Positions 1-48,416 of a DNA stretch of 48,416 nucleotides are shown here, piece after piece. A model generated the notes under the pieces. The model was not told where the DNA came from. It made no database searches and saw nothing but the letters and a program-made list of their open reading frames with translations. Made by a program: the position numbers and the translations under genes. Source of the stretch: Clostridiaceae bacterium (GTDB taxonomy: Bacteria > Bacillota > Clostridia > Lachnospirales > Lachnospiraceae); NCBI GenBank assembly GCA_910575585.1, contig CAJTGF010000042.1:1-48416 (forward strand), read 5' to 3'. Each line of letters starts with the position of its first letter. Position 1 is the first letter of the stretch.

Positions 1-198
1 GGTTTTAATTGTTTTTCGACAACTCAATTATACCAAACCAGACGGTTTCATGCTATTTAATTGCCAGTTTTTATTGTATTTTCAAGATGCATAGGCACTT
101 ATTAAAGTGCGAAGTTTGAGTTAAGTATATTTTTTTCTTTTGATGAAACAAATTGGTTTGCATTTTTGTGACCTCCAGAGGCTCTGATAATTTATTGA
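1..198. other. AT-rich non-coding end of the polysaccharide operon
   Basis: This stretch lies downstream of the minus-strand polysaccharide operon and holds no convincing gene. A small perfect hairpin (GCACTT/AAGTGC, 95-110, 4-nt loop) is present. No T-run follows it on the minus strand, so it is not a standard intrinsic terminator. The true end of the operon may lie outside the window. Confidence 0.4.
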
Positions 199-1764
199 TT
201 AGTTGTTTTCCAATTTAATGACTACGATATCTTGATAAATCTGAATTGAACCATCTGCAGGATAACAAGGCATAGATTGAATTACAGGATCATTTTTTAA
301 AGCTGATAATGTTTCGTCATTTACAAGTGGAATTGCAGACAGACCACTATAATTCCGAATAAATATATTTCTAGAATATACATTTATTAAACTATGAAGA
401 TTTCCACCATAGTTAAAAGTATTAGACCATGGATTGCCATGCAAAGGATCAGAAATGTTTTCTCCAATAAATGCCCATTCCATAGATGGTTGATAACCAT
501 CGGTCATTCTTATTTGTGTAATAAATGAATTAAGATAGCTGTTAGCTTGTTGAGTGGTATAGTACATGGCTGTATAATTTCCATTGGATAGATATACATA
601 ATTCCATATCGCAATGGAAAGAAAAAAGATTACTCCTGCCTCTGTAATTTGCAAAAATAGCCGCCTTGCTTTCCCTAGAATATATGGAAATAATTCCTTG
701 GCAGTTAAATCAATAAGTACTATAGGAAGTAGATAAATAGTAACAAAACCATAAACCATCAATGTATAGATTGAGCTGTGAGGAGCCATGAGCATAATAC
801 TGTTTGCAGCAAGCGGAAATATAGCACATAATATAAAACAGCTTAACACAGTTGTAAGTTGTCTTTTTTTCCAAAGTAGTAATAAAATTACTAATATAAT
901 AGATATACAGGTAAGTATCAATATTGATATTTTTAAAACCAGAGTGCAGGAAACACCATAGTAATCTTCAAACGGGATGGAAAAAAATTTGTAATAGGCA
1001 CTTTGTATAATAGAAGGGAACTCATTAATACTAATTTTTCCCATTTCATTAATGTTTTGATAATCGCTTAATGATGTCTGCTGAAATTTTAAACCTATCT
1101 CTAAAATTAAAAAATAAACCACAAGAGATAAAATAAGTGTACTTAAAAATATAAGTCCTTTTTGAACGATTATTTTTATTTTAGAATTCTGTTTTAAAAT
1201 ATTTTGAATTAGTAATAATACAAAAAGACTAATAGTTATAGGAAAGTATGCTTGATAAATTCCTAAAGAGCATGCGCACATCAATATCCCTGGTATAAAA
1301 CCTAATTTATATTTGTCGGTTAGCCAAACCGCTATAACCGAAAACATAATTGCTATGGCATAGTATGGAGCAGTGAATGCGTAAAAGAACATACTTGTAA
1401 TTGGGGGGGTTGTTATGAGAATACCCCCAATAAGAGCACAAAATATAGGACGCTGGATATTAAATATTAAGACGACAAAGCAGGCGGCAATAACCAAAAT
1501 GAAAATGGATAATATATTGTTATAAAAAGGAAGATTATAGTTTCCCCAGAATTTTCCTGCAATTTTTCCCAATATAGCTAACATCCACCTGCCTGATGTA
1601 ATTCCAGTTCCATAACCCTTGGGAAGTTCGGCTAAACTGTCATGATTGTGAACGACATTTGTAAGGACAAATAAGTGTGCCAAAATCGCAAATATAACAG
1701 AGGAAATACATGTTATTTTTATATTTTTAGGATAAGATAACCTCAATTTTTTGAAGTTGATCAT
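199..1764 (-). CDS. GtrII-type membrane glycosyltransferase, last gene of the polysaccharide operon
   Basis: A 521-residue polytopic membrane protein with about ten hydrophobic segments. An early extracytoplasmic loop carries acidic and aromatic residues (HNHDS near residue 40, TSGRWM near 55). This arrangement fits the GtrII family, which transfers a sugar from an undecaprenyl-phosphate carrier onto surface polysaccharide outside the membrane. The C-terminal ~120 residues look extracytoplasmic. The start lies 10 nt past the stop of the Wzy-like gene, with a loosely spaced AGGAAAGG inside that gene, so translation is probably coupled. Its place at the end of the operon fits a tailoring role such as side-branch glucosylation. 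Family assignment is by motif and topology; the donor and acceptor sugars cannot be read from the sequence. Confidence 0.75.
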   Translation of the reverse strand: MINFKKLRLSYPKNIKITCISSVIFAILAHLFVLTNVVHNHDSLAELPKGYGTGITSGRWMLAILGKIAGKFWGNYNLPFYNNILSIFILVIAACFVVLIFNIQRPIFCALIGGILITTPPITSMFFYAFTAPYYAIAIMFSVIAVWLTDKYKLGFIPGILMCACSLGIYQAYFPITISLFVLLLIQNILKQNSKIKIIVQKGLIFLSTLILSLVVYFLILEIGLKFQQTSLSDYQNINEMGKISINEFPSIIQSAYYKFFSIPFEDYYGVSCTLVLKISILILTCISIILVILLLLWKKRQLTTVLSCFILCAIFPLAANSIMLMAPHSSIYTLMVYGFVTIYLLPIVLIDLTAKELFPYILGKARRLFLQITEAGVIFFLSIAIWNYVYLSNGNYTAMYYTTQQANSYLNSFITQIRMTDGYQPSMEWAFIGENISDPLHGNPWSNTFNYGGNLHSLINVYSRNIFIRNYSGLSAIPLVNDETLSALKNDPVIQSMPCYPADGSIQIYQDIVVIKLENN

Positions 1765-1773
1765 AATGAATTT

Positions 1774-2913
1774 TTACCTTTCCTTTTCTATTTGCTCTGG
1801 TAAAGCAGTGTAAGCGATCATAAAAATTGTCATCAATAATATATTATAAGGAGAGACTATATAATGGTTTTCAAATGTGCCAGAGGTGAGGATTCCATAA
1901 ATAGAAGCAATACATACAGATTTTAGAGGGATAGAGGAAACTGTAAAAACCTCAGATATCCGTTTGTACATTAAATAAAGAACAATCAAAAAAACAGGAA
2001 CACCATGAATAAACAGTAAATCTAAAAGAGCATGATGGACTTCCTTTAAATACAAATCAGGAAGCATTGCATCAAAATTAGATCCAATACCTGTGATTGG
2101 ATGCTGGATAAAAACTTTGAAAAACTCATACCAAATGATATCTCTTCCGCTGGCGAATCTTTTTCCAAAAACGAAAACATTGTCTACAGCGCCATTTTTC
2201 CATAAAAGTACATATATGACAGGCATTAAGAGACTAGCTCCTATAACAAAAGGAATGGTATATTTCTTTTTGGGTAGGATATAGTATGTTCCTGCCCATG
2301 CAGCGATTGCAAGCAAAACGCCACGACAATGTAAGGAAAGGATACGTCGGGCTATAATATAAAGGATTAATAAAATTGCAATATGAAAAAAATATTTAGG
2401 TAGTTGATAACGATATAAATAGTACACGAAAAAGCTTACAAATATACCAAAATTTGTAAATATAATGAGAGAAGCACCATTAGGATTTGAAGCAATATTT
2501 TCGTATGTCTCTTTACTAATACATAACCAATAAAATAATATGATAAAAGAGGACAAAGCAAAAGCGCTTAATTGAATTCGGTCAAAATGCACTTTATTGG
2601 CTAAGTAAAGTATAAGAAGAAAATCGGCGATGGTAAAAAAAGCGCCGATATTCGATTTTATAAGTATGATATTTATGCCACTAAGTATAATACCTCCACA
2701 TAAAAGAAAGAACTCATATTCCTTTGTTTGGAAACATTTTTTTATAGAAATATGATTTAGAAATAAAGCGCATAAAGTAATAAATATAAAAGGAGGAGCA
2801 ATATAAGTAAATCTCTCCCATAAGGTGAGGGTTGTCATTGTAGCTAAAATAAATAAAAGAAAGACTGTAATAATGATCCAATCAAAAAATTTTCTGGTTT
2901 TTTCTCGATCCAT
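1774..2913 (-). CDS. O-antigen ligase/polymerase-like protein (Wzy family)
   Basis: A 379-residue integral membrane protein with roughly 10-12 hydrophobic helices and one larger loop in the C-terminal half. The loop holds the Wzy/WaaL-type signature: GRDIIWYEF, then HPITGIGSNF, then HHALLDLLFIHG. In this family the loop joins repeat units carried on undecaprenyl pyrophosphate at the outer face of the membrane. AGGAGG sits 8 nt before the ATG and fixes the start. Its position among three glycosyltransferases and near a Wzx-like flippase (5620) makes a Wzx/Wzy-dependent capsule or exopolysaccharide the natural reading. In a Gram-positive cell it is a polymerase rather than an O-antigen ligase. 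Confident for family, not for substrate. Confidence 0.8.
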   Translation of the reverse strand: MDREKTRKFFDWIIITVFLLFILATMTTLTLWERFTYIAPPFIFITLCALFLNHISIKKCFQTKEYEFFLLCGGIILSGINIILIKSNIGAFFTIADFLLILYLANKVHFDRIQLSAFALSSFIILFYWLCISKETYENIASNPNGASLIIFTNFGIFVSFFVYYLYRYQLPKYFFHIAILLILYIIARRILSLHCRGVLLAIAAWAGTYYILPKKKYTIPFVIGASLLMPVIYVLLWKNGAVDNVFVFGKRFASGRDIIWYEFFKVFIQHPITGIGSNFDAMLPDLYLKEVHHALLDLLFIHGVPVFLIVLYLMYKRISEVFTVSSIPLKSVCIASIYGILTSGTFENHYIVSPYNILLMTIFMIAYTALPEQIEKER

Positions 2914-2944
2914 AAGGAAAACCTCCTCATTTCCTAAATTATGA

Positions 2945-3838
2945 TTACGTAATTATACTAAGGCAATATCCTCCAAATAGAAACAATCTACTGCAATTAA
3001 AAGAGGACTTTACATCTGAATAAGACAAGCCTAGTTTGCGCGCTGTTTTAAATAATCTTCGCAGCCCTTTTAATTTGTAAATGAGGTCTGCATCTTTAAA
3101 GCCTATTCTTTCAGAGATAAGCAAAGTATATGTTTTGAAATTTTCTTCACAGGCTTTATAAACCTGAGATGTAGCCCCACCGGGTAGATATTCAGTATAA
3201 TAAATGATATCTTTAAACCATCGAATTTTTAAACCGGCGGCGGCTATCCTGTCGTAAAGCATTCCTTCCCAAGTGTAATATTCGCCATCAATTTCAGGCA
3301 ATGGTCCATAAGAAATTAGAACATTTGTATAATATGCTTCTGCCTTATCTCCTTCTAATCTAAATTTATTTCGCTGTAAATTGGTTGCATCAATATATAT
3401 ATTTTCCCCTTTTCCATAACCGCCAATAATTGTTCCATCTTTATGGGCGCGCAGACCACTTACACCTGCAAAGGATTTTTTTTCTTCTGGAAGTATAGTA
3501 CTTTCCCATAGAATAATTTTTTCCAAAGCGTCACTGGTTAAAATATCATCATCATCGACTTTCATAAAAAGATGTCCTGAGGCCATTTTAACAGCTTTAT
3601 TCATAGCGCGGTTAATTCCACGCTCAGAACTATTAGAAGTTTTATGATAAATAATTGGAAAATCTGTTTTTTTTTGTTTGAGATTTTCAATAATATCGTG
3701 GGTATTATCGGTTCCATTATCAATAACAAGCCATTCGAAATTTTTATAGGTTTGTTGAGTCAATGAATCATAAAGGTTTGTAATTAAATGGGATCGATTA
3801 TAGGTGGGGGTAAATATTGTGATTACTATTTCACTCAT
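2945..3838 (-). CDS. GT2-family glycosyltransferase (GT-A fold)
   Basis: A 297-residue soluble or membrane-peripheral glycosyltransferase. The N-terminal half is a textbook GT2 domain: ITIFTPTYNR at residues 6-15, the nucleotide-binding acidic site WLVIDNGTDN near 35-44, and the metal-binding cluster VDDDD near 97-101. The second half carries acidic and aromatic residues (EGMLYDRIAAAG) usual for acceptor-side segments of this family. It would transfer a nucleotide-activated sugar onto a growing lipid-linked repeat unit on the cytoplasmic face. An AAGGAG site 9 nt upstream supports the start. Sugar specificity is unknown. Confidence 0.85.
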   Translation of the reverse strand: MSEIVITIFTPTYNRSHLITNLYDSLTQQTYKNFEWLVIDNGTDNTHDIIENLKQKKTDFPIIYHKTSNSSERGINRAMNKAVKMASGHLFMKVDDDDILTSDALEKIILWESTILPEEKKSFAGVSGLRAHKDGTIIGGYGKGENIYIDATNLQRNKFRLEGDKAEAYYTNVLISYGPLPEIDGEYYTWEGMLYDRIAAAGLKIRWFKDIIYYTEYLPGGATSQVYKACEENFKTYTLLISERIGFKDADLIYKLKGLRRLFKTARKLGLSYSDVKSSFNCSRLFLFGGYCLSIIT

Positions 3839-3879
3839 TTATTTTACTCCTTCGAAATGTAAAAGATAGTTTTTATCAT

Positions 3880-4617
3880 TTATTTTTCTCTTTTAGGTTT
3901 CCTTAGCAAAAAATTTTTAATATCGACTAATTTGAAATATAAATTAGGTCCGATAATTCTTCCAATCCGTAATAAAAATTTTTGTCTGGGGCTATGCCAT
4001 GAAGCGTTAAACCAATGAATACTATATGTTTTATTTGTAATATTCAGATTTCCAGAGAAGAAATCTTTTGGACAGAAATATTCTGTGGGATAGATAGTAA
4101 TATCGGCAACCGTCTGTTTTTGGTCATTTTGGACGAACCCATGTTTTAATAGGAAATCTGTAGTTATATTTGGTATAGGTATCATATTATAGGAGCCATC
4201 CTGGTTGAAAAACGATAATGTCCTATATATTTTTATTAATTCTTCCAATGCGTAATGGTGCTTTTCAGCCGCCATACATAACCCTGGATTGATGAGCTTT
4301 CCAGCTTCAAATCCCATAAATGCTTTGTTGGTCAATAAATCATCCAAATTTTTTATTAGTTCAACATCCGTATCTAAATAGATGCCGCCATATTCATATA
4401 CAATTTCAAGTCTGGCGTAGTCAGAGACAAATCCCCACTTTTTTGCCTGATATGCATCCTTTGTAAATTGAATTTTGGTTACATCATAGTTGGACTCATC
4501 CCATCGCATAATGGTATAGTCAGGACACAATCTTTTCCAACTTTCGATGCAATGTTTATCTTTTTCAGGGATTTGGTTTCCACCAAACCAGCAATAATGA
4601 ATGATTTTCGGTATCAT
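3880..4617 (-). CDS. GT32-type capsular polysaccharide glycosyltransferase
   Basis: A 245-residue protein that opens with the family signature IPKIIHYCWFGG and contains the DXD motif in GGIYLDTDVE near residues 77-86. These mark the GT32/Gly_transf_sug group, whose DXD pair binds the metal-nucleotide sugar. SDYARLEIVYEYGG just before it is the usual helix leading to the DXD. An AAAGGAGAG site 6 nt before the ATG supports the start. As the second gene of the operon it would add one sugar of the repeat unit at the inner membrane face. Confidence 0.88.
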   Translation of the reverse strand: MIPKIIHYCWFGGNQIPEKDKHCIESWKRLCPDYTIMRWDESNYDVTKIQFTKDAYQAKKWGFVSDYARLEIVYEYGGIYLDTDVELIKNLDDLLTNKAFMGFEAGKLINPGLCMAAEKHHYALEELIKIYRTLSFFNQDGSYNMIPIPNITTDFLLKHGFVQNDQKQTVADITIYPTEYFCPKDFFSGNLNITNKTYSIHWFNASWHSPRQKFLLRIGRIIGPNLYFKLVDIKNFLLRKPKREK

Positions 4618-4642
4618 ATAGGCTCTCCTTTATATTGTAGAA

Positions 4643-5431
4643 TCAGGATTTGTCTGCGCCTTCTGTTTTATATAATTTTCTGCCTGCAAGCATGTATTGA
4701 ATAGCGTGAAAAAAAGATACATGCTTTTTATACAATGTATATTTTCTCACTGCATACTGAGCTATTAAAAACAGCGAATAATGGGAAGTCATTGCTTGAA
4801 AACTGGCTCCGCGGGCAATAAAAAAATCTTGGTTAAAACCGTTGTACCATGTAGAAGGTTCATAACGAAGCTTGGCAATTTTTTGGGGAACATAATATAT
4901 TTTTAATCCTTGGCGCAAACATTCATAAAGGAATGCGTTTTCTTCGCCCATTCGGTATTTTGTTCCGGCTCCTATACGTTCATTGAGGCGTATATTGTGA
5001 ATGCTTTTTCTTTTAAACGAAATTTCATAGGAGATGATTTTCCCGCTTGTAAGATAACCAATTTTTCTGGGAGACTGGTAGCATGGGATTGGATTGATCT
5101 CCGATTCCACATGAAAAACGATAACATCGCACTCAGGATGTCTCTCATATTCCTTTACTATTAACTGTTCGTAATTATCCAGGTATTCCACATCATTATC
5201 ACAAAAAATACAGATATCCGCCTGAGAGCGGTCAATAGCCATATTCCGGCTTTTGCTTAATCCTCTCTGAGGAGTTTCGATATAAGTGATCTGCCGGCCG
5301 TTTTCAGAGATAATCTGCTGATTTGTCTGATCGCACTGGTTGATAATTATGCAATTTCCTGTTATATTTAAGGAGTCGATGTAGCTATAGTCCTTTAAAT
5401 GCATAGCCGACAATAAAACTTCCAAAGTCAT
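4643..5431 (-). CDS. GT2-like glycosyltransferase, first gene of the polysaccharide operon
   Basis: A 262-residue glycosyltransferase of the GT-A type. Visible motifs are TPQRGLSKSRNMAI, the metal site IFCDNDVEYLDNYE (DND as the DXD equivalent), and MGEENAFLYECLRQGL, the acceptor-side acidic segment. The reading frame extends 11 codons upstream to 5464, but the start at 5431 is preferred: CGGAG lies 7 nt before it, and MTLEVLLS is a normal N-terminus, whereas no ribosome binding site precedes the upstream ATG. It follows directly on the promoter at 5478-5506. Its role would be to start or extend the repeat unit. No membrane-spanning priming transferase is visible in the window, so the priming enzyme must be elsewhere or beyond position 1. 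Confidence 0.8.
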   Translation of the reverse strand: MTLEVLLSAMHLKDYSYIDSLNITGNCIIINQCDQTNQQIISENGRQITYIETPQRGLSKSRNMAIDRSQADICIFCDNDVEYLDNYEQLIVKEYERHPECDVIVFHVESEINPIPCYQSPRKIGYLTSGKIISYEISFKRKSIHNIRLNERIGAGTKYRMGEENAFLYECLRQGLKIYYVPQKIAKLRYEPSTWYNGFNQDFFIARGASFQAMTSHYSLFLIAQYAVRKYTLYKKHVSFFHAIQYMLAGRKLYKTEGADKS

Positions 5432-5477
5432 GATTTTTCTCCGTATTATGGTGATTTCCGGCATTGTTTCGGGTTAT

Positions 5478-5506
5478 ATTATAGTACAATTACAGATAAA
5501 AAGCAA
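5478..5506 (-). promoter_or_regulatory. SigA-type promoter of the minus-strand polysaccharide operon
   Basis: On the minus strand, TTGCTT (5506-5501) and a perfect TATAAT (5483-5478) are separated by exactly 17 nt. Transcription would start near 5471, about 40 nt before the start codon at 5431. Confidence 0.7.
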
Positions 5507-5619
5507 ACAAGTTATTTGTTTTGTAAGAAAAAATCAATTGTGGAGTAAAGTGGCATATGGGCGACCGCTATAAAGGAATATAAAACATAACCGGTATAAA
5601 AAAGAGGTGATTTAAGGAT

Positions 5620-7041
5620 ATGAACGAGTTAAAACGTTTGGTTAAGACAACAGGTGTATATTTTTTGGGGACAGTGGGAACAAAATTAATATCTTTTCTG
5701 CTTCTTCCGTTGTATACGGCATTTCTTTTGCCAAGTCAATATGGTCAATATGATGTAAATATTACCTATGCAACTCTGATTTCATCTGTCTGTTTTCTGG
5801 ATATTTGGACAGGAATTATGAAATATATGTTTGAAAATAAAGAAAATGAGCAGCAATTCAATGTGGTGTACTGCGGCATTGCGATTTTTTCAGCATCTGC
5901 TGTCCTTTACATGTTGCTTATGTTAGCCTTTGGGTTTCTATGGGAGATCGAATACCTGCCCGGAGTTGCGGCATATGGTTTTTTCTTGTGCCTGCAAAAT
6001 CTATACGGCTATTTAGCCAGAGCATACGGAAAAAATCTGCTGTTCATTTTTACAGGACTTGTTTCTACGGCATGTAATGCAGCGCTTAATATTCTGCTTT
6101 TAGCGGTTTGGGGATGGGATTATAAAGCGCTTTATATTTCTTTTTCTGTTGGAATTATGATGCAATGCGCAATATTGGAGATGGATCTTCGTTTAATCAG
6201 TCACTTTAGAAAAAAATATTTAGACAGGGATACTATGAAATGCCTTCTGCGCTTTTCACTGCCTCTCTGTGTCAATTCCTTGTGTTACTGGCTGTTAACG
6301 GGATATAACAGAATTATAATAGAAAAAGAGATAGATAGCTCTGTTAATGGGTATTATGCGGTTGCGTGTAAATTTGGGGGCATCCTGTTGTTAGTATCTT
6401 CCTGTTTTTCTATGGCGTGGCAGGAGCTGGCTTACCGGAAATATGGAAAGGATAAAGATACCGGGCGGTTTTATTCTTATGCAACAGAACTTTATATAAA
6501 AGTGCTTTTCTGCGGCTTTTTTGTAATGATGCCGTTGATTTATTTGATTTTTCCATACTTGGTGGATGATGGGTATGAAGCGGCCAAGCAGATGATACCT
6601 GTTAATATGCTGGCAACGCTTGCAGGTATTTTATTTATATTTTTGGCAAATATTATCAGCACCTATAAAAAGAATAATATTGTGTTTCTCTCAACGCTTG
6701 CGGCCAGTATTGTAAATATGACGATTCTGCATCTGCTGATTAAGCAAATCGGAGCGGAGGCGGCCAATATCGCGCTGCTGGCAGGATATGTGGTAAGCGA
6801 TGGAATACGGATTTGTATAATAAGAAAAGAGATCGATTATCACTTAAATTGGAATATGTTTTGTTACTTACTGCCATTTACAGCTGTAATTTTATTAGGA
6901 TTCTGGAAGGGACAGAAAGAGGACAATATGGTTTTGATAGCAGTCAGCATCATTGCCAGCCTGTGGATTCTCTGGTCAGATATAGAACCTTTGATTTTAA
7001 AAGGATTGCCGAAAGAGCGTGTTCAAAGGTCTAAAGATTGA
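5620..7041 (+). CDS. Wzx-like polysaccharide flippase (MVF/MATE superfamily)
   Basis: A 473-residue polytopic membrane protein with 12-14 hydrophobic helices. It begins with the typical flippase N-terminus (LVKTTGVYFLGTVGTKLISFLLLPLYTAFL). Members move undecaprenyl-linked repeat units from the inner to the outer face of the membrane. AGAGGTGA upstream of the ATG supports the start. It is divergent from the GT/Wzy operon and less AT-rich than it, yet supplies the export step that the operon lacks. The pair therefore looks like one Wzx/Wzy pathway split over two transcription units. Confidence 0.88.
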   Translation: MNELKRLVKTTGVYFLGTVGTKLISFLLLPLYTAFLLPSQYGQYDVNITYATLISSVCFLDIWTGIMKYMFENKENEQQFNVVYCGIAIFSASAVLYMLLMLAFGFLWEIEYLPGVAAYGFFLCLQNLYGYLARAYGKNLLFIFTGLVSTACNAALNILLLAVWGWDYKALYISFSVGIMMQCAILEMDLRLISHFRKKYLDRDTMKCLLRFSLPLCVNSLCYWLLTGYNRIIIEKEIDSSVNGYYAVACKFGGILLLVSSCFSMAWQELAYRKYGKDKDTGRFYSYATELYIKVLFCGFFVMMPLIYLIFPYLVDDGYEAAKQMIPVNMLATLAGILFIFLANIISTYKKNNIVFLSTLAASIVNMTILHLLIKQIGAEAANIALLAGYVVSDGIRICIIRKEIDYHLNWNMFCYLLPFTAVILLGFWKGQKEDNMVLIAVSIIASLWILWSDIEPLILKGLPKERVQRSKD

Positions 7042-7172
7042 TTTTTGCATCACAAAGCCAAAAAACTTTACAATCAATATAATATTTTTTCGTTTCCTAG
7101 TAGTGAACCTGTCTCAATTTGTATAGTTCATAAAAATTCTATAAATTATTTGATGATTTTATGCACAAAGTA

Positions 7173-7181
7173 TGGTAAACT
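7173..7181 (+). promoter_or_regulatory. Possible extended -10 element before the LytTR regulator
   Basis: TGGTAAACT contains a TG extension and a TAAACT hexamer 35 nt upstream of the start codon at 7216. No good -35 hexamer sits at standard distance, so this is a weak call. Confidence 0.3.
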
Positions 7182-7215
7182 TGTTGTAATTATACACAGT
7201 AGGAGATTAAGGACC

Positions 7216-7947
7216 ATGTATCACATAGCAATCTGCGATGATGAGATCAAAGAACTGGAAAAGACGGAGCGCTATCTGAAAGCCTGGCTTGGGGGGCACA
7301 AGGACTATGAGTTTAGGATAGACCGATTTGATAACGCAAAGAAGCTTTTGGAGGCCATGGAGGGTAACGAATATATGCCCGAATTTCTGCTCCTTGATAT
7401 CTATATGCCTGGAAAAACGGGCATTGCCGCGGCAAAAGAGCTGCGGCAGATGGGGAGCAGCAGCCGTATCATCTTTCTTACCACGTCTACAGAACACGCG
7501 CTGGAGGCTTTTGGGGTAGATGCGGATCAGTATCTTGTGAAGCCTGTGACAGAAAAGGAACTGTATCCGGTTCTGGACAAGATGCTGGAGGGATTGGAGA
7601 AAGAGCAGAAAAGCTATGTTCTGTTTCGCATTGACGGGACAAACTGCAGGGTGGCATTTAAAGATATTGTATACTGCGAGGCTCAGGGAAAGAATCAGCG
7701 GATACACTTTGCTGACGGCAGCTACGGCCAGATGCGAATGACTATGACGGAGATCTATGGGATGCTTTCCGCAAGAGGAGAATTTACCAGGGTGGGGGTT
7801 TCCTACATTGTGAACCTGGATCACATAAACAGCCTGAACGGACAGGAGATCAGCCTGGACACAGGGAAAAGCATCTACCTGCCAAGAGGGGCTTATCAGC
7901 CTTTGCGGGAAAGATACTTCGCGTATTATTGTGAGGAGGAGCGATGA
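7216..7947 (+). CDS. LytTR-family response regulator
   Basis: A 243-residue regulator in two parts. The receiver domain (about 1-120) has acidic-pocket residues in ICDDE, the phospho-acceptor D61 in LLLDIYMP, a switch threonine in FLTTST, and K of LVKPVTEKE. The LytTR DNA-binding domain (about 140-240) includes IVYCEAQGKNQRIHF and FTRVGVSYIVNLDHI. It would be phosphorylated by the GHKL kinase encoded next and bind paired direct repeats. The frame is open back to 7045, but the start at 7216 is chosen because GGAGATTAAGGA precedes it and the protein then begins MYHIAICDDE, as in AgrA-type regulators. No agrB/agrD-like genes lie nearby, so the signal is unknown. Confidence 0.92.
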   Translation: MYHIAICDDEIKELEKTERYLKAWLGGHKDYEFRIDRFDNAKKLLEAMEGNEYMPEFLLLDIYMPGKTGIAAAKELRQMGSSSRIIFLTTSTEHALEAFGVDADQYLVKPVTEKELYPVLDKMLEGLEKEQKSYVLFRIDGTNCRVAFKDIVYCEAQGKNQRIHFADGSYGQMRMTMTEIYGMLSARGEFTRVGVSYIVNLDHINSLNGQEISLDTGKSIYLPRGAYQPLRERYFAYYCEEER

Positions 7948-7985
7948 GACGAAAGATTGCCGTTATCTGGCGGCTGGAGGTATAA
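7944..7985 (+). CDS. Possible 13-codon coupling ORF between regulator and kinase
   Basis: ATG at 7944 overlaps the regulator's TGA as ATGA and opens a 13-codon frame (MRRKIAVIWRLEV). It ends at TAA 7983-7985, two nucleotides before the kinase start codon at 7988. It could couple translation of the two genes. It contains no cysteine, so it does not look like a thiolactone signal peptide. It may be chance. Confidence 0.2.
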   Translation: MRRKIAVIWRLEV

Positions 7986-7987
7986 AG

Positions 7988-9253
7988 ATGAGTCCGGCAG
8001 CGATCGTTATCCTATACCCGCTCCACGGGGTGGCCATACTGCTTTTATGCCGTTCACGGTTTGATAAGAAAAAAACGTGGCTGGTCTGTATTGTGGCAGC
8101 GGTTTTGCAGATTGTGGTTGCACTGGGGCTGTATGGGGTGGTGCAGGGAAAAAGGTGGATATATGGGGTATTTTCTATTACATTTCTGATACTCATGGCA
8201 GAAGTTTTTTATCTGTCTGTAGAGAACTTTCCAAAGACCATGTTTTTGGCTATGACGTATACACAGGCGTTTTTGATCGCCGCTTTTTTTGGCGGATTGT
8301 TGTCCAACTGGATGTTTGGCGGCAGTATAAAGGCAGCTTCCTGTATCCGCACGATCTTTCATGCAACAGGTCTGACAGCTTATGGGTTGGTATTTAAGAA
8401 GAAATTCGAAGAAGTGCGAAATGATGTGATAACAGGCTGGTGGCCTATGTGCTTTTTGTCCCTGATCTATACCATATATGTTATTTATTTAACCCTTACG
8501 ACGCAGGCGGAGTATTTCCAAAATGCGGATGTGGTGTCCTTCGCGCTTTTGCTGGTTGCCGTGATCATGGGCTACGGCGTGATCTTTCACACGGTCCATT
8601 ATATGAGGGAGGCTGCCTTAAACAGCCAGATCGAGCAGCACCAGAATATCCTTCTTAAGAAACTGGAGATCATGGAGGATTCAGAAGAAGCCGCGCGCCG
8701 TCTCCGTCATGATTTCAGACATCACATCCGAAACATAACGGAGTATGCCAGAAAGGGAGAGACCAGAGAGCTGCTTCAGTATCTGGGTGAATACAGCGGT
8801 GAGATCGAGAAAACAGCGAGACAGCGGATATGCGCCAATCCGGTCATAGACAATGTGCTGACCGTGTACGTGAATCAGGCATGTAAGGAAGGAATCCAGG
8901 TGGATTTTGACATATCTACAGACAAGGACGGGGGAATAGGCGCTGTGGATATGGTGGCGATCCTTGCGAATCTTATGGAAAACGCCATACATGGCTGCCA
9001 CGAGTCAGGGAAAGAACACAAGACTATCCGGGTGCAGATGGGAACCAAGGCGGGAAAGCTTTTTATTGTGGTGGAGAACACCTGTAAAGAGGAGATCTTA
9101 TTTAAAGACGGTCTGCCGGACCGGTCAAGGCTTCGCCAGAGAAAAGGCATTGGTATCTCCAGTATCATGAAAAGCGTGGAGAAATATGGAGGAGATGTGG
9201 ACTTTAGGAGCGAAAACGGAAAATTTATCAGCAGGATCATTGTCAGCGGATGA
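7988..9253 (+). CDS. GHKL sensor histidine kinase (AgrC/VirS type)
   Basis: A 421-residue kinase with about six N-terminal membrane helices (residues 5-205), a short coiled linker, then the HPK10-type dimerisation motif RLRHDFRHHIRN with phospho-accepting H241. The GHKL ATPase domain follows: N-box ILANLMENAIHGC and G-box KGIGISSIMKSVEKYGGD. The frame is open from 7931, but GGAGGT 7 nt before ATG 7988 fixes the start. It directly follows the LytTR regulator and is its evident partner. The membrane sensor form implies a ligand at or in the membrane, possibly a peptide, but no peptide gene was found here. Confidence 0.92.
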   Translation: MSPAAIVILYPLHGVAILLLCRSRFDKKKTWLVCIVAAVLQIVVALGLYGVVQGKRWIYGVFSITFLILMAEVFYLSVENFPKTMFLAMTYTQAFLIAAFFGGLLSNWMFGGSIKAASCIRTIFHATGLTAYGLVFKKKFEEVRNDVITGWWPMCFLSLIYTIYVIYLTLTTQAEYFQNADVVSFALLLVAVIMGYGVIFHTVHYMREAALNSQIEQHQNILLKKLEIMEDSEEAARRLRHDFRHHIRNITEYARKGETRELLQYLGEYSGEIEKTARQRICANPVIDNVLTVYVNQACKEGIQVDFDISTDKDGGIGAVDMVAILANLMENAIHGCHESGKEHKTIRVQMGTKAGKLFIVVENTCKEEILFKDGLPDRSRLRQRKGIGISSIMKSVEKYGGDVDFRSENGKFISRIIVSG

Positions 9254-9321
9254 GAACGGTCAAAAGCCCTGCATCTGCAGTGCGGAATATACCCGAAAAA
9301 ACGCAATACATTCCCAATCTG

Positions 9322-9363
9322 TTAAAACAGGCCGAGTTTGTGATAGAATGTCTTAAAACAGGC
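9322..9363 (+). promoter_or_regulatory. Promoter with flanking direct repeats upstream of the second GHKL kinase
   Basis: TGATAGAAT (9341-9349) is an extended -10 element. It is bracketed by two exact copies of TTAAAACAGGC (9322-9332 and 9353-9363), 31 bp apart, about three helical turns. The upstream copy falls where the -35 would be. A regulator bound to both copies would loop over or occlude the -10. Confidence 0.4.
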
Positions 9364-9377
9364 AAAAAGGGGAAGTT

Positions 9378-10706
9378 ATGTTAGGTGGTACATTCTGGAT
9401 TGCGTTTCTTCGCAATGCCATGGGCGCGGTGATGGTGCTGGCTGTGTTTTTACTTTTAGACCGTCCGCGGATGGCTATGAAAAAGGCTGTATTGTGTTAT
9501 CTGGCTTTTGGCCTTGCGGCTGTGACGGGTTTTACTGTGTGGTATTTTTATAGCAGAGATACGTATCTGCGGTTTTCAGGGTTAGCGGTCCTTCCGGTTC
9601 TGGGCAGTTTTTGCTGTCTCATGAGCGGAGGAGGGCTGTATTTGTCCCTGTATAAAATTTCTGTGGGATTTTATCTTCTCTCCGTATGTGTGTGTTTAGG
9701 CATTGATCTGTCCAGATGGGGATTCGAAGGAAGTTTGTGGGCAGACCTTGGGATACGGTTTTTATTTCTGTCTGTGATTCTTACGCTTGTGGCGAAAAAA
9801 TACCGCAGGTCGTTCTTTGAGAATATTGACTTTCTGCAGGACGAGATGGATCTTTTCTGCGTGATCACCCTGGTAGTTTCTGTTGTGCTTGCGGCTTTGG
9901 TAGCTTATTGGCCGGACAAACGGGTATTTTCCACCCTTAGTATGGTAAGGATCTTAGTGGGCCTGTCCATGGCGGGGATCATCCAATATCTGATCTTTCA
10001 TCTATATATCCATCTGGGGAAAGAACAGCGTCTGGAGGCTGAGAAGCGGCTGGTGGAGATGAATGAGCAGCTGCTGCGCCGCCAGCTGGAGATGCGGGAA
10101 AAGGCTCAGCAGAATGAGATAAGGCTTCGCCATAATATGCTGGACCATTACCTGTTAATAAAGGAAAGCGCCACCCCAAAAGACAGAGATGAGATCCTGG
10201 ACCATTTGCTGCAGTGCGGGATGGATATGGGAGACAGCCCGGCAGAACCGTTTTGCGGCAATAAAGCGGTCAACGGGATCTTGTCTATTTATGAAGAGTA
10301 CGCAAAAAGCAGGGATATCGGTATAGACATGGAGATCCAGATGTCCGATACGGCAGGTATTCGGGATATGGATCTGGTGATGCTCCTTGCCAATATCCTG
10401 GAAAATGCTATTGGACTTTGTGTGGACTCCGGCGCGTCAGAACGGTATATCGGTCTGTCTGTGGCTTTTAAGAGCCACAAGATGGTGATCCAGTGTCAGA
10501 ATACGTGTGGAATGGACGTGTCCAAGGAGGATTACGGCAGAAAGGCGGAAAGAGTCCGGAAGGGAAGCAGGGCCGGCGCGGGGGATATTGTCAGGATCGC
10601 GTCCCGGTATCACGGAGAGACCGACTTTCAAGTGGAAAACCGGGTGTTCCATGCCCGGGTGCTTTTAAACCTGCCTAAGGTCCCCGCCCGTTTAACAGGT
10701 GCTTGA
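9378..10706 (+). CDS. GHKL histidine kinase-like membrane protein with degenerate G-box
   Basis: A 442-residue protein laid out like the preceding kinase: about six membrane helices (1-220), a charged coiled-coil linker, then RLRHNMLDHYLLI with H252 at the phospho-acceptor site. Asparagine replaces the usual aspartate after that histidine. The N-box LLANILENAIGLC is intact. The glycine-rich G-box is not: where kinases have KGIGLxSI this protein has GSRAGAGDIVRIASRYHG. It may be a weak or dead kinase, or a dimerisation partner for the first one. The start follows AAAAGGGGAAGTT. No response regulator follows; the next gene is a GtrA protein. Confidence 0.78.
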   Translation: MLGGTFWIAFLRNAMGAVMVLAVFLLLDRPRMAMKKAVLCYLAFGLAAVTGFTVWYFYSRDTYLRFSGLAVLPVLGSFCCLMSGGGLYLSLYKISVGFYLLSVCVCLGIDLSRWGFEGSLWADLGIRFLFLSVILTLVAKKYRRSFFENIDFLQDEMDLFCVITLVVSVVLAALVAYWPDKRVFSTLSMVRILVGLSMAGIIQYLIFHLYIHLGKEQRLEAEKRLVEMNEQLLRRQLEMREKAQQNEIRLRHNMLDHYLLIKESATPKDRDEILDHLLQCGMDMGDSPAEPFCGNKAVNGILSIYEEYAKSRDIGIDMEIQMSDTAGIRDMDLVMLLANILENAIGLCVDSGASERYIGLSVAFKSHKMVIQCQNTCGMDVSKEDYGRKAERVRKGSRAGAGDIVRIASRYHGETDFQVENRVFHARVLLNLPKVPARLTGA

Positions 10707-10731
10707 CTTTGCATTTTACTCCGGTTATTAT
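10703..10731 (+). promoter_or_regulatory. SigA-type promoter of the gtrA-yfhO unit
   Basis: TTGACT (10703-10708), a 17-nt spacer and TATTAT (10726-10731) form a near-consensus promoter. It overlaps the last codons of the upstream kinase gene. The start site near 10738 leaves a short leader before ATG 10765. Confidence 0.75.
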
Positions 10732-10764
10732 AGTAGGAGCACGAAAAAGTACAGGAGCAAGAAT

Positions 10765-11190
10765 ATGATTTCTGCCATATGGAGTAAACTGGGCAATAGA
10801 GAAAGCATTACTTATATTATCTGCGGTGTCCTGACTACGGCTGTGGACTGGATCACCCACAGGATCTTGTGGCATATGGGGGCAGAGTACCAGGTGTCAA
10901 CGGCAATCAGCTGGGCGGCGGCGGTGCTGTTTGCCTTTGTCAGCAATAAGTTTTTTGTGTTTCGAAGTTTTGAGATGAAGCCAGGGCGTCTCTGGAAAGA
11001 GTTTGTTTCCTTTGTGGCATGCCGGATCGCCACCTTTGCCATTACCATGGCAGGCATGGTGCTTATGGTGGGCATGCTGCGCTGGAACGAATTTCTGGGG
11101 AAACTTGTGGTGTCTGCCGTGTCCATGGTGCTGAATTATATTCCCAGCAAACTGTTTATATTTAAAAAGGCAGGGGATGGGACAAGCTGA
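10765..11190 (+). CDS. GtrA-family membrane protein
   Basis: A 141-residue protein with four membrane helices. It has the family pattern: YIICGVLTTAVDWITHRIL in helix 1, FAFVSNKFFVFRSF between helices 2 and 3, and a C-terminal NYIPSKLFIFKK. GtrA proteins assist transfer of undecaprenyl-phosphate sugars across the membrane. The frame is open from 10699, but that start lies within or before the promoter. ATG 10765 with AGGAG 7 nt upstream is chosen. It overlaps the YfhO gene by 14 nt, so the two act together. In Bacillus subtilis, GtcA and YfhO work with CsbB to glycosylate lipoteichoic acid; a CsbB-like gene is not seen here. Confidence 0.85.
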   Translation: MISAIWSKLGNRESITYIICGVLTTAVDWITHRILWHMGAEYQVSTAISWAAAVLFAFVSNKFFVFRSFEMKPGRLWKEFVSFVACRIATFAITMAGMVLMVGMLRWNEFLGKLVVSAVSMVLNYIPSKLFIFKKAGDGTS

Positions 11191-13981
11191 TATGGAGAAT
11201 GATGAGATCAAAAAAGTGTCGGAGGAGCTGGAGCAGCTGCTAAGCGGGTATGAGGCTCCAGAACCTAAGGCAGACAAAGAGTTTGTAACGGATAATGTGT
11301 CAGAAGATGAGACTGGGCACGAACCGGAGACAGAAGAGGACTGGGAACCCGACGACTACCTCACGGTCCGCTTGGGCAGGAGCAGAAAAAAACAAAAGGG
11401 AGACTGGCTTAGAAAGCCTGCAGCCGCCATGGATGAGTTTTTCAGACCTTCCGACGGCCTGTGGGCTGCTTTTTGTGTTCCTGTTGTGATCATGATCATT
11501 ATTTTTATTCAGAGGGGGATCTTTCCTTTTGGAGATGAAAGCTTTTTGCGGACCGATATGTACCACCAGTACGCTCCGTTTTTTTCGGAGTTTCAGTACA
11601 AGCTTAGCCAGGGGGGCAGCCTGTTTTACAGCTGGGATATCGGTATGGGGGTGAATTTTTCCGCCCTGTACGCCTACTATCTGGCCAGCCCGTTTAACTG
11701 GCTGCTGATTGTGTGTCCCAAAAGCCTGGTGATCGAGTTCATGACCTACGGCATTGTGTTAAAAATCGGCCTTTCGGGACTTGCCTTTGCCTGGTATCTG
11801 AAAAAGCGGGGCAGGGACTGGGGAAGTGAAAGCTTCGGCGTTGGATTTTTCGGGATATTTTACGCGCTGTCCGGGTATATGGCGGCTTACAGCTGGAATA
11901 TCATGTGGCTGGACTGCATTATCTTGTTTCCGCTTATTATGCTGGGGCTGGAGCGGCTGGTGGAGGAGCGGCGGGGGATGCTGTACTGTCTGACCTTGGG
12001 AGTCAGTATCCTTTCCAACTACTATATCTCCATTATGACCTGCATTTTTATGGTGATTTATTTTGCGGCGCTTCTGGTCCTGGGCATGGGACGGGGAAAA
12101 AGCCTGAAAGACTACGGCGTTCATGTGGGGCAGTTTACCTTGTATTCCCTGCTGGCAGGGGGATTGGCCGCTGTCGTGCTGATCCCGGAGATCTACGCCC
12201 TGCAGGCAACGGCGTCGGCGGACTCGGAGTTTCCTAAGACGATCAGTTCTTACTTTTCTATCTTTGATATGTTTGCCAGACATATCAGCAATGTGAAGAC
12301 AGAGATTGGCCTGGAACACTGGCCCAATATTTACTGCGGCGTGGCGGTGCTGATGCTGTTCGGGCTTTACCTGGGGTGCCGGCGGGTCTCTGTAAGGGAG
12401 AAGGCCGTGTACTGCGGGCTTTTGCTGCTGTTTTTTGCCAGCTTTTCAGTTAACGGGCTGAATTTTATCTGGCATGGATTTCATTTTCCCAACAGCCTTC
12501 CATGCCGACAGTCGTTTATCTATATATTTTTGATGCTGGTGATGTGTTACCGGGCCTACATGAACCTGGAAGCAACGCCGTGGAAACACATAAGTTTGGC
12601 GTTCTGGGGATCTGTGATCTTTGTGATACTGGCGGAAAAGCTGGTGGAGCAGGAACATTTTGAATTTTACACCTACTATGTGGCCATCCTGTTTTTGTCC
12701 CTGTACGGAGGGCTTTTCTACCTATATAAAAAGAGGCGGGCAGGCTACGGCGCAGTCATGGCCCTGACTTTGGCGGTGGTCTCCATTGAGGCGGCGGTGA
12801 ACACCACGGTTACCAGCGTAACTACCACCAGCAGAACCAGCTACACAAAGGACAATGAGGATGTGAAGAAACTGACGGAAGGGTCCATCCCCGGCGATAC
12901 CTTTTACCGCATTGAAAAGGTGACCAGAAAGACGAAAAATGACGGGGCATGGATGAATTTTCCGTCGGTGTCTTTGTTTTCCTCCACAGCCAACGCGGAT
13001 CTGACGGAATTTTTTAAACAGCTGGGATGCGAGGGCAACACCAATGCCTACAGCATTACCGGGAGCACTCCCCTGGTGGATGCGCTGTTTGCCGTAAGAT
13101 ATGCCCTGTATTCGGAAGAACAGGAGGAGGACGTCCTTTTGGAACCCATTGGCCAGAGCGGGGATACGTGGCTGTACCGAAATAAGGCGGCGCTGCCGGT
13201 TGGCTTTGTGGTGGCTGATGATCTGGAGATGGACTGGCAAAGGGATATTGGCAACCCGGCGGAGGTCCAGAACAACCTGTGCGACGTCATCGGGGCGGAA
13301 CGGGTGCTGCTTGATATAGGAGGCGAAAATAACGGGACCACCTTCCGCGTGACGCCTGCAAAGAAAGGCAGATACTATGTGTATGTTTCCAACAAGCGGG
13401 TCAAGGAGGTTAAGGTAAAGATTGGGGAAAGTACCCAGACATTTAAAAATATCAACCGGGGATTTCTGCTGGAACTGGGGATGTGCCAACCGGGGACGGA
13501 GATCGTCATTACCAATGAGGAGGACGAGGAAAGCCTTGGTGCCAGAGCCTACTGCTTTTCGGAGGAGGGGCTGTGGTCTGTTAATCGTATTTTAAACCGG
13601 TATCCATTGCAGGTGACCAGGTGGACGGACACCCGGCTGGAAGGGGAAGTGAACGCGGAGCAGGCCGGCGCGCTGTTTACCAGCATACCCTATGACAAGG
13701 GCTGGAGCGTGGCTGTAGACGGCGTCAAGCAGGAACCGGGCAAGATCTTTGACACGTTTTTAAGCGTGGAGATCCCCCAGGGGAGGCACACCGTAAGTTT
13801 GTCCTATGAACCGGTAGGGTTAAGGCTGGGGTTTGGGATCAGCGGCGGCTGCGCGGCATGCCTGGTCCTTATGATCCTGACGGACCGGAGAAAAAGAAGA
13901 CATCAAAAAAGAAAGGAGACGATAGACAATGAAGCTTTGGGGCGGACGTTTTACAAAGGAAGAAGATCAGCTGGTGCATAA
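11177..13981 (+). CDS. YfhO-family polytopic glycosyltransferase-like protein
   Basis: A 934-residue membrane protein of the YfhO family. Three parts are visible: a highly acidic cytoplasmic tail (about 1-65), ~13 membrane helices (about 95-545), and a C-terminal extracytoplasmic beta-rich domain (550-900) followed by a final helix and basic tail. The first outer loop carries DESFLRTDMYHQYAPFF and SLFYSWDIGMGVNF, the acidic and aromatic residues typical of YfhO and other GT-C enzymes. It likely transfers a sugar from undecaprenyl phosphate to a teichoic-acid-like acceptor. ATG 11177 overlaps gtrA by 14 nt; ATG 11192 is an alternative. The 3' end overlaps argH by 53 nt in another frame. The acidic tail is longer than usual for this family as I know it. 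Confidence 0.82.
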   Translation: MGQADMENDEIKKVSEELEQLLSGYEAPEPKADKEFVTDNVSEDETGHEPETEEDWEPDDYLTVRLGRSRKKQKGDWLRKPAAAMDEFFRPSDGLWAAFCVPVVIMIIIFIQRGIFPFGDESFLRTDMYHQYAPFFSEFQYKLSQGGSLFYSWDIGMGVNFSALYAYYLASPFNWLLIVCPKSLVIEFMTYGIVLKIGLSGLAFAWYLKKRGRDWGSESFGVGFFGIFYALSGYMAAYSWNIMWLDCIILFPLIMLGLERLVEERRGMLYCLTLGVSILSNYYISIMTCIFMVIYFAALLVLGMGRGKSLKDYGVHVGQFTLYSLLAGGLAAVVLIPEIYALQATASADSEFPKTISSYFSIFDMFARHISNVKTEIGLEHWPNIYCGVAVLMLFGLYLGCRRVSVREKAVYCGLLLLFFASFSVNGLNFIWHGFHFPNSLPCRQSFIYIFLMLVMCYRAYMNLEATPWKHISLAFWGSVIFVILAEKLVEQEHFEFYTYYVAILFLSLYGGLFYLYKKRRAGYGAVMALTLAVVSIEAAVNTTVTSVTTTSRTSYTKDNEDVKKLTEGSIPGDTFYRIEKVTRKTKNDGAWMNFPSVSLFSSTANADLTEFFKQLGCEGNTNAYSITGSTPLVDALFAVRYALYSEEQEEDVLLEPIGQSGDTWLYRNKAALPVGFVVADDLEMDWQRDIGNPAEVQNNLCDVIGAERVLLDIGGENNGTTFRVTPAKKGRYYVYVSNKRVKEVKVKIGESTQTFKNINRGFLLELGMCQPGTEIVITNEEDEESLGARAYCFSEEGLWSVNRILNRYPLQVTRWTDTRLEGEVNAEQAGALFTSIPYDKGWSVAVDGVKQEPGKIFDTFLSVEIPQGRHTVSLSYEPVGLRLGFGISGGCAACLVLMILTDRRKRRHQKRKETIDNEALGRTFYKGRRSAGA

Positions 13982-15305
13982 TTTTAATGAGTCCCTGTCC
14001 TTTGACAGGAAGCTATACCGTCATGATATTGAGGGAAGCATTGCCCATGTGACCATGCTTGCCAGACAGGGGATCGTGACTGAGGAGGACAAAGAGACCA
14101 TCGTAGAAGGGCTGAAAGGGATCTTGGCAGATCTGGATTCAGGAGCCCTTTCCTTTACTAAGGAACATGAGGATATCCACTCGTTTGTAGAGGCAAATCT
14201 TATAAAGCGAGTGGGAGAGGCGGGAAAACGGCTACACACAGGGAGAAGCCGCAATGATCAGGTGGCTTTGGACATGAAATTGTACTGCCGGCATGAGATC
14301 GGCGAGATAGACGGCCTGGTAAAAGGGCTGATGGAAACGATTCTGAAGATCATGGAGGAGAATTTGGACACCTATATGCCGGGCTTTACCCATCTTCAGA
14401 AAGCTCAGCCCGTAACATTGGCCCACCATATGGGAGCTTACTTTGAGATGTTTTACAGGGACAGAACCAGGCTTCGGGATATCAGAGAGCGGATGAATTA
14501 CTGTCCTTTGGGATCCGGCGCCCTGGCGGGGACCACCTATCCTCTGGACCGGGAGTACACCGCCAGGCTCCTTGGCTTTTACGGGCCTACGCTCAACAGC
14601 ATGGATTCGGTTTCGGACAGGGATTATGTCATCGAGCTGTTGGACGCCCTGGCGCTGATCATGATGCATCTAAGCAGGTTCAGTGAGGAGATCATTATCT
14701 GGAACAGCAATGAGTACCGGTTTGTGGAGCTGGACGACGCTTACAGCACAGGGAGCAGCATTATGCCCCAGAAGAAGAACCCGGATATCGCGGAGCTGGT
14801 AAGAGGCAAGACCGGGCGGGTCTACGGGGCGCTTATGTCCATGCTCACTACCATGAAGGGGATTCCCCTGGCTTATGACAAGGATATGCAGGAGGATAAG
14901 GAACTGACCTTTGACGCTATTGACACGGTGAAGGGGTGTCTGGCGCTGTTTAGCGGGATGATTGCCACTATGAGTTTCAGGAACGACGTGATGGAGGCTT
15001 CCGCGAAGAACGGGTTTACCAATGCCACAGACGCGGCGGATTATCTGGTAAATCATGGGGTGCCGTTTCGGGATGCCCATGGGATCGTGGGTCAGCTGGT
15101 GCTGTACTGCATCGGCAAGGGCATTGGTCTGGACGATATGAGCCTGGAGGAGTTTAAAGCCATCAGCCCGGTGTTTGAGGAAGATGTGTATGAATGCATC
15201 AGCATGAAGACCTGTGTGGAGAAGCGGGTTACCTTAGGCGGGCCGGGGAGGACAGCCATGGAGCGGGTGATCCAGGTCTGTCGGGAGAGACTGCAGGAGC
15301 AGTAG
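13929..15305 (+). CDS. argH: Argininosuccinate lyase
   Basis: A 458-residue enzyme of the fumarase/aspartase superfamily. It cleaves argininosuccinate to arginine and fumarate, the last step of arginine synthesis, in the cytoplasm. It starts with the invariant MKLWGGRF, then TGRSRNDQVALD near residues 109-120, HLQKAQPVTLAHH near 158-170, and the mobile catalytic loop GSSIMPQKKNPD with serines at 276-277. The length matches the family. AAAGGAG lies 9-13 nt upstream of the ATG. The gene begins inside the 3' end of the YfhO gene; argG is not in the window, so argH has been separated from its usual partner. It converges on a histidine kinase with only 5 nt between stop codons. Confidence 0.97.
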   Translation: MKLWGGRFTKEEDQLVHNFNESLSFDRKLYRHDIEGSIAHVTMLARQGIVTEEDKETIVEGLKGILADLDSGALSFTKEHEDIHSFVEANLIKRVGEAGKRLHTGRSRNDQVALDMKLYCRHEIGEIDGLVKGLMETILKIMEENLDTYMPGFTHLQKAQPVTLAHHMGAYFEMFYRDRTRLRDIRERMNYCPLGSGALAGTTYPLDREYTARLLGFYGPTLNSMDSVSDRDYVIELLDALALIMMHLSRFSEEIIIWNSNEYRFVELDDAYSTGSSIMPQKKNPDIAELVRGKTGRVYGALMSMLTTMKGIPLAYDKDMQEDKELTFDAIDTVKGCLALFSGMIATMSFRNDVMEASAKNGFTNATDAADYLVNHGVPFRDAHGIVGQLVLYCIGKGIGLDDMSLEEFKAISPVFEEDVYECISMKTCVEKRVTLGGPGRTAMERVIQVCRERLQEQ

Positions 15306-15310
15306 CCGGT

Positions 15311-16609
15311 CTAACGGCTCTGTAAAGGCAGTTCCACGGTGAAGCAGGCTCCGCCTGCGCCGCTGTCGGACAAGGTTATGGTTCCGCGGTGGAGCTGTAC
15401 CAGTTCTTTGACGATGGAAAGGCCCAGGCCGAAATGGTGTTTGTCGCTTCGGGAGGCGTCAGCCTGGTAGAAGCGGTCAAACACATGGGGCTTGTCCTGG
15501 TCAGGGATCCCGCACCCTTCATCCAGGATCTGGATGGCCAGTATCTGACTTTGGGGATTGGAGCGGCTGCGGATGGTGATGGAGCGGCCGCCGGGGGTGT
15601 GGTTTTTGGCATTATCCAGGAGAGCTAATAGGAGCTGGCGGATCCTCTGGGGATCGCCGGGAATCTGGGGCAGGGAGGTTTCGGGAAGGTCCAGATTCAG
15701 AGTGATGTCCTTTTGGCGGCAGGCGGGCGCAAAGGATTCAAACAGGTCGATAAGCAGGGTATCCATGTCCACGGCCTGCATCTGGAGGCTCCAGGTTTTG
15801 GCGTCAGCCGATGCCAAGAGCAGCATATCATCAATAAGACGAGACATACGGACGCATTCGCTGTCTATGACGGACAGCAGCGCGTCTTTTTCTTTTGGGC
15901 CGGTTCTCAAGGCAGCGGCGGCGGAGCGGAGCACGGCAAGGGGAGAGCGCAGCTCGTGGGAGGCGGCAGCAATGAAGCGTGCCTGCTTTTGGCGGCTTTC
16001 CTCCACAGGCTTTAGGGACCATCCTACGAATTTCCAGCTAATAAGGCCCAGGCAGGCGATGCCAAACAACGCCAGGACGCACAGGTACAGAAACGTTCCC
16101 CTTAGAGATTCCCTCACAGGGGGGATGTAGGAGATAGCACAGATGCTCTTTACGCCGTTTTTGGCCGCAAGGACCAGAATCATGGCATAGTAGGAGTCCC
16201 TGTGCTGCCCTTCCAGGGTCATCAGGGAGGTGGCGGCAGTGGTGGAAGATATGGGAGCCTGGTCTAAGGAAACGCCCTGGGCCCCCGCCTGGTCTTCGGC
16301 CAGCCGGATCAGAGTCTGGCGGTCCGTGGGAGGCTGCCAGGACCCTTGAAAGAGCAGCGGGGTCCCGTTTTCCTCTATATGGATGACCATCTGGTAATTG
16401 GCCTCTGTCTGGGAGAGAAAACCGTGGGAAACGGTGCTGGAAGTCAGAAACCTGGAGGTTAGGGAGTTCCAAACAACCTGAAAATGTTCCAGCTGGGCGT
16501 TATGGCTTTCTCTGACGGATGACAGCAGAAACGCGCTCATAACAAGGAGCAGGATGGAAGCGGTAGTAATGGTGTAAAGCCCCGCAAGGCGTCTGTGTAA
16601 AGTCTTCAT
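15311..16609 (-). CDS. HisKA-type sensor histidine kinase, separated from its likely regulator
   Basis: About 432 residues. A first membrane helix (residues 9-31), an extracytoplasmic sensor domain of ~130 residues, and a second helix (~170-193) precede the HisKA domain, RFIAAASHELRSPLAVLR with H218. The ATPase domain carries N-box LLALLDNAKNHTPGG, DEGCGIP and GLGLSIVKELVQLHRG. All catalytic motifs are intact; no HAMP domain is obvious. An in-frame ATG at 16639 would extend it by 10 codons but falls about where transcription would begin if the minus-strand TATAAT (16650-16645) is used, so 16609 is preferred. The ribosome binding site AAAGGA is rather far from it (~16 nt). No regulator gene adjoins it; the likeliest partner is at 27451-28131 on the same strand. 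Confidence 0.87.
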   Translation of the reverse strand: MKTLHRRLAGLYTITTASILLLVMSAFLLSSVRESHNAQLEHFQVVWNSLTSRFLTSSTVSHGFLSQTEANYQMVIHIEENGTPLLFQGSWQPPTDRQTLIRLAEDQAGAQGVSLDQAPISSTTAATSLMTLEGQHRDSYYAMILVLAAKNGVKSICAISYIPPVRESLRGTFLYLCVLALFGIACLGLISWKFVGWSLKPVEESRQKQARFIAAASHELRSPLAVLRSAAAALRTGPKEKDALLSVIDSECVRMSRLIDDMLLLASADAKTWSLQMQAVDMDTLLIDLFESFAPACRQKDITLNLDLPETSLPQIPGDPQRIRQLLLALLDNAKNHTPGGRSITIRSRSNPQSQILAIQILDEGCGIPDQDKPHVFDRFYQADASRSDKHHFGLGLSIVKELVQLHRGTITLSDSGAGGACFTVELPLQSR

Positions 16610-16644
16610 AGTACGATATGGAGGATCCTTTCTAAACATAAAAC

Positions 16645-16665
16645 ATTATATTACATAGTTTACCA
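16645..16665 (-). promoter_or_regulatory. Promoter region of the histidine kinase
   Basis: The minus strand holds TATAAT (16650-16645) and, just upstream, an extended -10 alternative TGGTAAACT (16665-16657) with TTGTGA 17 nt further up. Which one is used cannot be told. Both point toward the kinase and away from the VTC operon. Confidence 0.4.
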
Positions 16666-16751
16666 CGACTTTACCGTCATCACAACCATTGAGCAAACCA
16701 TGCCCCAAAAACTGCAATTCATGCCTGACCGCTTAAAAGGCCGGATTTTTT

Positions 16752-16760
16752 TGTTATAAT
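16752..16760 (+). promoter_or_regulatory. Extended -10 promoter of the VTC/CotH/GT2 operon
   Basis: TGTTATAAT is a perfect extended -10 (TG-N-TATAAT). The -35 position holds only CTTAAA, a weak match. Transcription should start near 16767, two nucleotides before the outer helix of the leader structure. Confidence 0.7.
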
Positions 16761-16768
16761 GTGGAAGA

Positions 16769-16925
16769 GTACTCCCGAAGTCTTCCCTGCAGCCCTTTCG
16801 AAGACGGAGTTTTGTTGGATGCAACCCCGATTCAATCAACCAACTTGCCATGCACGCCTCATAAGTAAGTGCATGTCTGACAAAACTCCGCTCCCAGATT
16901 TGGGTATTAAAGACTTCGAGGGTAC
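16769..16925 (+). ncRNA. Structured 5' leader RNA, candidate riboswitch or regulatory element
   Basis: The two ends pair as a 16-position helix (16769-16784 with 16910-16925): 14 Watson-Crick pairs, one G-U, one mismatch. Inside are a perfect 11-bp helix CGGAGTTTTGT (16805-16815) with ACAAAACTCCG (16880-16890) and a 7-bp hairpin CATGCAC (16849-16855) with GTGCATG (16869-16875). A local hairpin GTCTTC (16780-16785) with GAAGAC (16800-16805) shares bases with both the outer and the 11-bp helices, so the forms are mutually exclusive. The loop of that local hairpin contains CCCTTT, which could pair with the AAAGG of the ribosome binding site at 16937-16944. I recognise no known riboswitch core. 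A dispersed palindromic repeat is the main alternative. Confidence 0.55.
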
Positions 16926-16953
16926 TTTGTAAGAGTAAAGGAGGATGGCAGCC

Positions 16954-17652
16954 ATGAACGAAGTTTTAAGGCAGGAGAAAAAGTATCTGCTGAATCTTGC
17001 TTTCAGCCATGAGATCTGTCATCGCCTGGGAACGATCATGGCCCAGGATAAACACAATGGAGCCGAGGGCTACCGGATACGTTCTCTGTATTTTGATACC
17101 CTGGATGACAGCGACTATAAGGATAAGCTGGACGGGATGGAGCTGCGCAGAAAGATCCGGCTGCGAAACTATGACCCGTCCGGAGATTTTGCCATGCTGG
17201 AGATGAAGCAAAAAGAGGGGGCATACCAGAGAAAGCGTTCCCTTCCCGTAAAAAGGGAGGACGGACAGCGGCTGCTGCGGGGCGATTACACCCCTCTTTT
17301 GCGATTTTCGGAGCCCTTTGCGGCAGAGTGCTACGGGCTGATGAACCGCATGTGCTACCGCCCCAAGGCAGTGGTGGAGTATCGGCGCAGGGCATACGTG
17401 GCAAAAGAGAACAGGATACGGATCACCATAGACAAGGATATTACGGCTACAGAAGCCTGTTTTGATATATTTTCGGAAAATTTGGCGCAATACCCGGTTT
17501 GGGACGGATTCCATGCAGTGCTGGAAGTCAAATACAACGGTTTTCTCCCAAGCTACATCAAGGAGCTGGTCAGTTCGGTTAACTGCATGGAACTTTCTGT
17601 CAGCAAATATGGGTTGTCGAGAAAAGTGGGACTTTATTCTATTGAACATTAA
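16954..17652 (+). CDS. VTC-domain (polyphosphate polymerase-like) protein
   Basis: A 232-residue soluble protein that is essentially one VTC domain, the tunnel-fold catalytic domain of yeast Vtc4, which makes polyphosphate from ATP. Family elements in order are EKKYLLN near the N-terminus, YRIRSLYFDT, RRKIRLRNY, MLEMKQKEGAYQRKRS, RPKAVVEYRRRAY, RIRITIDKDI, and VLEVKYNGFLP, with basic residues lining the tunnel and the late acidic residue in place. ATG 16945 is possible, but AAAGGAGG touches it; ATG 16954 with a normal 9-nt spacing is better. It leads an eight-gene operon and is followed after 12 nt by a DUF4956 gene. Without membrane helices of its own, it probably works with that protein. 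Whether it makes polyphosphate or uses another substrate is not shown. Confidence 0.88.
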   Translation: MNEVLRQEKKYLLNLAFSHEICHRLGTIMAQDKHNGAEGYRIRSLYFDTLDDSDYKDKLDGMELRRKIRLRNYDPSGDFAMLEMKQKEGAYQRKRSLPVKREDGQRLLRGDYTPLLRFSEPFAAECYGLMNRMCYRPKAVVEYRRRAYVAKENRIRITIDKDITATEACFDIFSENLAQYPVWDGFHAVLEVKYNGFLPSYIKELVSSVNCMELSVSKYGLSRKVGLYSIEH

Positions 17653-17664
17653 GAGGCGCAGCAT

Positions 17665-18342
17665 ATGAAAAAAGAGCTTTTTGAATTATTTGGTTCACCC
17701 AATGATCTGTCCGCGGAGGTGATCCTGGCAAGGCTTTCCATGGCCACAGTGATCGGTTTATTTATTTTTCTGTCTTATCGGCTTTCCCACGACGGAAGCA
17801 TCTACAGCAAGAAGTTTAATGTATCCCTGGTAACCCTGACTATTATAACGACAACGGTGATGATCGTCATTGGAAATAATCTGGCCATGTCCCTTGGTAT
17901 GGTGGGCGCTCTGTCCATCGTGCGTTTTCGGACGGCCATCAAGGATTCCAGGGATGCGGTGTATATTTTTTGGACCATTGTGGCAGGCATCTGCTGCGGC
18001 GCCGGAGATTATGTGGTGGCGGCCATGGGCAGCGCCTTTATCTTTACGGTTCTTTTGCTGTTCGGCCGGATCCGCAATGAAAACCGGGTGCTGATGATTA
18101 TCCGCGGGGCCCGCGTCAATGAGGGCCAGGTGGAGGCTTTGATCTTTCAGCGGTTTTCCAGAAAGGCCACCCTGCGGGTGAAAAATTCTACGGAGACCAA
18201 CATCGAATTTATCTATGAATTGAGCAAAAAGGTGTTCGATAAAAAGCAGAAAACAGACAAAAGCATTATGGATGAGATTTATGCCATCGGCAATATTGAA
18301 TATTTTAACGTTGTGACACAGAATGACGATATCAGCAGTTAA
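17665..18342 (+). CDS. DUF4956 membrane protein
   Basis: A 225-residue protein with four or five membrane helices (about 20-150) and a ~75-residue soluble C-terminal domain. The family hallmark is GMVGALSIVRFRTAIKDSRD near residues 78-97, a conserved glycine- and arginine-rich turn between helices. No biochemical function is established as far as I know. DUF4956 genes commonly sit beside VTC and CotH genes in Clostridia and Actinobacteria, as here, which suggests it is the membrane partner or channel of the VTC protein. A GAGGCG site precedes the ATG. Confidence 0.85.
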   Translation: MKKELFELFGSPNDLSAEVILARLSMATVIGLFIFLSYRLSHDGSIYSKKFNVSLVTLTIITTTVMIVIGNNLAMSLGMVGALSIVRFRTAIKDSRDAVYIFWTIVAGICCGAGDYVVAAMGSAFIFTVLLLFGRIRNENRVLMIIRGARVNEGQVEALIFQRFSRKATLRVKNSTETNIEFIYELSKKVFDKKQKTDKSIMDEIYAIGNIEYFNVVTQNDDISS

Positions 18343-18372
18343 TATGCGCGTGACCCGAAAGAGGGAAAAAAC

Positions 18373-19848
18373 ATGAGATACAAAGTACTGGGTATTGGGA
18401 TGACCGTTTTTATGCTGGCCGCCGCTGCAGTCCTGACCCGTGCGGAAACCGTAAAAGAGCGGGGCCGCGTCCATCATCACCGGGTCGGGCGGCGCGAGGG
18501 CGGATGTGACTGCGGCGGCTTGTCACTGTGTACCCATCTGCCCCTTGTGGTGATCGACACCAGAGGGCAGATGGTCCCGGGGGAGGTTACGCAGGCCAGG
18601 GACCGGTTTGGGCAGATGACCTATACAAAAGCGCCGGACGGGGATACTACAGTCTGTGTGGATCTGAAGGTGATCGACAATGAGACTGCCAACAATCATC
18701 CCGGCGACAAGGAGGCGTTTTCTACGAACTGCCGGCTGCGGGTCCGGGGCAATTCATCCAGGCGGTTTCCCAAGGTCCCCTATGCTCTTGAATTTGTTGA
18801 CGACAAAGGGGAGAACCGGAATATTTCCGTCATGGGTATGGATGCCCATCATCAGTGGGTGCTCAACGGGCCGATCCTGGACAAATCCCTGATACGCAAT
18901 TATATGTGGTACAACATTGCCGGGGAGCTGATGGATTACGCGCCCAATGTGCGGTTTTGCGAGCTTTTGGTAGACGGGCAGTATGAAGGGCTGTATCTGA
19001 TGACGGAGAGCGTCACCGGAGGGAAGGACTGCCGGCTGAAGCTGGCCGCCAATGTGAACAATACCCAGCTGACGGGATATCTTCTGCGGTATGACCGGCC
19101 TACCCAAGAGGATCTGGAGAGCGTGCGGGATATTTACACTTATTCGGAGCGCATGTTCCAGACCCCGCAGGATATTGCCATCCGCTATCCGGGAAAGAAG
19201 AAGCTGACACAGGATATGGCAAAGAGTATTGAGCTGGATTACTCCGCGTTTGAGAAGGCACTCTTTTCCTTTGACTATAATTCGGACAAGTATGGGTATG
19301 AGCAGTGGATCGATGTGGACAGCTTTGTGGACTATTATCTCATAAACGAGTTTACGAAAAATCTGGACGCGGGAAGTTATTCCACCTACATCTATAAAGA
19401 AATAGGAGGGAAGTTTAAATTATGCGTATGGGATTTTAATAATTCCTGCGATAATTACCGTGAGGAGGCGGTTGGCCCCCAGGGGTTTTTCATGAATGAA
19501 AGGGCATGGTATTTTATGCTGATGAAAGATGGGGCATTTGTGGAGCGGGTCCAGAAAAGGTATAAGGAATTAAGAAGAAGTTATTTTAGTGAGGAGTACC
19601 TGATGGGATATATTGAGGAGACGCTGGAGTTTCTTGGGAGCGCCATAGAGCGCAATAATGAGCGCTGGAAGGAGGAGATCGCCAATTGGGGCGGTCTGAT
19701 CCCCCAGGAGCGGAACCTTAGCAGTCATGAAGCCGCGGTGGAGCAGCTGAAAAGCTGGCTGACAGAACGGGGGAGATGGCTGGATGAGAACATTCACGGA
19801 CTGGAACAGTATGGGCATTATTCGCGGAATAAGGTGTATGCCCATTGA
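18373..19848 (+). CDS. CotH-family protein kinase, secreted
   Basis: A 491-residue exported protein. A signal sequence (about 1-24) is followed by an odd segment of some 25 residues rich in His, Arg and Cys (VHHHRVGRREGGCDCGG), then the CotH domain. Motifs are RVRGNSSRRFPKVPYALEF (phosphate-binding lobe), WVLNGPILDKSLIRNY, FCELLVDGQYEGLYLMTE, YYLINEFTKNLDAGSYSTYIYK, and the metal site VWDFNNSCDNY with D354 and N356. In Bacillus subtilis, CotH phosphorylates spore-coat proteins; here the setting is polymer synthesis, so the substrate is probably a surface protein or glycan. AGAGGGAAAAAAC precedes the ATG. It is the third gene of the operon. Confidence 0.88.
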   Translation: MRYKVLGIGMTVFMLAAAAVLTRAETVKERGRVHHHRVGRREGGCDCGGLSLCTHLPLVVIDTRGQMVPGEVTQARDRFGQMTYTKAPDGDTTVCVDLKVIDNETANNHPGDKEAFSTNCRLRVRGNSSRRFPKVPYALEFVDDKGENRNISVMGMDAHHQWVLNGPILDKSLIRNYMWYNIAGELMDYAPNVRFCELLVDGQYEGLYLMTESVTGGKDCRLKLAANVNNTQLTGYLLRYDRPTQEDLESVRDIYTYSERMFQTPQDIAIRYPGKKKLTQDMAKSIELDYSAFEKALFSFDYNSDKYGYEQWIDVDSFVDYYLINEFTKNLDAGSYSTYIYKEIGGKFKLCVWDFNNSCDNYREEAVGPQGFFMNERAWYFMLMKDGAFVERVQKRYKELRRSYFSEEYLMGYIEETLEFLGSAIERNNERWKEEIANWGGLIPQERNLSSHEAAVEQLKSWLTERGRWLDENIHGLEQYGHYSRNKVYAH

Positions 19849-19879
19849 GGAAGCGCATCTGTTTAGAAAGCTGTAGATC

Positions 19880-22132
19880 ATGAAAAAATATATCATTACT
19901 GTTTGTATCCTCATAACCCTCCTTTTTTTGGGATACACCATTTATTACCGTCATGGAGTCTACATAGACATAACCCCCGATGTGGCCGTCACCTCTTTTG
20001 TGACGGTTAACGGAAAAAATATCTGTCTGAAACAGGGACAGGAGGATATGCCTTTTGAGGTGAGAGGCGTGGATATGGGGGTGGGGATGCCGGGAAAGTG
20101 GGCAACGGATTACGCCATAGATAAGGAAATGTATTTTCGGTGGTTTGGCCAGATCCAGGACATGGGAGCCAACACGGTCAGGGTTTATACGATTTTGCAG
20201 GACGATTTCTATGACACGTTTTATGAGTATAACCGGCAGAGTAAGGAGCCGTTGTATCTGATCCATGGGGTTTGGATCAACGACTACGTTTTCAATTCCC
20301 ACCGGGATGCCTATGATGAGGAACTGCTGGACCCTCTTCTTCGGGACTGCCGGGCCGTGGTGGACATTATCCACGGCAAGAAGAGCCTGTCTTTAGGGGA
20401 CGGAGGAGCGTCGGGGACGTATAGAAAGGATATTTCCCCCTGGGTGCTGGGGTATATTATCGGCGTGGAGTGGGAGAGCAGTCTTGTGGTCTATACCAAT
20501 GAAAAAAGCTGGGACAAAAATTCCTACCAGGGAACGTATCTGTACACGGAGCCGGAAGCCACGGCTTTTGAGGCTTTTCTCTGCCAGGTGGGGGATAAGA
20601 TGATCCAGTATGAAAGCAGCAGATACAAGCAGCAGAGGCTGGTGGCGTTTTCCAACTGGCCTACCACAGACCCGTTTGTGTATCCTATGGCAGTAACCTC
20701 CTACCGATATAAGATCGCCTGTGTTGACGTGGAACATATTAAGGCGAAAGAAACGTTTTTGTCGGGGATGTTTGCCTCCTACCATGTGTATCCCTATTTC
20801 CCCGATTATCTGCAGATCATGAAGGAGGGAGACCAATACAGCCAGGAGATGGTGGATGAGCGTCTGGGCGAGGTCATCCGAAAAAATCTGGAATATCACA
20901 CCTCACGTTTAAATGGGGCAAAGATTGAAAAATATCTGACAGACAGGGACTACTATGACTCCAGAGGGCGGTACAATACCTATAGGGCTTATCTGAAAGC
21001 CCTTAACCGGTATCATACCATTCCGGTTATTATTTCCGAGTACGGCGTTACCACCGGAAGGGGGATGGCCCAGAGGGATGTGAATACGGGGCGCAACCAA
21101 GGACATATGACGGAACAGGAACAGGGGCAGGCCCTTATTGACTGCTACCGGGATATTATGGACGCGGGGTGCGCGGGCAGCTGTGTGTTTACCTGGCAGG
21201 ATGAGTGGTTTAAGCGGACCTGGAACACCATGCATGCCGTGGATTTGGACAAGACGCCTTACTGGAGCGACTGCCAGACCAATGAACAGTATTTCGGGCT
21301 TCTGTCCTTTGACCCGGGCAGTGAGGAAAGTGTCTGCTATGTGGACGGCGATATTTCCGAGTGGACCGCAGACGACGTGGTGATGACCGCGGATGACATG
21401 GAGCTGTCCGTAAAGTATGATGAGAAATATATGTATTTTCTGGTGAAAAAACAGAGATTTGATCCGGAACATGACACCTTGTACATTCCGCTGGACATTA
21501 CGCCCAAAAGCGGCAGTACCTGGTGCAAAGAGTACAACGTGGCTTTTGAGCGGGCCTGCGACTTTGTGGTGGTCATCAAAGGGAAGGAGCACAGCCGGGT
21601 AATGGTGCAGAAGCGGTATGAGGCCCTGTTGTCTACCTACGGAGGCCCTTATTACCAGGAGGACCCTTACCTGAATCCGCCAGAGATATGTACGCCCAAT
21701 TTTGAGCGGGTCTATCTGCCCCTGATCTTAACCGGGGTTTTTCCGGACCGCAAATCCACGGCGCCCACAGGGGTGAAATACGAGACCGGCCTTTTGCGGT
21801 ACGGAAACGGCAATCCGTCGGCAGAAGAGTTTGACTCTCTTGCGGACTTTATTTTTGCGGGGGATTATGTGGAACTGCGGATCCCCTGGCAGGTGTTAAA
21901 CTTCTCCAACCCGTCGGAGATGATGGTACATGATGACTACTATGAACACTATGGGATAGAAAATCTGCGGGTTAAGGAGATATACGCAGGAGTGGGATGG
22001 TCCGGAGGGACCAGTCACCGGATCCCTATGGCAGCCGTTTCTTTAAAAGGCTGGGGGAAGAAGGTGACCTTTCATGAGCGGCTGAAACAATCGTACTACA
22101 TGTTGAAGGCGTACTGGACCGGCAGTCCGTGA
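19880..22132 (+). CDS. Membrane-anchored glycosidase-like protein with C-terminal carbohydrate-binding-like domain
   Basis: A 750-residue protein anchored by one N-terminal helix (residues 4-23) and otherwise outside the cell. Residues ~40-480 look like a clan-A (beta/alpha)8 glycosidase: RGVDMGVGMPGKW and MGANTVRVYTILQDDFYD as in beta-1,3-glucanosyl/GH5-like enzymes, a candidate acid/base at E197 or E199 (GYIIGVEWES), and a candidate nucleophile E387 in IISEYGVTTGRG. CVFTWQDEWFKRTWN follows. Residues ~488-730 form a second beta domain (DGDISEWTADDVVMT...) resembling CBM9/DOMON domains. Its place beside a processive synthase suggests trimming, transfer or anchoring of the polymer. The ribosome binding site is weak. 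Confidence 0.7.
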   Translation: MKKYIITVCILITLLFLGYTIYYRHGVYIDITPDVAVTSFVTVNGKNICLKQGQEDMPFEVRGVDMGVGMPGKWATDYAIDKEMYFRWFGQIQDMGANTVRVYTILQDDFYDTFYEYNRQSKEPLYLIHGVWINDYVFNSHRDAYDEELLDPLLRDCRAVVDIIHGKKSLSLGDGGASGTYRKDISPWVLGYIIGVEWESSLVVYTNEKSWDKNSYQGTYLYTEPEATAFEAFLCQVGDKMIQYESSRYKQQRLVAFSNWPTTDPFVYPMAVTSYRYKIACVDVEHIKAKETFLSGMFASYHVYPYFPDYLQIMKEGDQYSQEMVDERLGEVIRKNLEYHTSRLNGAKIEKYLTDRDYYDSRGRYNTYRAYLKALNRYHTIPVIISEYGVTTGRGMAQRDVNTGRNQGHMTEQEQGQALIDCYRDIMDAGCAGSCVFTWQDEWFKRTWNTMHAVDLDKTPYWSDCQTNEQYFGLLSFDPGSEESVCYVDGDISEWTADDVVMTADDMELSVKYDEKYMYFLVKKQRFDPEHDTLYIPLDITPKSGSTWCKEYNVAFERACDFVVVIKGKEHSRVMVQKRYEALLSTYGGPYYQEDPYLNPPEICTPNFERVYLPLILTGVFPDRKSTAPTGVKYETGLLRYGNGNPSAEEFDSLADFIFAGDYVELRIPWQVLNFSNPSEMMVHDDYYEHYGIENLRVKEIYAGVGWSGGTSHRIPMAAVSLKGWGKKVTFHERLKQSYYMLKAYWTGSP

Positions 22133-22162
22133 CGGGCTTTGGCAGGAATGAGGTGATGGAAC

Positions 22163-23269
22163 GTGGGCAGTGAGGTGCTGTTATACGGGTATGGGGCTGT
22201 GTGCCTGAGCATGCTGGTGTTTAATATTGTCAACAGCATGGTAATGAAAAAGCAGGAGATGAGGCTGGAGAGAACGTGCAGAATTCTGGCCGGTCAGGTG
22301 GAGATCCAGCTGGAACGCATCCGGGAGGGAGGATCCGTGGATGAAAAACACATCCGCTACCTGTCATGGAAGCTGTCCCATATAATAAATTTGGTGGCCT
22401 TTGACCATGTGATGGAGACCTTCCTGGAAAATGACCGGGAGCCTGGGGCCGGGGAATACAAGAAACAGATACAGCCGGTGATCTTTCATCTGGCGGTGGT
22501 GTATCTGCGGCGGGAAACGATGCAGTCCGCTTATTTTGCCTACTTCCTGTCCAGAAACGGGCTGCAGAGTTATATGGCGGCGGATGCCCTGGAAGACATC
22601 CTGGTCCAGTACATGAGAAAGCAGAACCTTTACTGCCGCGTCAATGCCCTGGACGCGCTGTGCGGGTTTGGCTCCGGGGAGAGCGTTGTAAAAGCCCTGA
22701 TGCTGTTGAACCAGGAAGGCGGGTTTATCCACGAGAAGATACTGACAGACGGCCTTCTGGCTTTTAACGGCAGCCATGACCAGCTGATGGGGCTTTTGTG
22801 GGATAAATTTGAGAGATTTTCCGGCAGGATGCAGATGGTGATCTTAAATTACACCCGCTTTAAAAGCGGCGATTACTGTGAGAGCATGTTTCGGATCATG
22901 GTGGACCCGGGCAGGGACAAAGAGCAGAGGCTTTTGGCTATCCGCTATTTCGGCCGGTATTTTTATGAGCCTGCCAGGGAATCTCTCCTTGCCTTTGCCT
23001 TGGACCAGAACCCTTTAAACTGGGAGTACGCCGCGGTAAGCGTCTCATCCCTGGCAGGATATCCGGGGGAGCAGGTGGTGACGGCGCTCATAGACGCGGT
23101 CCACAGCTCCAACTGGTATGTGCGCTACAATGCGGCGGCAAGCCTGGAAACTCATGAGGGCTATGATTGGGAGTGGATGGACGCGGCAGGCGGCAACGAC
23201 CGGTATGCCAGGGAGATGCTGATGTACCGGCTGGAACTTAACAATGCCAGAAAAGGAGACAAGTTATGA
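22163..23269 (+). CDS. HEAT-repeat protein with N-terminal membrane anchor
   Basis: A 368-residue protein starting at GTG 22163 behind GAGGTGA. One N-terminal membrane helix (about 4-26) precedes a charged helical region and then alpha-helical pairs of HEAT type. The clearest is near the C-terminus (NPLNWEYAAVSVSSLAGYPGEQVVTALIDAVHSSNWYVRYNAAASLE), with a typical R/NAAxxL pattern. No catalytic motif is visible. HEAT arrays are protein-binding scaffolds; here it would tether operon partners such as the synthase to the membrane. Its last codons overlap the synthase start (ATGA), so the two are translationally coupled. Confidence 0.75.
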   Translation: MGSEVLLYGYGAVCLSMLVFNIVNSMVMKKQEMRLERTCRILAGQVEIQLERIREGGSVDEKHIRYLSWKLSHIINLVAFDHVMETFLENDREPGAGEYKKQIQPVIFHLAVVYLRRETMQSAYFAYFLSRNGLQSYMAADALEDILVQYMRKQNLYCRVNALDALCGFGSGESVVKALMLLNQEGGFIHEKILTDGLLAFNGSHDQLMGLLWDKFERFSGRMQMVILNYTRFKSGDYCESMFRIMVDPGRDKEQRLLAIRYFGRYFYEPARESLLAFALDQNPLNWEYAAVSVSSLAGYPGEQVVTALIDAVHSSNWYVRYNAAASLETHEGYDWEWMDAAGGNDRYAREMLMYRLELNNARKGDKL

Positions 23270-24678
23270 GAGAGGCGTTTCAGGTGTTTTTTCATGGAGT
23301 GGGAATTTTTTTTGTCCTGTACATGATCGGGTACGCCAGCTTTCTCTTTCTGTCCGTAACCGTAGGCACCACGTCCTTGTACAACGCCAAAAGGAACAAC
23401 GCCCTGAAAAATGAACTGCAGAGGGATTACTATATGCCGGTGTCCATACTTGTGCCTGCCCACAACGAGAGCATTACCATCAAAGCCACCATTGATTCGC
23501 TTCTGGCGCTGGACTACCTGCTCTACGAGATCGTGGTGGTGGACGACGGTTCCACGGACGATACGGCCCGGGTTATGGAAAAAGCCTTTCACATGGCCCG
23601 GGTAAACCGCCCCATCCAGAGAAGACTGGCCTGTCAGGAGGCGGAGGCAGTTTACGAGACAAACGCGTACAAGGTGCCGATCACCTTGATCCGAAAGAAA
23701 AACGGCGGCAAAGCCGATGCCCTGAACATGGGGATCAACATGGCAAAGTATCCCTATTTTCTCTGTATTGACGCGGACTCGGTGCTGCAAAGCGATTCCC
23801 TGAAAAAGATCGTACGGCCTGTGCTGGAGGATGACCGGGTTGTGGCTGTGGGCGGAGCTGTGCGGCCGTGCAACGGGGCCGAGATCCAGGACGGAAAGCT
23901 GATTCGCTACCGCATGCCCCAAAAACTTCTGGCCTGTATGCAGGTGCTGGAGTATGACCGCTCTTTTTTGGCTTCCCGCATCCTCTTTGACAAGTTTAAC
24001 GGCAATATCATCGTGTCAGGGGCCTTTGGGCTGTTTAAAAAGAACGTGGTCATGGAAGCGGGAGGGTATGACGTGACCACCATGGGGGAAGACATGGAGC
24101 TGGTGGTCAAGCTTCATGTGTTTTGCAGAGAGCATGGGATGGAGTACAGGATACGGTACGCCACTGACGCCATCTGCTGGACCCAGGCGCCGGAAAAGCT
24201 GTCGGATCTGTGCAGGCAGCGGAGGCGGTGGCACATCGGGCTGTATCAGAGCATGATAAGGCACCAAAGGATCCTGGCCAATCCCAAATACGGCATGGTA
24301 GGTCTGGTGTCCTATTTGTATTTTTTGATCTATGAGCTTTTATCCCCATACATTGAGGTGTTCGGCACCGTAGCCATGGCTGCGGCATGGATGATGGGAT
24401 TTCTCAATATTTCCTATATGTTTTTGTATCTGGGGATCTATGTGATGTATTCTTCCATCCTGTCGCTGACCGCCTTTTTTGCCAGGGTCCATACCATTGA
24501 CCTAAAGCTGACGTTTGCGGACGGTATAAAGGCTGTGGGGCTGTGCGCGGCGGAGGTATCCTGCCTGCGGTTTATCCTGGCATGGGTGCGGGTGACGGCT
24601 CTGGGGCGGGGAAAGAGACGTAATGTGTGGGGACAGATTGAGAGAAAGGCGATCAATTTCAAAAGCAGCAGTCAGTAA
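23266..24678 (+). CDS. Processive GT2-family polysaccharide synthase
   Basis: A 470-residue membrane synthase with one N-terminal helix (about 8-30), a cytoplasmic GT-A domain, and three or four C-terminal helices (about 350-450). It has the full processive signature: D93/D94 in VVVDDGSTDD, D169-A-D171, E275-D276 in GEDMEL, and Q318-R-R-R-W322. This D,D,D,QxxRW set is shared by cellulose, hyaluronan and poly-GlcNAc synthases, which polymerise and export in one step. There is no PilZ domain, so any c-di-GMP control must come from another protein; the neighbouring EAL protein is the obvious candidate. The product is unknown. Confidence 0.9.
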   Translation: MREAFQVFFHGVGIFFVLYMIGYASFLFLSVTVGTTSLYNAKRNNALKNELQRDYYMPVSILVPAHNESITIKATIDSLLALDYLLYEIVVVDDGSTDDTARVMEKAFHMARVNRPIQRRLACQEAEAVYETNAYKVPITLIRKKNGGKADALNMGINMAKYPYFLCIDADSVLQSDSLKKIVRPVLEDDRVVAVGGAVRPCNGAEIQDGKLIRYRMPQKLLACMQVLEYDRSFLASRILFDKFNGNIIVSGAFGLFKKNVVMEAGGYDVTTMGEDMELVVKLHVFCREHGMEYRIRYATDAICWTQAPEKLSDLCRQRRRWHIGLYQSMIRHQRILANPKYGMVGLVSYLYFLIYELLSPYIEVFGTVAMAAAWMMGFLNISYMFLYLGIYVMYSSILSLTAFFARVHTIDLKLTFADGIKAVGLCAAEVSCLRFILAWVRVTALGRGKRRNVWGQIERKAINFKSSSQ

Positions 24679-24712
24679 AACGGCAAAAGGATTCTATCAG
24701 GAGAGTGCGTAA

Positions 24713-26536
24713 GTGGGAAAAGCGGTCATCTATGTGGCAGGAAACCCTGATTCCTACCCAGTGGAATATTATGACGCCCGGGAGGGTATTTACAAGGGGA
24801 TGATCCCGGATCTTTTTCGGGAATTTTCGGAAAGCTCGGATTACGATATTGAGTACTATAAGCCGGGGGAGGAGGATCTGCGGGAGCCTTTGGCTGAAGA
24901 GAGGCAGGTGGATATCATCTCCGGATGTGTGGGGGAGGAGTCGTTTCGCCATCGGTCCCAGGGGGAGATCGTGGTGCTGGAGACAAGGATAGGAGGGGAA
25001 TCGATCTTCTACCGTATTCTGATGACAGACGCGGCGCCGCAGCAGCTGAAGGGGGATCTGGAGGATTTTGTTTCGGCGGTTTCCCAGGAGAGCAAGGCGG
25101 GGATGCTGATCGATTGTTCCCAGGGAAAGCCTGCGCTTTACAGAAAGAGGACTAAGCTGGCCTTTGGGGGGCTGGGGGTTGCGATCCTGGGGCTGACAGT
25201 GGGAGCTGTGTGGCTGGCAGGAAGGTGCAGACGTTACCGCAGGGCTGCGGATAAAAGAGATGAGACGGACAGCCTTACGGGGATCGGCAACGAAACATAT
25301 CTTTCCCGCAATTTTGAAAGGTTCGTTGTCCGGGAAAACAGGGCTTTGTACGCCATGGTTTATTTTTATGCGGATACGGACAAAATGAGAAAGACCAGGA
25401 GCAGTGAAGAAACCGATGGATTTGTGCGTCGTATGGCTTCGGCGCTTTTGGGGTTTACCGGGGAACGGGATATTTTGGCCAGAGTCAGCGATCAGGGGTT
25501 TGTCATGGTGCGGATGTGTCCCGGGGATGAGGAGCTGCGGCAATGGGTTTTGTCTGTTTTGGCCCGCGTCCGGGGGGTGGGGGAGGATCACGGCCGGTAT
25601 GTGAGCGCCGGTATGTGCCGGTTAAAGGACGGAGACTGGGATCTGGACGGATGCCTTCTTCATGTGAGCCAGGCGGCCCGGGCTGCCTGTGGGGAGGATC
25701 TGGATTATAAGGTGTGTACCGATAGTTGGATCCGCCAGTTCAGGGAGGAGAGAAAGCTGCAGGGGGACATAGAACGGGGGCTGGAGAACCAGGAATTTCA
25801 GCTGTATATCCAGTTTTACGCAGATGCGGCCCAGGGGCGGATCGTAGGGGGAGAGGCCCTGGCCCGGTGGGGCCATCCGGAAAAAGGAGTTCTGTCTCCC
25901 GGCAGTTTTATTCCACTGATGGAAAGGGCGGGGCTTATGGGGCAGCTGGATTTTTACGCTTTGGATCAGGCATGCGGTTTTTTGGAGAGGCTCCATCAGG
26001 TGGGGATGGAGGACTTTTTTATGTCCTGCAATTTTTCTCCGGCGACCCTGAAGGAGGAGGGATTTATGGACCGCTGCAGCCAGATTATAAAGACGCACCA
26101 GTTTGACAGAGGGCGGCTGATCTTCCAGGTTCCAAAGAAAGCTTTCAATGAGGAACTTGCTGTTGTCATCAAGTATGTCAGGCAGTTGAAAGATATGGGG
26201 GTACGGGTTGCGCTGGATGATTTTGGGGAGGGATTCGCCGCTTATGCGGATATAAACGAGTATATGCCGGATGTTCTGCAGCTGGATAAACGGCTGGTAG
26301 GTCTTCTTGGCACAGATGCGGGCAATGCCATTGTAAAAGCCATGGTTCAAGTGAGTCATGAGCTGGGGATCAGGGTTATGGCGGAAGGCGCCCAGGAGAA
26401 GGACCAGGCCGGGCTTTTGCGGGACATGGGATGTGATATGATCCAGGGATTTTGGTTTTACCGGCCCATACCGGCGTGGGAGGCGGTAAGAAAACTGTTG
26501 GAACAGTCTGCGGATGCAGGGAAAGGCGGATTATGA
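24713..26536 (+). CDS. Degenerate GGDEF-EAL protein with periplasmic-binding-like N-domain
   Basis: 607 residues from GTG 24713 (AGGAGA 9 nt upstream; an in-frame TAA directly precedes it). Residues 1-145 resemble a family-3 solute-binding domain (YKGMIPDLFREFSE), followed by one membrane helix (149-170). The GGDEF domain begins DSLTGIGNE (186-194), but its active-site loop reads SDQGF (259-263), so it cannot be a cyclase. The EAL domain keeps E381 (EALARW), N440, D502/D503 (DDFG) and E558, but the second catalytic motif ELTE is QVPK (472-475) and the conserved lysine is Q523, so hydrolysis is unlikely. Best read as a c-di-GMP receptor of the LapD/FimX kind controlling the synthase. A signal peptide is missing, which is odd for the N-domain. 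Confidence 0.85.
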   Translation: MGKAVIYVAGNPDSYPVEYYDAREGIYKGMIPDLFREFSESSDYDIEYYKPGEEDLREPLAEERQVDIISGCVGEESFRHRSQGEIVVLETRIGGESIFYRILMTDAAPQQLKGDLEDFVSAVSQESKAGMLIDCSQGKPALYRKRTKLAFGGLGVAILGLTVGAVWLAGRCRRYRRAADKRDETDSLTGIGNETYLSRNFERFVVRENRALYAMVYFYADTDKMRKTRSSEETDGFVRRMASALLGFTGERDILARVSDQGFVMVRMCPGDEELRQWVLSVLARVRGVGEDHGRYVSAGMCRLKDGDWDLDGCLLHVSQAARAACGEDLDYKVCTDSWIRQFREERKLQGDIERGLENQEFQLYIQFYADAAQGRIVGGEALARWGHPEKGVLSPGSFIPLMERAGLMGQLDFYALDQACGFLERLHQVGMEDFFMSCNFSPATLKEEGFMDRCSQIIKTHQFDRGRLIFQVPKKAFNEELAVVIKYVRQLKDMGVRVALDDFGEGFAAYADINEYMPDVLQLDKRLVGLLGTDAGNAIVKAMVQVSHELGIRVMAEGAQEKDQAGLLRDMGCDMIQGFWFYRPIPAWEAVRKLLEQSADAGKGGL

Positions 26537-27438
26537 GAAAACAGATCTATTGGGCTGTAAGCGGGATCGTGGCGTTGGCGGCATGGGGCGCGGTCCTTGG
26601 CTTTGGAGGCCCGGGACAGGAAAAAGAGCGTGGCTCTGGGGAGGGCTTCGGCATGTTCAGCTGGGATGAGACGGTCATAGGGCCGGAGGAGATGGAGGCT
26701 CTGTCTTCGGTTGCCAAAAGAGCCAATGTGAGCGTCATTTACCAAACGTTTTCCAGGGAATGCCTGGAGGGGCCAGAGAGCGCTGTTTTTGTGGCCGGCA
26801 TGAAGGACAGGGGGATGGATGTGTTTGCCCTTATGGGGGATGCCGCCTGGGCTTATGAACGTGACGGAAAGACCCTGATCGAGCAGATCCGGTATGTGGC
26901 GGAGTACAATGAGAGGCATAAGGATAAAGGCAGGATACAGGGGGTCATGGTGGATGTGGAGCCTTATCTTCTGGATGAGTGGGATGGGGGGAAGGAAAAG
27001 CGGGCGGAATTGATGGCAGGGTACGGGGCCTGCATGGAGCGTGCTTATGCCTACGCATCGGAGAGGCAGCTGACATTTTTGGTGTGCATCCCCACCTTTT
27101 ATGACGCGACAAATGAAGATATCCTGGAGCGGCTGATCGCTTATGGGTGCGACGGTGTGGCGGTAATGAATTATAACCGGAAAGACGAGTACGGACAGAT
27201 GGCCAAAGAGGTGGGATTTGCCAGGGAGTATGGGAAGGAGATTATCTGCATTTATGAATTGCAGAAGCCGGGAAAGCACCAGCTGGAGGAGATCAATACC
27301 TACGCCAATGAGGGGCTGGAGGCTTTGAGACAGTCCGCCTGGCGGCTGGAGCGGCAGTTCGGGTATGACAGGCTCCGATTTGCGTACCATTATTATAAAC
27401 CGCTGAAAGAGCTTGTGGAGAAAGAGAAGGGGCAGTGA
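26533..27438 (+). CDS. Secreted GH18-like TIM-barrel protein
   Basis: 301 residues from ATG 26533, which overlaps the stop of the EAL gene as ATGA; GGCGG lies just upstream. The frame extends back to 26452, but that part would overlap the EAL gene. A signal or anchor helix (about 5-24) precedes a (beta/alpha)8-like domain. QGVMVDVEPYLLDEW places D141 and E143 at a barrel strand end, resembling the DxE of GH18 enzymes, and DGVAVMNYNRKDEYG (208-222) resembles the GH18 MxYN strand. A glycan hydrolase acting on the polymer made by this operon is the natural guess. It closes the operon and is followed at once by a terminator. Confidence 0.68.
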   Translation: MRKQIYWAVSGIVALAAWGAVLGFGGPGQEKERGSGEGFGMFSWDETVIGPEEMEALSSVAKRANVSVIYQTFSRECLEGPESAVFVAGMKDRGMDVFALMGDAAWAYERDGKTLIEQIRYVAEYNERHKDKGRIQGVMVDVEPYLLDEWDGGKEKRAELMAGYGACMERAYAYASERQLTFLVCIPTFYDATNEDILERLIAYGCDGVAVMNYNRKDEYGQMAKEVGFAREYGKEIICIYELQKPGKHQLEEINTYANEGLEALRQSAWRLERQFGYDRLRFAYHYYKPLKELVEKEKGQ

Positions 27439-27465
27439 CGTTTGGAAAAGTCACTGTCCTTTTTC
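27433..27465 (+). terminator. Intrinsic terminator at the end of the polymer operon
   Basis: CAGTGAC (27433-27439) and GTCACTG (27450-27456) form a perfect 7-bp stem with a 10-nt loop, followed by TCCTTTTTCTTCC. The stem includes the stop codon of the GH18-like gene and the convergent regulator's stop codon. Confidence 0.75.
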
Positions 27466-28131
27466 TTCCAGGCGGTAGCCTATGCCATGGACGGTGGTTA
27501 ATTTTACGGGGGCGTCCAGGGATTTAAGGCGGCGCCTTAGGAAGTAGATGTAATTATCCAGGTTGCCGTCTTCCACCTCGCTGGACAGCCCCCACACATA
27601 GGACAGGATCCTGGGGCGGGGGAGCGTCTGACCGGGATTTTTCAGGAAGAACTCCAGAAGGGCGGCTTCTTTTTTTGACAGGGTCAGGGACATATCTCCA
27701 AAGTCCAGACGGCGGCTGCCCGGAGTAAGGGTCAGCCCCAGGGCGGTGATGCTGGGGGATATCTGAAGATTACCCGGCCTTCTGGTGACGGCCCGGATGC
27801 GGGCCATAAGTTCTTCCACGGCAAAGGGCTTTACCAGATAATCATCGGCTCCCGCGTCCAGGCCGTTTACGCGGTCATGGAGCCCGTCCAGGGCAGTGGC
27901 AAGGATGACCGGGGTTCGGATGCCCTGGCGCCGCAGGGAGCTAAGGACAAAAAGGCCGTCCAGGCCGGGCAGCATGCGGTCCAGGATGATAGCGTCATAA
28001 GGGTGGTTTTGAGCGTAAAAAAGGCCGTCGTTCCCGGTGTGGCAGATGTCGGTGGCGTAGCCGGACTGTTCCAGGGTAAGAGCGATGAAACGGCACAGAT
28101 CCTGGTCGTCTTCAATAATCAAGATTCTCAT
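27451..28131 (-). CDS. OmpR/PhoB-family response regulator
   Basis: A 226-residue regulator. The receiver domain has the acidic pocket in IIEDDQD, phospho-acceptor D51 in IILDRMLPG, and K in YLVKPFAVEEL. A winged-helix domain follows (about 130-224), ending VKLTTVHGIGYRLEEKG. AAGGAG lies 8 nt before the ATG. No kinase adjoins it. Its reading direction points at the kinase at 15311-16609, as if the eight-gene polymer operon had been placed between a former regulator-kinase pair. Its promoter shares a 13-bp box with that of the divergent ABC operon, which implies autoregulation and control of that operon. Confidence 0.92.
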   Translation of the reverse strand: MRILIIEDDQDLCRFIALTLEQSGYATDICHTGNDGLFYAQNHPYDAIILDRMLPGLDGLFVLSSLRRQGIRTPVILATALDGLHDRVNGLDAGADDYLVKPFAVEELMARIRAVTRRPGNLQISPSITALGLTLTPGSRRLDFGDMSLTLSKKEAALLEFFLKNPGQTLPRPRILSYVWGLSSEVEDGNLDNYIYFLRRRLKSLDAPVKLTTVHGIGYRLEEKGQ

Positions 28132-28170
28132 AAGATAACTCCTTGGTATTTACTCTTTGTTTTGATAGTG

Positions 28171-28197
28171 ATTATACTATAAAATTCTCTAAAAATC
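28171..28197 (-). promoter_or_regulatory. Regulator promoter with upstream box (autoregulation candidate)
   Basis: On the minus strand GATTTTTAGAGAA (28197-28185) lies exactly 8 nt before TATAAT (28176-28171). The -35 position is not consensus (AAGATT) and is partly covered by the box, as expected for an activator-dependent promoter. Confidence 0.55.
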
Positions 28198-28247
28198 TTG
28201 AAAAAGTGGAGACGGAGGATTTTTTTTATTGGCATTAGGCTTTCCAG

Positions 28248-28274
28248 GATTTTTAGAGAAATGGGAGGTATGAT
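28248..28274 (+). promoter_or_regulatory. ABC-operon promoter with the same upstream box
   Basis: On the plus strand GATTTTTAGAGAA (28248-28260) lies exactly 8 nt before TATGAT (28269-28274), a mirror image of the regulator promoter. Just upstream, the sequence also resembles the other copy over ~8 further positions, giving a 10-bp-spaced T-rich pattern typical of OmpR-family tandem sites. Confidence 0.55.
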
Positions 28275-28295
28275 AGAGGAGATGAGATCGTTAAG

Positions 28296-28320
28296 CGGGA
28301 TCCGGCACAGAAGGATCCCG
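28296..28320 (+). other. Leader hairpin before the solute-binding lipoprotein gene
   Basis: CGGGATCC (28296-28303) and GGATCCCG (28313-28320) form a perfect 8-bp stem with a 9-nt loop, followed by GATTTTTAAAGGAGG. The T-run is short, so it may stabilise the mRNA, act as a leaky attenuator, or hold the ribosome binding site accessible. Confidence 0.45.
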
Positions 28321-28340
28321 GATTTTTAAAGGAGGGTGCT

Positions 28341-30668
28341 ATGAAGATGTTCAGGACGAAAGGGTATGGTCCCATCAGACGGGGACTGGCGTGGATCTTG
28401 GCTGCCGGGCTGATGGCCGGCGCGCTGGGCGGCTGCCAGAAAAAGGATGGGGGAGCCGGGGGCATGTCCGGTGAAACACAGCAGGTCGGTCAGATCACAG
28501 ACAGCCAGGGAAGCTCTGCTTCGGCAGATCAGAGCGCGGGTCGGGAGGAGAAGGAACCCGGAGCTGTGGGAAGGTACAATGAGACCCAGGTTTCTCTGCC
28601 AAAGAGCGTGGAGGAACAGGCGTATGTAGGATTTTTGAAAGGCGAGGGCGGTAATCTGGAGCTGTATACCGTAAAGAGGGACGAGACTACCATGAAAGTG
28701 GTGGATGCGTTTCGGTACCTATGCCTGGACGGCGTGTGGCAGTGTGATGAGGACTGGGAAGGAAACGGGATTTTAAAGGAAAAGGGGATCCAGTTTGCCA
28801 ATGTGGCCTACGGTCTGGATGGAAAATACTATGTGGGCGGAACCGATGAGGATTATACATATCATTTGTTTCGGTTGGAAGGCGACGGTTCGGCTGCGGA
28901 GATCCTGGAGGAAATATTTTGGCCAAAAGACGGAAATACCTATGGGATGCATCCTCCTAAGTTTGAGATTTTAGAGGATGGCAGGATCGTGGTCTATGAT
29001 TTTGATGAGGTGAATGTGTATGATGCTTCGGGGAAACGCTTGTTTGCCATGGCAAAGGATTTTTCGGGAAGTACAGGAGATCGGAGAGGCTTTTGTGAGA
29101 ACGGGGAGTTTGTGACGGTCTATGAGGATCAGATCATCAGATACAGCCTGGAGACAGGAAAAGCCGGGGAAACCGTAGGTTTTGATGAGATAAAGGGCAG
29201 CAGGGACGGTGTGGAGCTGTTTGGAGACGGCAATGGGGGCGTCTACGTGGTCAATGAGACGGGAGTATCCCACACCAATAAAGGAGGGACCTTGTGGGAG
29301 GTCCTCATAGACGGGAGCCTGACCAGACTGGGAATGAGGAGTTTATTTTTGCAGAAGTTTATGGAAGGGGATCAGCAGGATTTTTACGGGGTGTTTACAG
29401 GAGAATGGGAGAAAGGGATCGAGATGTTCCATTATCAGTATGATCCTGACCTGGCTTCTGTGCCGCCGTCAGCCCTTACGGTCTACAGTTTGGAGGACAA
29501 TTCTACGGTCAGGCAGGCGGCTTCCCTGTTTCAGAGCCAGCATGGGGATGTGAGGGTGGAAGTACGGACTGCGGCGGATAATGACGGCCAGGTGACGGAA
29601 GAGATGATCCAGGGGCTGAATACGGAGCTGTTAAGCGGAAAAGGGGCTGACGTGCTGATCTTGGACGGACTTTCGGCAGATTCCTATATTGAAAAAGGGA
29701 TCCTTATGGATCTGTCGGATGTGGTAGGGGAACTGGAACGTTCCGGGGATATGATGGATAATCTTCTGGACGGTTTTAAGAGAAAAGACGGGACGGTTTA
29801 TCAGGTTCCGATCAGGACCTCGTTTCCGCTGCTGGTAGGGGAGCAGGAGGCGCTGCAGGCGTATTTTACTCTTGATACCATGGCCAGGTACCAGGGGGAA
29901 CGGCCTTTGATGCGGATAGACAACTACGAAAATATGCTGCGTAAAATTGCATGTCTGCGGTATGAGGAGCTGTTTGAGGCGGACGGAGCCGTGGAGCGGG
30001 ACAGGCTGATAAAGTATCTGGAGACAGTGAAGGCTTTGGGGGATGCCAACGGTTCCAAATGGGCGTTTACGGAGGATGAATCCGAGAAATATTTTGTTGC
30101 CAACCACGTGGCAGCTGACGGTATCACAGGAAGTTTTACGGAGTATGACAGAGGGGTATGCGACAGCGGGATCGAGCAGATGCGGGGGTATTGGGATCTG
30201 TGTATTCCCGCGGAGGTGCGCAACCGTCATCCGGAAAGCAGGTTCATGTCTGCGGGAAAGATCTATCTGCCAAAGGGCATGGCGGCGATCAACAGATCTA
30301 CGGCCAATGAGGAGCTGGCTAAGGAGTTTATCCGTTGTCTGGTGTCCTATGAGGTGCAGAAGGAGGATTTGATGGACGGGTATCCGGTCAATAAAAGGGC
30401 TCTGGAACTTTGGGTAGAGACGGACAGGCCGGAGTATTCGGTAGGGTCCGGCTACGGGGATTACCATATCTCCGGAGTCTGGCCAAGTCTTGAGGCGCGG
30501 CAGGAGATCGCCGGTATGCTTGAGGGACTGACGGTGCCTGTGGTGGTGGATCAGACCATTATGCGGATGATTATAGAGGGCAGCAGAGAGTATTTGGAAG
30601 GCAAGGCCACTGTGGATCAGGCGGCGGACGGGATCATGAGAAAGCTGTCGATCTATATGGCCGAGTAG
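28341..30668 (+). CDS. Extracellular solute-binding lipoprotein of a sugar-type ABC importer
   Basis: A 775-residue lipoprotein: basic N-terminus, hydrophobic core and lipobox ending at C32 (GALGGCQKK), then a Ser/Gly/Gln-rich linker. Residues ~80-380 form an extra beta-rich region with propeller-like repeats (YYVGGTDEDYTYHLFRLEGDG, GRIVVYDFDEVNVYDASGK). The family-1 solute-binding fold follows (~390-775; STVRQAASLFQSQHGDVRVEV, GADVLILDGLSADSYIEKG, YQVPIRTSFPLLVG). At nearly twice the usual ~430 residues, it is a fusion of a ligand-sensing or glycan-binding propeller with a binding protein. AAAGGAGGG precedes the ATG. The two permease genes follow at 2- and 6-nt spacing. Confidence 0.85.
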   Translation: MKMFRTKGYGPIRRGLAWILAAGLMAGALGGCQKKDGGAGGMSGETQQVGQITDSQGSSASADQSAGREEKEPGAVGRYNETQVSLPKSVEEQAYVGFLKGEGGNLELYTVKRDETTMKVVDAFRYLCLDGVWQCDEDWEGNGILKEKGIQFANVAYGLDGKYYVGGTDEDYTYHLFRLEGDGSAAEILEEIFWPKDGNTYGMHPPKFEILEDGRIVVYDFDEVNVYDASGKRLFAMAKDFSGSTGDRRGFCENGEFVTVYEDQIIRYSLETGKAGETVGFDEIKGSRDGVELFGDGNGGVYVVNETGVSHTNKGGTLWEVLIDGSLTRLGMRSLFLQKFMEGDQQDFYGVFTGEWEKGIEMFHYQYDPDLASVPPSALTVYSLEDNSTVRQAASLFQSQHGDVRVEVRTAADNDGQVTEEMIQGLNTELLSGKGADVLILDGLSADSYIEKGILMDLSDVVGELERSGDMMDNLLDGFKRKDGTVYQVPIRTSFPLLVGEQEALQAYFTLDTMARYQGERPLMRIDNYENMLRKIACLRYEELFEADGAVERDRLIKYLETVKALGDANGSKWAFTEDESEKYFVANHVAADGITGSFTEYDRGVCDSGIEQMRGYWDLCIPAEVRNRHPESRFMSAGKIYLPKGMAAINRSTANEELAKEFIRCLVSYEVQKEDLMDGYPVNKRALELWVETDRPEYSVGSGYGDYHISGVWPSLEARQEIAGMLEGLTVPVVVDQTIMRMIIEGSREYLEGKATVDQAADGIMRKLSIYMAE

Positions 30669-30670
30669 GC

Positions 30671-31612
30671 ATGACAAGGAGAAAACGGGGGTCAGGCAGG
30701 GGCATGTCCCTGTCCAGGGTCAGGAAAAACCTGACCCCCTGGATATTTCTGGCTCCCAGCCTTTTAGGGGTGACAATATTCACGGCAGTTCCCTTCTTTG
30801 ATGTGATCCGGCGGTCTTTTCAGGATACCATGGGCGCCGCGTTTGTGGGGACGGCCAATTATCGGGCGGTGGCCGGCAACAGGGCTTTTCGCCTGGCGGT
30901 AGGGAATACGGCACGGTTTCTTTTGGTGTGCATCCCGCTTTTGATGGGGGTGTCTTTTGGGGCGGCGCTCCTGTTATCTGCCGGCGCGGATAACAGCGGT
31001 GACAGCGGGACGGCCGGAAGGGATCCGAAGAACAAAGGGCGGTATGGCATTTTCAGGACTACGCTGGTGCTGCCTATGACCATCCCTGCTGCCAGTATGG
31101 TGCTGGTGTGGAAGATTCTTCTTTGCCCTGACGGGGTGTTTAACCAGTTTTTGGCTGGGGTTACGGGACAGGTCTGGGAGGTTGACTGGGCATTTTCCCG
31201 GTGGGCGTTTCCTGTGCTGATCGTCACGTATCTGTGGAAGAATACAGGGTATGACATGATCTTGTGGCTGGCAGGTCTTCAGGGGATCCCGGGGGAGCTG
31301 TATGAGGCGGCAAAAATGGACGGGGCCGGATTTTGGTCCAGGCTGCGGTATGTGACAGTTCCATGTCTTAGGGGGACGTTTGGTTTGGTGGGCATCCTTT
31401 CCGTGGTCAATTCGTTTCGGGTGTACCGGGAGGCGTACCTGCTGGCCGGCTCCTACCCGGACACTTCCATTTATTTGATCCCTCATTTGTTTGCTCATTG
31501 GTTTTTGGATCTGGATGTGCAGAAAATGACGGCTGCCGCGGTGATGCTGACGGCAGCGGCTGTGGTTCCGGCCGTAGGTGTTTTCATCGCCGGAAAAGGA
31601 AAGGAGCAGTGA
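30671..31612 (+). CDS. ABC sugar permease, MalF/UgpA type
   Basis: A 313-residue inner-membrane permease with six helices. It has the standard N-terminus WIFLAPSLLGVTIFTAVPFFDVIRRSFQD and the ATPase-docking EAA loop GIPGELYEAAKMDGAGFWSRLRYVTVPCL near residues 205-234. A low-complexity loop (NSGDSGTAGRDPKNKGR, about 112-128) is inserted after helix 2. It starts 2 nt after the lipoprotein stop with no clear ribosome binding site, so translation depends on coupling; ATG 30704 is a possible alternative start. It pairs with the next permease. Confidence 0.9.
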   Translation: MTRRKRGSGRGMSLSRVRKNLTPWIFLAPSLLGVTIFTAVPFFDVIRRSFQDTMGAAFVGTANYRAVAGNRAFRLAVGNTARFLLVCIPLLMGVSFGAALLLSAGADNSGDSGTAGRDPKNKGRYGIFRTTLVLPMTIPAASMVLVWKILLCPDGVFNQFLAGVTGQVWEVDWAFSRWAFPVLIVTYLWKNTGYDMILWLAGLQGIPGELYEAAKMDGAGFWSRLRYVTVPCLRGTFGLVGILSVVNSFRVYREAYLLAGSYPDTSIYLIPHLFAHWFLDLDVQKMTAAAVMLTAAAVVPAVGVFIAGKGKEQ

Positions 31613-31618
31613 GGAGAA

Positions 31619-32464
31619 GTGAAAAGAAGAAAGGGTTTGATCAGGGCGGCTTTATTTGGCATATGCCTTCTTGTATGGCTTCCCCTGCTTCTTATGGCAG
31701 CGGCTGTTTTTATGCCGGAGGATGAATTGTATTGGAGATATCTTTCTCCCCTGGGGCTTGGGCGGGACAGGGTTAGGGCGGCTCTTTTGCCGTCCTATCC
31801 GTCTTTCGGGGCTTTGGGGGAACTGCTTATCCGGTCGCCTGGATTTTTTGTCATGTTCTGGAATTCCTGCATCCAGACGCTTCCTATGCTGCTGGGGCAG
31901 CTGGTGGTGGGAGCGCCGGCGGCTTGGGCTTTTGCCAGATTTCGCTTTCCCGGCCGGAAGGTGTTGTTTGGGATGTATGTTGTCCTGATGGTGCTGCCGT
32001 TTCAGGTGACTCAGGTGTCAAATTATCTGGTCCTTGACCGGCTGGGATTTCTGGATAAGCACCTGGCCATGATCGTGCCGGGGATTTGGGCTACTTTGCC
32101 GGTGTTCATTATGACCAGGTCTTTTGAGACCATCCCCCACGTTTTGGTGGAGGCGGCCTGTTTAGACGGCGCCGGGGAATGGTATGGTTTTTTTCATATA
32201 GGTCTGCCTTTGGGGTATCCGGGGATCGTTACGGCGCTGATGTTGAGTTTTGTGGACGGATGGAACTGCCTGGAGCAGCCCATTACCTATCTGAAGGATA
32301 AGACGCTGTGGCCGGTGGCTTTGTATCTTCCGGATATTGCAAAGGATAAGGCGTCGGTAGCGTTTGGGGCGGCATTGGTCACGTGTATGCTGCCGGTGCT
32401 TGTTTATCTTAATTGTCAGGAGGAGCTGGAACAGGGAGTGGCGGCGTCGGGGGTGAAGCAGTGA
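31619..32464 (+). CDS. ABC sugar permease, MalG type
   Basis: A 281-residue permease starting at GTG 31619 behind GGAGCAGTGAGGAGAA. It has six helices, the partner-type N-terminus GICLLVWLPLLLMAAAVFMPEDELY, and an EAA loop IPHVLVEAACLDGAGEWYGFFHIGLPL. With the preceding permease it would form the transmembrane pore of a CUT1-type importer. No ATP-binding subunit gene is found in the window, so the transporter must borrow one, as many Gram-positive sugar importers do with a shared MsmK-type ATPase. The next gene is, unusually, an efflux-type adaptor. Confidence 0.9.
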   Translation: MKRRKGLIRAALFGICLLVWLPLLLMAAAVFMPEDELYWRYLSPLGLGRDRVRAALLPSYPSFGALGELLIRSPGFFVMFWNSCIQTLPMLLGQLVVGAPAAWAFARFRFPGRKVLFGMYVVLMVLPFQVTQVSNYLVLDRLGFLDKHLAMIVPGIWATLPVFIMTRSFETIPHVLVEAACLDGAGEWYGFFHIGLPLGYPGIVTALMLSFVDGWNCLEQPITYLKDKTLWPVALYLPDIAKDKASVAFGAALVTCMLPVLVYLNCQEELEQGVAASGVKQ

Positions 32465-32521
32465 GCGTGGAAGCCCCTGTTTTGGGCATGGAGAAGGGAT
32501 AGGCGTAAGAAAGGGGGATGT

Positions 32522-34231
32522 ATGAGGAGGATGGGGAAAATGGCGGCGAAGCGGTGGGGATTGGCGGCGTTTTTTATTTTTATGGGTGTGTGTACGGTGA
32601 TCTCCAGGGTCTATGACAGCGTTACCATCCCTAAGGTACAGACCACAGCTGCCAAGAGGAAGGCGGTGGAGACGGTGGTGGAGGGAATGGGAACGGTGAC
32701 AGTCAAGGAGAAGACCGGGTATTTGGCCCAGGCCGGGCTTAGGATCGGACAGGTGTTTGTGGAGCCAGGCAGTGAAGTGGAAGAGGGAGAGCCTTTGTTT
32801 TCTTATGACGGGGGCTCTATGGCGGATAAAAGGGATGAGATCTTGCGGGAAATGGAACAGCTGGATCTGGATATGGAGCAGGAACGGATCTCCCAGGAAA
32901 GCTATGGGGGCATGAGCCAGGAGGAGGGTGCCCAGTGGGAGCTTGCTATGGCCCAGAGAGAGCTTTCGGAAGGGCAGGCAGAATATGAGGAGGCATTGGC
33001 GGAGCATGAAAGACAGCTGCAGCGGCTGAAAGATGATTATGAGGACAGTTTAAGCCTTACAGAGGAGGAGCTGTGGCTACAGCAGATCCGTGACTGGGAG
33101 TCGGCAAGACAAGACCTGGATTCGGCCAAAGCGGCCAGGGACCGGGAGCTGCGGGCAGCGCAGAGGGATGTGGAGGATCTAAAGGAGCAGATTGACCTGG
33201 CACAGGATGAGGAGACGGTCCGAAGTTTGGAGCGGGATCTGAAACGGGCCAGAGAGGATATGGAGGATCTAAGAAGGTCCTGGGAGACGCAGATCACTTC
33301 GGCCAGTTTTCAGCTGGATTTTGTGGAAGGTCAGGAGGAAAGGATCCAGGCAGGGCAGACTACGGCGCAGGAGGCGAAAAAGGAATCCTATGAGGCGGCA
33401 GTAAAGCAGCAGGAGGACAGCATAAAGGCAGCCGGGGAGAAATTGGCGGATCTGCAGAAGGCGGTGGAGCGGACCCAGTGGCAGGTGGCGGCTGCCAGGA
33501 AAGAGGATTCGGCTGCGGCCATGTCCCAGGAGCAGAAAAAAAGGCTGTCTGATCTGGCTGTAAAGGGGATGGAAAACACCAGGAAAGTCAGGGCAGAGGA
33601 GCTTGCCCATCTGGAGGAGCTGATAGCAGAGGGCGGTCAGGTTCAGGCCAGGGAAAGCGGCGTGATCGTGGATGTGGAAGTTGCGGCAGGGAAAACGGCT
33701 ACCGGGGAGGAGCTTGTCACGGCGGCAGTAGGCGGCAGCCGGTTTCAGGGGACCTTTGAGAAGGAGGAACAGAAGCTTTCCAAAGGGGACACCATAAGTA
33801 TTGCCATACCAGGGACCCAAAGGACCAAGGAGGCAGTGATCGACGCCATGAACCTTTTGGGGGATAAAGACGGGACGTTTCAGGCGGATTTGGGGGATTT
33901 GGAGATGGATTTGGGGACTGTGACCAGCTATACATGCAGGAAGCAGTCGGATCTGTTTGCAAAGGTGATCCCTCTGGAGGGACTTCGCAAGGATATGAAG
34001 GGGTATTATTGCCTGGTGGCCAGAAGCAGGTCCTCCATACTGGGGGAGGAGTTCCGGGCGGAGCGGGTGGATGTGGAGGTTTTGTATCGGGGAAGCAGGG
34101 AGGCAGCCATAGAAGGGATGGTGCTTGAGGAGGACAGGATCATTATCAGGGAGGATCAGACCATTGGAGAGGGGGACCGGGTTCGGGTTATGACAGGGAA
34201 TGGAGGAGATAATGGAACGGAAAAGAGGTAA
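32522..34231 (+). CDS. HlyD-like membrane-fusion/adaptor protein with long coiled coil
   Basis: A 569-residue protein with one N-terminal helix (about 12-28). A half-lipoyl segment (ETVVEGMGTVTVKEKTGYLAQAGLRIGQVFVEPGSEVEEGEPLFSYD) is followed by a very long acidic/basic coiled coil (about 105-360), the second half-lipoyl segment (VQARESGVIVDVEVAAGKTATGEEL) and beta-barrel domains to the end. This is the order of periplasmic adaptors of efflux pumps and of their Gram-positive relatives. AAGGGGGATGT precedes the ATG. It ends overlapping a MacB-core-like gene. A matching ATPase and permease are missing. Confidence 0.82.
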   Translation: MRRMGKMAAKRWGLAAFFIFMGVCTVISRVYDSVTIPKVQTTAAKRKAVETVVEGMGTVTVKEKTGYLAQAGLRIGQVFVEPGSEVEEGEPLFSYDGGSMADKRDEILREMEQLDLDMEQERISQESYGGMSQEEGAQWELAMAQRELSEGQAEYEEALAEHERQLQRLKDDYEDSLSLTEEELWLQQIRDWESARQDLDSAKAARDRELRAAQRDVEDLKEQIDLAQDEETVRSLERDLKRAREDMEDLRRSWETQITSASFQLDFVEGQEERIQAGQTTAQEAKKESYEAAVKQQEDSIKAAGEKLADLQKAVERTQWQVAAARKEDSAAAMSQEQKKRLSDLAVKGMENTRKVRAEELAHLEELIAEGGQVQARESGVIVDVEVAAGKTATGEELVTAAVGGSRFQGTFEKEEQKLSKGDTISIAIPGTQRTKEAVIDAMNLLGDKDGTFQADLGDLEMDLGTVTSYTCRKQSDLFAKVIPLEGLRKDMKGYYCLVARSRSSILGEEFRAERVDVEVLYRGSREAAIEGMVLEEDRIIIREDQTIGEGDRVRVMTGNGGDNGTEKR

Positions 34232-34802
34232 AACAGCTCCATGGTTTCTGGCAGCAGCTTTGGCAATAAGTGTTTTGTCTGCGGCCATTGTCGGGGGATG
34301 GCACTGGCTGTTTTACAGGTCCTTCTGCGTGTATGAAGACTGCAGGGGACAGGGGATTGATGTGGAGACCATGAAGCAGTGGGAGGAGAGGGCCGAAGCT
34401 CTTGGCATTGTAAGGATGGCAGGGTGGCGCGCGGGGGAGGAAGAGACAGTTACCTCCCTCAGCACCGGAAGATGGAGACGGGCGAAGGTGACCTGGGTGT
34501 ATGGGACCATGGAGCTGGCAGATAAGGAGCAGCTTTTGTGGGGGCGGTTTGGGATAGCCCAGGAGGAAAACTGCTGTGTGATAAGCGAAGGATTGGCCAG
34601 GAATCTGTTTGGCAGCGTAGATGTGGTCGGGGAGCAGGTGAAAATGGGAGACCGGGTCCTGATGGTGTCAGGAATCACAAAAAAGGACAAAGAGGCGGTT
34701 ATGGTTCCCGCCGCTAAGGGGATGGTGGAATATTTGTCAGTGGAATTTGACAGACAAATGGGAGCGCAGGGAAAGATAAAGCGGCTTTTGGAAGAATATT
34801 GA
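34212..34802 (+). CDS. MacB periplasmic-core-like protein lacking the FtsX permease part
   Basis: About 196 residues from ATG 34212, behind GGAGGAG; the in-frame ATG at 34200 is less well placed. One N-terminal helix is followed by an extracytoplasmic domain with the MacB core pattern WGRFGIAQEENCCVISEGLARNLFG and VVGEQVKMGDRVLMVSGITKKDKEAVMVP. MacB-type permeases normally continue with three more helices; this protein stops after the core domain with RLLEEY. It may be a remnant or a purpose-built accessory that caps the adaptor encoded just before (20-nt overlap). No frameshifted continuation is visible downstream, where the MATE promoter begins. Confidence 0.65.
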   Translation: MERKRGKTAPWFLAAALAISVLSAAIVGGWHWLFYRSFCVYEDCRGQGIDVETMKQWEERAEALGIVRMAGWRAGEEETVTSLSTGRWRRAKVTWVYGTMELADKEQLLWGRFGIAQEENCCVISEGLARNLFGSVDVVGEQVKMGDRVLMVSGITKKDKEAVMVPAAKGMVEYLSVEFDRQMGAQGKIKRLLEEY

Positions 34803-34848
34803 CGGAGAGGATAAGCTGTGTTTTTGCGGAAGAGCAAGGATTAACTGC

Positions 34849-34914
34849 TTGCATGTAATTATGCATATGTGCTAGAATAGAAGGAAGCATATTTTGTGAT
34901 TTTCGACAAAATCA
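34849..34914 (+). promoter_or_regulatory. MATE promoter and candidate operator/hairpin
   Basis: TTGCAT (34849-34854), an 18-nt spacer and TAGAAT (34873-34878) with TG extension form the promoter. Just downstream lies a perfect inverted repeat ATTTTGT (34891-34897), 8 nt, ACAAAAT (34906-34912). It overlaps a second perfect stem TGATTTT (34897-34903) with AAAATCA (34908-34914). The first could be a MarR-type operator; together they could be alternative RNA hairpins. Confidence 0.5.
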
Positions 34915-34950
34915 AGGCAATATGACATCAGAGGAGGAGTGATCAAGACT

Positions 34951-36336
34951 ATGTTATCCAGATTCAAACAGCTATTTGCTCAGGTTGATATGACAGAGGG
35001 CCGGCCTTGGGAGAAGATTGTGGCCTTTACCATCCCCATGCTCATCGGCAATATCGCCCAGCAGCTTTACAACACGGTGGACAGCATCGTGGTGGGAAAG
35101 TATGTGGGAGACAATGCCTTGGCTGCCGTCGGAAGCGCAAGCCCCATGCTGAACCTTCTTCTGGTGTTGTTTGTGGGGATTTCCATGGGAGCCAGCATCA
35201 TGGTGTCCCAGTATTTTGGCTCCAGGGACAGAGAGAATTTGTCCCGCACCATCGGAAGCACCATTACCTTGACCGCGGCCGCTTCCGTTCTTTTAATGGT
35301 CTTTGGGTCCGCCGTCATCCGGCCTGTGCTGCATATGCTGAATACGCCGGACAGCATCATTGACTGGTGCGCCTCCTATCTGTTTATTCTTCTGATGGGC
35401 ATCGGCGGAGTGGCTTACTACAATATTCTCTGCGGAGTGCTGCGGGGACTGGGGGATTCCTTGTCGGCTTTGGTGTATCTCCTTGTGGCCACGGTGATCA
35501 ACATTGTATTGGATGTGTGGTTTGTGGCGGGACTGAACATGGGAGTGGCGGGAGTTGCCCTGGCCACTGTGATCGCCCAGGTGATCTCCGCCGTGCTGTG
35601 TGTGTTTAAGCTGCGCAAGATGACCGATTTGTTTGATATGAAACTGAAATACCTAAAACCCAATAAAGGAAATCTTATGACGGTTTTAAACCTGGGGCTG
35701 CCATCGGGCATAACCCAGGCGATCTTTTCTCTTGCTATGGTCGTGGTGCAGTCTCTGACCAACAGCTTTGGGGAGATCGTCATTGCTGCCAACGTGATCA
35801 TCATGAGGGTGGACGGGTTTGCCATGATGCCCAACTTTTCTTTTGGAACGGCTATGACCACTTACGCCGGACAGAATGTGGGCGCCAGAAAGCTTGACCG
35901 GGTAAAGCAGGGGGCAAAGCAGGGAACGTGGATCGCCGTGGGGACTTCCGCTGCCATCACCGGTATCATCGTGATTTTTGGCCACCTTCTCATGGGGATC
36001 TTTACCAATACGGAGGAGCTGGTGAATTTAAGCGCGGATATGATGAAGATCCTGGCCGTAGGGTATATTGCCATGGCGGTTACCCAGAGCCTGTCAGGAG
36101 TCATGAGAGGAGCCGGCGATACCATGACGCCTATGTGGATCTCCATGATCACCACGGTTGTGATCCGGGTGCCGCTGGCCTACGGGATCGCGGCTGTGAC
36201 AAAAACGCCGCAGCTGCCTCAGGGGCGGTATGAGTGTATCTGGATCTCGCTGCTGATCTCCTGGGTGCTGGGCGCGGTGATGACTGTGGCGTGCTACCGC
36301 ATGGGCAGATGGAAAAAGACAGCTTTGGGAGGATAA
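34951..36336 (+). CDS. MATE-family multidrug/Na+ antiporter
   Basis: A 461-residue transporter with 12 helices in two bundles. It has the MATE opening DMTEGRPWEKIVAFTIPMLIGNIAQQLYNTVDSIVVGKYVGDNALAAVG and the matching second-half signature (GLPSGITQAIFSLAMVVVQSLTNSFGE, then MMPNFSFGTAMTTYAGQNVGA). It would export organic cations or drugs using an ion gradient. A GTG at 34939 is in frame but sits on the ribosome binding site (AGGAGG); ATG 34951 is chosen. It is monocistronic, with its own promoter and a very strong terminator. Confidence 0.92.
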   Translation: MLSRFKQLFAQVDMTEGRPWEKIVAFTIPMLIGNIAQQLYNTVDSIVVGKYVGDNALAAVGSASPMLNLLLVLFVGISMGASIMVSQYFGSRDRENLSRTIGSTITLTAAASVLLMVFGSAVIRPVLHMLNTPDSIIDWCASYLFILLMGIGGVAYYNILCGVLRGLGDSLSALVYLLVATVINIVLDVWFVAGLNMGVAGVALATVIAQVISAVLCVFKLRKMTDLFDMKLKYLKPNKGNLMTVLNLGLPSGITQAIFSLAMVVVQSLTNSFGEIVIAANVIIMRVDGFAMMPNFSFGTAMTTYAGQNVGARKLDRVKQGAKQGTWIAVGTSAAITGIIVIFGHLLMGIFTNTEELVNLSADMMKILAVGYIAMAVTQSLSGVMRGAGDTMTPMWISMITTVVIRVPLAYGIAAVTKTPQLPQGRYECIWISLLISWVLGAVMTVACYRMGRWKKTALGG

Positions 36337-36349
36337 ACAGACAAAAGAT

Positions 36350-36403
36350 CAACAGGCTATAGGGATATGTATTGATATATTCCCTATAGCCTGTTGTTGT
36401 TTT
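36350..36403 (+). terminator. Strong intrinsic terminator after the MATE gene
   Basis: CAACAGGCTATAGGGA pairs perfectly with TCCCTATAGCCTGTTG. The stem is extended by TAT/ATA past a single bulge, with a short AT-rich loop, and followed by TTGTTTTA. Confidence 0.85.
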
Positions 36404-36460
36404 AGGCCCTTAAGAACGATTTCTTACGCGAAATGGCAAAATAATGGAATTGTTGTATTG

Positions 36461-36630
36461 TTGAGTGAGCAATGGGCGGGGATTGTTGCGGAGCCCGGGA
36501 GGGAAGGCAGGCTGTGTGCCGTTCGGGTTCAGATATGCCAGACATTCCGATGAGCCCAAAACGGGAACCAGTCGGGTATCAGCCCTCCTCTGACTGGCCT
36601 CACGACAATCCCCGCCCACTGCTCACTTAA
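36461..36630. repeat. ~170-bp palindromic element in a convergent gap
   Basis: Arms at 36461-36488 and 36603-36630 are inverted copies over 28 positions with 3 differences; the shared core GTGGGCGGGGATTGT appears with one change in the left arm. The interior is GC-rich and holds a further hairpin CCAGTC (36581 area) with GACTGG. It lies between the MATE terminator and the end of map, both pointing inward, so it is not a leader. It carries no credible gene. A dispersed palindromic repeat or a small structured RNA are both possible. Confidence 0.6.
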
Positions 36631-36700
36631 CTAAACAGCAATATGACGAATTTAAAGTTCCGGTTTATCCGGGTTAGGATGTTGCAGCAGCAGCCTGCCA

Positions 36701-37573
36701 TTACCAGGAGATCACCTCATGGCCGTCCTCGGTCACCAGCACCTGGATCTCCCACTGGGCCGATGGTTTTCCGTCTGCCGTATACACCGTCCACTCATCT
36801 TTCTCATCCACGTAGATCTCTTCGGTACCCATATTGATCATAGGTTCGATGGTAAACATCATGCCGGGGACCATAAGCATCTCCGTCCCTTTTCTGGCCA
36901 CATAACTGACCCAGGGGTCCTCGTGGAACTCAACGCCCACCCCATGTCCGCCGATGTCAACCACCACACGGAAACCGTTGGCTCTGGCGTGGTCATTGAC
37001 AGCCTGGGCCATATCGCCTAAAAAGCCCCAGGGTTTTACCTCCCGAAGCCCCAGTTCCATGCACTCCTTTGTCACATCTACCAGTTTTTGTTTCTCCGGC
37101 GACACATTGCCGATGCAGAACATGCGGGAGGAGTCGGAAAAATATCCGTTTAAATTAGTGGAACAGTCCACATTGACAATATCGCCGTCTTTCAGCACCA
37201 CATCCGGAGATGGGATGCCGTGGCACACCACTTCGTTGATGGAGGTACAGACGCTTTTGGGGTAACCCTCAAAGTGGAGGGTGGCGGATGTGGCGTGGTA
37301 TTTTTTGGTCTGCTCACAGACCCAGTTGTCGATCTCCTGGGTGGTGACTCCCTCACGGATGTGTTCCGCCACATAGTCAAGGACAGCCACATTTACCTTG
37401 GCGCTTTCCCGGATGGCCTGGATCTGGGACGGAGTCTTGATCATGTCGGTGGAGGGGACCATATGTCCCTGACGGCGGTACAGTGCGATCTTCTGGTCAA
37501 AATCATAGTGGCATTTTTTATACTTTAGTCCGCTGCCGCACCAGCAGGGATTATTTCGGTTAAGAAAATGCAT
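36701..37573 (-). CDS. map: Type I methionine aminopeptidase with N-terminal SEC-C motif
   Basis: A 290-residue metalloenzyme that removes the initiator methionine from new proteins. The N-terminal SEC-C zinc motif (C10, C12, C21, H22 in NPCWCGSGLKYKKCH) probably docks it to ribosomes or SecA-like partners. The pita-bread catalytic domain begins near residue 45 and shows SINEVVCHGIP, GDIVNVDCSTNLNGYFSDSSR (metal aspartates), GGHGVGVEFHEDPWV (metal histidine), FTIEPMI (glutamate) and WEIQVLVTEDG. The length matches SEC-C-bearing forms in Clostridia. An extended -10 (TGCTATACT, minus strand, 37658-37650) lies ~80 nt upstream. Confidence 0.95.
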   Translation of the reverse strand: MHFLNRNNPCWCGSGLKYKKCHYDFDQKIALYRRQGHMVPSTDMIKTPSQIQAIRESAKVNVAVLDYVAEHIREGVTTQEIDNWVCEQTKKYHATSATLHFEGYPKSVCTSINEVVCHGIPSPDVVLKDGDIVNVDCSTNLNGYFSDSSRMFCIGNVSPEKQKLVDVTKECMELGLREVKPWGFLGDMAQAVNDHARANGFRVVVDIGGHGVGVEFHEDPWVSYVARKGTEMLMVPGMMFTIEPMINMGTEEIYVDEKDEWTVYTADGKPSAQWEIQVLVTEDGHEVISW

Positions 37574-37699
37574 AGGGGTTTGCTCCTTGTCTGTGGATTT
37601 GCGGCTAAGGGTCCCATATCCGGACCATACAAAGCCGATCTGTGCCCATAGTATAGCACATTTTACGAAAAAGGGGGAGAGTATTCCGCTTGTTTCCTC

Positions 37700-37728
37700 T
37701 TGCTTTTTCCAATAAGAAAACTTATAAT
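37700..37728 (+). promoter_or_regulatory. SigA-type promoter of rel
   Basis: TTGCTT (37700-37705), 17 nt, and a perfect TATAAT (37723-37728), about 50 nt before the ATG at 37779. Divergent from the map promoter. Confidence 0.75.
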
Positions 37729-37778
37729 AATAAAAATAATCAAGACAGCATAATTTATACGCTTAAGAAGGTGAATGT

Positions 37779-40058
37779 ATGACCAATGACCATTCAGGGA
37801 AACAGCTGGAACGGGAGCTGGAAGCGCCGGCTTCCTTTACCAGTCCGGAGATTTTATATAAGGATTTGATCCGCAGCATCTATAAGTATCATCCCTCTGA
37901 TGACATCAGCATGGTGGAGCGGGCATATCAGATCGCCAGGGATGCCCACAAGGACCAGAAAAGGAAATCAGGAGAACCCTACATTATCCATCCCCTTTGT
38001 GTGGCCATTATCCTGGCGGACTTAGAACTTGATAAGGAAAGCATCGTTGCAGGGATCCTTCACGACGTAGTGGAGGATACGGTCATGACTCTGGACGAGA
38101 TCACGGAGGTGTTCGGGCCGGAGGTAGCCCTTTTGGTAGACGGCGTCACTAAGCTGACCCAGCTGTCCTGGTCCATGGACAAGGTGGAGATCCAGGCGGA
38201 GAACCTGCGGAAGATGTTCCTGGCCATGGCAAAAGATATCCGGGTGATCCTTATTAAACTGGCGGACCGGCTCCACAATATGCGTACCCTGGAATTTATG
38301 AAACCGGAGAAGCAGAAAGAGAAGGCCAGGGAGACCATGGACATTTACGCCCCCATTGCCCACAGACTTGGCATTTCCAAGATTAAGGTGGAACTGGACG
38401 ATCTGTCTTTGAAATATTTAAAGCCGGAAATATACTACGATCTGGCGGAAAAGATTTCCTTAAATAAAGAGGCCAGAAAAGCATTTGTCAATAAGATTGT
38501 GGAGGAGGTAAAGCACCACATGGCAGATGCTGAGATCACTTCCACCGTGGACGGCCGGGTAAAGCATTTCTTCAGTATCTATAAAAAGATGGTCAAGCAG
38601 GATAAGACTCTGGACCAGATTTACGATATGTTTGCCGTGCGTATCATTGTGGATTCGGTGAAGGACTGTTACGGAGCGCTGGGAGTTATCCACGAACTGT
38701 ACAAACCCATTCCCGGAAGGTTCAAAGATTACATCGCCATGCCAAAGCCTAACATGTACCAGTCCCTTCACACCACGCTGATCGGCAGCAACGGACAGCC
38801 CTTTGAGATCCAGATCCGCACCTATGAGATGCACCGCACCGCCGAGTACGGCATTGCGGCCCACTGGAAATATAAAGAGAGCGGGAGCGGGCAGGTGGCT
38901 GCCGGGGATGAGGAGGCCAAACTTAGCTGGCTGCGCCAGATTTTGGAGTGGCAGAAGGACATGTCGGACAACAAAGAGTTTCTAAATCTGATCAAAAGCG
39001 ACTTGGACCTGTTTTCCGACAACGTGTACTGCTTTACCCCGTCGGGGGATGTGAAGGCCCTTCCCAGCGGTTCCACCCCCATTGACTTTGCCTATGCCAT
39101 CCACAGCGCCGTGGGCAACAAGATGGTGGGCGCAAGGGTCAACGGAAAATTGGTGAACATTGACTATGTGGTCGAGAACGGAGACCGGATCGAGATCATC
39201 ACTTCCCAAAATTCCAAAGGCCCCAGCCGGGACTGGCTGAAGCTGGTAAAGAGCACCCAGGCCAAGAATAAGATCAACCAGTGGTTTAAGACGGAGTTAA
39301 AGGAAGACAACATCATCCGCGGAAAGGACATGATCGAGCGGTACTGCAAGACAAAAGGCATCAACTATCCGGATCTGAACAAGCCGGAATTTATGGAAAA
39401 GGTGATGAAACGGTACGCCTTCAAGGATTGGGATTCGGTTCTCGCTTCCATCGGCCACGGCGGCCTTAAGGAGGGCCAGGTCATCAACAAGATGCTGGAG
39501 GCGCGGAATAAAAAGCTTAAGCGTGAGGTAACGGACGCAAACATCCTGAACGGCCTTGAGGACATGACCAACAAGGTTCCCGCGGCAAAGAAGTCCAAAA
39601 GCGGGATTGTAGTCAGAGGCATCCATGACGTGGCGGTGCGCTTTTCCAGGTGCTGCAGTCCCGTTCCCGGAGACGAGATCGTGGGCTTTGTCACCAGGGG
39701 CAGGGGCGTGTCCATTCACCGCACGGACTGTATCAATATTATCAATCTTGTGGAGAGCGAGCGGGTGCGGCTTATTGACGCGGAGTGGCAGCGGGCGGAA
39801 AGCGAGGAGAACAAGGAACGATACTCCACGGAGATCCAGATTTATGCCAATAACCGTATTGGGATGTTCGTGGACATCTCCAAAGTATTTACGGAGCGCC
39901 AGATCGATATCACTTCCATGAACGTGAGGACCAGCAAACAGGGCAAGGCCACCATTATTATGACCTTTGACATTCACGGCAAGGAGGAGCTGACCCGGCT
40001 GACGGATAAGTTAAGACAGATTGATGGGGTTTTGGATATAGAGAGAACAGCGGGGTAG
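37779..40058 (+). CDS. rel: Bifunctional (p)ppGpp synthetase/hydrolase Rel
   Basis: A 759-residue stringent-response enzyme that makes and degrades (p)ppGpp on the ribosome. The HD hydrolase domain has H95-D96 in GILHDVVEDT and an upstream HPLCVA. The synthetase domain has YDMFAVRIIVDS and R314-F-K-D317 followed by YIAMPKPNMYQSLHTT. TGS follows (VYCFTPSGDVKALPSGSTPIDFAYAIH), then a helical/zinc-finger region (VRFSRCCSPVPGDEIVGFVTRGRGVSIHRTDC) and a C-terminal ACT domain. The basic RFKD motif marks bifunctional Rel rather than the EXDD of synthetase-only RelA. AGAAGGTGA precedes the ATG. It heads the conserved rel-MBL-hemZ-hisS-aspS segment. Confidence 0.96.
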   Translation: MTNDHSGKQLERELEAPASFTSPEILYKDLIRSIYKYHPSDDISMVERAYQIARDAHKDQKRKSGEPYIIHPLCVAIILADLELDKESIVAGILHDVVEDTVMTLDEITEVFGPEVALLVDGVTKLTQLSWSMDKVEIQAENLRKMFLAMAKDIRVILIKLADRLHNMRTLEFMKPEKQKEKARETMDIYAPIAHRLGISKIKVELDDLSLKYLKPEIYYDLAEKISLNKEARKAFVNKIVEEVKHHMADAEITSTVDGRVKHFFSIYKKMVKQDKTLDQIYDMFAVRIIVDSVKDCYGALGVIHELYKPIPGRFKDYIAMPKPNMYQSLHTTLIGSNGQPFEIQIRTYEMHRTAEYGIAAHWKYKESGSGQVAAGDEEAKLSWLRQILEWQKDMSDNKEFLNLIKSDLDLFSDNVYCFTPSGDVKALPSGSTPIDFAYAIHSAVGNKMVGARVNGKLVNIDYVVENGDRIEIITSQNSKGPSRDWLKLVKSTQAKNKINQWFKTELKEDNIIRGKDMIERYCKTKGINYPDLNKPEFMEKVMKRYAFKDWDSVLASIGHGGLKEGQVINKMLEARNKKLKREVTDANILNGLEDMTNKVPAAKKSKSGIVVRGIHDVAVRFSRCCSPVPGDEIVGFVTRGRGVSIHRTDCINIINLVESERVRLIDAEWQRAESEENKERYSTEIQIYANNRIGMFVDISKVFTERQIDITSMNVRTSKQGKATIIMTFDIHGKEELTRLTDKLRQIDGVLDIERTAG

Positions 40059-40186
40059 CCTGCTTTCTCTCTTCTTCATTCATTGATAGGATTACTTTGA
40101 AAATCCGCCGCCGAATAGGCGGCATCAATTCAGGGATGCCAAATGCGCCCGCCGCCGGGCGAATGATGGTTTTAGGAGGAAGAGGA

Positions 40187-40861
40187 ATGAAAGATTTGAA
40201 AATGGAGTGCTGTGTTTTGGGGATGGTCAGCACAAATTGTTATATTGTGTACCGTAACGACTGTGAGGGCGGGGAACACGGGCTAAGATCCGGGGTGATC
40301 ATTGATCCGGGAGACAACGCGCCGTATATTCTGAATAAATGCCGGGAACTGAAGGTGGAACCCAGGGCCATCTTGCTGACCCACGGCCATTTTGATCATA
40401 TCCTGGCGTCGGAGGACATCCGCAGGACATTTCACATTCCCGTCTTGGCCAGCGAGAAGGAGATGGAGCTTTTGGAGGAGCCGGATATCAATCTAAGCGC
40501 CACTTACGGGGATAATGTATCCCTGTCTGCCGATCGGTGGCTGACAGATGGGGAGCATCTGGAACTGTTGGGAAAGCGGTGGAATGTCATTCACACGCCG
40601 GGCCATACATCCGGCTGCCTGTGTTACTATATTGAGGAGGAAGGCGTGCTGTTTTCCGGGGATACCCTGTTTCAGGAGTCTGTAGGCAGGACGGATCTGC
40701 CTACGGCAAGACCAGGGGAGATCATCCATTCCGTTGTGGAAAAACTGTTTGTTCTGCCGGAGGATACAAAGGTGTATCCGGGGCACGGCAGCAGCACTTC
40801 CATAGGCCATGAGAAGAAATACAATATTGTCGCCCGCAGCAGAGGACAAAGACGATCATGA
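40187..40861 (+). CDS. MBL-fold metallo-hydrolase (glyoxalase II-like)
   Basis: A 224-residue hydrolase with the di-zinc motif H66-G-H68-F-D70-H71, HTPGHTSGCLCYY, the bridging aspartate in LFSGDTLFQESVGRTD, and the final histidine in VYPGHGSSTSIGHEK. This is the YcbL/GloB-like subgroup, which hydrolyses thioesters; the natural substrate of the clostridial members is not settled. The frame extends to 40097, but AGGAGG just before ATG 40187 decides the start. It overlaps hemZ by ATGA. Two small GC-rich hairpins lie in the 128-nt gap after rel (one is GCCGCC/GGCGGC at 40107-40123); they lack T-runs. Confidence 0.92.
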   Translation: MKDLKMECCVLGMVSTNCYIVYRNDCEGGEHGLRSGVIIDPGDNAPYILNKCRELKVEPRAILLTHGHFDHILASEDIRRTFHIPVLASEKEMELLEEPDINLSATYGDNVSLSADRWLTDGEHLELLGKRWNVIHTPGHTSGCLCYYIEEEGVLFSGDTLFQESVGRTDLPTARPGEIIHSVVEKLFVLPEDTKVYPGHGSSTSIGHEKKYNIVARSRGQRRS

Positions 40862-42348
40862 TTGAGATTTTGTTAAATGATAAAGCTTACGAGCAGGATA
40901 TCCGGGAGCTTTTAATGGCGTTTTATCCTGGGGAGACTTTTTTACACGAGCCTGATGCCCGGTCGGATTTTTCCGTGGAAGGGATGGTGGACGGGACGAG
41001 AAGATATTTTTACCTGAAGATCGTTTCCCACAGACGCCAGGAATATCCGGTTCTTCCGGCAGACATAGGGGAGGCCCTTGAGAAGGAACTGGAACGGTCA
41101 GAAGAACCCATAGCAGTCGATTACGAAAACCGTCTGGAGACAAAAAGCCGGATAAAGAGGCGGCTGTATGCTCTTTTGGTGCTTCGCACCGGCCGCCTTC
41201 TTCCCTGGGGTACCCTGACAGGGATCCGTCCCACGAAGATCGTTATGACAAAGCTTACGGGGGGCGAGACCTGCCAGGAGGTTGCCTCCTACATGAAAGA
41301 CACGTATTATACCAGTGACGAAAAGATCCAGCTGGCAGTAAAGACAGCGCTCCACGAGAGGGAGCTTCTTAAACCCATGGATCATGAAAACGGGTACAGT
41401 CTCTACATAGGGATCCCCTTTTGCCCCACTACCTGCTTATACTGTTCTTTTACTTCATTTCCCATAGGCCAGTGGAAAGGCCGCGCCAGACATTATCTGG
41501 ATGCCCTGTACCGTGAGATGAGGGCGACGGCGGAGATGATGAGCGGAAAGACACTGGACAGTGTGTATATAGGAGGAGGGACTCCTACTTCCCTGGCAGC
41601 GGAGGAGCTGGATTGGCTTTTGGACAGTCTGGAGGAGACTTTTGACTTAAGCGGCATCAAGGAGCTGACGGTGGAGGCAGGAAGGCCCGACAGTATCACC
41701 AGGGAAAAGCTGGCAGTGCTGAAAAGCCATGGGGTTACCAGGATCTCCATCAATCCTCAGACCATGAAGCAGGCGACTCTGGACCTTATCGGACGCCGCC
41801 ATACGGTGGAGATGGTAAAAGACTGCTTTGCCATGGCCAGGGAGGAAGGCTTTGACAATATCAACATGGATTTGATTGTGGGACTTCCGGAAGAAGGGCT
41901 GGAGGACGTGAAAGCCACCATGGAGGAGATACGGCGGCTGAACCCCGACGGCATTACGGTTCACTCCCTTGCCATAAAGCGGGCCGCCAGGCTTAACACT
42001 ATGAAAGAGGTGTATAAAGATTTAAAGATAACAGGAACTCAGGAGATGATCGATCTGACGGCCAGATATGCGGCAGAGATGGGAATGGAACCTTACTATC
42101 TGTACCGGCAGAAAAATATGGCGGGGAATTTTGAGAATGTAGGGTATGCGCGGCCGGGAAAGGCATGTCTGTACAATATTTTGATCATGGAAGAACAGCA
42201 GACCATCGCCGCCTGCGGGGCCGGCACCACCACCAAGGTGCTGTACCGGGCGGAGAACCGGATAGAGCGGGCGGAGAACGTGAAGGATGTGGAGCAGTAC
42301 ATAGAGCGGGTGGATGAGATGGTTGAGAGGAAACGGAAACTGCTGTAA
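40858..42348 (+). CDS. hemZ: Coproporphyrinogen dehydrogenase-like radical SAM protein HemZ
   Basis: A 496-residue radical SAM protein. A ~170-residue N-terminal domain special to HemZ (TGIRPTKIVMTKL) precedes the iron-sulphur motif C189-P-T-T-C193-L-Y-C196 in GIPFCPTTCLYCSF. The glycine-rich SAM contact VYIGGGTPTSL and NMDLIVGLPEE follow, with a C-terminal YYLYRQKNMAGNFENVGY. HemZ is related to oxygen-independent coproporphyrinogen oxidase HemN. In anaerobic Clostridia without a full heme pathway its true substrate is uncertain. Its start overlaps the MBL gene stop. Confidence 0.92.
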   Translation: MIEILLNDKAYEQDIRELLMAFYPGETFLHEPDARSDFSVEGMVDGTRRYFYLKIVSHRRQEYPVLPADIGEALEKELERSEEPIAVDYENRLETKSRIKRRLYALLVLRTGRLLPWGTLTGIRPTKIVMTKLTGGETCQEVASYMKDTYYTSDEKIQLAVKTALHERELLKPMDHENGYSLYIGIPFCPTTCLYCSFTSFPIGQWKGRARHYLDALYREMRATAEMMSGKTLDSVYIGGGTPTSLAAEELDWLLDSLEETFDLSGIKELTVEAGRPDSITREKLAVLKSHGVTRISINPQTMKQATLDLIGRRHTVEMVKDCFAMAREEGFDNINMDLIVGLPEEGLEDVKATMEEIRRLNPDGITVHSLAIKRAARLNTMKEVYKDLKITGTQEMIDLTARYAAEMGMEPYYLYRQKNMAGNFENVGYARPGKACLYNILIMEEQQTIAACGAGTTTKVLYRAENRIERAENVKDVEQYIERVDEMVERKRKLL

Positions 42349-42356
42349 CAAAAACA

Positions 42357-42385
42357 TTGCCATTTACAGACACCAATAGTATAAT
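42357..42385 (+). promoter_or_regulatory. SigA-type promoter of hisS
   Basis: TTGCCA (42357-42362), 17 nt, TATAAT (42380-42385), starting right after the hemZ stop. The short leader has no room for a T-box. Confidence 0.75.
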
Positions 42386-42433
42386 CGTTGTTACACAAAA
42401 CAGGATGAAACAGGAAGAAAGCGGGGAAAATCT

Positions 42434-43696
42434 ATGGCATTGAAGAAAAAGCCGGTAACCGGCATGAAAGATATCCTGCCCGGGGAGATGCAGATTCGAA
42501 ACTACGTCATGAGCCAGATCCAGGAGACCTACAAAGCCTTCGGCTTCTCCCAGATCGAGACTCCGTGCGTAGAGCACATCGAGAATCTGACCAGCAAGCA
42601 GGGAGGGGACAATGAGAAACTGATATTTAAAATATTAAAAAGAGGCGAAAAACTGAACCTGGAACATGCCGGCTCTGAAGCGGACCTGGTAGACGGCGGC
42701 CTGCGCTACGACCTGACCGTGCCCCTTGCAAGATACTACTCCAATAACGCGGCAGCGCTCCCGTCTCCGTTCAAGGCTTTGCAGATGGGAAGCGTATGGC
42801 GTGCCGACCGTCCCCAGAAAGGGCGCTACCGCCAGTTCGTCCAGTGCGACATCGACATTCTTGGAGATGCCACGTCTCTGGCGGAGATTGAGCTGATTCT
42901 GGCCACCACCACGGCCCTGGGAAAGATTTGCCCGGACAATTCCTTCACGGTGAGAATCAACGACCGGGGGATTTTAAAAGGCATGGCCGCCTGGTGCGGT
43001 TTCGCCGAGGAGTCCTATGACCAGGTGTTTATCACCCTTGACAAGATGGACAAGATTGGAATGGACGGCGTAAAGGCGGAGCTTCTGGAAAACGGCTGCG
43101 GGGCGGACCAGGTAGACCGCTATCTTGGCCTGTTCACCACGGTCACAAGAGACGCCGACGGCGTGCGCAGGCTGGGAGAACTGCTGAAAGACGTGATGCC
43201 CGAAAGCGTATCCCAGGGACTGGCCCACATTATGGACACGGTAAAAGACGTGGCTGTGGCAGAATTTAACATCGAATTTGACCCGACACTGGTGCGGGGA
43301 ATGTCCTACTATACAGGGACCATTTTCGAGGTAGCCATGGAGGGCTTCGGCGGTTCCGTGGCAGGCGGCGGCCGCTACGATAAGATGATAGGCAAATTCA
43401 CCGGCATGGAGACGCCGGCCTGCGGATTTTCCATCGGATTCGAACGCATTGTCACCATCCTGATGGACCGGAATTTCCAGGTTCCCTGCCAGGACGAAAA
43501 AATTGCGTACCTCTTTGAAAAAGGGTTGGACAGCAAGCGACTTGGGGAAGTCATAAACGAGGCCATGAAAGCCCGGGCACAAGGCACCCAGGTTCTGGTG
43601 GCCCAGATGAACAAGAACAAAAAGTTCCAGAAAGAACAGCTGCAAAAAGAGGGTTACACCCAGTTCAGGGAATTCTATAAAGAAGCGTTAAAGTAG
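42434..43696 (+). CDS. hisS: Histidyl-tRNA synthetase
   Basis: A 420-residue class II synthetase. Visible are VTGMKDILPGE at the N-terminus, the motif-2 arginine loop VWRADRPQKGRYRQFVQCDIDI, the histidine-specific LVRGMSYYTGTIFEV, AGGGRYDKMIG, and motif 3 in CGFSIGFERIVTIL. A short C-terminal anticodon-binding domain follows (AYLFEKG to the end). The length is typical. It charges tRNA-His. AspRS follows 95 nt downstream, the common hisS-aspS pairing. Confidence 0.96.
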   Translation: MALKKKPVTGMKDILPGEMQIRNYVMSQIQETYKAFGFSQIETPCVEHIENLTSKQGGDNEKLIFKILKRGEKLNLEHAGSEADLVDGGLRYDLTVPLARYYSNNAAALPSPFKALQMGSVWRADRPQKGRYRQFVQCDIDILGDATSLAEIELILATTTALGKICPDNSFTVRINDRGILKGMAAWCGFAEESYDQVFITLDKMDKIGMDGVKAELLENGCGADQVDRYLGLFTTVTRDADGVRRLGELLKDVMPESVSQGLAHIMDTVKDVAVAEFNIEFDPTLVRGMSYYTGTIFEVAMEGFGGSVAGGGRYDKMIGKFTGMETPACGFSIGFERIVTILMDRNFQVPCQDEKIAYLFEKGLDSKRLGEVINEAMKARAQGTQVLVAQMNKNKKFQKEQLQKEGYTQFREFYKEALK

Positions 43697-43791
43697 ACGT
43701 AAAAGGCCGAGTCACAGGCCTGGCTTAAAAAACCGAAGGGCAGCAGGGCAAAAGGTCACCAAAAGGCATGCTGACAGAAATGGAGGAGATT

Positions 43792-45576
43792 ATGGCAGAA
43801 ACAATGATGGGGCTGAAACGGTCCCACAGATGTACGGAGCTTGGCACGGCCAATATAGGCGAAACCGTCACCGTCATGGGCTGGGTGCAGAAAAGCCGAA
43901 ATAAAGGCGGCATTATCTTCGTGGATTTAAGAGACAGAAGCGGAATACTGCAGATTATTTTTGAGGAGAGCGACTGCGGCGCGGAAAGCTTCGGAAAGGC
44001 GGAAAAACTGAGGAGCGAGTTCGTCATCGCGGTCACAGGCAAGGTGGAGGCCCGCTCCGGCGGTGTCAACGAGAACCTGGCCACAGGAGCCATCGAAGTG
44101 AGGGCGGCAGGACTGCGCATTCTTTCAGAATCCGAGACCCCGCCGTTCCCCATCGAGGAGAATTCAAAGACCAAGGAGGAACTGCGTTTAAAATACCGGT
44201 TCCTGGATTTAAGGCGTCCTGATTTGCAGAGAAGCATGATGTTCAGAAGCAACATTGCCATTCTCACCAGAAAATTTCTGGCAGAAGAAGGATTTCTGGA
44301 GATTGAAACCCCGACTCTCATAAAGAGTACGCCGGAGGGGGCCAGAGACTATCTGGTGCCCAGCCGCGTACACCCGGGCTCCTTCTACGCCCTGCCCCAG
44401 TCCCCCCAGCTGTTCAAGCAGCTTCTGATGTGCTCCGGCTATGACCGCTATTTCCAGCTGGCCAGATGCTACCGGGACGAGGACCTTCGGGCGGACCGCC
44501 AGCCGGAGTTCACCCAGATTGACATGGAGCTCTCCTTTGTGGATGTGGACGACGTGATTGACGTCAACGAACGGCTGCTTCAGAGGCTGTTTAAAGAACT
44601 GTTAGATGTGGAGATTCCCATGCCCATCCCCAGGATGACGTGGCAGGAGGCCATGGACCGTTTCGGCTCCGACAAGCCTGACCTGCGCTTCGGCATGGAG
44701 CTGAAAAATGTGTCCGATACGGTGAGGGACTGTGAGTTTGCCGTGTTCAAAAATGCCCTGGAACAGGGCGGAAGCGTCCGGGGAATCAACGCCAAGGGCC
44801 AGGGCGGCATGCCCCGTAAGAAGATTGATGCCCTGGTGGAATTTGCCAAAGGCTTTGGGGCCAAGGGCCTGGCCTATCTGGCTGTTCAGGAAGACGGCTC
44901 CTACAAGTCATCCTTTGCCAAATTCATGACCGATGAGCAGCTGCACAGCCTGGTGGATGCCATGGACGGCAATCCGGGAGACCTTCTTCTCTTTGCCGCT
45001 GACAAGAACAAGGTAGTTTGGGATGTGCTGGGCAATCTCCGTCTGGAGCTGGCAAGGCAGCAGGACCTTTTGAAGAAGGACGACTTTAAGTTCCTCTGGG
45101 TCACCGAGTTCCCGCTGTTAGAGTACTCCGAGGAACAGGAGCGGTTCGTGGCCATGCACCATCCATTTACCATGCCTATGGAAGAGGACTGGGGAAAGAT
45201 AGACGCAGAACCCGGCGCTGTCAGGGCGAAAGCCTACGATATCGTGCTCAACGGCACAGAGCTGGGCGGCGGTTCCGTCCGTATCCACCAGGGGGATATC
45301 CAGGCGAAGATGTTTGAGGTTTTAGGGTTTACGCCGGAGAAGGCCCAGGAGCAGTTCGGCTTCCTTCTGGAGGCATTCAAGTTCGGCGTGCCGCCCCACG
45401 CAGGGCTGGCCTACGGTCTGGACCGTCTGGCCATGCTGATGGTGGGAGCGGACAGCATCCGTGACGTGATCGCCTTCCCGAAAGTGAAAGATGCCTCCTG
45501 TCTGATGACAGAAGCGCCGGCTCCTGTGGATGGAAAACAGCTTGAAGAGCTGGGGATCGAGATCGTTGAGGATTAG
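43792..45576 (+). CDS. aspS: Aspartyl-tRNA synthetase
   Basis: A 594-residue class IIb synthetase of bacterial type. The OB-fold anticodon domain has VMGWVQKSRNKGGIIFVDLRDRSGILQI. The catalytic domain has motif 2 in YFQLARCYRDEDLRADRQPEFTQIDMELSF, and the bacterial GAD insertion lies around residues 290-420. Motif 3 is GLAYGLDRLAMLMVGADSIRDVIAFPK. The frame is open from 43768, but GGAGGAG just before ATG 43792 decides the start. A strong terminator follows. Confidence 0.96.
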   Translation: MAETMMGLKRSHRCTELGTANIGETVTVMGWVQKSRNKGGIIFVDLRDRSGILQIIFEESDCGAESFGKAEKLRSEFVIAVTGKVEARSGGVNENLATGAIEVRAAGLRILSESETPPFPIEENSKTKEELRLKYRFLDLRRPDLQRSMMFRSNIAILTRKFLAEEGFLEIETPTLIKSTPEGARDYLVPSRVHPGSFYALPQSPQLFKQLLMCSGYDRYFQLARCYRDEDLRADRQPEFTQIDMELSFVDVDDVIDVNERLLQRLFKELLDVEIPMPIPRMTWQEAMDRFGSDKPDLRFGMELKNVSDTVRDCEFAVFKNALEQGGSVRGINAKGQGGMPRKKIDALVEFAKGFGAKGLAYLAVQEDGSYKSSFAKFMTDEQLHSLVDAMDGNPGDLLLFAADKNKVVWDVLGNLRLELARQQDLLKKDDFKFLWVTEFPLLEYSEEQERFVAMHHPFTMPMEEDWGKIDAEPGAVRAKAYDIVLNGTELGGGSVRIHQGDIQAKMFEVLGFTPEKAQEQFGFLLEAFKFGVPPHAGLAYGLDRLAMLMVGADSIRDVIAFPKVKDASCLMTEAPAPVDGKQLEELGIEIVED

Positions 45577-45620
45577 TGCAGTGATGTACCAGTAGTCTTA
45601 ATATTAAGGAAGTATAAAAA

Positions 45621-45696
45621 GCGGAGAGACCGGTAAATATGCCGGCCTTGCAGAAATTTTGGCAAGGCGGCAGTTTGGCGGGACCTCCGTTTTTTG
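45621..45696 (+). terminator. Compound intrinsic terminator after aspS
   Basis: An inner stem CCTTGC/GCAAGG extended by GCCG/CGGC, enclosed by CGGAG/CTCCG, runs directly into TTTTTT (45690-45695) and a second T-rich stretch. Confidence 0.75.
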
Positions 45697-45749
45697 CTGT
45701 TTTGCAGTAACCGTTCAAGGGTTATCTGATCGGTTACGTTTTGCATAAG

Positions 45750-45799
45750 TGTGAAATCTCTGTGAAACCATAGAAATATGGACCATAATTTGATAAAAT
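45750..45799 (+). promoter_or_regulatory. Promoter and tandem TGTGAAA box of the OmpR/HisKA pair
   Basis: TGTGAAA occurs twice (45750-45756 and 45761-45767) with an 11-bp period, ending 3 nt before TAGAAA (45771-45776). A 17-nt spacer and TAAAAT (45794-45799) with TG extension complete the promoter. Head-to-tail 11-bp repeats are the usual site of OmpR/PhoB-type dimers. Confidence 0.55.
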
Positions 45800-45830
45800 G
45801 GCATTAATACAGAGAAAAGGTGGTTTTTCC

Positions 45831-46508
45831 ATGGAAAACTTAAAAATACTGGTGGTAGACGACGAGGCCAGAATGAGAAAACTGGTAAAAGATTTCCTGA
45901 CTATAAAAGGGTTTGCGGTTATAGAGGCGGAGGATGGAGAAGAGGCAGTTGACACATTTTTTAAAAATAAGGATATTGCCCTTGTGATCCTGGACGTGAT
46001 GATGCCGAAGATGGACGGATGGGAAGTGTGCAAAGCCATCCGCCAGTATTCCCAGATCCCTATTATCATGCTGACGGCCCGGGGGGAAGAAAGAGACGAG
46101 CTAAAGGGATTTGAACTGGGGGTGGACGAGTATATTTCCAAACCTTTCAGCCCCAAGATCCTGGTGGCCCGGGTGGAGGCGATCCTACGCAGGAGCAATG
46201 CCATATCCAGCGACGCGATCCGGGTAGGCGGGATCGACATCAACAAGGCGGCTCACCAGGTAACCATTGACGGCGTTCCGGTGGAGTTAAGCTTTAAAGA
46301 GTTTGAACTCCTGTCATACTTTGTGGATAATCAGGGGATCGCTCTGTCCAGGGAAAAGATTTTGAACAATGTGTGGAATTACGATTATTTTGGAGACGCC
46401 AGGACCATAGACACCCATGTGAAGAAGCTGCGCAGCAAGATGGGGAATAAAGGTGAGTATATCAAGACCATCTGGGGTATGGGATACAAATTCGAAGTGG
46501 CAGAATAG
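45831..46508 (+). CDS. OmpR-family response regulator
   Basis: A 225-residue regulator. The receiver has VVDDE, phospho-acceptor D55 in VILDVMMPK, a switch threonine in IMLTARGEE, and lysine in YISKPFSPK. The winged-helix domain (about 128-222) contains ELLSYFVDNQGIALSREKILNNVWNYDYFGDARTIDTHVKKLRSKMG. The frame is open from 45798, but AAGGTGG 9 nt before ATG 45831 and the standard N-terminus MENLKILVVDDE decide the start. The kinase follows after 12 nt. The tandem box upstream suggests autoregulation. Confidence 0.95.
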   Translation: MENLKILVVDDEARMRKLVKDFLTIKGFAVIEAEDGEEAVDTFFKNKDIALVILDVMMPKMDGWEVCKAIRQYSQIPIIMLTARGEERDELKGFELGVDEYISKPFSPKILVARVEAILRRSNAISSDAIRVGGIDINKAAHQVTIDGVPVELSFKEFELLSYFVDNQGIALSREKILNNVWNYDYFGDARTIDTHVKKLRSKMGNKGEYIKTIWGMGYKFEVAE

Positions 46509-46520
46509 CAGAGGTGAAGT

Positions 46521-48047
46521 ATGAAACGTTCCATAAGAATCCGCTTTACCATGATTTTCATAGGTCTTATGGCCGGGATTTTCGTAGGGATCTGGTGTGT
46601 CAATAACTGGATGCTGGAATGGTTTTATATCAATCAGAAAGTGGATGCCCTTCAGCTGGGCTACACCAGGATGAATGAATTGGTCATGGAAAGATGGGAG
46701 TCCGGCGGAAGCATAAACGACGAGTTTATCACAGACAGCTACGGGGAAGAGGTGCAGACTCCGGCTATTGAGCTCTTGCGGAGTCTGGGAGATCAGTATA
46801 ATATTACCATGGTAATCATTGACAGTTTCAGCAATACTCCGGTTGTGGCCTCCACCCGGGATGTGAAGTTTATGATGGATCGGGTATTCCAATATATGGT
46901 AGGGAGAAACAATCCCCGGACAGAACTGATCTTGAAGGAGGACAATTACACGATCCAGAAAACCTATGATACCCGCTCCAAATCCTTTTACCTGGAAAGC
47001 TGGGGGTATTACGGTGATAATCGGACTATTTTTATGATGTCAATTCCCCTGGCCAGCATTCGGGAAAGTGTGCAGTTGTCCAACAAGTTTTTGGCTTATG
47101 TGGGGATTATGGCTCTGGTGCTGAGCAGCATTGTGGTATATTTTACCACGAAAAAAGTCACTTCCCCCATACTGCAGCTGGCCCATATTTCGGAGCGCAT
47201 GTCCAACCTGGACTTTGACGCCAAATACCAGGGAAATGCCCAGGATGAAATCGGCATTTTGGGGAACAGCGTAAATACCCTGTCGGATAAGCTGAAGGAG
47301 ACCATCGGGGAGTTAAAGTCTGCCAATAACCAGCTGTTAAAGGATATTGAAGAAAAAAATCAGATTGACGAGATGCGGCAGGAATTTATCGGCAATGTAT
47401 CCCATGAATTAAAGACTCCCATCGCTCTGATCCAGGGATACGCGGAAGGTCTGACCGAGGGCATGGCCCAGGACAAAGAGAGCCGGGACTATTACTGTGA
47501 AGTCATTATGGACGAGGCCAACAAAATGAATACCATGGTCCGCCAGCTCCTGACCCTGAACGCTTTGGAGTCGGGGAATGATATGGTGACTATGGAACGA
47601 TTTGACCTGGTGGAACTGATCCAGGGAGTTTTGGCAGCCGCAAGGATATTGATTGAGCAGAAACAGGCCAAGATTATATTTTACTGCGACCATCCGGTGT
47701 ACGTGTGGGCGGATGAATTTAAAATAGAAGAGGTAGTGACCAACTATGTCAGCAATGCGCTAAATCATCTGGACGGAAAGAAGATCATCTGCATTACCAT
47801 AGAAGAATTGGGGGACAATGTAAGGGTGGCAGTGAGAAATACGGGAACGCTGATCCCCCAGGAAGCTCTGTCCAATCTATGGACAAAGTTTTATAAGGTA
47901 GATAAAGCCAGGACCCGGGCTTATGGAGGAAGCGGAATCGGTTTGTCCATTGTGAAGGCCATCATGGATTCTCACCATAAGGAGTGCGGGGTCCGGAATG
48001 TGGAGGATGGAGTTGAGTTTTGGTTTACGCTTGATTCGAAAGTTTAA
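46521..48047 (+). CDS. Sensor histidine kinase with HAMP and HisKA domains
   Basis: A 508-residue kinase. Helix 1 (about 8-29), an extracytoplasmic sensor of ~150 residues and helix 2 (~190-212) are followed by HAMP (TSPILQLAHISERMSNLDF), a coiled coil, HisKA with H295 in FIGNVSHELKTPIALIQGYAEG, and an ATPase domain (EVVTNYVSNALNH, LWTKFYKVD, GGSGIGLSIVKAIMDSHH). It partners the regulator just upstream (AGAGGTGAAGT before its ATG). The sensed signal is not evident; the layout resembles cell-envelope stress sensors. Confidence 0.95.
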   Translation: MKRSIRIRFTMIFIGLMAGIFVGIWCVNNWMLEWFYINQKVDALQLGYTRMNELVMERWESGGSINDEFITDSYGEEVQTPAIELLRSLGDQYNITMVIIDSFSNTPVVASTRDVKFMMDRVFQYMVGRNNPRTELILKEDNYTIQKTYDTRSKSFYLESWGYYGDNRTIFMMSIPLASIRESVQLSNKFLAYVGIMALVLSSIVVYFTTKKVTSPILQLAHISERMSNLDFDAKYQGNAQDEIGILGNSVNTLSDKLKETIGELKSANNQLLKDIEEKNQIDEMRQEFIGNVSHELKTPIALIQGYAEGLTEGMAQDKESRDYYCEVIMDEANKMNTMVRQLLTLNALESGNDMVTMERFDLVELIQGVLAAARILIEQKQAKIIFYCDHPVYVWADEFKIEEVVTNYVSNALNHLDGKKIICITIEELGDNVRVAVRNTGTLIPQEALSNLWTKFYKVDKARTRAYGGSGIGLSIVKAIMDSHHKECGVRNVEDGVEFWFTLDSKV

Positions 48048-48148
48048 GAAGATGTCCCATTGTTCCAGGCTATTGAAAAAGGACATATGCGGTTACATTC
48101 ACAAGGTATCTGCCAGTGGAAAAAAGTTAAAAAAATCCAAAAAAAGTG

Positions 48149-48177
48149 TTGACTTTTGTAAAAGGATTTGATATTAT
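48149..48177 (+). promoter_or_regulatory. rRNA operon promoter P1
   Basis: TTGACT (48149-48154), 17 nt, TATTAT (48172-48177), preceded by A-tracts that look like an UP element. Confidence 0.8.
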
Positions 48178-48183
48178 AAGACT

Positions 48184-48203
48184 CGCCCCGTGAGAGCGGG
48201 GCG
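48184..48203 (+). other. GC-rich hairpin between the rRNA promoters
   Basis: CGCCCCG/CGGGGCG, a perfect 7-bp stem with a 6-nt loop at the very start of the P1 transcript. It is followed by A-rich sequence, so it is not a terminator. Confidence 0.55.
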
Positions 48204-48251
48204 CAGAGAAAAAACAAATGAAAAAATCCAAGAAAAAAGTTAAAAAAGCTG

Positions 48252-48280
48252 TTGACAATTCGAAAAAGATGTGCTATCAT
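48252..48280 (+). promoter_or_regulatory. rRNA operon promoter P2
   Basis: Consensus TTGACA (48252-48257), 17 nt, TATCAT (48275-48280) with TG extension. The A-rich region before it repeats elements of the P1 upstream region (AATCCAA, AAAGTTAAAAAA). Confidence 0.85.
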
Positions 48281-48284
48281 ATAT

Positions 48285-48416
48285 AAGCTGCTTTTGAGAG
48301 AAGGACAGCAACGGACCTTGAAAATCGAAGATTGAACAGTATGTAAGACCCTGAAAATTCCAAATAAAAAGGCTCGGTTTGGAGCCTTGGATTTGAGAAA
48401 ATTCAGAACGAATGCG
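48285..48416 (+). other. Pre-16S rRNA leader, partial
   Basis: The stretch contains GACCTTGAAAATCGAA, typical of clostridial rRNA leaders and spacers and a likely boxA/antitermination region. It also holds a processing-type hairpin AAGGCTC/GAGCCTT (48369-48388). The mature 16S start is not reached before the window ends. Confidence 0.75.

What the first reader, a model, noticed from the sequence alone, without database searches (positions are those of the whole stretch)
16755..27438. Candidate undescribed surface-polymer system: VTC, DUF4956, CotH, glycosidase, HEAT scaffold, processive GT2, dead GGDEF/EAL, GH18-like
Eight tightly spaced co-directional genes run from one promoter to one terminator. 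They combine a phosphate-polymer enzyme domain, an exported kinase fold, a processive polysaccharide synthase with intact D,D,D,QRRRW, two secreted glycosidase-like proteins and a c-di-GMP-receptor-like protein. Seen: domains, overlaps and terminator. Known: the individual families. Inferred: they build and modify (perhaps phosphorylate) an exopolymer under c-di-GMP control. The VTC/DUF4956/CotH trio recurs in Firmicutes, but I know of no described system joining it to a synthase plus a degenerate EAL receptor.
Basis: partly seen in the sequence, partly recalled or inferred. Interest (0 to 1): 0.8.

Follow-up and report, generated by a model that had tools for sequence, protein, structure and literature searches.

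The report
Conserved exopolysaccharide operon with phosphate module
A gut-type bacterium carries an eight-gene unit, largely found in the same order in many other firmicutes, that most likely makes and trims a surface sugar polymer under c-di-GMP control and adds a phosphate-handling gene trio best known from the Pel polymer.

Summary
In detail: eight co-directional genes (16954-27438) encode VTC, DUF4956, exported CotH, a GH157-like glycosidase, a membrane-anchored HEAT protein, a PgaC-like GT2 synthase, a GGDEF-EAL protein and a second glycosidase-like barrel. It is a real unit. Six genes lie in this order in 61 of 65 named loci with enough flank (64 after correcting a script artefact); EAL follows in 42 of 55 (45 corrected). 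One natural GT2-EAL fusion and one HEAT-GT2 fusion link synthase, scaffold and c-di-GMP protein. Neighbours in six examined relatives include GGDEF proteins.

The 'dead' EAL is peculiar to this clade: nine catalytic positions are intact in 49 of 65 homologues. The combination is not unprecedented: Bifidobacterium Pel loci and C. perfringens NELoc-2 have closely related sets in print. What looks new: the trio on a second, unrelated synthase outside Pel, against a 2025 statement; a GLY-HEAT-GT2 core also without the trio; and, in this genus, probable insertion of the unit antisense between a response regulator and its kinase. Polymer and trio chemistry remain inferred. New variant of a known kind.

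The parts
16733..16760 (+). promoter-like TTAAAA-16-TATAAT with TG before the -10
   Evidence: same hexamers in congeners L145/L146
16766..16929 (+). dispersed palindromic (MITE-like) repeat copy between promoter and VTC; folds as one long hairpin, z -3.3
   Evidence: 38 further matches in the own genome, all to its right-hand part (query from base 76) at 69-79% identity, copies inspected; absent from the leaders of L145/L146
16954..17652 (+). VTC-domain (polyphosphate polymerase fold) protein, no TM found
   Evidence: PF09359 5.1e-42; conserved basic residues in 29 rows and weak profile match to Vtc4
17665..18342 (+). DUF4956 membrane protein, three hydrophobic segments by hydropathy
   Evidence: PF16316 8.4e-12, sub-threshold MgtC
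18373..19848 (+). CotH-family kinase-fold protein, probably exported
   Evidence: PF08757 1e-59; N-terminal hydrophobic segment; D332 and D354 invariant in 29, opposite Asp residues of 5jd9 in a segment without significant score
19880..22132 (+). N-terminally anchored glycosidase-like protein (GLY), GH157/GH2-like barrel plus C-terminal beta domain
22163..23269 (+). HEAT-repeat protein with N-terminal hydrophobic helix (GTG start), probable cytosolic scaffold
   Evidence: PF13646 4.8e-6, just under cut-off; natural HEAT-GT2 fusion in L043
23266..24678 (+). processive-type GT2 synthase, PgaC/IcaA-like
   Evidence: natural GT2-EAL fusion in L039/L088
24713..26536 (+). SBP-like domain, one TM, degenerate GGDEF, EAL domain without three of nine catalytic residues
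26533..27438 (+). N-terminally anchored (beta/alpha)8 barrel with invariant D-x-E, Cwp19/GH18/PgaB-like
27430..27463 (+). probable terminator: GGGCAGTGAC stem, 10-nt loop, T tract; overlaps the 3' end of the convergent regulator gene
   Evidence: sequence
15311..16639 (-). sensor histidine kinase flanking the unit
   Evidence: adjacent to the regulator in congeners without the unit at this place
27451..28131 (-). OmpR-type response regulator flanking the unit

Best explanation
The unit is a synthase-dependent exopolysaccharide machine. Inferred working: the GT2 enzyme polymerises a sugar, perhaps a hexosamine, and extrudes it. The HEAT protein is its cytosolic scaffold. The SBP-GGDEF-EAL protein sits on the synthase and couples a ligand to c-di-GMP: in most relatives as a probable phosphodiesterase, in this clade as a non-catalytic c-di-GMP reader. 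The two anchored barrels trim or release the polymer. VTC, DUF4956 and CotH form an add-on phosphate module: VTC makes polyphosphate (or a related phosphate chain) at the membrane, DUF4956 is its membrane partner, and exported CotH phosphorylates a surface target. Shown by sequence: gene set, order, conservation, fusions, conserved residues, neighbours. Inferred: polymer chemistry, direction of regulation, all of the phosphate step.
For: Order VTC-DUF4956-CotH-GLY-HEAT-GT2 in 61 of 65 named loci with enough flank; three of the four misses were an ORF-picking artefact. EAL follows in 42 of 55, 45 with the same correction. One GT2-EAL fusion (1109 aa) and one HEAT-GT2 fusion (976 aa) exist. Proteins with a GGDEF domain lie at the locus in L036, L058, L059, L073, L076 and L106, and receiver-HD proteins in L058, L059 and L076 (ten proteins picked for testing). 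The own genome has 10 further GGDEF matches over the cut-off. GLY folds like GH157 with the mutated active-site Glu in place. A deacetylase-type gene lies at the unit in 8 of 80 loci. In two Pel loci of the same family a weak CotH match, VTC and DUF4956 sit after PelG. Deleting the S. intermedius DUF4956 and CotH homologues changed Pel level and aggregation (PMC12345266, passages).
Against: The GT2 scores 156 bits against a cut-off of 422 for PgaC, so the sugar is open. Two of the three GH157 entries found are complexes with laminari-oligosaccharides, and one trio-free locus (L207) carries a nucleotide-sugar dehydrogenase; both point away from a plain hexosamine polymer. Vtc4 similarity is weak (E 1.6e-4), and VTC-DUF4956 pairs in 18 arbitrary loci sit with no GT2 that my model recognised. 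The SBP domain lacks a signal peptide in this clade, so outside sensing is unproven here. In the S. intermedius passages the polyphosphate-polymerase homologue is not named among the changed mutants, and the glycosidase mutant had no phenotype although the enzyme was active.
Confidence: 0.75

Rival explanations
1. Two units read as one: a phosphate-storage or stress trio (VTC-DUF4956-CotH) that merely lies upstream of a polysaccharide operon (GLY-HEAT-GT2-EAL).
For: The core occurs without the trio: of 17 phylum-wide loci, 1 has the trio (L195) and 8 have GLY, HEAT and GT2 matches without it, 5 of them in the order GLY-HEAT-GT2. In the own family 5 of 17 further genomes have gene 4 without the trio beside it. 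VTC-DUF4956 pairs occur elsewhere with a Cthe_2159 carbohydrate-binding protein (9 of 10 picked neighbours).
Against: Order is kept in 61 of 65 loci with short gaps here; the trio also accompanies Pel, and the unit's and Pel-linked VTC and DUF4956 group apart from the other pairs (100/100 and 100/99, long branches warned).
Confidence: 0.15
2. The target of CotH and VTC is protein (surface glycosidases or wall proteins), not the polysaccharide; polyphosphate is a by-product or the modification itself.
For: CotH works as a protein kinase in the spore coat (stated in PMC7112168, passages). Other VTC-DUF4956 pairs adjoin a carbohydrate-binding protein.
Against: Conserved union with polymerases of two unrelated kinds.
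Confidence: 0.35
3. The unit is decaying or silent in this genome: EAL has lost catalytic residues and a mobile repeat sits between promoter and first gene.
For: ENQDDQEQQ against the common ENEDDKEEQ; repeat copy absent from two congeners.
Against: All eight frames open; two of the three EAL losses are shared with L052/L104, so not a fresh lesion; promoter hexamers, GT2 motifs and the GLY glutamate are kept.
Confidence: 0.1

Closest known systems
Gram-positive Pel clusters with cotH, PPP, DUF4956, DUF4832 (PMC7112168; S. intermedius SIR_1591-1594, PMC12345266)
   Same: CotH, VTC-type polymerase and DUF4956 next to an exopolysaccharide synthase, plus a glycosidase; the Bifidobacterium version has a dual cyclase/phosphodiesterase in place of the DUF4832 gene.
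   Different: Here the synthase is GT2 with a HEAT partner; no PelG in the own genome; order is VTC-DUF4956-CotH, in L212/L213 CotH-VTC-DUF4956; the EAL protein differs from PelD.
Clostridium perfringens NELoc-2 (PMC2879425 Table 4; PMC11677781)
   Same: VTC, 'tubulin/FtsZ' (DUF4956 by size and place), CotH 497 aa, hypothetical 685 aa, HEAT 377 aa, GT 466 aa in the same order; a deacetylase is also reported.
   Different: A second VTC/'tubulin' pair with a resolvase; a sigma factor at one end; no EAL or second barrel listed; not read in those passages as a polysaccharide system. Sequences not compared here.
Bacillus subtilis ydaJKLMN with receptor YdaK (PMC7064775)
   Same: Putative EPS synthase operon with a c-di-GMP receptor that clusters with the synthase (passages).
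   Different: No VTC, DUF4956 or CotH in the passages read; homology of parts not tested.
PgaABCD / IcaABCD (poly-N-acetylglucosamine)
   Different: Score far below the PgaC cut-off; deacetylase-type gene only in 8 of 80 relatives.
Eukaryotic VTC complex (PMC9911596, abstract start in listing)
   Same: VTC catalytic domain; the complex couples cytosolic polyphosphate synthesis to membrane translocation.
   Different: Here a VTC-domain protein without TM and a separate membrane protein; activity untested.

Membership tests
Pel polysaccharide cluster | PelG present | tested here: not met
   0 PelG matches in the own genome
Pel polysaccharide cluster | cotH/PPP/DUF4956 accessory trio | tested here: met
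   Pel-linked VTC and DUF4956 of L212/L213 group with it
PgaC/IcaA synthase | score over NCBIfam equivalog cut-off 422.3 | tested here: not met
   156 bits
PgaC/IcaA synthase | processive GT2 motifs D, DxD, ED, QRRRW (motifs recalled) | tested here: met
   sequence; PF00535 6.3e-28
VTC polyphosphate polymerase | PF09359 over cut-off | tested here: met
   144.5 bits, cut-off 23
VTC polyphosphate polymerase | polyphosphate synthesis | not testable with these tools
   needs enzyme assay
CotH kinase | PF08757 over cut-off | tested here: met
   203 bits, cut-off 23.8
CotH kinase | two Asp of the kinase site (recalled) | tested here: inconclusive
   D332 and D354 invariant in 29 rows; their pairing with Asp of 5jd9 lies in a segment without significant score
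EAL phosphodiesterase | nine catalytic/metal positions (recalled, placed by alignment) | tested here: not met
   Q in place of E, K, E at three of nine positions in the window; all nine intact in 49 of 65 homologues
Diguanylate cyclase | GGDEF motif | tested here: not met
   SDQGF in the aligned place; PF00990 below cut-off
GH157 | fold and catalytic Glu | tested here: inconclusive
GH18 | match to Pfam GH18 profile | tested here: not met
   no Pfam match at E 0.1; barrel and D-x-E resemble it
NELoc-2 type locus | six genes in order | tested here: inconclusive
   names and lengths in a paper table only
ydaJKLMN | homologous synthase and receptor | not tested
   only the paper's passages were read

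The most novel reading that the evidence does not exclude
VTC, DUF4956 and CotH are a portable extracellular phosphorylation module: VTC makes polyphosphate, DUF4956 passes it through the membrane, and exported CotH uses it in place of ATP as phosphoryl donor to decorate an exopolysaccharide. Evolution has attached the module to two unrelated synthases, Pel and this GT2-HEAT machine, whose c-di-GMP protein is coupled directly to the synthase.
Probability: 0.12. Interest if true: 0.88.

Novelty: new variant of a known kind. Interest (0 to 1): 0.62.

Why it matters
It gives a testable function to a gene set spread through many firmicutes and, by gene names and order, to the C. perfringens NELoc-2 locus, whose role is unexplained in the passages read. 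It shows that the CotH/polyphosphate/DUF4956 trio is not confined to Pel and so is likely a general exopolysaccharide add-on. It also poses a direct question: what donor does an exported kinase use outside the cell?

Tried and rejected
Riboswitch or regulatory RNA in the leader: no Rfam match over a gathering score in the window and only a chance-level one in the leader stretch; the hairpin is a dispersed repeat with 38 other matches in the genome, missing in two congeners, so dropped. Invertible promoter: the promoter lies outside the inverted arms, dropped.

Two-component genes as a conserved part of the system: close matches (over 60% identity) to both occur in two of the 80 named loci only (L052, L104). 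In congeners the pair is adjacent without the unit. So they are most likely the insertion site; any regulatory role is open, and loss of the unit in the others is not excluded.

Some loci occur twice under two names: L034/L058, L036/L066, L039/L088, L041/L126, and L145/L146 match L052/L104; so 49 of 65 contains two doubles (47 of 63 without). Truncated EAL rows were counted as not intact. The lists were capped, so no census of VTC, DUF4956 and PelG linkage was made; the two Pel-linked loci were spotted by eye. In one search my VTC profile missed a VTC that Pfam finds beside L156.
Full report
WHAT IS THERE. Eight open frames run on the + strand from 16954 to 27438 with gaps of -4 to 34 bp. Pfam names six of them: VTC, DUF4956, CotH, HEAT (just under cut-off), GT2 and EAL; genes 4 and 8 match nothing. 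A promoter-like TTAAAA-16-TATAAT lies at 16733-16760, and a stem-loop with T tract at 27430-27463 (read by eye). The window lies in a 6.1-Mb, 253-contig genome. Two congeners that share the unit match, by leader sequence, MAGs labelled uncultured Hungatella.

CONSERVATION AS A UNIT. A scan of named genomes with the gene-4 alignment kept the best 80 loci of at least 592. My profiles, built from 13-17 sequences per core gene, window included (6 for EAL, 10 for gene 8), were run on all ORFs. Of 65 loci with enough flank, 61 hold VTC-DUF4956-CotH-GLY-HEAT-GT2 in order on one strand; of 55 with more flank, 42 also have EAL. Three of the four six-gene misses (L078, L086, L095) do hold VTC, which my ORF filter had hidden; the fourth (L079) has a cut CotH. 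The corrected figures are 64 of 65 and 45 of 55. Gene 8 follows in 14 of 80 loci and precedes in 4 of 80. Hosts include Flavonifractor, Anaerotignum, Blautia, Oscillibacter and Paenibacillus agaridevorans. Within the window's family the gene-4 protein is found in 18 of 200 genomes, the own one included; of the 17 others, 12 have the six-gene set (one split over two contigs, one with gene 4 interrupted) and 5 (L043, L048-L051) lack the trio.

MODULES. In 398 genomes across the phylum, 18 (own included) have gene 4 at E 1e-40. Of the 17 other loci, one has the full six with the trio (L195). Eight have GLY, HEAT and GT2 matches without trio matches: L196, L199, L206, L207 and L208 in the order GLY-HEAT-GT2 (one receiver gene inside in L196), and L197, L209 and L210 with HEAT-GT2 before GLY (HEAT scores only 22-70 bits). 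So GLY-HEAT-GT2 is an older or wider core and the trio is an add-on. Conversely, of 20 arbitrary DUF4956 loci of the family, 18 have VTC next door by my profile and none has a CotH that my profile recognises; in 9 of 10 neighbours picked for testing the gene is a Cthe_2159 carbohydrate-binding protein, in one a peptidase. In two genomes VTC and DUF4956 follow a weak CotH match (30 and 19 bits) beside a PelG gene, directly in L213 and after one ORF in L212. Trees put the unit's and the Pel-linked VTC and DUF4956 on one side (support 100/100 and 100/99) and all other pairs on the other, with a long-branch warning (33 and 35 rows).

OPTIONAL PARTS. A coiled-coil gene of about 165 aa with a DivIVA-like start (Pfam DivIVA 3.5e-4 to 6e-3 in three of four tested, below cut-off) follows GT2 directly in 35 of the 80 loci (62 of the 80 have both GT2 and EAL); the window lacks it. 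A deacetylase-type protein is found by profile in 8 of 80 loci; two tested have PF01522 at 3e-15 and 4e-13. It hints at an N-acetylated sugar. One trio-free locus (L207, an unnamed 7.3-Mb genome) instead carries a nucleotide-sugar dehydrogenase (TIGR03026 over cut-off).

C-DI-GMP LINK. One natural 1109-aa protein joins GT2 to SBP-TM-GGDEF-EAL (L039 and L088 are the same contig), and one 976-aa protein joins HEAT to a GT2 (L043, a trio-free locus). Six examined relatives have GGDEF-domain proteins at the locus (L036, L058, L059, L073, L076, L106) and three a receiver-HD protein (L058, L059, L076); L076 also has an Hpt protein and a hybrid kinase. These ten proteins were chosen for looking like signalling genes, so no frequency follows. 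The own genome has 11 GGDEF matches, 10 over the cut-off. The window EAL reads Q at the ITES, K and GVE positions; nine-position sets are intact in 49 of 65 homologues (two doubles inside), and only the window, L052 and L104 share both Q472 and Q523. So most members look like phosphodiesterases with a spent GGDEF half, and this clade has lost catalysis.

INSERTION SITE. Of 26 genomes of the genus, own included, 21 have a kinase match; the best 12 loci were read. In eight (L147-L154) the response regulator and kinase are neighbours, with up to about 200 bp between them; an SBP gene is seen in four and argH in four of these 1.5-kb flanks, both in three. A ninth (L155) shows the regulator's end next to the kinase at a contig edge. 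In the window and in L145/L146 the kinase is divergent from VTC, and in L052/L104 the regulator lies at the far end. So the whole unit most likely entered the regulator-kinase junction, antisense, in an ancestor of these strains. In the window, the leader between promoter and VTC holds a palindromic repeat with 38 more matches in the genome, absent from L145/L146. It adds a strong hairpin (-61.7 kcal/mol) to the start of the message.

MECHANISM. Shown: gene order, its conservation, fusions, conserved residues (VTC basic residues; CotH D332/D354; GT2 motifs; E387; D-x-E). Inferred: GT2 extrudes a polymer, HEAT scaffolds it, the EAL protein reads or degrades c-di-GMP at the synthase, barrels trim the product, the trio handles phosphate at the membrane. 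Genetic support for the trio comes from S. intermedius Pel, where deletion of the DUF4956 and CotH homologues changed Pel levels and aggregation (PMC12345266, passages); the polymerase homologue is not named there as changed, and the glycosidase mutant had no phenotype. The eukaryotic VTC complex makes and translocates polyphosphate (PMC9911596, abstract start), which suggests, no more, that VTC and DUF4956 do so together.

AGAINST THE LITERATURE. The 2025 paper writes that its analyses failed to find the syntenic trio outside the Pel locus. The loci here show the three genes together beside another synthase; the own genome has no PelG, the other named loci were not tested for PelG. The gene list itself was printed in 2010 for C. 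perfringens NELoc-2 and again in 2024 with a deacetylase, without a polysaccharide reading in the passages seen.

UNRESOLVED. The SBP-like sensor lacks a signal peptide in the window and its nearer relatives but has an N-terminal hydrophobic segment in others; its side of the membrane here is unclear. The sugar, the CotH donor and the CotH target are unknown. Transcript continuity is untested. Novelty is rated as a new variant of synthase-dependent exopolysaccharide systems; interest 0.62.

Noticed in passing
window 16766-16929; L133-L136, L139: MITE-like palindromic repeat of about 165 bp with GTACTC...GAGTAC-type ends; 39 matches in the own genome and 12 in congener G204; one copy sits between promoter and first gene.
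   Followed up: partly
window 15311-16639 and 27451-28131; L147-L154: Resident response regulator and kinase apparently split by the inserted unit.
   Followed up: yes
L157, L158, L160, L162, L166, L168, L169, L171, L174: VTC-DUF4956 pairs followed by a Cthe_2159 carbohydrate-binding protein: a further context for the pair that I did not find described.
   Followed up: partly
L058:14874-15374 and 34 other loci: DivIVA-like coiled-coil gene right after GT2, which might place the synthase at poles or septa in relatives.
   Followed up: partly
L039:8332-11661 (= L088): Natural fusion of the GT2 synthase to the SBP-GGDEF-EAL protein with its EAL motifs kept.
   Followed up: yes
window 24713-25200: SBP-like N-terminal domain without signal peptide ahead of a single TM helix, shared by nearer relatives; topology puzzling.
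   Followed up: no
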